DNA of 42,425 nucleotides, from NCBI GenBank assembly GCA_018304105.1, contig JAGVWX010000010.1, positions 1 through 42,425 of the forward strand, in the 5' to 3' direction. Below are positions 1 to 42,425 of the stretch, one piece after another (the first letter of the stretch is position 1; every line of letters begins with the position of its first letter). Source of the DNA: Candidatus Pacearchaeota archaeon (GTDB lineage Archaea; Nanobdellota; Nanobdellia; Pacearchaeales; GW2011-AR1). Both the position numbers and the translations under genes were made by a program. The notes beneath the pieces are model-generated. The model did not search any database, was not told where the DNA came from, and was given only the letters and a program-made list of their open reading frames with translations.

Positions 1-33
1 TTTACAAAAAAGACATTTCAAGTTCACTTTCAT
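1..33 (-). CDS. 5' end of a gene truncated by the window edge
   Basis: Only the first 11 codons are inside the window, reading MKVNLKCLFCK, with a CxxC pair that could begin a zinc ribbon. The start is supported by a strong Shine-Dalgarno sequence (AAGGAGGT) 3 nt before the ATG, which is uncommon in this window, and by a TATA-like box about 35 nt upstream. The product cannot be identified from so few residues. Confidence 0.5.
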   Translation of the reverse strand, partial: MKVNLKCLFCK

Positions 34-64
34 TTACCTCCTTTTTGTTAGAAAACATACTAAC

Positions 65-76
65 TATATAAAAGTG
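65..76 (-). promoter_or_regulatory. TATA box for the left-edge gene
   Basis: On the minus strand this reads CTTTTATATAGT. It lies about 32-43 nt upstream of the ATG at position 33, giving a short leader that contains the GGAGGT ribosome binding site. Confidence 0.4.
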
Positions 77-150
77 ACGTTTAGTATACTATGTCCTATC
101 CAACAAGAAGTCTTAATAAGCTATTTTTTTATTTAATCATTAACAATCAA

Positions 151-224
151 GCCCCTATAGCTCAGCTGGTTAGAGTACGAGTTTCGTAAACTCGGGGTCC
201 CGGGTTCAAGTCCCGGTGGGGGCT
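151..224 (+). tRNA. tRNA-Thr (anticodon CGU)
   Basis: All cloverleaf arms can be drawn. The acceptor stem GCCCCTA/TGGGGGC has one G-U pair, the D arm is GCTC/GAGT, and the anticodon stem CGAGT/ACTCG encloses loop TTCGTAA with anticodon CGT. The variable loop is 5 nt, and the T arm CCGGG/CCCGG has loop TTCAAGT. The discriminator base is T, as in many archaeal tRNA-Thr. CCA is not encoded, so it must be added by an enzyme such as the class I nucleotidyltransferase at 17805-19073. There is no intron. Confidence 0.95.
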
Positions 225-229
225 TTTTT
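224..229 (+). terminator. Oligo-T tract ending the tRNA transcript
   Basis: Six consecutive T residues directly follow the tRNA acceptor stem. Archaeal RNA polymerase terminates on T-runs without needing a hairpin. Confidence 0.5.
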
Positions 230-287
230 ATTAAAGAATTCTTTTGTTTTTGGAAAGGATTAAAAAGAAAGAGATGTTCTTAACTTA

Positions 288-713
288 ATGAAAAAGAATT
301 ATTTAAAGATAATATTTAATTCTCTTTTAATTTCAATAATCGGCGTGTTTGGTATAGATTACTTCTTTCACCTACTTTTCTCAGACCCTATGGAAACATT
401 AAGCTACTTCTTAGCAAAAATGACGCTTTATTTTGTGTTTTCTGTTATATTTCTATCCTTCTTTAACTTAAAGAAAAGACGATTTCTTAAGATAATCTTT
501 GCTGGAATTATTGTTTCATCAATTTGGGGAGTTTACTATAACATTCTGCCCCAGATATTTCACTATTATCCCTTCGGAATACCTTTAGAAGGATTAACTT
601 TTCTTGGAACGGGCCTAATAGGAACCGGAATTGCGTTCGGGACAGTTCATACATTGGCTTTCGTTACAGGCTACTATCTAACAAACTTTGTGTTAAATCT
701 GTCTAATAAATAA
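288..713 (+). CDS. Small multi-pass membrane protein, unknown function
   Basis: This 141-aa protein has about four hydrophobic segments (around residues 8-26, 42-60, 68-86 and 103-133) and a basic loop KKRRFLK after the second, which fits a cytoplasmic loop. It begins with an ATG downstream of the tRNA-Thr gene on the same strand. No catalytic motif is visible and I do not recognise the family. It is convergent with the next small membrane protein, separated by 36 nt. Confidence 0.65.
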   Translation: MKKNYLKIIFNSLLISIIGVFGIDYFFHLLFSDPMETLSYFLAKMTLYFVFSVIFLSFFNLKKRRFLKIIFAGIIVSSIWGVYYNILPQIFHYYPFGIPLEGLTFLGTGLIGTGIAFGTVHTLAFVTGYYLTNFVLNLSNK

Positions 714-749
714 CTAGACTAAATTTACAATAGTAATATTAATTCGGAT

Positions 750-1115
750 TTATAAATTTTTTTCATCAAGAAAACTAACAATCTTTCTCCTAAAAATAAA
801 GAATATAATAAGAAAAATAATTGAACCTGTTAAGGAAACGCCGGTTAGATACACTGGTGTTAGTCCTCCACCATTTAACATAAATACTAGCTGATCAAAA
901 AATAAAGCAGCCCCAATTCCAAGGATGATTAATGTTCTTTTTTTATGTTTCTTATACAAAATTAAAGAAACGGCTAGCAAAATCAAACCTATCCAAAAAT
1001 GATGCACCAACAAGCCCTTAATTATAATGTGCGTTTCTCTAAAAAAATAGAGATATGTTCTTACAATAAGTGTCGTTAAAAAATAACTTAGATAAAACAG
1101 ATTATATCTCTTCAT
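750..1115 (-). CDS. Small multi-pass membrane protein, unknown function
   Basis: This 121-aa protein has about four hydrophobic segments and a His pair (LVHHFWIGL) at the start of the second, followed by GIGAALFFDQLVFML, which places an Asp in the third helix. Intramembrane His and Asp could bind metal or act catalytically, but that is inference. A TATA-like ATTTAAAC lies about 25 nt upstream of the ATG. I do not recognise the family. Confidence 0.65.
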   Translation of the reverse strand: MKRYNLFYLSYFLTTLIVRTYLYFFRETHIIIKGLLVHHFWIGLILLAVSLILYKKHKKRTLIILGIGAALFFDQLVFMLNGGGLTPVYLTGVSLTGSIIFLIIFFIFRRKIVSFLDEKNL

Positions 1116-1177
1116 AAAATAAACAATTCCCTTTTGTTTAAATTACTTTTGTGCTTAATAGAAGAATTGTTGTGAAC

Positions 1178-3136
1178 TCAGCAAGAAACAACAACTTGTT
1201 TCGTCACAACGTTATTCGCCAAGTTAGCGTCGACAGTTCCATTCAAAGTCGCGCCAATAGTCATAGCATAATTCCCAGCAGCAAGGGTAATGTTCATCGT
1301 TTTTGTTCGGTCGCTCGTCTTTCCAGACTCAAGTGCGCTGACAGAACCATGGTCCATATCCAATGCGCCAAGTGTTCCGCTAAACATTACGCTTTCGGTA
1401 TAATTCCCAAGATTTTTTGCGCGAACTATTATTTGATACTTTTTATTGCATTGAAGAATTCCGCTTAAGATATCTGCCCCCGTTATAGAATCTTTTATTC
1501 TTATTGCTCCGGCGGTATTCGTCACATTAACCAAAGCAACGTCATGTACCAAACCCGACGACGAAACGCAAGCTCCGTTGCTACAGCCAGATGTACACGT
1601 CTGAACAAGAGTTTCTTCTTCAGAAGATGAACAGGAACTATCACTTGTGCCCGCATTGTTGCAACTAAATGTTTTATAATTTCTTACAACATTTCCACCA
1701 GCACAGAAACTATTTCCGGCAAGCCCGTCCGTTCCGCAATCACCGTCGCTTGAACAAGAAGCAGGCGCTCCTCCGCAAACAACATTTATTTCTCTTCGCG
1801 CAATATTATCCGATAAACTAACGTCGGAGAATTTATCAAGAATCGCTTCAATAGTCAGATTATATCTTCCTTCTGTCAATGTAAAATTAACCGTCTTTGT
1901 TCTGTCGCTCGTCTTTGCAGGTTCTAAATCGGCAATGTCGCCATGTTCTATAATCATATTTCCCGCACCGCCGCTGAAAGTTACATTTTCCGTATAATTT
2001 CCTAAGTTTTTGACACGAACAATTACCTTGTACTTTTCATTGCACTGCAAGGAGTCTCCTAATAAAATCTCTTCTCCGTTAGATGTTTGTATTCGTATCT
2101 TTCCTATTGCATTAGTTGCATTAACTAAAGCAACATCATGTATTAATTCAGATTGTTGCGTGCATACGCCGCCAGCACAACTGCTAATGCAGTCGTCAAT
2201 TACAGCATTTTCATCAGAAGATGAGCAAGAGCTTTGGCTCGTTCCGGGATTATTGCAAACATACGACCTAAATTTCTTAGCAACATTGCCTTCAAAACAA
2301 AATCCTCCCCCAACATAGCCGTCTGTTCCACAATCTTCTTTGCTCGAGCAAAAGTCAGTAATGCTGCTTCGGCACATTGCAGATGCAGTTCCAGGGTTTA
2401 TGCATTCATCAACTGTCAAAGGATTGTCGTCATCGCAATCACTGTTTTTACTGCAAACGGCAGAATCAGACAGCACAAATCCAACACAGTCCTTAAATAT
2501 TTTTCTTGCAGACGCAGTCCAATAGTCAGAAGCGACCAATCCAAAGAAACATATTTCCTTTTTCGCGGCCTTTCTATTTTCAAGAATTGCTCCCGGAGAA
2601 ACATAAGAAACAACATCCTTCGATATCTCTTCTGAAGCTCTAAGCGCGATTATCTGTTCAACAGAAGAAGCCGTTTTACTTTTTTCAGAGATAAAATAAT
2701 AAGGAACCGAAACTTTTCTCTCGTCATATGCAAAATTATACGCCTTGACTTTTTTACCACCATAATCTATTCTTAATGGGGCAGAAGATGCAAACATGCC
2801 TATTCCATTTCGATTAGTTAGTCCATAAATCTGCCCATAATATTTATTCATCAAAATCGCAGGTACTTCCCCGACAGGAATTTTCTTAGCATTTGAAATC
2901 CTTTCATTTCCAATAAATATAAAACGATATGCCGACAAGCTGCTGGGAAGATTTTTTTCATCTATCAATTTTACAGAAAGACTCATCTCGTCAAAGACAT
3001 CCAAAACATTTTCATCTATTTTTCTTTCATTTCGATAAACATAAGCAACATCAGCTGCGACAGCAAACTCGACAGAAAAAGCTAAGGTCAGCAAGACACT
3101 CAAAAGAATTTTTCTCTTTAAACCTCTCGAAAGCAT
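1178..3136 (-). CDS. Secreted protein with duplicated Cys-rich plus CARDB-like modules
   Basis: The predicted 652-aa product has a signal peptide (basic LKRK, then a hydrophobic stretch ending near AVAA). An N-terminal region of about 200 residues is of unknown fold. The rest contains two copies of a module: a Cys-rich segment with CGTDG and CNN.GTS..SCSSS motifs, then a segment of about 95 residues with VKNLGNYTE or AKNLGNYTE, typical of CARDB-like beta-sandwich adhesion domains. The ATG at 3136 is preferred because it leads directly into the signal peptide; a TTG 45 nt upstream is in frame. No membrane anchor is visible, so it may be released or held by partners. The role in surface adhesion is inferred. 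Confidence 0.75.
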   Translation of the reverse strand: MLSRGLKRKILLSVLLTLAFSVEFAVAADVAYVYRNERKIDENVLDVFDEMSLSVKLIDEKNLPSSLSAYRFIFIGNERISNAKKIPVGEVPAILMNKYYGQIYGLTNRNGIGMFASSAPLRIDYGGKKVKAYNFAYDERKVSVPYYFISEKSKTASSVEQIIALRASEEISKDVVSYVSPGAILENRKAAKKEICFFGLVASDYWTASARKIFKDCVGFVLSDSAVCSKNSDCDDDNPLTVDECINPGTASAMCRSSITDFCSSKEDCGTDGYVGGGFCFEGNVAKKFRSYVCNNPGTSQSSCSSSDENAVIDDCISSCAGGVCTQQSELIHDVALVNATNAIGKIRIQTSNGEEILLGDSLQCNEKYKVIVRVKNLGNYTENVTFSGGAGNMIIEHGDIADLEPAKTSDRTKTVNFTLTEGRYNLTIEAILDKFSDVSLSDNIARREINVVCGGAPASCSSDGDCGTDGLAGNSFCAGGNVVRNYKTFSCNNAGTSDSSCSSSEEETLVQTCTSGCSNGACVSSSGLVHDVALVNVTNTAGAIRIKDSITGADILSGILQCNKKYQIIVRAKNLGNYTESVMFSGTLGALDMDHGSVSALESGKTSDRTKTMNITLAAGNYAMTIGATLNGTVDANLANNVVTKQVVVSC

Positions 3137-3216
3137 ACTAATTAATAACGGCTGTTTATTTAAACTCTCGTTGTCATTCAAAAGTTCTGAAATTGTAATC
3201 TGGTGTTAACATTTCA

Positions 3217-4905
3217 TTAATTTCTGTTTATCGTTATTGTATAGTCTTTTGCCCCGCCCGAAATAATCGTCTGATATCCGTACAAAACATAATCTTTCGA
3301 ACTAGTAACCTGAAAAGGGTCATGAGAACTTCTCGGCCCTACATACCACCCATCAAAAATAAGGGACGGCCCACCGTTATCGTCATTAGGACTCGAAGAA
3401 AATGTTAGAACGTCTCCTGCATTTGCGTGAAAGATAAAGTAATCTTTATCTTGACTATCAATTATTCCCCTTATAGTTGAAGTATCGCACAATTGTAATC
3501 TATTCGCAGAATCAGAAGAACCATTCTGCTCGCTTTCATTAATGTTACAACTCGGCGTTCCACCGCCCCCATCCCCTCCACCACTACCGCCACCTCCAGA
3601 CCCACCGCCCCCGCCGGAACCCCCGCTAGAATTCCACCCGCCGGAAGAAGTGCTCGGATTAAACTCTCCAGAAACCAGCCCACTCGGCCAAGAATCTCCC
3701 GAGTTCTTTGTCATGAGAATCCCCCGCAGTTTTCCATTCAGGATATCTTCTGTCGACCAATCCCACATTCTTTCTCCAAAAATATCTGCACTGATACCTA
3801 ATGGAACGTTCACTCCTCCCGAGAGGGTCCACTCCCAGCCCACCTGTTTAGGATTATCAATAACAGTGCTGCACGGAAACGCACCAGACCCTTCGAATTC
3901 AATATATGGCTGAATACTTACATATGGTCCTAGAACATCATATAATCTTGCGTCCAAGCTCAAGTCAACATAAGCTCTTATATTTGCATTCCCTTCCATG
4001 CAAGCGCCCAGGGCGTTATACTCAATGGTTATATCATGATGATAGTTTCTTTGCCAACCGTTATTTTCATCAAACGATGCTCCAAAGGAGATATTTCCAT
4101 CTGGATGAGCACCACCATAAAAAGCAGCATCCGCATCACTATTTGCTTCAACAACAAGGTCAGCATTGCCTTCAACAGTCACAACCACAGGAAACCATCC
4201 GCCAGCAAGAGTTGCATAAGTCCACTCCGCGCTTCCAAGAGGAATTCGTTTTTCAAAAGAAAGACTCTTCTTAATTATTACTTCAGCATGCACATTTGAC
4301 GTAAAGTCGCCATCAAAAGAGATGTTTGCTGTACGCAGCTTGCCGCCGCTAATTGAAGCATCAATGATAAAGTCAAGGCCCGTAGAAACGTATCCTTGAA
4401 ATCTTAAACTTCCCCCATCGGTTAGATCCTCGTTGTAATCAAAATCTTTACTATAACTTATAAGTTTTATATCGGAAGCAGAGATAGCGCTCTTTGCTTG
4501 TCCGCTCTTAACCGATATGCTCCCGTCCCCAAATCCCTCTGCAATTGTTCCCTGGGTTGTTATATAGGTGCGATTTCCCGCGCTGTCTGTGCCGTCAAAA
4601 GATTGAATCTTTCTTAAGAATCCCCTTCCAACTCCGCTAACAATAACATCTCCAGACGAGAAAGCTGGTCCGCCAGCCGCAAAAACATAACGGTTTCCGT
4701 TAATAGAAACTAAACTGCCCGGCCCGCTTGGAGGAATAACTCTGTCTTCTTTTCTAACTTGCGGCGTTTGGTTGCCTCCGCCGTTTCCCCCAGGACCATT
4801 ATTTGTTTCTGTAGATTGAGGAGGGCACCCGCTCATAGCCAAAGCACCAGCCGCAATAATCGCTCCAGAAGCAATCTTTTCAAGCCACCCTAACCTTCCT
4901 CTCAT
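3217..4905 (-). CDS. Putative lipoprotein with Gly-Ser linker and PPC-like C-terminal domain
   Basis: The 562-aa product begins with a short basic region, a hydrophobic stretch and a lipobox-like AMSGC, followed by a Gly/Asn/Gln-rich spacer, so lipid anchoring to the outer face of the membrane is likely. The central 300 residues look beta-rich, with no recognised catalytic motif. Near residue 430 is a nearly pure Gly/Ser linker. The final 100 residues (IRGIIDSQDKDYFIFHANAGDV, then a terminal YTITINRN strand) match the pre-peptidase C-terminal (PPC) beta-sandwich pattern. The ATG at 4905 was chosen; a TTG sits one codon upstream. The gene is divergent from argS, 72 nt apart. Function unknown. 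Confidence 0.72.
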   Translation of the reverse strand: MRGRLGWLEKIASGAIIAAGALAMSGCPPQSTETNNGPGGNGGGNQTPQVRKEDRVIPPSGPGSLVSINGNRYVFAAGGPAFSSGDVIVSGVGRGFLRKIQSFDGTDSAGNRTYITTQGTIAEGFGDGSISVKSGQAKSAISASDIKLISYSKDFDYNEDLTDGGSLRFQGYVSTGLDFIIDASISGGKLRTANISFDGDFTSNVHAEVIIKKSLSFEKRIPLGSAEWTYATLAGGWFPVVVTVEGNADLVVEANSDADAAFYGGAHPDGNISFGASFDENNGWQRNYHHDITIEYNALGACMEGNANIRAYVDLSLDARLYDVLGPYVSIQPYIEFEGSGAFPCSTVIDNPKQVGWEWTLSGGVNVPLGISADIFGERMWDWSTEDILNGKLRGILMTKNSGDSWPSGLVSGEFNPSTSSGGWNSSGGSGGGGGSGGGGSGGGDGGGGTPSCNINESEQNGSSDSANRLQLCDTSTIRGIIDSQDKDYFIFHANAGDVLTFSSSPNDDNGGPSLIFDGWYVGPRSSHDPFQVTSSKDYVLYGYQTIISGGAKDYTITINRN

Positions 4906-4925
4906 CAAAAACCAAGCAACTTCAA

Positions 4926-4935
4926 ATATTTATAC
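4926..4935 (+). promoter_or_regulatory. TATA box for argS
   Basis: ATATTTATAC lies about 43-52 nt upstream of the argS ATG, in the short spacer shared with the divergent lipoprotein gene. This would give a leader of roughly 20 nt. Confidence 0.4.
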
Positions 4936-4977
4936 TTTATTGTGAACATTTATTAAGAAACTTTTATCTTTTAAACA

Positions 4978-6645
4978 ATGAAAGAAAAGCTCATCCAATT
5001 ATTATCAAAGGAAGCAGGCCTTTCCCCAAAAGAAGTTGAAAGCTTGTTAGAAATTCCGCCTTCTCCGGAGCTCGGAGACTTTGCTTTTCCTTGTTTTTCT
5101 CTCGCAAAAACCCTAAAAAAATCTCCAGTCCAAATCGCCCAAGAGCTTTCTGAAAAGATAAGTTCAAAGGAGTTAGAAAAAGTTGAAGCAAAAGGGCCAT
5201 ATATAAATTTCTTCCTTGACAAGAAAAAGTTATTTGACGAAACCATTAATAAAATTCTAAAAGAGAAAGATAAATACGGTTCTTCTTCAGTAGGAAAAGG
5301 AAAAACGATAGTTATCGATATGTCTTCGCCAAACATTGCAAAGCCATTTGGCATCGGTCATTTGCGTTCAACAATTATCGGCAATGCAATAGGAAACATA
5401 AGCAAGGCCCAAGGATACAAAGTCGTCAAGTTGAATTACCTCGGAGACTGGGGCACACCATTTGGAAAGATAATTGAAGGTTACAAAAAATGGGGCGACG
5501 CAAAAAAACTAGAAAAAGAGCCGATTAAACATCTTTACGAAATTTACGTTAAGGCATCGCAGGATTCTGAAATGGAAGAAGCAGGCCGTCAAACATTCAA
5601 GAAACTCGAAGAAGGCGACAAAGAAACCAGCACTCTCTGGAAAAAATTCAGGCAACTAAGTGTAAGAGAATTCAACAAGCTGTATAAAACTCTTGGAATT
5701 TCTTTCGATGTAACATCAAGCGAGTCAGAATACAACAACAAAATGCAATTCACTTTAAATGAACTCAAAGAAAAAAACTTATTAGTTAAAGACCAAGGGG
5801 CACTGGTCGTTAAACTTGACAAATACAATCTCGGAACGTGCCTCATTCAAAAATCTGATGGCGCAACATTATATGCAACTCGGGATATCACCGCAGCAAT
5901 TGACAGGTACAAAAAATATAAATTCTCTCATCTTCTTTATGAAGTCGGGCAGGAGCAAAAGCTTCATTTCAAACAATTTTTCAAAATTCTCGAACTTCTC
6001 GGTTACTCTTGGGCAAAAAACTGCGTTCATATTGAACATGGTTTGTATCTCGGCAAGGATGGAAAAAAATTCGCAACAAGAAAAGGCAAAACGGTTTTTA
6101 TGGAAGATATTATTGAAGAAACGAAAGAGCTTGCAAAGCGGGAAATAGCAAAGAGAGAGAAACTTTCTTCAAAACAATTGGATGAGCGCGCTCTTAAAAT
6201 TGCCCTGGCCGCAATTTTCTACGGCGACTTAAAGAATCATCGCTCTGGAGATATAGTTTTCGACCTTCAAAGGTTCCTTTCTTTCGAAGGCAACACTGGA
6301 CCATATCTTCTTTACTCTTATGTCCGCGCATGCTCAATCTTAAGAAAAGCAAAAAGCAAGACAGCAAAAGTTTCCATTCAAGCCCTTTCTGAAAAAGAAA
6401 AAAAGTTAGTTACAAAACTTGGTGCGTTTCCAGATGTTGTAAAAATTTCTTATGAACAACTAGCGCCAAACATGGTTGCAAACTATGCATTCGAGCTCGC
6501 TCAGGCATTCAATGAATTCTACCACGCAGAACAAGTCATAGGTTCGGAGCAGGAAGGTTTTAGGTTAATTTTGGTAAGAGCTTTCACCCAGACTCTAAAA
6601 AACTCTCTGAATCTTCTCGGAATTGAAGCATTGGAACAAATGTAA
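4978..6645 (+). CDS. argS: Arginyl-tRNA synthetase
   Basis: Class I aminoacyl-tRNA synthetase that charges tRNA-Arg. The 555-aa protein has a short N-terminal additional domain (residues 1-90 with ELGDFAFPCF), then the catalytic Rossmann fold with the HIGH-type motif in SPNIAKPFGIGHLRS near residue 120 and NYLGDWGTPFGK. The KMSKS equivalent KFATRKGKT is near residue 362. The C-terminal anticodon-binding DALR domain starts at NTGPYLLYSYVRA. Length and motif order are normal for archaeal and bacterial ArgRS. It stands alone, downstream of its own promoter. Confidence 0.96.
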   Translation: MKEKLIQLLSKEAGLSPKEVESLLEIPPSPELGDFAFPCFSLAKTLKKSPVQIAQELSEKISSKELEKVEAKGPYINFFLDKKKLFDETINKILKEKDKYGSSSVGKGKTIVIDMSSPNIAKPFGIGHLRSTIIGNAIGNISKAQGYKVVKLNYLGDWGTPFGKIIEGYKKWGDAKKLEKEPIKHLYEIYVKASQDSEMEEAGRQTFKKLEEGDKETSTLWKKFRQLSVREFNKLYKTLGISFDVTSSESEYNNKMQFTLNELKEKNLLVKDQGALVVKLDKYNLGTCLIQKSDGATLYATRDITAAIDRYKKYKFSHLLYEVGQEQKLHFKQFFKILELLGYSWAKNCVHIEHGLYLGKDGKKFATRKGKTVFMEDIIEETKELAKREIAKREKLSSKQLDERALKIALAAIFYGDLKNHRSGDIVFDLQRFLSFEGNTGPYLLYSYVRACSILRKAKSKTAKVSIQALSEKEKKLVTKLGAFPDVVKISYEQLAPNMVANYAFELAQAFNEFYHAEQVIGSEQEGFRLILVRAFTQTLKNSLNLLGIEALEQM

Positions 6646-6689
6646 TTCCACGCAGTTAAACTTTTAAACCAATTTTCCCCAAGCTAAAT

Positions 6690-6842
6690 ATGGTGTTAGA
6701 AGTGCTGCTGCTTTTCAGCAGTTTTCTCTTAGTGATTATGCTAGCCGTACTTCTGGTCGCATTAAAGAAAGAACATTCTCCAAGAAGGCGATTCAAAATA
6801 AGAGATGACATTCAAAGAATTAAAGAGCAGATTTTGAATTAG
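6690..6842 (+). CDS. Small single-pass membrane protein (50 aa)
   Basis: A short ATG-initiated frame encodes 50 residues. Residues 2-25 are strongly hydrophobic, and the rest is a very basic cytoplasmic-type tail ending RFKIRDDIQRIKEQILN. A TATA-like CTTTTAAACC lies about 20-30 nt upstream of the ATG, where a leaderless transcript needs it, so I regard it as a probable real gene. No function can be assigned. It sits between argS and a secreted unknown, all on the same strand. Confidence 0.5.
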   Translation: MVLEVLLLFSSFLLVIMLAVLLVALKKEHSPRRRFKIRDDIQRIKEQILN

Positions 6843-6927
6843 CAAGTCTTTAAGGATAAACGCCCCAACTTTTTCCTCACAATATACAAAAAGATAGTTT
6901 TTTAAAATATATATTAGTTAAGTTATT

Positions 6928-7356
6928 ATGAAGAACAATTATTTATTTTTAATCATTATCCTAGTGGCGGGTCTAGTAATTGTTTTAGGAATTGTCTTTG
7001 TTCAAAAACCAAAAAATATTTCAAAAGAAGTAGATTTCTTAGCGCCCTATCAACTAATCGAAAATTTTTCTTGCAATCTCCAAGGATACAACAGCAATCA
7101 TGGTAGAATCTGCCTAAATAATATCACATTTAATTATGTTGGAAAAGAGTATTCTCTAACTAGCCCTAATTTTTATCAGACACCTAACTGCATTGAAGCG
7201 TTTGGTTCTTCTTTTTGTCCAGGGAGTTATATTTGGAAAGATGAAATTATTTTAGAAAATGGGAGGATTCATATTATCGGACTGTATGATTCAAGAAACA
7301 ATCTATTGTTTAATTATTCCATCTCCAATTCTTTCTCGCGACCATTTAAAACTTAG
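6928..7356 (+). CDS. Membrane-anchored extracytoplasmic protein, unknown function
   Basis: The 142-aa protein has one N-terminal hydrophobic helix (residues 5-25) followed by an outside domain with four Cys (two in CNLQGYNSNHGRIC, two in CIEAFGSSFC) that could form two disulfides, and several N-x-S/T sites. AT-rich sequence with a TATA-like stretch precedes the ATG. I do not recognise the family. Confidence 0.6.
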   Translation: MKNNYLFLIIILVAGLVIVLGIVFVQKPKNISKEVDFLAPYQLIENFSCNLQGYNSNHGRICLNNITFNYVGKEYSLTSPNFYQTPNCIEAFGSSFCPGSYIWKDEIILENGRIHIIGLYDSRNNLLFNYSISNSFSRPFKT

Positions 7357-7398
7357 ATATTTTAATAAGTTTTCTAGTTCAAATTCCATTCATAGCAG

Positions 7399-7414
7399 TG
7401 AACTTTTTGGTTCA
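7399..7414 (+). other. Short hairpin in the gap before the SRP RNA gene
   Basis: TGAAC/GTTCA forms a 5-bp stem around a TTTTTG loop, about 45 nt after the stop of the preceding gene. It may help end that transcript. Apart from this, the inverted repeat and the tRNA-like fragment listed separately, I see nothing in the roughly 200-nt gap 7357-7564. Confidence 0.3.
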
Positions 7415-7473
7415 AAGAAGTGATGGGGCAGTGAGCTACAAACATTGTTAGTTATTCGGTTTATGTAGATAAC

Positions 7474-7490
7474 TTAATCCTAAGGATTAA
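7474..7490. repeat. Perfect inverted repeat TTAATCC-TAA-GGATTAA
   Basis: Two 7-nt arms around a 3-nt centre lie in the noncoding gap and are followed by CGCCCCC. The right arm plus the C-run resembles AAGGATAAACGCCCC at 6852-6866, so a small dispersed element is possible. Confidence 0.35.
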
Positions 7491-7491
7491 C

Positions 7492-7517
7492 GCCCCCACC
7501 AATCTTTGAACCCGGGG
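7492..7517 (-). repeat. tRNA 3'-end-like fragment
   Basis: Read on the minus strand, this 26-nt stretch matches the T arm and acceptor 3' strand of the tRNA-Thr gene (198-223) at 20 of 26 positions, including CCCGGGTTCAA and GGTGGGGGC. The 3' strand of the T stem is not complementary and no other tRNA arms are present, so it is not a functional tRNA. It may be a decayed tRNA copy or an old attachment site. Confidence 0.3.
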
Positions 7518-7536
7518 ATTTCACAATTTCCCAAAG

Positions 7537-7547
7537 CCTTAAAAACC
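7537..7547 (+). promoter_or_regulatory. TATA box for the SRP RNA gene
   Basis: CCTTAAAAACC is centred about 24 nt upstream of the predicted 5' end of the SRP RNA, the expected spacing for an archaeal promoter. Confidence 0.6.
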
Positions 7548-7564
7548 TCATCCAATTCCTAAAA

Positions 7565-7830
7565 TCGGTGCGGACGAGTCGGCACGCTAGCCCTGTGCCA
7601 TTCACAAACGGGCTTCATGGTGGACTTAAAGGAACGCGTGACGCTGAAAGCGCGGAGTCTTGCCTCTAACGTTGAGGTTTTGTCCTGCTCGACCGTACTC
7701 TTGCGAACCGGGTCAGGCCTTGATCGGAGCAGCCCTAAGTAGGATGTATGGTGCTCGCAGGGTCGCAAAGCTGAGGAAGTCGCAAGGTCGCTTCTCGTTC
7801 TAAGCCGAGCAAGTTCCCCGTCCGTGCCAC
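7565..7830 (+). ncRNA. ffs: Archaeal signal recognition particle RNA (7S)
   Basis: A GC-rich island in AT-rich sequence folds as SRP RNA. The two ends pair over at least 10 bp (7567-7576 with 7819-7828). A 5' Alu-type hairpin GGCAC/GTGCC is near 7581-7599, with a loop (AGCCC) that could pair with GGGCT at 7610-7614. Helix 8 (about 7708-7735) has the universal SRP54-binding core GGTCAGG...AGCAGCC. The length of about 265 nt is slightly under the usual 300 or so. The helix 8 tip is unusual: CC-TTGATC-GG instead of a GNRA tetraloop on a C-G pair. The ends are approximate. Confidence 0.92.
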
Positions 7831-7839
7831 TTTGATAAA

Positions 7840-8118
7840 ATGATAAGCGCAAAAACAATCTACTCGCTTTCAGTCATTTCTTTGGGATATTTTCTGATAG
7901 AATTTATTCTTTCAATACCTCCAATGTGTCAGTATCCATGTTTATCTGGGAAAATTTTTGGTTTAGCTCTTTATCTAACCACCTTCAAGTTATCAATAGA
8001 TTTCTTTCTCAGAAAAAAAGGCAACAAAAATGACTTTGCTTTAATGTTCTCTTCTTTTATAATTTCTTTAATTTTAATAACGTTGACTCTTCTGCTAATT
8101 TTTCTAATTGCATTTTAG
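7840..8118 (+). CDS. Small membrane protein immediately downstream of SRP RNA
   Basis: The 92-aa product has about three hydrophobic segments (residues 7-25, 36-53 and 67-91), two Cys in PPMCQYPCLSG and a basic loop FLRKKGNKNDF. The ATG begins about 10 nt after the end of the SRP RNA, so either it is read through from the SRP promoter or its promoter lies inside the RNA gene. No family recognised. Confidence 0.55.
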   Translation: MISAKTIYSLSVISLGYFLIEFILSIPPMCQYPCLSGKIFGLALYLTTFKLSIDFFLRKKGNKNDFALMFSSFIISLILITLTLLLIFLIAF

Positions 8119-8166
8119 TTTATAACGCACCGCAACTCCTAAATACCAATCTCTCTTCCTAGGGGA

Positions 8167-8757
8167 ATGAACAAAAGTGAATCAAGGATTCCCATTTGTC
8201 CGTTTTCTCAAACGAACAAAAGAGGTCAGTTCTTTCTTATCGCTGCAGTTGTCATAGTTTCAATCTTATTTGGCTTGTCTGCAATTTACACAAACATTGA
8301 AACTCCTTCCGAAGACAATTCCGTATACGACTTAACAAAAGAAATAAAATACGAAGCGGGAGTTGTAATAGATAGCGGAGTTTTCAATGCGCTGACAGAA
8401 GAAGAAAGGGACAAGAATGTTGAAAACCTTACAGACTATTACGCTTCAGCAAATCTCGGTTCAGATTTCATAATAATTTTTGGAAATCAAACAAACATGA
8501 CGGCTATTCTCCACAAAACAGAAGATACTGGAACCATAAGCATAAACATCGGGGACACCCAAACGTCTATTCCTTTTGACCAACCAAGAAAAAACAAAGC
8601 AAGCTTCGAATTGAACGATGACAAAAAAGTTACCATAATATTAGAAGGGAACATTAGTTATACATTCAACATCAAACCAGGAGAAATGTTCTTCATAATT
8701 CTTAAGAAAGAGACACAAGGCGAGCAATTTGTTTCAGCCTCAAGAGAACAAAGCTGA
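8167..8757 (+). CDS. Type IV pilin-like protein
   Basis: The 196-aa protein has a class III (prepilin) signal: a polar leader ending NKRG, then QFFLIAAVVIVSILFGL. An archaeal prepilin peptidase would be expected to cut after the G. The rest is an extracytoplasmic domain with several N-glycosylation sequons (ENLT, NQTN, NISY). A pilus engine occurs at 27.2-31.1 kb. The next gene, convergent on the other strand, ends 4 nt away. Subunit role is inferred from the leader only. Confidence 0.7.
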   Translation: MNKSESRIPICPFSQTNKRGQFFLIAAVVIVSILFGLSAIYTNIETPSEDNSVYDLTKEIKYEAGVVIDSGVFNALTEEERDKNVENLTDYYASANLGSDFIIIFGNQTNMTAILHKTEDTGTISINIGDTQTSIPFDQPRKNKASFELNDDKKVTIILEGNISYTFNIKPGEMFFIILKKETQGEQFVSASREQS

Positions 8758-8761
8758 ATCT

Positions 8762-9121
8762 TTAATCTGCTCTCGGCAGCCGACCTCTCATCTCAACATA
8801 AATTTCGATAAATCCATCGGGTACTTCGTCAAGTCTTCCGTTAGCATTGCACAATCTCAATAGTCTTTCATAATATGCGCTGACAAAAGCAGGCAGCCCA
8901 AGAAAATATTCTCTCGGACACCAATCTTGCATCATTCTCTGTTCATAATAGGAAAGCTGAGAAGTGTATTTCTTTTCTGGGTCGGTTGGCCCGTGAAGTA
9001 GTTCATATTCTTCCCTAAATTCAATAAGTCTTTTCAAAAATTCAGGGTTGGCTTCGAGAAATAAATCTCTTGTAGAAAGAATAAAGTGGTCTCCAATCAT
9101 CGTGTCGTCGGGCGAGGTCAT
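8762..9121 (-). CDS. Hypothetical cytoplasmic protein
   Basis: The 119-aa soluble protein is mostly helical and acidic. It uses Arg more than Lys (14 or so Arg, few Lys), unlike the Lys-rich neighbours, which hints at a different origin. No motif is recognised. It lies alone between two pilin-like genes, with its ATG 84 nt from the divergent gene to its right. Confidence 0.55.
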   Translation of the reverse strand: MTSPDDTMIGDHFILSTRDLFLEANPEFLKRLIEFREEYELLHGPTDPEKKYTSQLSYYEQRMMQDWCPREYFLGLPAFVSAYYERLLRLCNANGRLDEVPDGFIEIYVEMRGRLPRAD

Positions 9122-9174
9122 ATTAATTACCAGTTATAACAGTTAATATTCTTTTTGATATTCTAAAATAGTAT

Positions 9175-9185
9175 CATTTAAATAA
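9175..9185 (+). promoter_or_regulatory. TATA box for the pilin-like gene at 9206
   Basis: ATTTAAATAAA lies 20-30 nt before the ATG at 9206, consistent with a leaderless transcript. Confidence 0.45.
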
Positions 9186-9205
9186 ACTTTCAACTTCAAC
9201 TGTCC

Positions 9206-9700
9206 ATGCACAATAACAAAAAGGGGGTGAGCTTGATGGTTGGTTACGCTTTGCTTATTGTAATTGCCATAGCCCTCGCCGCAATAGTCTACCCTTATCT
9301 AAAATCCATCGGAGTTCCCATAGAAAAAGTCGAATGCAATCCAGACATAAGCCTTTCAATTGAAAACATTTCCTGCAATAGGGCTGGCCGTTCATTATCA
9401 TTCAACCTTTTAAATCGCGGTTTGTTTAACGTCACCGGAGTTTACATTAGGTTTGCCGAAGCCGAAAGAAGTATTAGGCCCCAAATTAACACAGGAAAAG
9501 AATTATATCTTACAGGTTTGGTGAATCCCGCCCCCTTGGGTCCAGGGCAGGAAACGCCTCTTCTCAATTATCACGTAAGCGTTTCTGCTTCCCCTTCAGA
9601 ACAAGAATTTGTATTAGAAGTCCAGCCAGCAATTTTCAAAAAGAGCGTCTTAGTCCCTTGCTCGAATAAGATTATTACTCAATCTGTCGAATGTATTTAA
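9206..9700 (+). CDS. Type IV pilin-like protein
   Basis: The 164-aa protein begins with a short leader containing NNKKG, then the helix VSLMVGYALLIVIAIALAAI, a typical archaeal prepilin N terminus (cleavage expected after KKG). The roughly 125-residue head has paired Cys and looks beta-rich. A homologous N terminus occurs in the pilin-like proteins at 31628 and 32190. Expected to be assembled by a PilB/PilC-type machine; subunit type unknown. Confidence 0.72.
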   Translation: MHNNKKGVSLMVGYALLIVIAIALAAIVYPYLKSIGVPIEKVECNPDISLSIENISCNRAGRSLSFNLLNRGLFNVTGVYIRFAEAERSIRPQINTGKELYLTGLVNPAPLGPGQETPLLNYHVSVSASPSEQEFVLEVQPAIFKKSVLVPCSNKIITQSVECI

Positions 9701-9763
9701 TCGTCGCGAATACAAATTCTTATGCGAGTGAAACGAGTATCTGGATGGCAACTATAACAATCC

Positions 9764-9771
9764 TTAAATAA
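9764..9771 (+). promoter_or_regulatory. TATA box for mre11-rad50
   Basis: TTAAATAA lies 20-28 nt before the mre11 ATG at 9792. Confidence 0.5.
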
Positions 9772-9791
9772 CTCACGCCTATTAAAGCATC

Positions 9792-10955
9792 ATGAAGTTT
9801 GCCCACCTTGGCGACTGCCATCTCGGAGGCTGGAGACAACCCGAATTAAAAGAGTTAAACTTCAGGAGTTTTCAGATTGCCCTTGAGAGAATAGCTAAAG
9901 AAAATGTTGACTTTATCTTGATAGCAGGAGATCTGTTTGACACAGCATACCCTCCAATCGAAACCCTCAAAGAAACATTCGATGAATTCAGAAAGATAAA
10001 GGAAAAAAACGTTCCGGTCTTTCTTATAGCCGGAAGCCATGACTATTCTGTCTCTGGAAAAACATTCCTTGACGTTTTAGAACGCTCCGGCTTTTGTAAA
10101 AACGTTGCAAAATTTGAAGAGCGTGACGGAAAAATACTTCTTCTTCCAACGATATTCGAAAACGTCGCCATATACGGCTATCCTGGAAAAAAGTCCGGAT
10201 TGGAAGTTGACGACATAGAAAAAATAAAACTCCATGATTCCCCCGGATTGTTCAAAATTCTGATGCTTCATACAACAATCAAAGACGCAATAGGAAATAT
10301 TCCGATGAAATCAGTCGATGAAACAAAACTTCCAAATGTGAACTACACTGCTCTTGCCCATCTTCACATAGACTACAATAAGAACGGCCGCGTTTACTCC
10401 GGCCCAATATTTCCAAACAACTTATCAGAGTTAGAGGAATTAAAATACGGCTCTTTTTACATCTATGACAACGGTCAAATAAAGAAGAACGAAATCAAAT
10501 TAGTTGATGTAGCTTCCTTAAGATATGAAACAAATAACGCCCTTGATGCAACAGAAAAAATCCTCCAAAAAATGAACGATTTGGACATAAAAGACAAAAT
10601 TTTAATCCTAAGAGTTTCCGGGGTTTTAGAAAAAGGAAAGCTTTCAGACATAGATTTTCAGAAAATAGAGGCTTTGTCAAAATCTAAAGGAGCAATAGTA
10701 TTTCTAAAGAGCACATCCAAACTTCATGTTGCAGAATCAGAAACTGAATCTGAAATTTTCGATTCAGAAAACTTGGAATCAGAAATTCAGAAGCAATTCG
10801 AAGAAAAAAATCCAAACAAATTCAACGATTTAATCCCCTCATTGATTAAGTCTCTTCAGACAGAAAAGCTTGAAGATGAAACCCAGTCGACTTTCGAAGA
10901 CAGGATACTATCAGAGTCAAGAAACATTATCGAAAATGCGGTTCAAAAAAATTAG
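9792..10955 (+). CDS. mre11: Mre11 DNA repair nuclease
   Basis: Mn-dependent 3'-5' exonuclease/endonuclease of the Mre11-Rad50 complex for DNA double-strand break processing. The 387-aa protein has the calcineurin-type phosphodiesterase motifs in order: GDCHLGG (residues 7-13), AGDLFD (about 46-51), AGSHDYS (about 80), MLHT (about 158) and HLHID (about 190). The third motif is GSHD where the family usually has GNHD, so the Asn metal ligand is replaced by Ser. The C-terminal part is acidic and helical, as expected for the capping and Rad50-binding region. It overlaps the rad50 start by 20 nt, indicating translational coupling. Confidence 0.93.
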   Translation: MKFAHLGDCHLGGWRQPELKELNFRSFQIALERIAKENVDFILIAGDLFDTAYPPIETLKETFDEFRKIKEKNVPVFLIAGSHDYSVSGKTFLDVLERSGFCKNVAKFEERDGKILLLPTIFENVAIYGYPGKKSGLEVDDIEKIKLHDSPGLFKILMLHTTIKDAIGNIPMKSVDETKLPNVNYTALAHLHIDYNKNGRVYSGPIFPNNLSELEELKYGSFYIYDNGQIKKNEIKLVDVASLRYETNNALDATEKILQKMNDLDIKDKILILRVSGVLEKGKLSDIDFQKIEALSKSKGAIVFLKSTSKLHVAESETESEIFDSENLESEIQKQFEEKNPNKFNDLIPSLIKSLQTEKLEDETQSTFEDRILSESRNIIENAVQKN

Positions 10956-13014
10956 GCTTTCAAACATTAGGTCATACAAGGATCAGGAGATAACTTTCCC
11001 AGATGGTTCTCTCCTGCTGTCCGGAGATGTTGGTTGTGGAAAAACCTCGATTTTAATGGCTTTAGAATATGCCTTGTTCGGGCTTCAGCCCGGCCAAAAA
11101 GGCAACGCTCTTTTAAGAAACAACGAAAATTTTGGCGAGGTTTCGCTGGAACTGGAAATCCAAGGCAGAACCGTCCTTATCGAAAGAAAATTAAAAAGAA
11201 CTCCGAAGGGTGTGAGCAACGAGTATGCAGCAATTACCATAGATGGAATAAAAAACGAATCTTCTGTCACAGAAATAAAATCTAAAATAGTCTCCCTTCT
11301 AGGGTATCCTTCAGAATTTGTAAAAAAGAATAACATCCTTTACAGGTACACCGTCCACACAGCGCAGGAGCAGATGAAAGAAATAATTCTCGAAGACCCG
11401 GAAACAAGAGTGAACATCTTAAGGCACGTTTTCGGTGTTGATAAATACAGAATCATCAAAGACAACTTAACAATTCTGCTTAGCAGCCTAAAGAGCGACT
11501 CAAAGATTTTGCAGGGAGAAATTATGAGCCTGGACAGAGACAAAGAAAATTTAGAATTAAGAAATACTGGAATAAGAATCCTCAATGAAAAAATCGGCCT
11601 GAAAAAAGCGGAATTAGAATCAAAGACAAAAAGCAGGCAGGAGGTTGAGTCAGAGCTTGCATCAATAGAAGAAAGCTTGGAAGAAAAAAGGAAATACGAG
11701 CAAGAAATAGAAAAAACAAAGATTCATATTTCAACGAAAAGAGAACTGCTTTCAAGGTTGATGAGGGAAGAGGAAGAATCCAAAAAACTTCTTTCAGATT
11801 CAAAAGAGATATTCAGAGAATCGGCCTTAAAAGAATTGGTGGGATATATTCAAGCTAAAAGAGAAGATTTAGATAAACTTAATACGAAAAACATAGACAC
11901 AACCGCGAAATACTCCAGATTTGAACAAGAGCAAAACGAAATTCTTGCCAAAAAAGAAAGGATTTTCAAAATAGACATTTGTCCTACTTGCCTTCAGGAC
12001 GTTCCAGAGCATCACAAGCACAACATTTTGAATGATGCCGAAGCAAAACTTTCATCAATAAAAAACCAGTTGGAATCTCTTGAGAAAGAAAGAAAAAATC
12101 TCTTTGAGCTGATAAAATTAAACAAGCAGCAGCTCACAGACTTTGAAGAGAACCGTTGGAAAATGGAAGTGTTAAAAAATAAACAGGAACAGATAGAGCG
12201 CGCAAAGACAAAGCTGATTGAAATAACAAGGCAAAAAGAATCTCTTTCAAAAGACCAGGACTTGCTCTTAAGCCATATTGAAGGCCTTAGGGGGAGAATT
12301 CTGGAATATTCCCCATTTGAAATAAAATTCAAGACCAAGGAACTTGAACTCAAAAAAGCCCTGTCCGAAGAGAAAAATGTAGAGATCTCCCTAGCCGAAT
12401 TGGTTAGAGAACTGGAAATTTCCCACAAGGAAATTGCTCTTTTTCAGGAAATGATAAAAAAGAAAGAACAGTCCAAAACGAGGCTCTATAAGCTCAACGA
12501 ATTGTCTGATTGGCTTTCTACTCAGTTTCTCAAATTGATTGACACGACAGAAAGAAACGTACTCTTGAAGTTAAGAAAAGAATTTTCTTCTCTTTTCAGA
12601 AAATGGTTTCTTATGCTTATCTCGGAAAATTCATTAGATTCTCAAATAGACGAAAACTTTACTCCCGTAATTTTACAAGGAGAAACTGAAATGGATTACA
12701 GTTACCTTTCCGGAGGTGAAAGAACAGCCGTCGCCTTAGCATACCGTCTTGCTCTAAACCAAACAATAAATTCATTGATGAGCAAGATTCGTACTCGCGG
12801 CCTGATTATCCTGGACGAACCGACCGATGGTTTTTCAGAAACACAGATAAACAAGATTCGGGATATCTTGGAAGAATTGAACGCAGAACAATTAATTATA
12901 GTAAGCCATGAACAGAAAATAGAAAGCTTTGTAGACAATGTGATAAAGGTAACCAAAGAAAATGACACTTCTTCTATTGAAGAAATTCTTACTCAAAAAA
13001 CTGATTCCGTCTAA
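10936..13014 (+). CDS. rad50: Rad50 ATPase
   Basis: SMC-like ATPase partner of Mre11 in end tethering and resection. From the ATG at 10936 the protein is 692 aa and starts MRFKKIRLSNIRSY, the usual Rad50 N terminus. An ATG further upstream in frame would add 22 residues with no family resemblance. Seen in order: Walker A GDVGCGKTS (residues 30-38), Q-loop region, long coiled coil, zinc hook CPTC (about 350), returning coiled coil, signature LSGGERTA (about 590), Walker B LIILDEPTDG (about 623) and the H-loop VSHE. Shorter coiled coils than the roughly 850-900 aa of many archaeal Rad50s fit a reduced genome. Confidence 0.95.
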   Translation: MRFKKIRLSNIRSYKDQEITFPDGSLLLSGDVGCGKTSILMALEYALFGLQPGQKGNALLRNNENFGEVSLELEIQGRTVLIERKLKRTPKGVSNEYAAITIDGIKNESSVTEIKSKIVSLLGYPSEFVKKNNILYRYTVHTAQEQMKEIILEDPETRVNILRHVFGVDKYRIIKDNLTILLSSLKSDSKILQGEIMSLDRDKENLELRNTGIRILNEKIGLKKAELESKTKSRQEVESELASIEESLEEKRKYEQEIEKTKIHISTKRELLSRLMREEEESKKLLSDSKEIFRESALKELVGYIQAKREDLDKLNTKNIDTTAKYSRFEQEQNEILAKKERIFKIDICPTCLQDVPEHHKHNILNDAEAKLSSIKNQLESLEKERKNLFELIKLNKQQLTDFEENRWKMEVLKNKQEQIERAKTKLIEITRQKESLSKDQDLLLSHIEGLRGRILEYSPFEIKFKTKELELKKALSEEKNVEISLAELVRELEISHKEIALFQEMIKKKEQSKTRLYKLNELSDWLSTQFLKLIDTTERNVLLKLRKEFSSLFRKWFLMLISENSLDSQIDENFTPVILQGETEMDYSYLSGGERTAVALAYRLALNQTINSLMSKIRTRGLIILDEPTDGFSETQINKIRDILEELNAEQLIIVSHEQKIESFVDNVIKVTKENDTSSIEEILTQKTDSV

Positions 13015-13102
13015 TAACATCGATTCGTTTCCTTCATTATTCAGCTCGTTCTTTTTCGTCGCATTCTCACTTAGCCTTGCTAACATCCGTGAAACCAAAA
13101 AA

Positions 13103-13110
13103 CTTAAATA
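13103..13110 (+). promoter_or_regulatory. TATA box for psmB-aCPSF1
   Basis: CTTAAATA lies 40-47 nt upstream of the psmB ATG, in the only gap (135 nt) between rad50 and psmB. I see nothing else in that gap. Confidence 0.4.
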
Positions 13111-13149
13111 CCCGCAGCATATTAAAGGTGTATCTATTCTCTTACCACT

Positions 13150-13812
13150 ATGGAGACATTAACTGAAGAAATTTCTAAAAATATGCTGAAGTCAAACACA
13201 AGCATAGTTGGAATCGTCTGCAAAGACGGCATTGTTATGGCCGGCGATAGGAGGGCCACCGCAGGACATTATATTGCAGGCAAGCGTGAAAGAAAAATTC
13301 ACAGAATAAATGATTACTTGCTTGTTGCTTGGACTGGTGGGGTTTCAGACGCACAACTAACAACAAAAGTCATCGCGGCAGAATTAAGGTTGAAAGAACT
13401 CAAAACTAGAAGTCGTCCTTCTGTAAGCGAAGCAGCATACCTGACAGGAATTTCATTCTACAGAAACATTCGAACGCCCAGCATGGTTCCCCATATCGTT
13501 GGAACTTTAGTTGCAGGCTTTAACGAAGATGGAACAACTGAATTATTTACCATTGAACCTGCAGGTTCTGTCCTAAAAGTAGATGATTTCGACGCAAACT
13601 TCTCTTCTGGAATGCCTTACATCATGGGCCTTTTAGAAAACCGTTACAATAAAGACGTAACCGTAAAAGAAGCAATTAGTCTAGCAAGTGACTGCATCAA
13701 AGCCGCAATCCAAAGAGACTCCGGTTCAGGCAACGGCGTAGATGTTTTCACAATCACTAAAGACGGAATAAAGCACGTTGTTTCTGAAGAAATAGTTCCG
13801 CAATACAAGTAA
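13150..13812 (+). CDS. psmB: Proteasome beta subunit
   Basis: Ntn-hydrolase that forms the proteolytic chamber of the 20S proteasome. The 220-aa precursor has a propeptide of about 16 residues, then TSIVGIVCKDG. Aligned to archaeal beta subunits, the catalytic set is intact: Thr1 (Thr17 of the precursor), Asp17 in AGDRRA, Lys33 in KRERKIHRI, Ser129 in SSGMP, and Asp166/Ser169 in RDSGSG. The residue before Thr1 is Asn, not the nearly invariant Gly, which may affect self-processing. psmB is 12 nt upstream of aCPSF1, a pairing seen in many archaea. No alpha subunit or PAN lies in this window. Confidence 0.95.
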   Translation: METLTEEISKNMLKSNTSIVGIVCKDGIVMAGDRRATAGHYIAGKRERKIHRINDYLLVAWTGGVSDAQLTTKVIAAELRLKELKTRSRPSVSEAAYLTGISFYRNIRTPSMVPHIVGTLVAGFNEDGTTELFTIEPAGSVLKVDDFDANFSSGMPYIMGLLENRYNKDVTVKEAISLASDCIKAAIQRDSGSGNGVDVFTITKDGIKHVVSEEIVPQYK

Positions 13813-13824
13813 ACCAATAATAAA

Positions 13825-15717
13825 ATGGCAGACATCTTAAAGACAATTAAAGAAGAATTACCAGATATAATTAGCGACGCAAATTTTGAAGGCGCAAACA
13901 TAGTCTTGTATACTAAAGATAAAGAATTCTTTAAGAACGGCGATGAAAAAATAAAGGACGTAGTCTCAAAGATTAAAAAAAGAGTGGAGTTAAGGGCAGA
14001 CAGGGAAATCTTGGCAAGTGAAGAAGCCACAGAAAAAACAATTCGCGCCTTGGTTCAGGAAGATGCAGAAATCGTAAATATAATCTTCGACGCACCAAGA
14101 AGTGTCGTTATCATAGAAGCAAAAAGGCCTGGCCTCGTAATAGGCAAGCAAGGTTCAATTCTCAGCGACATAAAAAAATCAACTTTCTGGTTGCCAACCG
14201 TGCAGCGTTCTCCTGCAATCCCTTCAAAAATTACGGAAAAGATACGCTCCGTTCTTTATGCCAACAATGTTTACCGAAGAAAATTCCTGCATGAAGTCGG
14301 CAAAAAAATCTACAACGACTGGAGCTCCGAAAAAAAGGAAATCTGGATTCGCTTGACAGTGCTTGGCAGCGGCGCCCAAGTCGGAAGGTCTTGCTTTCTT
14401 TTGCATACACCAAATTCGAAGATTATCTTGGACTGTGGAATCAATCCTGCGATTAGCGAAGGCCCTGAAAAGTACCCTTATTTAGACGTTTCTGAAATTG
14501 GGGACATAAACACGATAGACGCAGTAATATTATCCCATGCTCATCTGGACCATTCCGGACTTGTCCCTTATCTTTACAAGATGGGTTACAAAGGTCCTTG
14601 TTATATGACTGCACCGACAAGAGACATCGCCGCGCTTTTGCAATTAGACTTAATTGGCGTGGCTTACAAAAAAGCTCAATTTCCTCTTTACAAGGCAGAA
14701 GATATAAAAGAAATGGTAAGGCATTCAATTAGTTTAGACTACGGGGAAGTCACAGACATAACGCCCGATATAAGAATAACTCTTTACAACGCAGGTCATG
14801 TTCTTGGTTCAGCCCAAGTTCATCTCAACATAGGCAACGGTCTGCACAACTTCGTTTATACTGGAGATACAAAATATGCAAAAACCAGATTGTTGGACGC
14901 TGCCGCAAACAGATTTCCAAGAGTTGAGACTATTCAGTTAGAATCTACTTATGGCGGAAAGCAGGATGTTCTCCCGCCGTTTAGGGAAGTTGAAGAAAGA
15001 TTCCTGGAAATAGTCAATGAAACCATTTCAAAAAAAGGAAAGGTGCTTCTTCCAGAGCTTGGCTTAGGGCACGCACAAGAAACAATGCTAAGAGTAGAAG
15101 AAGCGATTCGCACAGGCAAATTGCCAAAAATTCCAGTCTACATTGACGGCATGATTTGGGATATTAACGCCATTCATACAGCTTACCCTGATTTTTTATC
15201 AGCAAATGTTCGAAACCAAGTCTTTCAGGACAACAATCCTTTTCTCTCGGACATTTTCAAAAGAATCGGCTCTGCCACAGAAAGAAAACAAGTCATTGAA
15301 GGCGGCTCTTGCATAATCATTGCTACATCAGGAATGCTTGTTGGCGGTGCTTCGGTGGAATATTTTAGAAATTTCGCAGAGAACCCAAACAACGTCATAA
15401 TCTTCGGATGCTACCAAGCAGTTGGCTCTCTCGGAAGAGAAGTAAGAGATGGCGCAAAAGAAGTAAACCTCGGCAAGGATTATGGCAACGACATGTTAAA
15501 AGTAAATCTTCGGGTTGAAACAATGTATGGCCTCTCCCCGCATTCCAGCAGGAATGAACTCCTTCAATTCATCAGTCGAATGATTCCTCGGCCTAAAAAA
15601 GTTATAATCAATCACGGGGAAATTTCCAAATCTTTAGACCTCGCATCTACACTTTACAGGTCGAACAATGTTGAAACAACTGTGCCTAAAAATCTTGAGA
15701 CGATTAGGCTGAAGTAA
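13825..15717 (+). CDS. aCPSF1 (FttA) KH-domain beta-CASP ribonuclease
   Basis: Archaeal homologue of CPSF73. The family cleaves RNA 3' ends and acts as a transcription termination factor. The 630-aa protein has N-terminal KH-type RNA-binding domains (residues 1-150, with VVIIEAKRPGLVIGKQGSI), then a metallo-beta-lactamase core with the zinc motif HAHLDHSG (about 238-245), AGHVLGSAQ, TGDTKY and ESTYGGK. The beta-CASP insert follows, and the last motifs are ATSGML and the C-terminal HGE. Length and architecture match the family. It is co-transcribed with psmB (12-nt gap). Confidence 0.95.
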   Translation: MADILKTIKEELPDIISDANFEGANIVLYTKDKEFFKNGDEKIKDVVSKIKKRVELRADREILASEEATEKTIRALVQEDAEIVNIIFDAPRSVVIIEAKRPGLVIGKQGSILSDIKKSTFWLPTVQRSPAIPSKITEKIRSVLYANNVYRRKFLHEVGKKIYNDWSSEKKEIWIRLTVLGSGAQVGRSCFLLHTPNSKIILDCGINPAISEGPEKYPYLDVSEIGDINTIDAVILSHAHLDHSGLVPYLYKMGYKGPCYMTAPTRDIAALLQLDLIGVAYKKAQFPLYKAEDIKEMVRHSISLDYGEVTDITPDIRITLYNAGHVLGSAQVHLNIGNGLHNFVYTGDTKYAKTRLLDAAANRFPRVETIQLESTYGGKQDVLPPFREVEERFLEIVNETISKKGKVLLPELGLGHAQETMLRVEEAIRTGKLPKIPVYIDGMIWDINAIHTAYPDFLSANVRNQVFQDNNPFLSDIFKRIGSATERKQVIEGGSCIIIATSGMLVGGASVEYFRNFAENPNNVIIFGCYQAVGSLGREVRDGAKEVNLGKDYGNDMLKVNLRVETMYGLSPHSSRNELLQFISRMIPRPKKVIINHGEISKSLDLASTLYRSNNVETTVPKNLETIRLK

Positions 15718-15718
15718 A

Positions 15719-15729
15719 CAATTAAAAAC
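15719..15729 (+). promoter_or_regulatory. TATA box for the presenilin-like gene
   Basis: AATTAAAAACC lies 21-31 nt before the ATG at 15750, directly after the aCPSF1 stop codon. Confidence 0.45.
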
Positions 15730-15749
15730 CTTTCAGAACATAAACAATC

Positions 15750-16676
15750 ATGAAACACACCTGGGTAATTACCCTCCTGCTTTTAGCAATGTTTTTCGTC
15801 ACCCAGATGCTCGGGTTATTCGTAATCAACCAATATTCTCCGAGAGACCAGACTCTTGGTCAGGAACTCCCCTACGGGATGGAGCCTCCAAAAGAGGTTG
15901 CGCCGCGCTCCGCATTTGACCTGGTTTTTAGTTTCGCAATTGCCTTTGCATTAGTTGTCGTGCTGATGTTGATTTTAACAAAATACAGAGCAGAAACCTT
16001 TCTTAGGTTATGGTTCTTTGCCGTGGTTACTTTAGCAATAGGAATAACATTGAATTCGGTATTAACTTATCTGCCGAACTCTTCACTTCTCGCGCTTGTC
16101 ATTGCACTGCCTCTCGCATTTTTTAAAATCTTTAAAAGAAATTTGCTCGTGCATAATATCACTGAACTGTTTGTCTACCCGGGCATTGCTGCAATCTTCG
16201 TCGTCATGTTAATGTCCTGGACAACTTCGCCGCTCACAGCAATAATAATCATTTTAATTCTAATTTCTATTTACGACATGTATGCAGTTTGGCACGCGGG
16301 CTTCATGCAAAAGATGGCTGCCTATCAAATTCAAACACTCAAAGTTTTCACCGGTTTCTTCGTTCCATATATAGGCAAGAAAGAGAAAAAAATAATTAGT
16401 AAAATGGCCAAAACCAAATCAAAAAATAAAACCGACGGCAAAGTCAAGGTCGGCGTAGCAATTCTTGGGGGAGGAGATATCGTTTTTCCAATTATCTTGG
16501 CAGGAATTGTGTTCATCCAAATAGGAATTATTTCGGCGCTGATAGTTTCTTTAGGAGCCACACTCGCTCTTGCAACACTATTCTATTTGTCGGAAAAGGG
16601 TAAATTTTATCCAGCTATGCCGTTTATAACAACCGGATGTTTTGTTGCTCTAGGAATTTCAAGGGCCTTCACATAG
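15750..16676 (+). CDS. Presenilin/SPP-type intramembrane aspartyl protease (family A22)
   Basis: The 308-aa membrane protein has nine predicted transmembrane helices, the presenilin/signal-peptide-peptidase topology. The catalytic Asp pair is visible: YD in helix 6 (SIYDMYAVWHAG) and GGGD in helix 7 (VAILGGGDIVFP), the GxGD signature. The PAL motif of helix 9 is modified to PAMPF. Family members cleave substrates within the membrane, often signal-peptide remnants. A basic loop between helices 6 and 7 contains many Lys. It follows aCPSF1 with its own TATA box. Confidence 0.88.
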   Translation: MKHTWVITLLLLAMFFVTQMLGLFVINQYSPRDQTLGQELPYGMEPPKEVAPRSAFDLVFSFAIAFALVVVLMLILTKYRAETFLRLWFFAVVTLAIGITLNSVLTYLPNSSLLALVIALPLAFFKIFKRNLLVHNITELFVYPGIAAIFVVMLMSWTTSPLTAIIIILILISIYDMYAVWHAGFMQKMAAYQIQTLKVFTGFFVPYIGKKEKKIISKMAKTKSKNKTDGKVKVGVAILGGGDIVFPIILAGIVFIQIGIISALIVSLGATLALATLFYLSEKGKFYPAMPFITTGCFVALGISRAFT

Positions 16677-16710
16677 TTTGTCATTGTTCAGTTGCAACAT
16701 AACCGTAAAG

Positions 16711-16719
16711 TTTATAAAC
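16711..16719 (+). promoter_or_regulatory. TATA box for the TrmB-like gene
   Basis: TTTATAAAC lies 21-29 nt before the ATG at 16740. It overlaps the coding extension that a TTG start at 16692 would give, so it argues for the ATG start. Confidence 0.5.
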
Positions 16720-16739
16720 GAATTGTTTGTTGTCCCTTG

Positions 16740-17522
16740 ATGATGATAAAGCAAGAATTAGTGAAAAGGATAAAGGAATACTTCAACCTAAATATTTATG
16801 AAACTAAAGTCTGGATTGCTTTGCTTTCAAAGGGAATTGCTTCTGCAGGTGAGATAGCTGCCATTTCAGGCGTTCCAAGGTCCAGAACATACGACGTTTT
16901 AGAATCTCTTGAAAAAAGGGGATTTGCAATCATCAAAATCGGAAAGCCGGTAAAATATATTGCAGTAAAACCAACAGAAGTCCTTGAAAAAATGAAATCT
17001 TTTACTATGCAAGAAGCTCAAGAGAAAGTGAAAAATCTTTCAACTCTCAAGGACACAACCGAATACGCGGAACTCGAAAGCCTGCATAAGTCTGGAATCT
17101 CCCCAATCAAGACTCATGAAATAACTGGCTCTTTAAGGGGCAGATCCAATGTGATTTCAAGATTGAGGGAACTAATTCAAAACGCTAAAAAAGAAATCCT
17201 CATTTCAACTTCTGTCTTCGATTTCGAAGACAAATCAAGAGTTTTGCTTCCGGCAATTGAACGGGCAATTAAAAATGATGTAAAAGTCCGGTTGTCTCTC
17301 GCCGGCCCGATAGAGAAAATAAAGAAAATTGCGGCAAAAATAAATCTTAAGCCAAGCCAGGTAGAGTCCGAAGCAAGATTATTTATATCTGATAAAACAG
17401 AAGTACTATTTATGATAACTTCAGAGAAATCTGACGAAGAAATAGGGATATGGTTAAATTCTCCATTCTTCGCGCAATCTCTGGCAAACATCATTGAGGC
17501 AGGTTCAAGCGATGGGAAATAA
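16740..17522 (+). CDS. TrmB-family transcriptional regulator
   Basis: The 260-aa protein has an N-terminal winged helix-turn-helix (residues 1-75: LNIYETKVWIALLSKG, SGVPRSRTYDVLESLEKRG) of the TrmB type, a short helical linker, and a C-terminal domain (about 120-250) resembling the phospholipase-D-like ligand domain of TrmB proteins (ILISTSVFDFEDKS). TrmB proteins usually sense sugars or other small molecules and act as repressors or activators; the ligand here is unknown. The last 11 nt overlap the next gene, so they are probably an operon. Confidence 0.85.
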   Translation: MMIKQELVKRIKEYFNLNIYETKVWIALLSKGIASAGEIAAISGVPRSRTYDVLESLEKRGFAIIKIGKPVKYIAVKPTEVLEKMKSFTMQEAQEKVKNLSTLKDTTEYAELESLHKSGISPIKTHEITGSLRGRSNVISRLRELIQNAKKEILISTSVFDFEDKSRVLLPAIERAIKNDVKVRLSLAGPIEKIKKIAAKINLKPSQVESEARLFISDKTEVLFMITSEKSDEEIGIWLNSPFFAQSLANIIEAGSSDGK

Positions 17523-17808
17523 TAATGTAAATGGTCACAGGTATGCAGGACTTAGAAGATTGTCCTGGGCAGTTGCTGTCGCGGGCGGGCTAATGGCAGT
17601 TATCGGAGAAGGACAAAGAAATGAAGCAAACAGGGCATACGACAATCTATCAAGCCAGAACTATTCTGTTTCACAAGTTCAAACAGGAACTAGACAAGCA
17701 GGAGATATAAACGCTCAAGGTTCAAGAGGGGGCAAGCTTGAACTTACAGGATTAGCCCTGGCAGCAGCCGGCGCACTTGGCATAGCATTTACAAACCGAA
17801 AAATTTAA
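17512..17808 (+). CDS. Small membrane protein with two hydrophobic segments
   Basis: The 98-aa product starts at an ATG inside the end of the TrmB-like gene. It has hydrophobic segments at residues 18-35 and 75-95, separated by a Gln/Asn/Ser-rich loop, and ends with a basic NRKI. It ends with a 4-nt overlap with the convergent cca gene. Unknown function; its coupling to TrmB suggests it is either regulated by or works with that regulator (inference). Confidence 0.6.
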   Translation: MGNNNVNGHRYAGLRRLSWAVAVAGGLMAVIGEGQRNEANRAYDNLSSQNYSVSQVQTGTRQAGDINAQGSRGGKLELTGLALAAAGALGIAFTNRKI

Positions 17809-19073
17809 TCTTCAATCTTCAAACTAGAAATTCCCATATCACTCATTTTTAACTGGCCTTCTCTTGAATTTTTCCATTTTTGCAAAAGTTCTCGAGCAGA
17901 AAAGTCAACTTTAATTTTAGCATAAATCGCTCCATCTTTTTTCAAGATTCTTTTGTTTGCTTTCTTGAATTGTTCGACATTTTCCTTTTTGTCTAAAGGC
18001 GGACCAGCCTTCAATATCTCCTTTTTTGATTTAAGAATTAAATAAAACTCTGCTTCATTACTTTCTCCTGGATAGAAAAATTCTTTTTCCCCAATTTCAA
18101 AATACTCTCCGAAAATTTTCTCCAAAAGCATTGAGAACTTTTTCATCTTTGTTCCTGCAATGTCTCCTTCCTGCCTGTTTGTCTTTAAAGCCAAATGTAA
18201 ATATTCTTTGCCTCGGGCTTTCTTTTTCATCATTTTTTCATCAAACGGCCTGAAAAAGAAGAATTTTTCAGAGCGGCCCTTCAGGAATTCCTTTGCCGTC
18301 TCCTGAAATTTTTTGAATGTCTCGCGCGAAAGCGAAGCAAGAACATTCCTTTCTTTCCACGTCGGGTCAATCAAAACAATCGGGCTTTGCAGTTTGCTTT
18401 CATTCAACTCAAAAAGAACATCGCTCTTTTTCTTGTAAAACCTTTTTATGTCAATAATTAACCTTTCGTTTTCTTTCACCTTCAAAAGTTCTTTCAACAT
18501 TTTTTCAAAACTTTTGTAATAAATAATCAGGCATTCTAATCCGTATCCTGAAAAGCCATGAACGTACGATTCAGCCCCATAAAGCCCGTTTGCCTTGAAG
18601 AATTTTTTAGCCACCGCAAGCTCTCTTTTCATTTTTTCATTCATGTTCTTTCTGACATAATTAACGTGAAAATAACTCAAGTCCGTTACATTCCTTGCTT
18701 CTTGAACTCTTTTTATTCTAACAACAGGAATAACCTCGAATGTTAACTTGCTTTCCCCGTAAACTCTGAAGTAATCTCTGCTTCCACGCATCTTTTTCAT
18801 CTCAAGCTTTAATTTTTTAACAACATCGGTTAATATTTTCTCAAGTAATTCAGAGAGATTCTCATACTTCCAGTCAAACCTTACAAAAATATCTGCGTCA
18901 TATTCTTCAGACTGAGTTAACGTTCCCTTTGCAAAGCTTCCTCCGAGAAAAACATCCGCATCGACTTTTTCCTTTACAGACACCCGCAAATTTTCAAGAA
19001 AAAAATCAAGCTCCTTTTTCATCTTAAGAAATTCTTCCCTGTTAACAGAAAAATCCAATTTCTTCCCCACCAT
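17805..19073 (-). CDS. cca: CCA-adding tRNA nucleotidyltransferase (class I)
   Basis: Adds or repairs the 3' CCA of tRNAs, which matters here because the tRNA-Thr gene lacks CCA. The 422-aa size is normal for the archaeal class I enzyme. The nucleotidyltransferase head shows GGSFAKGT then EEYDADIFVRF (about residues 44-66) and a third carboxylate in FEVIPVV (about 113). Relative to the archaeal enzyme set (E59/D61/D110 in Archaeoglobus), two carboxylates appear as D and E swapped. The central and tail domains follow (HGFSGYGLECLII). The gene lies 24 nt after arvC and is probably co-transcribed with it. Confidence 0.93.
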   Translation of the reverse strand: MVGKKLDFSVNREEFLKMKKELDFFLENLRVSVKEKVDADVFLGGSFAKGTLTQSEEYDADIFVRFDWKYENLSELLEKILTDVVKKLKLEMKKMRGSRDYFRVYGESKLTFEVIPVVRIKRVQEARNVTDLSYFHVNYVRKNMNEKMKRELAVAKKFFKANGLYGAESYVHGFSGYGLECLIIYYKSFEKMLKELLKVKENERLIIDIKRFYKKKSDVLFELNESKLQSPIVLIDPTWKERNVLASLSRETFKKFQETAKEFLKGRSEKFFFFRPFDEKMMKKKARGKEYLHLALKTNRQEGDIAGTKMKKFSMLLEKIFGEYFEIGEKEFFYPGESNEAEFYLILKSKKEILKAGPPLDKKENVEQFKKANKRILKKDGAIYAKIKVDFSARELLQKWKNSREGQLKMSDMGISSLKIED

Positions 19074-19097
19074 ATTTTTACAAAGAACTTCTGGCTT

Positions 19098-19484
19098 TTA
19101 AGCCTGTGGTTTTTTTAACTTTACAGAAAGGTCAATTATATATTTCCCATCTTCTAACTTGTAAACTCTCGGCTTGTCCGTTGCAAATAAATTTCCAAGG
19201 TCCACTGCATACTTTCCCGGCTTGATTACTTTAACGCTTTCAAAATCTAAAAATACAGGAACGTCTTCATCTTCAAAACCTGCGATTTCCCGAATGTCTT
19301 TCTCTATCTGTTTTTTGTCCTCTCCATAAAACTCAATCTCCGTTTCTTCTTCCTGCTTTACCTTGTCCAACTGTTCTTTTCGTATGTAAAAGAAAAATTT
19401 CCGTCCGCAGCTGTCACATCCCTTTAGAACTTGTTCAGAACCGTCTTCATATATTTTTGAACAATGAACACATCTATATGGCAT
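19098..19484 (-). CDS. arvC: ArvC/OapC-like zinc-ribbon protein
   Basis: The 128-aa protein starts with a zinc ribbon (YRCVHCSKIY, then GCDSCGRKFFF), followed by an acidic segment and a beta-rich C-terminal half (PGKYAVDLGNLF). This matches the archaeal zinc-ribbon family found next to an Era-like GTPase and a DUF2073 protein, named OapC/ArvC. In Haloferax the three genes were linked to extracellular vesicle formation. A TATA-like TTTATTAATAC (about 19504-19514) precedes it, so it may also have its own promoter. Family assignment rests on motif plus gene order. Confidence 0.8.
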   Translation of the reverse strand: MPYRCVHCSKIYEDGSEQVLKGCDSCGRKFFFYIRKEQLDKVKQEEETEIEFYGEDKKQIEKDIREIAGFEDEDVPVFLDFESVKVIKPGKYAVDLGNLFATDKPRVYKLEDGKYIIDLSVKLKKPQA

Positions 19485-19522
19485 GTCTTTCCAAATTTCT
19501 AAGTATTAATAAACATTTGTTT

Positions 19523-19542
19523 GGATGGCTATTCGCCTATCC
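19523..19542 (-). other. Intergenic hairpin between arvB and arvC
   Basis: GGAT-GGC-TATTC-GCC-T-ATCC folds into a 7-bp stem with one bulged T. It lies right after the arvB stop codon and upstream of a TATA-like box for arvC. It may end or process the upstream transcript; no protein-binding motif is recognised. Confidence 0.4.
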
Positions 19543-19544
19543 GT

Positions 19545-19949
19545 TTAACCCAACATTACTTCTAATTTTTTCGGATCGCGCTTAATTTCCTTGACAACTG
19601 TCGCAGGCCCTATAACTGTAAGCGCAGAATTATCTCCCACTAGTTTCTTCGCAAGATTGTGCTTGAACCTAACAAAAAAGCCCTCATTCCTCAAGTTCGG
19701 CTCTATCACTGCAAGTTCAATTCCCTTGAAACTCTTCACATGGTCAACCATTGCCATGGTATCTTCGATAAGTCTCGCTTCTTCCTCCGGTCTAAGCCTT
19801 CCATGCAAAATTACAATTTTATTTCCCAAAACAAGATTCAATATTTTCTTTACCCTTTGGGCAATCGTCAAGCCTTGCATCTCCGAAAAAGGCAAAACCT
19901 GCAGGCTCAGTCCTTTGAATTTTCCGGGCATGTTCCTTTCCGCGCTCAT
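19545..19949 (-). CDS. arvB: ArvB/OapB-like protein (DUF2073)
   Basis: The 134-aa protein matches the DUF2073 family: LSLQVLPFSEMQGLTIAQRV near the N terminus, then VILHGRLRPEEEARLIEDTM and a C-terminal LTVIGPATVVKEIKRDP. It overlaps the end of the GTPase gene by 4 nt (ATGA), so translation is probably coupled and the proteins act together. In Haloferax this family was linked to vesicle formation; the Pyrococcus homologue was reported as an RNA-binding origin-associated protein. Which activity applies here is unknown. Confidence 0.85.
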   Translation of the reverse strand: MSAERNMPGKFKGLSLQVLPFSEMQGLTIAQRVKKILNLVLGNKIVILHGRLRPEEEARLIEDTMAMVDHVKSFKGIELAVIEPNLRNEGFFVRFKHNLAKKLVGDNSALTVIGPATVVKEIKRDPKKLEVMLG

Positions 19950-20584
19950 ATTTTCCTCGCTAGTCTGAACAGTGCTTCATAAAACTCGTCCATATTCAAT
20001 CCATCTTTGGCAGAAATTCCCACGACTTCATATTCAGGAAACGCTCCTTCGATTCTTTTCACATCAGCTTTCTTTAGGTCTATTTTATTTCCAACAACCA
20101 AAATAGGAATTTTTCTCGCAACAAGATTTCCGATTATAGTTATGTTTACTTGTGAATAAGGGTTTTCAGTAGCATCTATAACGACAACAACTGCATCAAC
20201 GTCATCAAGCCACTTAATCGCTTCAATTATTCCTTGAGTCGCTTCCTTTGCCCGCTGTTTTGCGACTTTCTTTTTCAGTCCAAATCTCAGAAAATTTTCG
20301 TAGTCTATTTTTGTGGCAATTCCAGGCGTGTCAATAAGCTTGAAAGTCATAACCTTTCCTTTGTATTTTATTTCAACTTTTTCTTTCACTTGAACATTTC
20401 TTGTTTCATGCGGGACTGCGCTGACTGCTCCAATCTCTTCTCCAGTCCAGTCTTTGCAGATTCGGTTTGCAAGAGAGGTCTTGCCTGCATTTGGCGGCCC
20501 ATAAAAGCCAATCCTCAAATTTTCTCGTCTCTTAAATAGCCCTCCAAAAATTCTAGCCGAAAATCTTTTTAATAGTTTAAACAT
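19946..20584 (-). CDS. arvA: ArvA/OapA-like small GTPase (Era-like)
   Basis: The 212-aa GTPase has all G motifs: G1 GPPNAGKTS (residues 30-38), G2 region HETRNVQV, G3 DTPG, G4 NKID and G5 SAKDG. The N-terminal 25 residues are basic and amphipathic (LKRFSARIFGGLFKRRENLR), which could allow membrane association. It is the first gene of the ArvABC set and starts 5 nt after the stop codon of the 937-aa surface protein, so it is likely in that operon. In haloarchaea the orthologous family drives extracellular vesicle production; the role here is inferred. Confidence 0.88.
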   Translation of the reverse strand: MFKLLKRFSARIFGGLFKRRENLRIGFYGPPNAGKTSLANRICKDWTGEEIGAVSAVPHETRNVQVKEKVEIKYKGKVMTFKLIDTPGIATKIDYENFLRFGLKKKVAKQRAKEATQGIIEAIKWLDDVDAVVVVIDATENPYSQVNITIIGNLVARKIPILVVGNKIDLKKADVKRIEGAFPEYEVVGISAKDGLNMDEFYEALFRLARKI

Positions 20585-20589
20585 CTTAT

Positions 20590-23403
20590 CTATAAATTTG
20601 GTCGTTTAATAAATCTTGTGTCTATTGGCCTTCCGCCTTGCTGCTTTTCAATTTCTTTCCTTACTTTTCTGTTTTCAGCAAACTTGAAAAGTGGAATTTC
20701 CCACATTCCTGTTCTCTTTCCTTCTAATTTATTAAATGCATAAGTTATCTGCTCGCCAGTCCATTTTCTGTTTTTAAGGCTGCTTTTTATCTCAGAATCC
20801 TTAAGCCCGTTTCGTCTGGAGTTATATATGAAGTTCAACAAATTGTAAAGGTCATTTGAATTCGGGAAGAGATGTCTTTCGTAATTTCTCTTGTACCAAG
20901 TTTGCAAAATTAAATAAATCGTCAGAAATAAAATAATTATGATGCTTATTCCCAAAATGAATCTTTTCCAAAGAAAATTTCCCTCAGGGTCGCAGTTTTC
21001 AAGCCAACATTCTTTGATGGGTCTTGAATCTATTCCTAAGCTTTCTGGGCTTGGAGAAATGTAAACTCCCAAATCCATTATGTTCGGCGCATTTGCGCCA
21101 GCAATCAAAAATTCCACGCTTGAAATTTCTTCTTGGCTTAAATCCACATAAGTTCCTCCGCTTACGCTCGTCTCAGAAAACAAGTCTCCTTGAGAAGAAA
21201 ACACCAAACCACTTTTAGGATAATCAATTACCAAGTAAGCAGCTGATTCTGGCTCTTTTTTTTCAGTCAAAATTATCTTGTATTTCTTAAGGAGTTCAGC
21301 ATCTTGCAAGTCTTCCCGAGCAGAGATAGTTTCAAAGCTGACGCTCACATCATAATGTTCATTCATCCAGCCAAAAACATTCGCTTTCAAATCTTCCATG
21401 TTAGAAATCTCTTCAGTTGCGCCCACAATTTCAAGTATATGTGCCATATCGGCACCGCCATAACCAATATCTCCGGGAAGCGTTCCGCTTGTGCTAGTAT
21501 AAACCGAGTTCGGAATATCCAAACTAATCAAGCCCTCTATAATTGCAATGTAATCTTCCTCGGAAGAATCAGTATCCAAGTTGCTATACTCTGCTCTTTT
21601 TGCCTGCACAAGCGTTTTTTTCGCATCTAGTCCGATGGCGCTTGACAAGGGCGTCTTCACCCAAGCAGGATAACCGTTCATGTCCGACTCAAGAATGGCG
21701 ATTCTGTTTTCATAATCTTTCAATGTCAGCTCTGCAGATTTTTTTGCATCTCCAACAACCACTTTAAATCTTTTTGTAGAATTTTTCGCAGGGCTTGTTC
21801 CAACAGGCGCCTTGTTAAGAATTACTTTCACCATATATTCTCCAGATTCGCCATACAAATGTTTTGCATTAACTCCGGGAACTGTAACGGCAGGAGTTCC
21901 ATCGTCAAAATTCCAAACAGATGAAGTTACATTTACGCTGCTTCTCGCCGTAAAAGAAGTTTCCCTTCCTATAAACGCAAATCTCGGCACAAGTTCAAAA
22001 GGAAATCCTATTTCCACTTTAATTACCTTGCTTATGACATCCTTTTCTCCAAGATACAATTTAAAATTATAATTTCCATTCTTGTCCGGAACATCAAAGT
22101 CCATCTTGTTTACTTTTATTTTTGACCAATTAGAACTCACCTTTGCAGGCCTTTCATTTAGTTCGTAAATGTCATCGTTAGTTTCACTAATTGACTTGTT
22201 CCCTGAGGCAGCGTATTTGTATGTTAGTTTTACGGCATCAATCGCCTGATTTTCTCCTTCATGTCTTCCCCAAATGCTGAAAGGAATAACGCACCCATTT
22301 TCTCCAGAGCAATTCATCCCATAAGTCTCTTTGATATAATTTGTCAGGTCATCTTTAAGGATTTCACCGGTCATTTCCTTATAGGCGTCTTTGTTAAATT
22401 CAACAGTTTCTATTCTGTCATATCCTCGGGGCTTAATGTAAAGGTTGTAATCTATATCAAAATCTTCCTTGGACACTTCGTCCCCCCATTCAAAAACAAG
22501 CCCGCATTTTTCATCGTTATCTTCATTTACTTTTATAGAAAAATAATCCGAAGCGGAATATTCGTCGGTATAAACGCAGACCAGTGCATCAAACTTTTCA
22601 AGCGAAGAATAATTAATAAAAACGCCAGATACGTTGCCTTTCGGCAAGTCGTCGTATCCATTCCAGCCCAACTGTTCTTCTCCCCCATCAGCCGGGAACA
22701 TTGCAAAACTTATAGAACCGCCCGCTTTTTTTGCGATAATGTCTCCGCCTATTTCATAAGAAGCAGAAGCAGGAATATCTTTCATGTATTCGCAATAAGG
22801 TTCTTCTCCGATAGGAATTTCTCTTGTATCTTCCTCTTCGTCAAAACATCCTTCGTTTCTATTTTTCCCGGGATAAAAAGTATCTCCGCAATTTCCTAGT
22901 GACCCTTTATATGGCTTGTTGTTATAAAAGTCAACGCTTCCATCGTTAAACAAGTCTATGAAAACCTGGTTATAACAAGAAGCATTTGCAAAAACATCAA
23001 CGTTAAACTCCAAATCTTCCACGCTTCTTATCAATTTATTCTCTTTTATCTTAAATCCGTACAAGTCTTCATCATCGTCCAAGCTAATCCCTTTCCCCGT
23101 CGCCCCGCTATGCGAAACATAATAACTCTTGCAATTTACGGGATCGCATATATAATCTTCTCCTTTTGTAAGATTCATAGCATCAAAAACTTCAAGCAGT
23201 TTTATCTTATGTTTATCTAAACTGTTCGTGAAATAGACGTTTTCCTGCTTGTCAAAGCTCATGTTTAAAATTCCTGAAATAACGTCTCCTTCCAAATAAT
23301 TTTCATCTATAAAAGAAGAATTTTTTTTAATGTCAAAACCTACAGCACTAGCTAGACCTAATACTAAAAAAAATCCAATTAAGCAGGAGATTAGTTTTCT
23401 CAT
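20590..23403 (-). CDS. Large membrane-anchored surface protein with PKD domain and cytosolic wHTH-like tail
   Basis: The 937-aa product has a signal peptide at MRKLISCLIGFFLVLGLASA, a long ectodomain of unknown fold with several Cys, a PKD-type beta-sandwich around residues 480-560 (SSVWNFDDGTPAVTVPG, then HLYGESGEYMVKV), helical regions, and a transmembrane helix near 825-850. The C-terminal 90 residues are basic and cytosolic; NGLKDSEIKSSLKNRKWTGEQITYAFNKL resembles a small winged-helix or helical domain common in DPANN membrane proteins. The start is the ATG of an ATGA overlap with the upstream gene. It may join surface contacts to cytosolic partners; function unknown. Confidence 0.8.
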   Translation of the reverse strand: MRKLISCLIGFFLVLGLASAVGFDIKKNSSFIDENYLEGDVISGILNMSFDKQENVYFTNSLDKHKIKLLEVFDAMNLTKGEDYICDPVNCKSYYVSHSGATGKGISLDDDEDLYGFKIKENKLIRSVEDLEFNVDVFANASCYNQVFIDLFNDGSVDFYNNKPYKGSLGNCGDTFYPGKNRNEGCFDEEEDTREIPIGEEPYCEYMKDIPASASYEIGGDIIAKKAGGSISFAMFPADGGEEQLGWNGYDDLPKGNVSGVFINYSSLEKFDALVCVYTDEYSASDYFSIKVNEDNDEKCGLVFEWGDEVSKEDFDIDYNLYIKPRGYDRIETVEFNKDAYKEMTGEILKDDLTNYIKETYGMNCSGENGCVIPFSIWGRHEGENQAIDAVKLTYKYAASGNKSISETNDDIYELNERPAKVSSNWSKIKVNKMDFDVPDKNGNYNFKLYLGEKDVISKVIKVEIGFPFELVPRFAFIGRETSFTARSSVNVTSSVWNFDDGTPAVTVPGVNAKHLYGESGEYMVKVILNKAPVGTSPAKNSTKRFKVVVGDAKKSAELTLKDYENRIAILESDMNGYPAWVKTPLSSAIGLDAKKTLVQAKRAEYSNLDTDSSEEDYIAIIEGLISLDIPNSVYTSTSGTLPGDIGYGGADMAHILEIVGATEEISNMEDLKANVFGWMNEHYDVSVSFETISAREDLQDAELLKKYKIILTEKKEPESAAYLVIDYPKSGLVFSSQGDLFSETSVSGGTYVDLSQEEISSVEFLIAGANAPNIMDLGVYISPSPESLGIDSRPIKECWLENCDPEGNFLWKRFILGISIIIILFLTIYLILQTWYKRNYERHLFPNSNDLYNLLNFIYNSRRNGLKDSEIKSSLKNRKWTGEQITYAFNKLEGKRTGMWEIPLFKFAENRKVRKEIEKQQGGRPIDTRFIKRPNL

Positions 23404-25175
23404 TTTTTTCTTTTGGAGTAAGCATAAACCAAGGCGATTATAATCACAGCTAAAGCAAGTCCAAGCGCCCCAATCAATGGTAATTGAATTACTCTCGGAC
23501 ACATAATATTTGCTTCGCAAGTTGCTCCAACGCCGCATCCAGCGTTACAAGTCCCGGTTCCTCCAGACGGAAAAAGGTAAGCCGTAACATTAACTCTCCT
23601 AAACGGATTGTCTTGAGTGCAACGTTGCGTTATATTGTAATCCAGCCTGCAGATTCCTCCAGGGTTAGCAGTAGCATTATACCAGAAATAACATTCCCCA
23701 TCATATGTTGTAGGAGTATCGGCATTTTCGTCAAATCCGCATCCCCACGCAGTCAAAGTATCAGTCGAATTGCCGTACCCATTGTTCACGGGCTCGGTTG
23801 TTCCCGGCACGCAGCTCTTGGTGCATGAATCATTTCTCAAAGAATTATTTAGTTCGGTATTTCCGGGATAAACTAAATTATAATCCTGGCAGCTGCTTGG
23901 AGATAAAACGACTCCTGCTTCATCTCCCGGCATTTCAAACGGTTCTTTATCTCTGCAAAAGTCATAACCCTCGCAGTCAGAAGGATCAAATGTACATTCA
24001 TCTGTACAACTCAATCCCGTCCCAGTTCCATAGTTTGTGCTTTCGCAAGTGCTATCTCCCAACTCTGCAGGAGTGCAACCATCTGTTCCACAATCGCACT
24101 GCTCTCCGGCACCCGACACGCCTCCGGCATCCGGTTCAACTCTTTCATTTCCACAAACATTTTCGCTATTATCCTGCGAATTGGCACAACCTTCATCATA
24201 GGGTATTCCATCGCATCCATTCCAGTCACATGTATCATCACCATCATCATCGTTCTCATTCTGGCACTGCGCCTTTGGATTTGTTTCATCATCATCGCCT
24301 GGACCTGTGCAGCTAAAATCGGCTGGAAAATCTGTTGCACCGTCCCCAATACCACCATTTTCATTATCTAAAGTATCGCTGCATTCTGCTAAATTACAAT
24401 TAGAAGTATCAAATTGGCAAGTAGTATCTGAACACTCAAGATTTCCGCTCGCAAAAGGGCTATCCGGTGCATAGTCCGCACAAGTTTTTCCACCCAAATT
24501 GTAGTGTATGCTATTATCATAGCAAGTATTACCACGCCCGCAATCACACGTTTCAGTCACTTCAAGCTTTCCATTTCCGCATATCACTTCGCAGTCGCCC
24601 GGGCAATTTATCGGATTTTCTCCTTGAGCTTCATCACAAGTTCCATCATAATCGCACCTGCAAGATGAAGAAGCAGATTTACAGCAAATAGAATAATCAT
24701 AATAATTTGTTAATGCAATATGCGCGTTTGTATTATTGCTAATTGAAGCAATTAGACAGTAACTGTTCTTGTCTGGAAGGATTGTTTCATTGCAATTCTC
24801 CCTAGCGCTTTGAAGAAAACAACGTAAATCTCCATAAGAAACATTTTGATATCCATCAGTATTGATGCTCAAGTTCTCCGCATGCGCATTAATCTGCCCG
24901 GAAAGTCTCAATATCGTGTTAAGCCCGCTAGGGTTGTGCGAATTACTTCCGGAAGGATACAAATCCGAAAAGGAGTCGTTATAACATATTTCAAATGGAT
25001 AATTTCCTGCCCCATTCCATACTTCCCCATGAGCATTCGTATCAGAGCTTATTGCAAACAATTCCTGATTGTCACTTGAACAGTTATGCCCTTCATAAGC
25101 TCTCACTTCGCCAGCGCCAAAAAACAAAGCCATCGCCAACGCTAAAACCCAAAGGCCAGTATGCACCCTCTTCAT
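23400..25175 (-). CDS. Cys-rich surface protein with CGNG repeats and C-terminal anchor
   Basis: The 591-aa protein has a signal peptide ending near EVRA and an N-terminal region (LRLSGQINAHAE, SCRCDYDGTC) rich in Cys. It then has repeated DUF4215-like motifs CGNGKLEVTETCDCG and CGNERVEPD...GEQCDCG, an acidic Asp/Asn-rich stretch, and a transmembrane helix (LPLIGALGLALAVIIIALVY) with a short KRKK tail. The fold is probably held by many disulfides. It is preceded by a TATA-like CTTTATAAAG and overlaps the next surface gene by 4 nt. Possible adhesin or surface layer component; not proven. Confidence 0.8.
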   Translation of the reverse strand: MKRVHTGLWVLALAMALFFGAGEVRAYEGHNCSSDNQELFAISSDTNAHGEVWNGAGNYPFEICYNDSFSDLYPSGSNSHNPSGLNTILRLSGQINAHAENLSINTDGYQNVSYGDLRCFLQSARENCNETILPDKNSYCLIASISNNTNAHIALTNYYDYSICCKSASSSCRCDYDGTCDEAQGENPINCPGDCEVICGNGKLEVTETCDCGRGNTCYDNSIHYNLGGKTCADYAPDSPFASGNLECSDTTCQFDTSNCNLAECSDTLDNENGGIGDGATDFPADFSCTGPGDDDETNPKAQCQNENDDDGDDTCDWNGCDGIPYDEGCANSQDNSENVCGNERVEPDAGGVSGAGEQCDCGTDGCTPAELGDSTCESTNYGTGTGLSCTDECTFDPSDCEGYDFCRDKEPFEMPGDEAGVVLSPSSCQDYNLVYPGNTELNNSLRNDSCTKSCVPGTTEPVNNGYGNSTDTLTAWGCGFDENADTPTTYDGECYFWYNATANPGGICRLDYNITQRCTQDNPFRRVNVTAYLFPSGGTGTCNAGCGVGATCEANIMCPRVIQLPLIGALGLALAVIIIALVYAYSKRKK

Positions 25176-25194
25176 CCCTATCCATGAGAATCGA

Positions 25195-25204
25195 ACTTTA
25201 TAAA
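25195..25204 (-). promoter_or_regulatory. TATA box upstream of the surface-protein/ArvABC run
   Basis: CTTTATAAAG lies 20-29 nt before the ATG at 25175, in the 39-nt gap after the pilin-like gene. It would start a transcript covering the two surface proteins and arvA-arvB. Confidence 0.45.
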
Positions 25205-25214
25205 GTTTATCAGG

Positions 25215-25646
25215 TTAGAGCACATTTCTCCACATGAAAACCTTTACTTTTTTCGGTTCGATTGTCTTGTTTTTCACGCTTCCGCTAATCACTCTTTCAG
25301 AAGAAAAAATATCCTGTTCAGTATCCGGATAAGGATTCAGGTAACAAACCTCTGTCACCGTTGCATTGCATATTTCTACCGAAATATTAATTATTGGATT
25401 TTTTAGTTTGTCCTTTAAAGACAATTCTATATCTCTTTCCAAAATTTCTTCATCTTCTCCATCGGCTAAACTTTCTCTGAATGTCAGATTTCTCGCAATT
25501 TCTTCCATCAGCGAGGGAATAACCGACCCCACATCTGCACTTTCCGGAATCTTCCTCTGGGCAGATAAAAAAACAAGAGAAACAAAAATTATCAATATCG
25601 CAATAGTCGCTTCAATGATTTTTAGAAATCCCCTTTTGTTTACCAT
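25215..25646 (-). CDS. Type IV pilin-like protein
   Basis: The 143-aa protein has a very short leader VNKRG followed by the helix FLKIIEATIAILIIFVSLVF. The E in the helix fits the Glu5 position of many type IV pilins. The head is about 115 residues with two Cys (EICNATVTEVCYL). It overlaps the upstream pilin-like gene by 7 nt, so they are probably co-translated; both precede the Cys-rich surface genes. Minor pilin role is inferred. Confidence 0.72.
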   Translation of the reverse strand: MVNKRGFLKIIEATIAILIIFVSLVFLSAQRKIPESADVGSVIPSLMEEIARNLTFRESLADGEDEEILERDIELSLKDKLKNPIINISVEICNATVTEVCYLNPYPDTEQDIFSSERVISGSVKNKTIEPKKVKVFMWRNVL

Positions 25647-26353
25647 ACCTTCACAACAAGGTCCGCAAAAGCCCTTGACCCATCTTCTTTCAGAACTTCC
25701 ACCCTCTTCGTTTTAGAAAACACTTCAAAATTATCGGGAATCTCATTTTCTGCACTAATATTTATACCATTATCAAATACGAGAGAAAATCCAAAATCTG
25801 CCCTGCTTGGAAGGTTAAAATTATCCTGATTTTTCAACTCCTTATAATCTGCACGATATCTCCCGCCCAGCGCTTTAAATTTTTTTTCAGAGAGCAAAAC
25901 CCTAACCTCTGAAGACCCGATTTTATAGTATGTTTCATTATGCTCGGCGCCTGTTGGAACGCTACCATCTTGGAACTCTTCTCCGAAGCTCACAAACAAA
26001 ACATTTTCATTGGCCCAGTTCGAAGAAACATAAACTAATTCGTTGCCATCTCCTCCTCTTGAAGAACCCAAAATGTTTCCGTCATAAGTTTCGACACTTG
26101 CGTTTCCTCCAATCCCTGAAAAATTCAGAGCCAAAGGACCATTCGGAATCGCCGAGCTATTCACGCCAACTGAAAAAACTTCAATCGAGGTGCTTGTGTT
26201 CCCCTCAATTTCTCTAATTGCATAAGTCAATGTTGTATCTACAAGTCTCGAACTATCGCCGGTATTAAAAAAATACAATCCAAATCCTACTGCCGCAATA
26301 AACAACGTAAAGGACAGAATCATCTCTATGTGGCTTATGCCTTTCTTTTTCAT
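25640..26353 (-). CDS. Type IV pilin-like protein
   Basis: The 237-aa protein starts MKKKGISHIEMILSFTLFIA, a class III signal with KKKG at the cleavage site and a Glu in the helix. The head is about 200 residues, beta-rich, with several sequons (NTST, NESS-like NSSA, NETY). It is divergent from the methyltransferase gene and shares a central TATA element with it. Assembled by the pilus engine at 27-31 kb, by inference. Confidence 0.72.
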   Translation of the reverse strand: MKKKGISHIEMILSFTLFIAAVGFGLYFFNTGDSSRLVDTTLTYAIREIEGNTSTSIEVFSVGVNSSAIPNGPLALNFSGIGGNASVETYDGNILGSSRGGDGNELVYVSSNWANENVLFVSFGEEFQDGSVPTGAEHNETYYKIGSSEVRVLLSEKKFKALGGRYRADYKELKNQDNFNLPSRADFGFSLVFDNGINISAENEIPDNFEVFSKTKRVEVLKEDGSRAFADLVVKVW

Positions 26354-26373
26354 AATGTAACGTTGTCAACTAG

Positions 26374-26383
26374 ATTTATATAC
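26374..26383. promoter_or_regulatory. Shared TATA element of a divergent gene pair
   Basis: ATTTATATAC is centred about 25 nt from both start codons: the pilin-like gene on the minus strand (ATG at 26353) and the methyltransferase on the plus strand (ATG at 26404). Read on the minus strand it is GTATATAAAT, so one near-palindromic box can serve both directions. Confidence 0.5.
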
Positions 26384-26403
26384 GTTTTCCCACATTTTAT
26401 GCA

Positions 26404-27201
26404 ATGCAAAACACCGATTTAAAAAAAGAATTTATTGAAAAGATAAAGAGCAAGAAAGAATTAAGCGGGCTGTCAGACTCTGTTGTGAAAGATTCCCTCG
26501 AAGAATATCTTCAGAAGAACAGAATTTCTATTTATGAAAAGTCGGAGAAAGAAAAGAAATTGATTGTCAAGGAAGTCCGCTCAAGGCTAAGGCTTCTCGC
26601 GGGCAGATTCCAGAAAAGCAAAAAGAGCAAGAAAAGTTTATTGAGCTCTGGAGACATAGACAAACTTCTCAAAACTCATTCTTCAACTTCTGAAAGACTT
26701 GAGTTCTACCCTCGACTGAAAAAACTGCTGAGCGAAATGAATGTTAAATCTATTTTGGACATTGGATGTGGCTTAAACCCAATTGCTCTGGCATCAAAGA
26801 ATATCATTTATTACGCTTCAGATATAAACGAAGGCGATTTATCGATAATTTCCGAGTATTTCAAGAAAAATAATCTCGAGGGTTCAACATTCGTCATGGA
26901 CATCAGGAAAATCCCCCGTTCACTTCCAAAAACAGATGTTTGTTTGATGTTAAAACTCCTCGATGTCATTGACCCAAAGCATAATCTCTCCGAGAATATC
27001 TTAAAGAGCATCCCTTCAAAAAAAATCATCGTGAGTTTCTCAACAAAAAAGCTATCCGGAAGAAAAATGAATTTCCCAAAAAGGTTTTGGTTTGAAAAAC
27101 TTCTGGCTCGGTTAGAATATGAATTTGAAGTTCTGGAATCAGATAACGAAATATTTTATCTTATAACAAAAAAATTAGGGATTGCCTATAAACAGTTTTG
27201 A
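26404..27201 (+). CDS. Arm/Rmt (FmrO)-like 16S rRNA methyltransferase
   Basis: The 265-aa SAM-dependent methyltransferase resembles the aminoglycoside-resistance 16S rRNA m7G1405 methyltransferases. A helical N-terminal domain (residues 1-95) leads to HSSTSERLEFYPRL (the family has STRERL), then SAM motif I SILDIGCGLNPIAL (about 117-130), YASDINEGD, CLMLKLLDVID and SFSTKKLSGRK (about 211-221), each with a counterpart in ArmA/Rmt. It probably methylates 16S rRNA in the A-site region; archaeal target and biological role are unknown. Its end overlaps the convergent PilC-like gene by 27 nt. Confidence 0.75.
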   Translation: MQNTDLKKEFIEKIKSKKELSGLSDSVVKDSLEEYLQKNRISIYEKSEKEKKLIVKEVRSRLRLLAGRFQKSKKSKKSLLSSGDIDKLLKTHSSTSERLEFYPRLKKLLSEMNVKSILDIGCGLNPIALASKNIIYYASDINEGDLSIISEYFKKNNLEGSTFVMDIRKIPRSLPKTDVCLMLKLLDVIDPKHNLSENILKSIPSKKIIVSFSTKKLSGRKMNFPKRFWFEKLLARLEYEFEVLESDNEIFYLITKKLGIAYKQF

Positions 27202-28050
27202 GCCGGTTGAAATTAAAAACGCGGCAATCATCATTATAAACGAATGTTTCAGCCCCGCTTTAAGGCTCCCTTCAGTAAGCTTCCCAATAACGAGTCCGAT
27301 AAAAAATCCTTGTGCGATTAACAAGTAAAGAAAAGACGCTGAAAACTGCTCGGGGTTTATCGGTTCTCCGCTTCCGCCCCCTCCAAAAAATCCTATTCCC
27401 AAATCTTGTCCTGCGCTCGTTATTCCACCCAAACCTCCCGCCCCCGCAGTCAAAGGGATTATCTTAAATTCCATCACAAGAATAATTCCGATAAATATAA
27501 AGAAAATTATATATCCCTGGACAACAAGCCCGTAAATTGCAGATTTTCTTTCCTTCTTTAATTTTTCAACTTCTGCAATAGATTTCGCAGTCGAATCTAA
27601 AATAAAATCTATGTCTCCTCCGGCTTTCTCCGCTTCTTTAATCAGCCCAATCGCCCTTTTCACAACAACGCTGTCAACTTCTTTTGAAAAAGTCTTAAAC
27701 GCTTCGCTTACAGGGATTCCAAGCTCTATCTGGTTAGCCAATTTCTCGATATGAGGATTCAGCACATCAAAATCTTTCTTCCGCATATTGATGATTCCTT
27801 TGCTTATCGGAGTTCCGGTTGAAACTGTTTCTGCAAGATTTCTTGTAAACTCAAGAAACATTTCATTAATCTTTTCAGATTTTCCGCTTTCTACAGCAAA
27901 TCCGATTATGAATGGTAGGGCAACAACCCCTAAAGAAATTCCCATTAAGAAAAATAACATTTGCTGGTTTGCATAGAAGAAAGCAAAGTCTAACGCCATG
28001 ATAATCGCTCCGGCAATTATTCCAAACCAGTGCATTTTTTTCAGTTTCAT
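27175..28050 (-). CDS. Type II/IV secretion F-domain membrane protein (PilC/TadC/ArlJ-like)
   Basis: The 291-aa polytopic protein is the platform of a type IV pilus or secretion system. It has a T2SSF cytosolic domain (residues 65-170: EFTRNLAETVSTGTPISKGI and GIPVSEAFKTF, GLIKEAEKAGGDIDFIL) between membrane helices and a glycine-rich loop near residue 205-225. It follows the other PilC-like gene by a 1-nt gap, giving a tandem pair under one ATPase, as in several archaeal pilus clusters. Confidence 0.9.
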   Translation of the reverse strand: MKLKKMHWFGIIAGAIIMALDFAFFYANQQMLFFLMGISLGVVALPFIIGFAVESGKSEKINEMFLEFTRNLAETVSTGTPISKGIINMRKKDFDVLNPHIEKLANQIELGIPVSEAFKTFSKEVDSVVVKRAIGLIKEAEKAGGDIDFILDSTAKSIAEVEKLKKERKSAIYGLVVQGYIIFFIFIGIILVMEFKIIPLTAGAGGLGGITSAGQDLGIGFFGGGGSGEPINPEQFSASFLYLLIAQGFFIGLVIGKLTEGSLKAGLKHSFIMMIAAFLISTGSKLFIGNP

Positions 28051-28051
28051 A

Positions 28052-29344
28052 TTAGTATGCGGGTTGCCTCATTTGTAAAAATACCAGGAAAATCACATTT
28101 AAAACAGCTATGACTGCAACAGCAAGAATGCTTATTTGAGTCGGGCCAAAACCAATATTCATGCCAGAAATAGCCATCATAACAATCATCAGCAAAAATA
28201 CCATCGGCGCAGCAATGACTATGCTGATATAAATGTCTAAGAAGGTCTCAACTAAGTGCGTATATTTTTCTCTTTCCAATCGGTAAGATAAAAGCAGAGA
28301 TTCCGCTCTCTTCTCAAAAAATTCAGAAAGATTCGCGCCAGAACTGATAGTAACTGAAAGTCCTGTGAACAGCTCTGCAAGTTTCTCGCTCGGGGCAGTT
28401 TTGGCTGCGTTGTTCAAAGAAGTAGTCAAATCATACCCATACAAGTTAATCTGATTCATTATCTTTCTTATCTCCTTTCTCAAGAATGGATACTCCTTGC
28501 TTAATCCGATGATTCTGAATATTTCTGTGGGTTCAATTCCTGCGCCGGTAATCGCGCTCATGTGAATGACTGCAAACGGCAATTCCTGGTCAATCCTCGT
28601 GCCAATGGATTTTTTTTCAGTAGTTGGATAAAAGTAAACCGCTAAAAAAGCCACTATCGGCCCGGCTATCGGAATCCAGATTAATTTTGTAGCCATCGCC
28701 AAATATCCGCTATCCCTCAATCCAATGAAAGGCCAGATAGAGGACACATTAAAAAAAACAAAAAACAAGCTCGCAAAAAAAGACAGCACAAAAGCCAACA
28801 GCACAGTCAGATACATCATCGCAACATAAGACTCAAACAAAATTTCCACGTTTGCTTTTCTCAGTCCTTCCCCAAGTTCCTTGAAAGCCCCTTTCTTGAC
28901 TGCTTTGCTTGCCGCATTCAAGAATAAGCGATTGGCAAGTTTAAGATACCCCCTCGACGCTTTGAACTCTGTATATTTTTCCTGCTCGTCAATGTCTCTT
29001 CTCTTTATTTTCTTTACAAAATTATCGCTTATGTTCAGTTCTTTCAAAAACCGCGTCTTGTCTTTTGCATGGAGGACAACATCCACTCCGGAAAGGCCCC
29101 TATACTTGATTCGTTCAAGCTTTCTTTCTTTCTTTGATGGAAGTTTTTCCGCAAATGTAATATCCTTCAATAACTCTGGAACGTTGTCGTTTATTATTCT
29201 TAGGCTTTCAATAATCGAATTTATCGCCCCGTCTAAAAGTTTCTTTTCATCATCTGCCGCCGAATCATATCTGGAGGCATAGCTGGCGATTTCTCTGAGC
29301 ATTGATATTTCAGTATCTATATTTTTTCTTAGCTCGTCTATCAT
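28052..29344 (-). CDS. Second PilC/TadC-like pilus platform protein
   Basis: The 430-aa protein has a helical cytosolic N-terminal region of about 130 residues, membrane helices near residues 155-225, a T2SSF domain (LPFAVIHMSAITGAGIEPTE, LYGYDLTTSLNNAAKTAPSE, LSVTISSGANLSEFFE), and two C-terminal helices. It is expected to pair with the neighbouring 291-aa protein as platform. I chose the ATG at 29344; a TTG at 29389 in the same frame adds 15 residues (KGWRLRREIKTLSA) that look like real helix. The 5' end overlaps a separate small frame (29310-29447), so the true start is uncertain. Confidence 0.88.
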   Translation of the reverse strand: MIDELRKNIDTEISMLREIASYASRYDSAADDEKKLLDGAINSIIESLRIINDNVPELLKDITFAEKLPSKKERKLERIKYRGLSGVDVVLHAKDKTRFLKELNISDNFVKKIKRRDIDEQEKYTEFKASRGYLKLANRLFLNAASKAVKKGAFKELGEGLRKANVEILFESYVAMMYLTVLLAFVLSFFASLFFVFFNVSSIWPFIGLRDSGYLAMATKLIWIPIAGPIVAFLAVYFYPTTEKKSIGTRIDQELPFAVIHMSAITGAGIEPTEIFRIIGLSKEYPFLRKEIRKIMNQINLYGYDLTTSLNNAAKTAPSEKLAELFTGLSVTISSGANLSEFFEKRAESLLLSYRLEREKYTHLVETFLDIYISIVIAAPMVFLLMIVMMAISGMNIGFGPTQISILAVAVIAVLNVIFLVFLQMRQPAY

Positions 29345-29447
29345 AGCAGACAGCGTCTTTATTTCTCTCCGCAACCGCCAGCCTTTCAACGATATCTTTC
29401 ATTGCAGCCAAGAGCTGCGCCACAACTATCAAATCCTCTTTTTTCAT
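29310..29447 (-). CDS. Possible small helical protein overlapping the PilC-like gene start
   Basis: The 45-aa frame begins MKKEDLIVVAQLLAAMKDIV, a strong amphipathic helix, and ends with a basic segment. The ATG is preceded at 21-30 nt by a TATA-like ATTATTTAAACG, which supports transcription starting here. The last 35 nt overlap the start of the PilC-like frame. The helix seems to continue better in the PilC-like frame (REIKTLSAMIDELRKNID), so this may be a frameshifted or overlapping small gene. Confidence 0.4.
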   Translation of the reverse strand: MKKEDLIVVAQLLAAMKDIVERLAVAERNKDAVCYDRRAKKKYRY

Positions 29448-29501
29448 AAACTAAATAGCTCGATATCGTTTAAATAATTTTCTTCTCAACTATTCTTTAT
29501 G

Positions 29502-29523
29502 TAGCCAGCACATCGCCTGGCTA
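29502..29523 (-). other. Intergenic hairpin between pilus ATPase and PilC genes
   Basis: TAGCCAG/CTGGCTA form a 7-bp stem around an 8-nt loop, 10 nt after the ATPase stop codon and upstream of the TATA-like box at about 29468-29478. It may separate two transcripts, or stabilise the 3' end of the ATPase transcript. Confidence 0.4.
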
Positions 29524-29532
29524 TGCACTCAG

Positions 29533-31059
29533 TCATTCCTTAATTCCAAACTTCTGAAGCACTCCAACGGGATTCTTATGAAAATCATTCACTATCCATC
29601 CGACTTGGTCGAAATCAAAAATTCCTTTTCTATACAAAGTGTAAAGCAATTTCGCTCTTGTCGCCATATCCTGGTAAAGTTTGTCTATAGGAATTCCTGT
29701 TCTTATGGATATTTTTTCGAACGCCTTGCTTTGTTTTTTCGAGTAGAATACATCTTTCCCTGCGTCCCATTTGAACGGGGTGTTTACAATCGCTGTTCCG
29801 TCCATGTTTACGTTTACAATTTCCACAATTTCTCTAACTTTTCTAGTATCTTGTTTTCCAACTCTTGCATGTGTGGCTATGACAACACAGTCTAATGTAT
29901 TAACGAGAGTAGGCGACAAGCTTATCGGAGGAGTTTGCAGTCTTCTGATGAGCGTGTCAACAGAGTCCGAGTGCATGGTGCTTATCGAAGAATGCCCCGA
30001 AGCCATTCCTTGAAATAAGACGAATGCCTCTTTTCCTCTGACTTCTCCGACTATTAGATAATCAGGTGTTTGTCTGAAAGAAGCTTTCAAAATTTCAAAC
30101 AAGTCAATTTCTCCGACTTTTCCAACTCCTATGGAAGTTCTCGCAACAGCAGGCAGCCAGTTCTCTCTAGGTAAGTTAATTTCTCTAGTGTCTTCAATTG
30201 AAACAACTCTCGCTTCTGGAGGAATGAAAAACGCCAGCGCATTCAGCAAGGTGGTCTTGCCTGAAGCGGTTCCTCCAGCAACAAGGATATTTGATTTGTT
30301 TTCAATCAAAATCCAGAAGTACGCAAGCATTTCTGGAGAGAGCGTATTCATCGCAATTAATTGAGTTGGAGTCCACGGAATTTTCGTAAACTTTCTTATT
30401 GTAAACGTGGGCCCTCTTGAAGAGATGTCTTTAGTGTAAGTGGCATTGACTCTTGACCCATCTGGCAAAGTTCCGTCCAGCAACGGCTGCGCATAGGAAA
30501 CATATCTTCCGGTCCTTTGGGCTAATTTCTCGACAAAACTCGCAAGCTTGTCTAGGTCCCTGTAAACAATATTTGTTCTAAGATTCCTAAACACCCTATG
30601 AACCAGGAAAATCGGAGTATTCGCCCCATTGCATTCTATATCTTCAATAAAATAATCTCTAAGCAAAGGGTCTATTTCATTCAGCCCTATAAAATCCCTA
30701 AAAAGATAATAAAATATTTTCTTGTAGCTTTCGGAAGGGACTTTCATATTTAATTCGTCAATTAATAATCTCGCAGTTTTGTCAATGTAATTTGTTGTGG
30801 CTTCCAGAGTATTTTCAACAGCAACGTTAACATTAATCAGTTCAAGCATCGCTTCTTCAACTCTCACCAGAATCGCTTTTTCTTCTTCGTCAAGGATTGG
30901 CTCTTCTAACTCATAAACAACTTCATTCAGCTTGCTGTCCCAAAAAATATGTGCCGACGCGTAAGGCGAAATCAGCATATACCTAACATCTATTCCTCTT
31001 TTGTCTTTATATCTCGGAAGAGGCGGAACAGCCGGATTCAAATTCATCTGTTCGACCAT
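29533..31059 (-). CDS. Type IV pilus/secretion assembly ATPase (PilB/TadA/ArlI family)
   Basis: This 508-aa hexameric secretion ATPase powers pilin assembly from the cytosolic side. The N-terminal half (residues 1-240) contains NVNVAVENTLEA and IGLNEIDPLLRDYFIEDIECNG, typical of archaeal GspE-like ATPases. The catalytic half has Walker A GGTASGKTTLL (about 253-263), Asp box VVSIEDTREI, Walker B DYLIVGEVRGKEA and the His box GHSSISTMHSDS. It follows three pilin-like genes, with a TATA-like TTTAAATAAA about 20-30 nt before the ATG, and precedes two PilC-like genes. Confidence 0.95.
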   Translation of the reverse strand: MVEQMNLNPAVPPLPRYKDKRGIDVRYMLISPYASAHIFWDSKLNEVVYELEEPILDEEEKAILVRVEEAMLELINVNVAVENTLEATTNYIDKTARLLIDELNMKVPSESYKKIFYYLFRDFIGLNEIDPLLRDYFIEDIECNGANTPIFLVHRVFRNLRTNIVYRDLDKLASFVEKLAQRTGRYVSYAQPLLDGTLPDGSRVNATYTKDISSRGPTFTIRKFTKIPWTPTQLIAMNTLSPEMLAYFWILIENKSNILVAGGTASGKTTLLNALAFFIPPEARVVSIEDTREINLPRENWLPAVARTSIGVGKVGEIDLFEILKASFRQTPDYLIVGEVRGKEAFVLFQGMASGHSSISTMHSDSVDTLIRRLQTPPISLSPTLVNTLDCVVIATHARVGKQDTRKVREIVEIVNVNMDGTAIVNTPFKWDAGKDVFYSKKQSKAFEKISIRTGIPIDKLYQDMATRAKLLYTLYRKGIFDFDQVGWIVNDFHKNPVGVLQKFGIKE

Positions 31060-31089
31060 GAAAGAAAAACATGAACTATTTATTTAAAG

Positions 31090-31635
31090 CTATCTCCTGG
31101 ATGTTTCCTTAATGTCTATCTGCGGATATGGTTGCCCGCCAAGATTCTCTATCGAAAAAGAATAAGGCGTAGAGGCCGCAGTGAATTTCTTATCTTCTTC
31201 GGTTCCGGCATAAGTTATATTTGTGACATTCTGGTATTTCAATACCAGCCTTGTGTAAGCAGACCTTTCTGTTTCATAAGAAGTTAAATAAACGCTACCT
31301 TCCCTAATCTCAAAGCCAATCTCCGAGTAGGGCTTGCTAAGTCCGTCCACAATAAAAATTATCTCGTTGCCTGTGGAATTAATTATCAGCTCCCCTTTCT
31401 TCATTGTAAACGCCGGAATATTTCTGACATTTCCTTGCCCGCGATAAGTAAGTTCTCCAATCCGGTCGTCCCATGCGTTCAACGACTCAATAGATTGTTC
31501 AACTAAAATTCTATCTCTTGATTCATTTATCCTCGGCGTTACTATTGCCAGGACAATTCCTATTAATGTTATCCCAATAAGGGTATACAACACCGTTTCA
31601 ATCCAAATTTGCGCTTTCTTTTTCATATTAGACAT
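31090..31635 (-). CDS. Type IV pilin-like protein
   Basis: The 181-aa protein begins SNMKKKAQIWIETVLYTLIG, a class III leader in which the usual Gly before the cleavage site is Ala (KKKA), with Glu in the following helix. The head is about 145 residues and ends with QPYPQIDIKETSRR. It overlaps the upstream pilin-like gene by 8 nt and lies 30 nt before the ATPase gene. A minor or pseudopilin role is inferred. Confidence 0.75.
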   Translation of the reverse strand: MSNMKKKAQIWIETVLYTLIGITLIGIVLAIVTPRINESRDRILVEQSIESLNAWDDRIGELTYRGQGNVRNIPAFTMKKGELIINSTGNEIIFIVDGLSKPYSEIGFEIREGSVYLTSYETERSAYTRLVLKYQNVTNITYAGTEEDKKFTAASTPYSFSIENLGGQPYPQIDIKETSRR

Positions 31636-32197
31636 TTAGCAGAACACCATTGTCGCAAGCCCTACCGATTTGAATTCCGTCAGTTTGCTTGCACATTCTT
31701 TCGTTTTTTAGTATCGGATAAATCTCCACACTGTCAAACTTAACGGATGAATTGTAAACATAAGTTTTCACGCCCCCATTTTCGGGAAGAGTCAGCTTAG
31801 TCGAGCTCAAATCTAGCATTCTAATTTCACCAACACTATTACCTGCATTCGAATTATTCTTAACTTCAACACCCACACTTTCTCCCCCTCCCAAAAACTG
31901 AATCCTCAACCCTCCAATATTATCAAGCTTTCCTTGAGAAACACTATCCGCGCCTATTGAAAGCGCATATAAATAATGGTATCCTCCGCCAAAAACGTCT
32001 TCGCGTTTATAGCAATTATAATCAAACTCTTCATAGAAAGTGAAATAGTTTTCATACCCCACACATTCAGTTCCTTCATTAAGAGTATCCCTCACAAACG
32101 GAACTACAAACCCGGCTATAAAAACCGCAGCCACCACGGTTATTAGCACGAGCGAGATAGTTGCAACAACAGAAGACAATCCTTTTTTATTATTCAT
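31628..32197 (-). CDS. Type IV pilin-like protein
   Basis: The 189-aa protein begins MNNKKGLSSVVATISLVLIT, a typical archaeal prepilin (DUF1628-like) N terminus cut after KKG. I chose the ATG at 32197, which overlaps the upstream stop by 8 nt; an in-frame ATG further up would add 12 residues ahead of the leader. The head has several Cys (GTECVGYEN, NCYKRED, MCKQTDG, RACDNG), likely disulfides. Probably co-assembled with the neighbouring pilins. Confidence 0.78.
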   Translation of the reverse strand: MNNKKGLSSVVATISLVLITVVAAVFIAGFVVPFVRDTLNEGTECVGYENYFTFYEEFDYNCYKREDVFGGGYHYLYALSIGADSVSQGKLDNIGGLRIQFLGGGESVGVEVKNNSNAGNSVGEIRMLDLSSTKLTLPENGGVKTYVYNSSVKFDSVEIYPILKNERMCKQTDGIQIGRACDNGVLLNV

Positions 32198-32798
32198 ATA
32201 TTGTACTAATGCCATAATCTGAATCACAAACATGAGCTACTTTTTCCGTATTTGTCTCTCCTAATAAAATCGGCACCGCAATTATTGTATCCCCCGAGTC
32301 TACCCCCTCAATAAGCTCATAAGTCTCAGTATTTCCTGGATTTACAGTCACGCCGCTTCGCCCAATTTCTTTAATTTCCCCTTTCCCTTTTATTCTCATC
32401 TCTACTCCATAAATCGAAACGCTCCCAATATTCTGAACGGACAATTTTCCCTTTCCGCTTCCATCATTATAAGCTTCTATAAGAAAATCAACTTCTTCGC
32501 AGGACATTTCAATAGCTCGCTCGTTTTTTTCAATCGTTTCTCCAATGAAACTTCTTGCCCAAAAGAAAACGATTACAGCAAGGATAAGAGTAATTGAAAC
32601 AAGCAAAACCGTAGCTACAACTGGAGACAGTCCCCTTTTTCCATTTTGCAGAAATGGGAAAGTGTAGGTAGCGCAGCTTCCTCTTTTCCCGCCCATTCCG
32701 GAAGGGAAAGTGTAGGTAGCGCAGCTTCCTCTTTTCCCGCCCATTCCGGAAGGGAAAGTGTAGGTAGCGTAGCTTCCTCTCTTATTTAGAACATTCAT
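32190..32798 (-). CDS. Type IV pilin with leader expanded by tandem repeats
   Basis: The 202-aa protein has the canonical pilin start KRGLSPVVATVLLVSITLIL at residue 54, but the leader before it is 55 residues long instead of 5-15. It consists of KRGSYATYTFPSGMGG, KRGSCATYTFPSGMGG and KRGSCATYTFPFLQNG, so KRG occurs four times. The repeats come from a 48-bp tandem DNA repeat. The mature part has a small head of about 130 residues. A TATA-like TTTTTAAATATT (32818-32829) is 20-30 nt before the ATG, so the repeats are transcribed. An ATG after the repeats is absent, so they are probably translated. Confidence 0.75.
   Translation of the reverse strand: MNVLNKRGSYATYTFPSGMGGKRGSCATYTFPSGMGGKRGSCATYTFPFLQNGKRGLSPVVATVLLVSITLILAVIVFFWARSFIGETIEKNERAIEMSCEEVDFLIEAYNDGSGKGKLSVQNIGSVSIYGVEMRIKGKGEIKEIGRSGVTVNPGNTETYELIEGVDSGDTIIAVPILLGETNTEKVAHVCDSDYGISTIYE
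32656..32780. repeat. 48-bp tandem repeat (2.6 copies) inside a pilin leader
   Basis: Copies at 32656-32703 and 32704-32751 are identical. A third partial copy, 32752-32780, has one C-to-T difference and diverges after about 29 nt. The unit is 16 codons, so the frame is kept. It contains GGGAAA and TTTCCC as possible stem arms and the palindrome TTCCGGAA. Confidence 0.9.
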
Positions 32799-32828
32799 TA
32801 CTTTGAATAACCACGAATATTTAAAAAC

Positions 32829-33776
32829 CTATTGAACTTTTTTCTTTTGTATATATTCGAAAGCAGAGTAAGCTGCAGTGCATCCTTCCGCAACTCCCGT
32901 AATTGCCTGCTTGAATGGCTTGTCCGCAACATCTCCTGCGGCAAAAACTCCCCTAACGTTCGTGCTCGAATCTTTATGGTCAATAATAATTTCCTGTTTT
33001 TCATTTAAATTTACTCCAAGTTCTTTCGCCAGCTCAGAAAGAATGATGTGCCCAATCGCAACAAAAACCCCGTCAAGTTTCAACTCCTTGCTTCCACCGT
33101 GTTCTTTGTCAAGCACAACCGAAGTTACAAAATCACTTCCTTTGACTTCAACAACATTTGCATTGTTTATTATCTCAATTTTTGCATTTTCTTCTATTCT
33201 CTTAATATTAATTGGTTCCGCCCTTATTTTTTCTTTCCTATAAATTATGTAAACTTTCTTTGCATGTTCTGCCAAGAGCAGCGCATCTTTTGCAGCGCTG
33301 TCAGAGCCCCCAACCACCGCAACAACCTTGTTTCTATACAATGGTCCGTCGCATAAAGCGCAATAACCCACACCTTTGTTTTCTAATTCTCTTGCTCCTT
33401 TAACTTCTTCAGGAAGCTTCTTCCATTTTGTCCCGGTCGCAAACAAAACAGTTTTCCCGAAGTATTCTGTTTTATTTGTTTTAATCTTGAATTTCTTTTT
33501 GTCATTTGAGACTTTTTCAACTCTTTCTTCTTTAACTTCAACAAGTCCGTAACTCTTCGCATGTGCTTCTATTTTTTCTGCAAGTTCCGTTCCAGTTAAT
33601 CTTTCAAACCCGGGATAATTTTCAACAAGATTTGTTGTCGTTATCACTCCGCCCACAGGCAATTCGCTTCCATGGGAGCTTCCGAGAACAAGAGTCTTCA
33701 AACCAAGTCTGGCTCCATACATTGCAGCAGCCAAGCCAGCCACGCCCGCTCCAATCACTACAAAATCATATTCCAT
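32829..33776 (-). CDS. trxB: Thioredoxin reductase-like flavoprotein
   Basis: The 315-aa FAD/NAD(P)H-dependent disulfide oxidoreductase has the FAD motif VIGAGVAGLAAAMYGARLG (residues 6-24) and LVENYPGF. The redox pair CALC is in GYCALCDGP (about residues 132-138), the NAD(P) site is VVGGSDSAAKDALLLAEHA, and the second FAD motif is GVFAAGDVADKPFKQ. The nucleotide-specificity loop YRKEKIRAEP keeps basic residues, consistent with NADPH. It recycles thioredoxin-like proteins, plausible given the many Cys-rich exported proteins around it. The start ATG at 33776 (33782 also possible) sits behind a TATA box shared with the divergent ProX gene. Confidence 0.94.
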   Translation of the reverse strand: MEYDFVVIGAGVAGLAAAMYGARLGLKTLVLGSSHGSELPVGGVITTTNLVENYPGFERLTGTELAEKIEAHAKSYGLVEVKEERVEKVSNDKKKFKIKTNKTEYFGKTVLFATGTKWKKLPEEVKGARELENKGVGYCALCDGPLYRNKVVAVVGGSDSAAKDALLLAEHAKKVYIIYRKEKIRAEPINIKRIEENAKIEIINNANVVEVKGSDFVTSVVLDKEHGGSKELKLDGVFVAIGHIILSELAKELGVNLNEKQEIIIDHKDSSTNVRGVFAAGDVADKPFKQAITGVAEGCTAAYSAFEYIQKKKVQ

Positions 33777-33802
33777 TATCATTTCTAAGAAAAAAGAGAT
33801 GA

Positions 33803-33814
33803 TTATATAAATAT
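33803..33814. promoter_or_regulatory. Shared TATA element for trxB and the ProX-like gene
   Basis: TTATATAAATAT is about 25-28 nt from both start codons (33776 on the minus strand, 33833 on the plus strand), and reads as a TATA box in both directions. Confidence 0.5.
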
Positions 33815-33832
33815 TTGTCAACCCCGAATATC

Positions 33833-34312
33833 ATGGACATTAAATTAAAAAACTATCTCAAATTACACAGCATTTCATATATTGGGCATGAACACGAAGC
33901 AGTTTTCACCGTAGAAGAATCAAGAAAGTTAAAGCAAAGCATTCCGGGCTTGCACTGCAAGTGCCTTTTTTTGAAAGACGAAAATAAAAAGTTTTATCTC
34001 GTTGCTCTTCCCGCAGAAAAACGCCTTGACACAAAAAAGTTGAAGTCTCTCTTAGAAATAAAAAAACTAAACTTCGGCTCGCCTGAAGAGCTAAAGGAAA
34101 AATTAAATTTAACTCCTGGAAGCGTCTCAATTTTCGGGATGATTAATTCCAAGGACTCAGAAGTCGTCTTGCTCATTGACAAAGAAGTTTGGGACGCAGA
34201 AAAAACGGGTTTTCATCCGAATATTAACACTTCTACTTTGGAACTAAATCACGAAGACCTTGAAAAGTATTACAACTCTCTTTCCGGAGAAAAAAGCATA
34301 CTTAAACTATGA
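33833..34312 (+). CDS. ProX/YbaK-type tRNA deacylase
   Basis: The 159-aa protein of the YbaK/ProX editing family hydrolyses mischarged Ala- or Cys-tRNA(Pro) in trans. Diagnostic segments are GLHCKCLFLKDENKKFYLVA (residues 40-59), the DTKKLKSLL region, FGSPEELKEKLNLTPGSVSIFG (about 80-101) and HPNINTSTLELNHEDLEKY near the C terminus. The ATG at 33833 fits the TATA box at about 25 nt; a TTG 18 nt upstream is less likely. The gene ends in a 4-nt ATGA overlap with the thermonuclease gene. Confidence 0.88.
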   Translation: MDIKLKNYLKLHSISYIGHEHEAVFTVEESRKLKQSIPGLHCKCLFLKDENKKFYLVALPAEKRLDTKKLKSLLEIKKLNFGSPEELKEKLNLTPGSVSIFGMINSKDSEVVLLIDKEVWDAEKTGFHPNINTSTLELNHEDLEKYYNSLSGEKSILKL

Positions 34313-35040
34313 AACGCAAATACGCTCTTTTAATTTCAATTCTTTTGACTCTCTTAATCGCAACAAATCTTGCTTTTTTTCAATTAGCTGAAAAGCAAAA
34401 AACAATTTTTGTTACAAGAGTTATAGACGGTGATACTTTCGAAGCAGGAGAAGAAAAATTCAGATTGATAAACATAAACACTCCGGAAAAATCAGAAAAC
34501 GGCTACAAAGAAGCAAAAGATTTTCTATCAGAAATTGAAAACACTTCTGTTCATGTTGAAGAGATTTCAACAGACAAATACGGAAGAACTCTCGTGCGGG
34601 TTTATTCTCCAGACTATGTTAATCTTCAGTTGATTGAAAAAGGCCTTGCAACAAAATTTTTGGTTCAGGAGTCCGAGTTAGAATTATTCGACGAGGCTGA
34701 AAAAAACGCAGTAGAATCTGGTTTGGGTTTATGGCAAAAATCAAACTTATATGGCTGCATCGAAACACAACTTTCCGCAGAAACGGAGATTCTTCAGATA
34801 ATGAGCAAGTGCGGAAAAATAAATATAAAAGGTTTTATTGTTTCAGACGAAAGCAGAAAAAGATATAAGTTTCAAGATATTGAGATTGGTGGGGTGAATC
34901 TGCATTCTTCTGAAGGCAAAGACAATGAAACAGATATTTTCTGGAACAGCAAAATGGGAATATGGAACAACGACCGCGACACAGCTCATATTTTTGATTC
35001 CGAAGGCAATCTTGTTTATCATCGTTCTTACGGCTATTAA
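34309..35040 (+). CDS. Secreted thermonuclease with C-terminal lamin-tail-like domain
   Basis: The 243-aa protein has an N-terminal hydrophobic signal/anchor (residues 5-25), then a staphylococcal-nuclease domain: VTRVIDGDTFEAG, FRLININTPEK (catalytic Arg and Glu), DKYGRTLVRVY (second catalytic Arg) and GLATKF. The last 70 residues (VSDESRKRYKFQDIEIGG, then IWNNDRDTAHIFDSEGNLV) look like a lamin-tail-type immunoglobulin fold that often follows exported nucleases. It could degrade extracellular DNA or RNA to salvage nucleotides. Overlap with the preceding ProX-like gene (4 nt) and with the next gene (47 nt). Confidence 0.88.
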   Translation: MKRKYALLISILLTLLIATNLAFFQLAEKQKTIFVTRVIDGDTFEAGEEKFRLININTPEKSENGYKEAKDFLSEIENTSVHVEEISTDKYGRTLVRVYSPDYVNLQLIEKGLATKFLVQESELELFDEAEKNAVESGLGLWQKSNLYGCIETQLSAETEILQIMSKCGKINIKGFIVSDESRKRYKFQDIEIGGVNLHSSEGKDNETDIFWNSKMGIWNNDRDTAHIFDSEGNLVYHRSYGY

Positions 35041-35692
35041 CTCTCTTGTTTTGCAGAACGTCTCTGCCCTTGAAATCTCGCTGGATTCTCCAGAAGAAGC
35101 AGAATTAAACAGCGCATTTACAGTTTCTATTTCAGCAGACTCTGCAGAAGTTTACGACGTCAAGGTCTTCGTTCACAATTCCGAAGACGACAAGATAGAC
35201 AGAAACGAATACATTTCGGAAATTTACTATGGTGGCTGGCAGGATTCATATCTTTATATCAAAGGTTCTTTCCCTGAAAAAACAGATTATAAGATAAGAG
35301 TTCTCGAATCTCCTGGAGAAAGAGAAATTTGCGCGCGTTTGAGGAAAACAGGAACGACTGCATTTTCTACACAATGTAATATAATAAATATAATTGGTTC
35401 CGAAAATTCTGAAGAAGACAAAGTCATTGAGAAAGCAAGCAATAAAGAAAATCAAGAAAAAGTAACAACTTCTGAAGAAATCATTCCTATTTCAAAAACC
35501 CCCAATCAAGAAACACAAAATCTTTCCTATAAGTCGGAAGAAAAGATTCTTCTTAATTCTAAACTGTCTAAAGAAACAGGTTTCAAAAACTCGGTCACAA
35601 CCCCCGAGTCAGGCAAACGGAAAATTTTAATTTACGGTTTCACTGGCTTTTGCGTATTAATTATTATTTTGCTCGCTTTAAGAAAACTTTAG
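34994..35692 (+). CDS. Exported membrane-anchored protein, unknown, TTG start
   Basis: In this frame a TTG at 34994 gives a 232-aa protein with a perfect signal peptide (IPKAILFIIVL, cleavage near NVSA/LEISL). The signal peptide coding overlaps the end of the thermonuclease gene by 47 nt. A beta-rich ectodomain of about 110 residues is followed by a Ser/Glu/Lys-rich linker and a C-terminal hydrophobic helix ILIYGFTGFCVLIIILLALR. An ATG at 34925 would place 23 non-hydrophobic residues before the signal and is less likely. The coupling suggests joint function with the nuclease. Unknown family. Confidence 0.65.
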   Translation: MIPKAILFIIVLTAINSLVLQNVSALEISLDSPEEAELNSAFTVSISADSAEVYDVKVFVHNSEDDKIDRNEYISEIYYGGWQDSYLYIKGSFPEKTDYKIRVLESPGEREICARLRKTGTTAFSTQCNIINIIGSENSEEDKVIEKASNKENQEKVTTSEEIIPISKTPNQETQNLSYKSEEKILLNSKLSKETGFKNSVTTPESGKRKILIYGFTGFCVLIIILLALRKL

Positions 35693-35699
35693 CGCCATC

Positions 35700-35709
35700 T
35701 TTAAAAACC
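35700..35709 (+). promoter_or_regulatory. TATA box for the gene at 35729
   Basis: TTTAAAAACC is 20-29 nt upstream of the ATG at 35729, consistent with a leaderless transcript. Confidence 0.45.
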
Positions 35710-35728
35710 TATATTCCTCTAATTGTCC

Positions 35729-36223
35729 ATGGAAAAAATATCCGCTTCATTAATCCTTGAAATTCTCGGAAGGCCAAAAGAGAACGTAAGTGCCGCACTC
35801 CAAACAGTGATGGAAAAGCTTTCTCAGGAAAAGGGCGTGAAAATTTTGAACAAGACACTTCACGAACCAATGCCTGTTGAAAAATCCGATTTGTTCACTT
35901 CTTTTGCAGAAGTCGACGTCGAGCTTGATTCAATTATGGCTTATCTTGTTGTAATCTTCGGGCACATGCCTTCAAACATTCAAATAACCGAGCCTGAAAA
36001 AATTACTTTCAACAATATCGAGTTGAATGAAATTGGAAACGCCATTGTTCAAAGACTGCATCACTACGATGCAGTAGCCAAGAATGTTGTTGTAGAAAGA
36101 AATATGTATGCCAAAAAACTCAGGGAAGTTGCGCCCTATCTGTTCAAGAAGCCAGATTCACAAAATCCTGTTGCAAAGACAGAAAAAAAACCGAAAAAGA
36201 ATAAAAAGTCAAAGAAGAGCTAG
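35729..36223 (+). CDS. Cytosolic helical protein with basic tail, unknown
   Basis: The 164-aa protein has an N-terminal ISASLILEILGRPKENVSAAL, an alpha/beta region, and SFAEVDVELDSIMAYLVVIFGHMPSNIQITEPEKI. The last 25 residues are very Lys-rich (KKPKKNKKSKKS), which suggests nucleic acid binding. I do not know the family, though it resembles conserved DPANN proteins of unknown function. The ATG was chosen over a TTG two codons upstream because of TATA spacing. Its stop overlaps the convergent surface-protein gene by 4 nt. Confidence 0.7.
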   Translation: MEKISASLILEILGRPKENVSAALQTVMEKLSQEKGVKILNKTLHEPMPVEKSDLFTSFAEVDVELDSIMAYLVVIFGHMPSNIQITEPEKITFNNIELNEIGNAIVQRLHHYDAVAKNVVVERNMYAKKLREVAPYLFKKPDSQNPVAKTEKKPKKNKKSKKS

Positions 36224-38100
36224 GGCAGATTCCTTTTTGCTTCAAGCATCTTTCCCATTAAAGGGCTGCCTTTGGATTTTCCAGTCTTCCTGTATTTTAC
36301 AAAGATTATTATTGCAACCAATACGACAATACCAACAATCAAATAGCCTATCCATGAACTTCCCGAGCCGCTGCTCGTGCTTTCGCAGCTTCCAACGCAG
36401 CAATTGCTTACATCAATTGTAGGCACAATATTCCCCCCACATGTTTCATCGGCACCGCAGGAAAATCCTGAAAGCTCAGAGCAATAATAAGAAGGCCCCT
36501 GAGAAGTGCTATTCCTGTAATACCCTGTCATCGCTTCAGATTCTGTTTCTGTAAAATTAATGTCCAGCAAGAAGTATTCGTAAACGTCTTCGGAATAAGC
36601 GATAACTACTCCCTTGAACGGAATGCCCTTCCAAGATTCTTTTACACTAACATTAAAATCGGTGCTTTCATTAACGCTAATATTTACTCCTCGATAAGGT
36701 GTAATTTCAAATTTCGCAGAATTATAATCCAGCTTAAGCCCAACAATTTTGCTTGTTCCGGTATTTGTAATTCTAAATCGATAAACTGGAAAACTTTTGC
36801 TTATTAAAACAGTGTCTCTTATTTCTGCTGGAAAAACCAAAAAACTTGGAGGCATAGGTGGCGGAATTAAACGGCACTCACTCAAATTAAATTTGCATTC
36901 CTTTTCTAATCCTTTGGAAATGCAACTTAAATTTCCATAATCATATCCTACGCTCGAACTCGAACAGTTTACCACGCTTAGATTTGTCCCATCACATTCC
37001 TCTTCAATGTCTATAATGCCGTCCCCGCATTCTCCGGCACTCTCTTTGCAAGTGTTATTCTGCCAAAATCCTTCGGCGTCAATGCAAGTCCCATGCGTTA
37101 AGCACAGATTCAAGTGTTCGTTGTCGCAGACAGATTCTTTTTCTTCATGGCAGCTTGAGTTATACCAAAATCCTTTAGAATCTAAGCACGTTCCTTGAGT
37201 CGCGCACAATTCGACGTGCTGTTCATCACACGCTGCCCCTTGTTCATATTTATTGCATGTGTTATTATACCAATTTCCTCCGATGCCATTGCAACTTGTT
37301 TGATTCAAGCACAAACTCAAACGTTCCAAACTGCAAGCTTCCCCCGAAGGTCCCTCGGGCAATTTACACAAGCCGTCATCAAAAATCAAACAACTGCTTG
37401 AACATTTTAATTGTCCGGAAACAAATCCTCCCGAAACAGTTGTGCAATTCTTGCCGTTCAAATTGTCACCATCACATACTTCTCTGCCGTCAACTCTCCC
37501 ATCTCCGCAAATATAATCTGCGCCAACAATTCTGGCTGGAACTTGGTACATTCCGACTTTTATCGCGATTTGTTGCACTCCAAGAACATTCGCTATTGAA
37601 AAATCAACATAATTCGTCCCAGGGTAAAGTGTAACCGTTCTTTGTTCTGGAAAATCAATCTCAATGTCAGTTTCAGTATAAGCAATAGCCAAAATTTCAA
37701 AATCTTCATTAGCTAAAACAAATCCTGGAACAATTGAATAATCGACTGTAACCCCCCGGACAGAAAAATCTTTTCTGTATTCTACGATTTCTGGAGCCCC
37801 ATTAACTAAAGCAATAATGTCTTCAATTACCAGAGTATAATTTCCAGAATTTGCAGGCGCATTAAGCCAAATATAATATTTGTTCCCAAGTTTTGTAACA
37901 TCGTACTGAACAGCCACATCAAGATGCCCGTCTTTAACAACACTCACTTGCTCTCTTTGTATTGGCGCAATTATTCCTCCAGTTAATTCTCCAATCATCG
38001 TTTCCTTCGGAGCATAAACATCCCTCAAGCTAGACGAAACAGCGTTCACTTGCGGAACCAACAAAAGCGCAATCACCAATAAAAAAATGAATTTTCTCAT
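36220..38100 (-). CDS. Membrane-anchored Cys-rich surface protein with three 34-aa repeats
   Basis: The 626-aa protein has a signal peptide (RKFIFLLVIALLLVPQVNA), an N-terminal region of two beta-sandwich-like domains (to about 200), a DUF4215-like CGDGRVDGREVCDGDNL motif, and three tandem Cys repeats of about 34 aa with pattern C..E...LC...TC....G.WYN..C. A second CGDGIIDIEEECDGTNL and an Ig-like region follow. A C-terminal membrane helix (YLIVGIVVLVAIIIFVKY) is followed by a basic tail. The gene starts 1 nt after the stop of the 807-aa surface gene, so they form an operon. Adhesion or receptor role is inferred. Confidence 0.82.
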   Translation of the reverse strand: MRKFIFLLVIALLLVPQVNAVSSSLRDVYAPKETMIGELTGGIIAPIQREQVSVVKDGHLDVAVQYDVTKLGNKYYIWLNAPANSGNYTLVIEDIIALVNGAPEIVEYRKDFSVRGVTVDYSIVPGFVLANEDFEILAIAYTETDIEIDFPEQRTVTLYPGTNYVDFSIANVLGVQQIAIKVGMYQVPARIVGADYICGDGRVDGREVCDGDNLNGKNCTTVSGGFVSGQLKCSSSCLIFDDGLCKLPEGPSGEACSLERLSLCLNQTSCNGIGGNWYNNTCNKYEQGAACDEQHVELCATQGTCLDSKGFWYNSSCHEEKESVCDNEHLNLCLTHGTCIDAEGFWQNNTCKESAGECGDGIIDIEEECDGTNLSVVNCSSSSVGYDYGNLSCISKGLEKECKFNLSECRLIPPPMPPSFLVFPAEIRDTVLISKSFPVYRFRITNTGTSKIVGLKLDYNSAKFEITPYRGVNISVNESTDFNVSVKESWKGIPFKGVVIAYSEDVYEYFLLDINFTETESEAMTGYYRNSTSQGPSYYCSELSGFSCGADETCGGNIVPTIDVSNCCVGSCESTSSGSGSSWIGYLIVGIVVLVAIIIFVKYRKTGKSKGSPLMGKMLEAKRNLP

Positions 38101-38101
38101 T

Positions 38102-40525
38102 TCACTTGCTCATTTCTTTTAATTTTCTTAGCGTTTCTTCAGCTTCTTTATCTTTCTCACTCTTTGACTCTTGCCTTGCAGATGGCGCAGGTCTTGCCAT
38201 TCCTGGTCGCATCATAGAACCGCCACCCATTACCGGCCTCATTCCCGCCGGAGGACCAAATCTTGGAGGAGGTCTCCTTCCCATAAGCATTCCAGGACCT
38301 ACGTTAGTTGGCCCAACTTTTGAAGACTTTGCCTTTCCTCTCATTCGGTACCACCACAATCTGATTTTATCTCGAAAGACTATTCCCATCACAACAAGAA
38401 CAATCAACACCAAAAGCATAACAATCCAAATCCAGAGGTTGTTTCCTCCGCCTGTGCTTTCACAAATACCACTATTACATTCTTCGTTCGTATCGCAATC
38501 TGCATTATCGTTGCATTCTGAACTTGTTTGTGTCACGCATTCTCCCAAAGTGCACACCCTTCCAGCAGGGCAATCGCTATTTGATGTGCATCCTCCAGAG
38601 CCTTCTTCACAGGTTCCTCCAACACAGCAAGGCCCATCTTTTGATTCAACAGTTTGCGTCGTGCACGGCTCATCCCACTGGCAGACCGTGCCACCTAAAC
38701 TCGCACAGGCTACTTCTGGAACATCCTTCGTGCAACAAACTTCCAGAAAATTATTGCACGCATGCGTTGTTTCTGGATAGAAAACACCATCTACTTCTGT
38801 GCAGGCCGCCCTGCCTGGCACGCAGAATAATCCGGCAAGCTCGCAATCAGTTAAAAGATTCGGATTATAAGAGCTCCCCCCACCTTGATTATTCGTACAG
38901 TTTCCATTTTTGCAAATTTCTCCGCTTGGACAATCGCTACTATTTGTGCAGTTCTTCCCGCTGCCCCCTCCATGTGGGGGCGGTATGCCTCCGCTAGTAT
39001 AGCACTGGCTAACATTAAATGTCAAGCAGCCAGGTGAACAGCCAAGATTTCCGCCGGCATAGCTTCCAACCGAGGTGCAGCTTGAGCCGTTTAATTCGCT
39101 TAAACTGCAAGCCTCATCACTTCCACAATCACAGAGCTCGCTTCCTTCAATCACTCCGTTTCCGCAAATTGGCGTGACATTTCCAACACATGCGCCAACA
39201 TTATAAGTGCATTGATTTGTACAACTCAAGTTTCCTCTGTCGTATCCTTTTAATCTGCAAGAAGTTTGTCCTCTCAAATCACTTCCATCACAAGCTTCTT
39301 CTCCGTTTGCTACTCCATCCCCGCAAGTATATGGGCAATCTGCTAGGCAGTTTGCAGAATTCTCTCCTGCATCACATTTTTCATCGTTGTCACAAAAAGC
39401 CTTGTCTCCTCTTGGCCATTGAGCCGCATAAATTATAAACGCAGTGTCTCTGATGTTTCCGCCGTTCCAGCATCCATTATCGTCTTGATTTCTAAATAAA
39501 TATTCGAGAGTTTTTGCGTTGTCTATTTCAGGAGAATCCGCTCCACCCAACGCAAGCATCGCAAGAGCCGTGTCATAAAATTTCCCGTAAGAACTCGAAG
39601 GCATCTGCCAATATGCGCCTTCTGGCCTGGCTCTCTCGCTGTCAATTATTTTGGCGTAATGTTCATCTCCGCCCTCATAAATTGCAACCAAGAAAGCGCT
39701 CGGAAAATACTTTTCATTGTCTGCTGCAAGAGATCTTAAGTAAGGGGCGTATTCGCTTATGTCCTCTCCGCTCGCGTAAAGCGCGGCAGCCGCCCATAAA
39801 CTTCCTTCATAATTGCATGTTCCGCTTTCCTTGAAGCACTTTGCTACAATGCTTTCAGATGTCCACGAGTTTGCGCTCGCGCCATGTGTCTGCGAGGAAA
39901 CATAAATCGTTCCTCCAGTTTCTTTTTCATATAATAAATTTGTCTTAAAGCCTTTATCGCATTGCACGCTGAACCCCTTATCTAGACAGCCGCTCGCAAT
40001 CTTCATCCAGTATCCTGAAGCCGTTACCGCAAGGCAGTTCCCTGGCGTTCCAGACAATTTCATGTCTTCGCCTATGGCAATCGAATGGTCAGAATCATCA
40101 TAATTTATCTTGCACGTTGCCGGTTCATTAGAATCTATAGAAACCTGCAGGTACCAAGTCATTTGCTGAGTTACACCGCTCTTGGATTTTAGCCAATCAA
40201 TCGCGCCAGTAACATTTTCCTCGAGCCTTATCTTCGCAAGCACAACCTGAGATGTTGCTTTGACTGTGCACCCAGAGCTCGGCCAGCAATTTTCAGAAGA
40301 ACTTTTTTGCTGAGTTATTGTAAGATTAATTTTCGGGTCAGGTGTTTTTGCGAGAGCAGCAAAAACTGCTTCTTCCAAGGTAATGCTCGTTGCTTCAACC
40401 CTGTCATCAAGGCAATTAAACGCTTTATTTATTTCGTTAACATGTTCTGCAGAACCTGCGATAGCAAAACCCGCACTAAAGATAGCCAGCAAAACAACCA
40501 GCAATGCAAACACCTTTTTTCTCAT
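38102..40525 (-). CDS. Membrane-anchored surface protein with alpha/alpha-toroid-like and Cys-rich domains
   Basis: The 807-aa protein has a signal peptide (KKVFALLVVLLAIFSAGFAI), then a helical region of about 330 residues with GSLWAAAALYASGED, YDTALAMLALGGAD and DDNGCWNGGNIRDTAFIIYA, resembling the alpha/alpha-toroid of terpenoid-cyclase/macroglobulin thioester domains. It continues with CGDGVANGEEACDGSDL and CGNGVIEGSELCDCG motifs, three short CxxxxDCxxxxxC repeats (NSSDCPSGEICKNGNC type), a membrane helix, and a Pro/Met/Gly-rich cytosolic tail (MGRRPPPRFGPPAG) with a Lys/Glu end. The ATG at 40525 (after GGAAGGGG) is chosen; one at 40567 lies inside the primase gene. Confidence 0.82.
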   Translation of the reverse strand: MRKKVFALLVVLLAIFSAGFAIAGSAEHVNEINKAFNCLDDRVEATSITLEEAVFAALAKTPDPKINLTITQQKSSSENCWPSSGCTVKATSQVVLAKIRLEENVTGAIDWLKSKSGVTQQMTWYLQVSIDSNEPATCKINYDDSDHSIAIGEDMKLSGTPGNCLAVTASGYWMKIASGCLDKGFSVQCDKGFKTNLLYEKETGGTIYVSSQTHGASANSWTSESIVAKCFKESGTCNYEGSLWAAAALYASGEDISEYAPYLRSLAADNEKYFPSAFLVAIYEGGDEHYAKIIDSERARPEGAYWQMPSSSYGKFYDTALAMLALGGADSPEIDNAKTLEYLFRNQDDNGCWNGGNIRDTAFIIYAAQWPRGDKAFCDNDEKCDAGENSANCLADCPYTCGDGVANGEEACDGSDLRGQTSCRLKGYDRGNLSCTNQCTYNVGACVGNVTPICGNGVIEGSELCDCGSDEACSLSELNGSSCTSVGSYAGGNLGCSPGCLTFNVSQCYTSGGIPPPHGGGSGKNCTNSSDCPSGEICKNGNCTNNQGGGSSYNPNLLTDCELAGLFCVPGRAACTEVDGVFYPETTHACNNFLEVCCTKDVPEVACASLGGTVCQWDEPCTTQTVESKDGPCCVGGTCEEGSGGCTSNSDCPAGRVCTLGECVTQTSSECNDNADCDTNEECNSGICESTGGGNNLWIWIVMLLVLIVLVVMGIVFRDKIRLWWYRMRGKAKSSKVGPTNVGPGMLMGRRPPPRFGPPAGMRPVMGGGSMMRPGMARPAPSARQESKSEKDKEAEETLRKLKEMSK

Positions 40526-40547
40526 CCCCTTCCAAAGAGTAAGTTGT

Positions 40548-42200
40548 TTAAAAACTTTCACTTCCATACCTTCTAATCTTTCTCATCACATCCACCAGAG
40601 GATTTTTCGTCTCAGGTTTTTTGTCAATCAATCCAATGTCTCTGTAAAATGCGTCATTACTATAATTAGGTGGCAATATCTTCTTATTTTGTTTGAGATG
40701 CCATTCGATTTGGCTTCTGACATAGCCTTCTTTTAATGGCGGTGAATTTTTCTCGTTCCAATCTCTGACTCTTTTGTTTATTTCCTCTCCGGAAAATCCG
40801 GTCGAACGTAAAAATGTTAGCAGCACAAACAATCCTCTTTTTCTTCCTTCTTCCAATCCCTTCAATAATTTTTTTATCGGCTGGGGAAACATATCATCAG
40901 TAACACCTTTCAGTTCTATGTTCTCAAACTTCCTGTCTTTGTACTTGCTGAACTTTTTTTCTTCAATTCCTTTATTTATCACTTCTCTTCCTTTATTCCA
41001 GTCAAGCGCTTTCGCCAATAATTGCTTCGCTTCCCCGAGTTCATTCTCAGGCATAAACTCTCGAATAACAACTCTCATAGGGTCTGCATCTCTGGGAGAG
41101 AAGTTCTCAAGTTCTTGCTTCGTTAATACAACACTCGCCAACGCAGTTTTTTCATGAAGAGAGTACGGCATCCTAAACAAATGTCTCGAAGCGACAAGAA
41201 TTAAGTCTGGAGCCGCAACTTTCTCCGCGCTCACTCCCTTTGACTTCTCAAAATTTTCAGGATACTTGTTCGAATTCATCTGCAAACTTTCATTTTCCGG
41301 ATCAACGCAGTTCTCGCAATAATAAAATTCCTCGCTGTCAACCTGTTCCAAAACTCCCGCACAAGAATTATTCAGGCACTTCAGCCTTCTTTTTGTTATC
41401 TTTGCATTTTTTCTTTCTATTTTCATTCCACAGATAGGGCATACAAAGTTAGCAATAGAGCCTTTTTTCGCAGCCTTTCCGCAAATTTTGCATCTTATTT
41501 CTTCAAGTTGTTCTTTCGACAGCTTCGTTCTTCTTTGAATAGCGCCAATATCTGTCAGGACGTCCGAAGCTTGCCTGTTGTAATCTTCCCGTATGTAATC
41601 CATAAGATAAGAGCAAATCGCTCTCGGCCATGCAGGAAACATTTTCCTTGTTTCTTCTTCGTTAAATTCCTTCGGAAATGCCTTTCCCGAAATCATAATG
41701 TGAAAACCCTTGCTTCCTGAAAATTTTATACCATAATTTTTAACGCCATGTTGCTCCAACGCTTCCGCAATTAACCTCGCAGCAATCTTAGAACAATCAA
41801 GAAAAGGCGAATCAATATCTATAAGAAAATCCCATCCCTTTCTCAAATTCTCTAAGTCTTTCAAAGTCGAATCTGAACTCAATTGCAACGGGTCATTCCA
41901 AAGTTCTTCTGATGCATGGAAAGAAGTCGCCCCTTTTCTCACCAATCCGTTAATGTCTGAAGCATATTGTATCATGTCAGGCCTTTTCCCAAACCCCTCA
42001 AAATACCTTGGCACAACTTCTCTGTCAAGAGCAAACTTCAAAATCGCAGCCTGAACTTTCTGGTTTGAGTAATAAATTCTTGTCAGCGCCCTAACCCTCT
42101 TTTCCTTTATGTTAGTTCTGTCTTCTTCGGAACCAACGTTCAAAATCTCTGATTTTGTCTCGCTTATCTCCTCTTTTTCATCAGCCTTCTTTTCTTCCAT
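40548..42200 (-). CDS. priSL: DNA primase, fused PriS-PriL type without Fe-S cysteines
   Basis: A 550-aa primase that makes RNA/DNA primers for replication. Residues 1-430 are PriS-like: catalytic Asp pair in FLIDIDSP (about 126-132), SGSKGFH (about 160-166), and RHLFRMPYSLHEKTAL (about 336-351). A Cys-rich insert with four CxxC-type pairs (about 236-299: CKIC, CPIC, CLNNSC, CENC) should hold two zinc ions. Residues 436-545 (MFPQPIKKLLKGLEEGRKRG, FLRSTGFSGEEIN, YVRSQIEWHLKQN, NPLVDVMRK) match the PriL C-terminal primer-binding domain, but the cluster Cys are absent (MFPQ for MPPC; no other Cys). A TATA-like box is 23-32 nt upstream. Confidence 0.9.
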   Translation of the reverse strand: MEEKKADEKEEISETKSEILNVGSEEDRTNIKEKRVRALTRIYYSNQKVQAAILKFALDREVVPRYFEGFGKRPDMIQYASDINGLVRKGATSFHASEELWNDPLQLSSDSTLKDLENLRKGWDFLIDIDSPFLDCSKIAARLIAEALEQHGVKNYGIKFSGSKGFHIMISGKAFPKEFNEEETRKMFPAWPRAICSYLMDYIREDYNRQASDVLTDIGAIQRRTKLSKEQLEEIRCKICGKAAKKGSIANFVCPICGMKIERKNAKITKRRLKCLNNSCAGVLEQVDSEEFYYCENCVDPENESLQMNSNKYPENFEKSKGVSAEKVAAPDLILVASRHLFRMPYSLHEKTALASVVLTKQELENFSPRDADPMRVVIREFMPENELGEAKQLLAKALDWNKGREVINKGIEEKKFSKYKDRKFENIELKGVTDDMFPQPIKKLLKGLEEGRKRGLFVLLTFLRSTGFSGEEINKRVRDWNEKNSPPLKEGYVRSQIEWHLKQNKKILPPNYSNDAFYRDIGLIDKKPETKNPLVDVMRKIRRYGSESF

Positions 42201-42222
42201 CCTTTTTCCAAACCCTTCTGTT

Positions 42223-42232
42223 TTATATTGTT
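42223..42232 (-). promoter_or_regulatory. TATA box for the primase gene
   Basis: On the minus strand AATATAAAAC lies 23-32 nt before the ATG at 42200, the position expected for a leaderless or short-leader archaeal transcript. Confidence 0.45.
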
Positions 42233-42333
42233 TGTTATTCCCAATAATATCAAATATTTAGCTAAATCAGAATCTGCCATTAAATAATTTCAATAGAAGA
42301 ACGAGATTAATTTAGTTATTTTAAGATTAGGAA

Positions 42334-42378
42334 TGCGCCAGAACCCTGCACTGCTTTAGCTGTGAGTTGAATGGCGCA
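42334..42378. ncRNA. Two-tier hairpin, possible small structured RNA
   Basis: The outer stem TGCGCCA/TGGCGCA (7 bp) encloses an internal loop and an inner stem CACTGC/GCTGTG with one T-T mismatch and a TTTA loop. It is GC-richer than its AT-rich surroundings, where I see no gene. The shape resembles an H/ACA guide (stem, pocket, stem), but no ACA follows on either strand, so the class is open. The strand is not determined. Confidence 0.35.
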
Positions 42379-42425
42379 AGTATTTATTCTAAAAATAATA
42401 TAAAAAAGTGAACAAGATTGTTGTT

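Follow-up and report, generated by a model that had tools for sequence, protein, structure and literature searches.

The leader of an archaeal type IV pilin gene in a Candidatus Pacearchaeota genome carries a tandem repeat of a 48-bp unit and, with it, four K-R-G motifs of the kind recognized by prepilin peptidases. The locus lies in a 42,425-nucleotide stretch of contig JAGVWX010000010.1 (the window), and it raises the question of whether the repeat belongs to pilin maturation or came from elsewhere. The reading that best accounts for the observations is that the 48-bp unit is very probably a copy of a short mobile, coding-compatible double-hairpin DNA element of Pacearchaeota, which would have duplicated its site on insertion and, in the pilin gene, then expanded by slippage.

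The pilin locus and its repeat array

The relevant features of the window are the following.

32190..32798 (-): archaeal type IV pilin gene, 202 aa, with the array in its leader (open reading frame and Pilin_N match)
32816..32827 (-): TATA-like box TTTTTAAATATT, about 18 nt upstream of the pilin ATG (from sequence; putative function)
32775..32783 (-): KRG codons no. 1, left direct repeat (putative landing site)
32728..32783 (-): unit 1, AAGAGAGG - hairpin 1 (GG-A-AGC/GCT-A-CC) - TACAC - hairpin 2 (TTTCCC/GGGAAA) - AAAAGAGG
32680..32735 (-): unit 2, differing from unit 1 by a single base within the element
32632..32687 (-): unit 3, first half the same, hairpin 2 different (TTTCCCATTT/AAATGGAAA)
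32631..32639 (-): KRG codons no. 4, right direct repeat; prepilin peptidase cut predicted after 32631 (PibD rule)
31628..32233 (-): second pilin-like gene, MNNKKG-LSSVV..., without an insert here (its positional counterpart in the congener G005 has one unit)
27175..31059 (-): type IV filament operon, T2SSE ATPase and two T2SSF membrane proteins (domain matches)
Example peptide of the pilin leader: GSCATYTFPSGMGGK

The pilin reading frame translates as MNVLNKRGSYATYTFPSGMGGKRGSCATYTFPSGMGGKRGSCATYTFPFLQNGKRG followed by LSPVVATVLL..., with KRG at residues 6-8, 22-24, 38-40 and 54-56, the last in KRGLSPVV, just as the initial annotation of this DNA had counted. The Pilin_N (PF07790) match, which begins at residue 55, is marginal (E 7e-5, 24.0 bits versus a cut-off of 25.2), and is accompanied by a K/R-G site before a hydrophobic domain. 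On the same strand and 3' of the pilin lie the second pilin-like gene, a third small protein, the T2SSE ATPase and the two T2SSF proteins, neighbours that mark the locus as a type IV filament operon. The sister species and genus orthologues support the start ATG at 32798. The same TTTTTAAA box precedes the ATG by about 18 nt in the sister and in orthologues that lack the insert, and its retention with and without the insert supports this codon as the pilin start. The closeness of the box to the ATG suggests a pilin mRNA with little or no 5' leader RNA, and its retention likewise suggests that the entire array is translated as part of the pilin.

Tandem Repeats Finder (TRF) detects a single array in the window (32656-32780, period 48, 2.6 copies, 98% matches; chance expectation 0.00). 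The two identical 48-bp copies reported initially are present, at 32656-32703 and 32704-32751, and the first 26 bases of a third (32752-32799) match with one difference. Read from KRG to KRG, the array consists of three 48-bp units whose neighbours share 8-bp ends, each of 16 codons and stop-free in frame; the second half of unit 3 encodes FLQNG where the other units have SGMGG.

Detection of dispersed copies

An exact and blastn-level search of the organism's own genome for the 48-bp unit, the check proposed by the initial annotation, returned no second copy. Searching at the sequence level alone would thus suggest a single-locus repeat, as the dispersed relatives are visible only with a model that combines sequence and structure. 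The first such covariance model (R1), built on five units and run on 200 genomes of the order, gave matches in unrelated genes, in support of the suggestion that the repeat is a dispersed element whose insertion in frame is a coincidence. Wide occurrence in non-coding DNA, which the initial annotation had named as a finding that would refute its own account of the repeat, is not what the matches indicate: the majority of copies lie either at start codons or within open reading frames that they keep in phase.

The E-values of the model are rough, and many R1 matches below about 25-30 bits are due to chance; weak matches in conserved genes (L112, L113, L115, L116, L120, L121, L124-L126, L128 and L130) were judged to be of this kind. 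A degenerate DNA pattern run on 181 genomes of the family gave 11 matches, fewer than the reversed control; except in the pilin leaders of the source genome (G000), its sister (G001) and G005, these too are chance matches. When a refined model (R2) was run on a sample of 378 genomes from across the class, the element turned up in 7, all belonging to this Pacearchaeota family, a confinement that doubles as a negative control for the model; a closer search added copies in other genera of the same family. Copy numbers per genome are low, ranging from 1 to about 14, as counted from search matches. None of three exact element patterns was found in viral contigs, and the part of the literature on Pacearchaeota and DPANN archaea that was covered contains no description of such elements.

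Architecture, folding and covariation

The element consists of two hairpins linked by a conserved YRYGCTTTYC core (YRYGCTTTCC in the pilin units) and is about 45-67 nt long. Its ends are near-direct repeats of a purine-rich site, either AAAAGAGG, which corresponds to the K-R-G codons, or very often ATGAAAAAGAG at a start codon. The element has the form A-x-A'-y-A. The unit of the sister species has a perfect stem, GGTGGC-ATA-GCCACC, followed by TTTCCC...GGGAAA, and the second pilin of G005 has the same layout in other letters, AGGTGAGTACACAACCT-GCGC-TTTCCGTTT-AGTA-AAACGGAAA-AAGGG. At locus L147 the end repeat continues into the stem.

Compared with shuffled sequence, the array in the window folds more favourably, both as RNA (z -2.65) and as DNA (z -4.0). 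Covariation in the first five units alone is not significant. In an alignment of 26 copies, two-sided changes occur at five of the seven pairs of helix 1, and the whole structure has 37 compensated cells versus 13 in shuffles, with none of 500 shuffles scoring as high; the alignment was fitted to the structure, and these values are upper estimates of the effect. The signal is lost when the helix partners in the same 26 copies are slid against each other. Rfam 15 covariance models, run against 12 element loci, matched only tRNA and 5S rRNA.

Sites of the element and a possible regulatory role

Copies occur at three types of site: in frame within proteins, at start codons, and adjoining 5S rRNA or tRNA genes. 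G005 is the richest genome, with about fourteen copies. Its in-frame insertions comprise a tandem array of three 45-bp units in the T2SSE secretion ATPase and one copy in the linker of GatD (assigned by Pfam GatD_N/Asparaginase), the latter absent from seven aligned congener orthologues. Other in-frame copies are in the leaders of pilins and signal-peptide proteins, including two pilin-type leaders of G005, those of pilin 2 and of a pilin-like protein. The pilin-like protein, encoded on the same contig as pilin 2, has its element at C8:50528-50583 (L137:1529-1584) and reads MVNKREKQKFISVFPIVDGKRG before the cut and FLRIVEASIAILVIL after it. The G005 unit is free of stops in all six frames, and the element is read in different frames in this genome (KRGCEYATCVFQASW and KEDASTQPAFSKQVG), a use that selection on one peptide cannot explain and DNA insertion can.

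At start codons, ATGAAAAAGAG appears on both sides of the element and the gene begins in the right-hand repeat. All four further loci in the source genome are of this type (C12:36039-36105, C6:34373-34439, C5:11706-11772 and C16:15875-15940), as are copies at the putative PyrH-like start MKKRIIVLSLGGS of G042 (named from its sequence), at a pilin of G008 and at several membrane or secreted proteins. For the most part, copies at start sites have the true ATG 11-13 nt before the element end, in hairpin 2 on its 3' arm or adjoining that arm. A further ATG, upstream, opens a reading frame of 6-20 codons; one such frame, MKKSEINFPRFPFKLIGVWE followed by a stop, overlaps the main ATG. Three of the source-genome copies (C5, C6 and C12; loci L167, L150 and L149) are near-identical 67-nt sequences at the starts of unrelated genes, with an upstream frame MKKSEINFPRFPF(K/N)... 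that ends in a stop overlapping the true start codon or directly next to it. Contig C14 of G005 (L132:739-936) has a cluster of elements between tRNA and 5S rRNA genes, partly N-masked.

These start sites bring regulation into consideration. It may be, although we think it rather unlikely, that the element is a mobile riboregulator that targets translation starts, duplicates the start codon, leaves the true start in or near a hairpin arm and adds an upstream reading frame, and so provides portable translational control, with insertions of the pilin-leader type being the same element on KRG codons. A conventional cis-regulatory RNA, in which a start-codon stem and short upstream frame gate downstream translation and the coding copies are side products, is also unlikely. 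The position of the ATG and the upstream frame in most start-site copies would suit it, as would covariation of the RNA type. It does not readily account for in-frame copies deep in GatD and the ATPase, for tandem arrays or for copies near 5S rRNA and tRNA genes, however, and the copies in the window sit within a translated leader. Patchy presence, the lack of an Rfam match and genome-specific sequence subfamilies also argue against it.

Evidence for copying and insertion

The mobile element reading draws its main support from comparisons between and within loci. Within a genome, copies of the element in unrelated genes have nearly identical interiors (100% between C13 and C4 of G005 and 98% between C12 and C5 of G000), while their flanks are at background similarity, and none of 2000 label permutations reached the observed sequence coherence within genomes. 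The G005 ATPase provides an empty and a filled site: its duplicated, A-rich segment reads CCGCAAAAACAAACTAAAGATTTT (CCGCAAAAACAAACTAAAG) where it is empty; where it is filled, three units stand between CCGCAAAAAGAGG and GGAAAAGAAAATAAAGATTTT. The N-terminal linker of this protein (L133:1099-3201) contains the duplicated segment EKKFLPEPLLGKKYPFFEISNLPQ, the three-copy array and a decayed-looking, older copy, KEATQIMFSKQIENEKK. Across loci, end repeats fit their own partners better than shuffled partners (p about 0.006), a modest effect that stems partly from shared A-richness. Such locus-matched repeats are compatible with target-site duplication.

Insertion would occur at purine-rich ATGAAAAAGAGG sites of the coding strand, with the site duplicated in the process. 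The codons for KRG and MKKR resemble AAAAGAGG, and pilin leaders, the n-regions of signal peptides and gene starts may therefore be preferred and tolerant landing sites. The CTTTYC core is complementary to the purine-rich site, and target choice by base pairing of the core with the site is therefore possible.

Mobilization could in principle be carried out in trans by a Y1 (RAYT or IS200-like) transposase acting on a REP-type element, although we regard this as a weak candidate. With its hairpins and with a YRCGCTTTYC core that is complementary to the element's purine-rich target, it resembles the guide sequences of IS200/IS605 ends. Y1 genes are present in G000, G008, G042, G071 and G098, but none was found in five other element-bearing genomes, all incomplete (G005, the richest, G001, G035, G107 and G029), and the Y1 genes examined have no flanking element. 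Like REPs, the element is a short hairpin-based repeat; it differs in its intragenic location, in the lack of a consistent Y1 partner and in a foot that varies among aligned copies, with no constant GTAG/CGTC, whereas REPs are extragenic and 20-40 bp long (PMC3733652).

History of the pilin leader and processing

The nearest named relative of the source genome is the sister, Ca. Pacearchaeota archaeon UBA73, whose pilin leader, MTALKKRG-GIATCAFPFLLGG-KRG-ISPVV, has exactly one 16-codon unit in the same place. The remaining eight pilin orthologues of the genus have short leaders with no unit, such as MKVFAKRG-LSPVV. This distribution implies entry into the leader in an ancestor of the two species, or repeated loss, and the single unit in the sister versus three here places multiplication in the source genome only. 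A single copy would thus already have been in the leader when the two species diverged and would later have grown to three units, presumably by slippage between repeats, so that a leader of about 8 residues became one of 56. Each unit is 48 bp long and contains no in-frame stop, which keeps the gene open.

Inserts are also present in three other pilin leaders. Those of G115 (L079 1407-; NRGFSCFSRGTRKKG before LSPV) and G118 (L096 906-; GRGQPSCFSRKARKRG before ISAVV, with an R2 score of only 13 bits) are long, with different inserts before the cut site, and are possibly a distant subfamily of the element. In G042 (L072 1476-), the leader MEIKKRG-SQAQSMLLNQ-RKG, followed by LSPVV, has a KRG-flanked insert in which the element core is absent.

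Archaeal prepilin peptidases cut before a hydrophobic stretch (the PibD rule; PMC4371748). Of the four KRG motifs, the last alone precedes such a stretch, uncharged and with a mean hydropathy of 3.0 versus -0.3 to -0.45 after the other three, and a single cut between KRG and LSPVV is accordingly what the rule predicts. The cut should occur at the last KRG only, leaving the mature pilin unchanged, and we infer that the additional KRG motifs are by-products, copies of the duplicated landing site.

The initial annotation had proposed that a change in repeat number could be a phase- or length-variable switch for pilin maturation. Perfect tandem copies do look recent, as a leader-specific switch of this kind would have it, but the proposal is now very unlikely: a 16-codon unit cannot shift the frame, the unit is not specific to pilins, and only one KRG has a hydrophobic domain after it. 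Moreover, the sister has one copy and the other congeners none, with the gene apparently not lost. A purely local origin, in which template switching at an A-rich site yields A - anti-A - A with no mobility, would fit the A-x-A'-y-A form and the end repeat that extends into the stem at L147, yet it is likewise very unlikely, given that the core is conserved and that copies in unrelated genes of the same genome have near-identical interiors. An assembly artefact is very improbable, for although the window comes from an incomplete assembly of 23 contigs and perfect tandem copies are prone to mis-assembly, the same unit and similar tandem arrays occur in independent assemblies (UBA73 and G005), and the 143-bp array is within short-read reach.

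Relationship to known elements

The double-hairpin element looks like an archaeal equivalent of the selfish palindromes found within protein-coding genes in Rickettsia. These Rickettsia palindromic elements (RPEs) are 105-146 bp long and found in frame in many genes (Ogata et al. 2000; PMC2229807, PMC10969869). RPEs share with the element the character of short dispersed palindromes that lie in frame in unrelated protein genes, with the frame used being open and the host proteins presumably working; they also occur in RNA genes, and Pacearchaeota copies adjoin 5S rRNA and tRNA genes. The element has copies at unrelated loci of one genome, open-frame coding insertions and a conserved palindromic structure. 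At 45-67 nt, with two short stems and direct repeats at its ends, it departs from the 105-146 bp, one long stem and terminal inverted repeats of RPEs. It is further distinguished by the constant YRYGCTTTYC core, its archaeal host, tandem arrays and a main use of start codons and KRG leaders. By description, the element appears to work like an RPE but is not a member of that group, being set apart by size and by the single-stem architecture of RPEs.

Other comparisons are more limited. The Yersinia repeats YPAL/RU-2 similarly have internal rather than terminal inverted repeats, target duplications of variable length and empty and filled sites, but YPAL is 168 bp long, mostly intergenic and found in an unrelated host (PMC2229807). 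Miniature inverted-repeat transposable elements (MITEs) are likewise small, non-coding by themselves, dispersed and flanked by repeats; unlike them, the element has no terminal inverted repeats in aligned copies, and no parent transposon was found at the Y1 loci examined. The host gene itself resembles archaeal type IV pilins (PF07790) in its KRG before a hydrophobic domain and its adjoining filament operon, and differs in a leader of 56 residues, compared with about 4-10 in genus orthologues without the insert.

Implications

In archaeal pilins, repeated KRG motifs and oddly long leaders can stem from insertions and need not mark extra processing sites, and should be read with that in mind. 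With empty and filled sites, more than one reading frame in use and tandem arrays, the element would offer a clean system for studying how elements of less than 70 nt move and lengthen proteins. Most of what is known of mobile palindromes that code for protein comes from Rickettsia and Wolbachia. If the interpretation given here is true, a smaller and structurally different family exists in DPANN archaea with tiny genomes, and in-frame mobile palindromes would have arisen outside bacteria as well.
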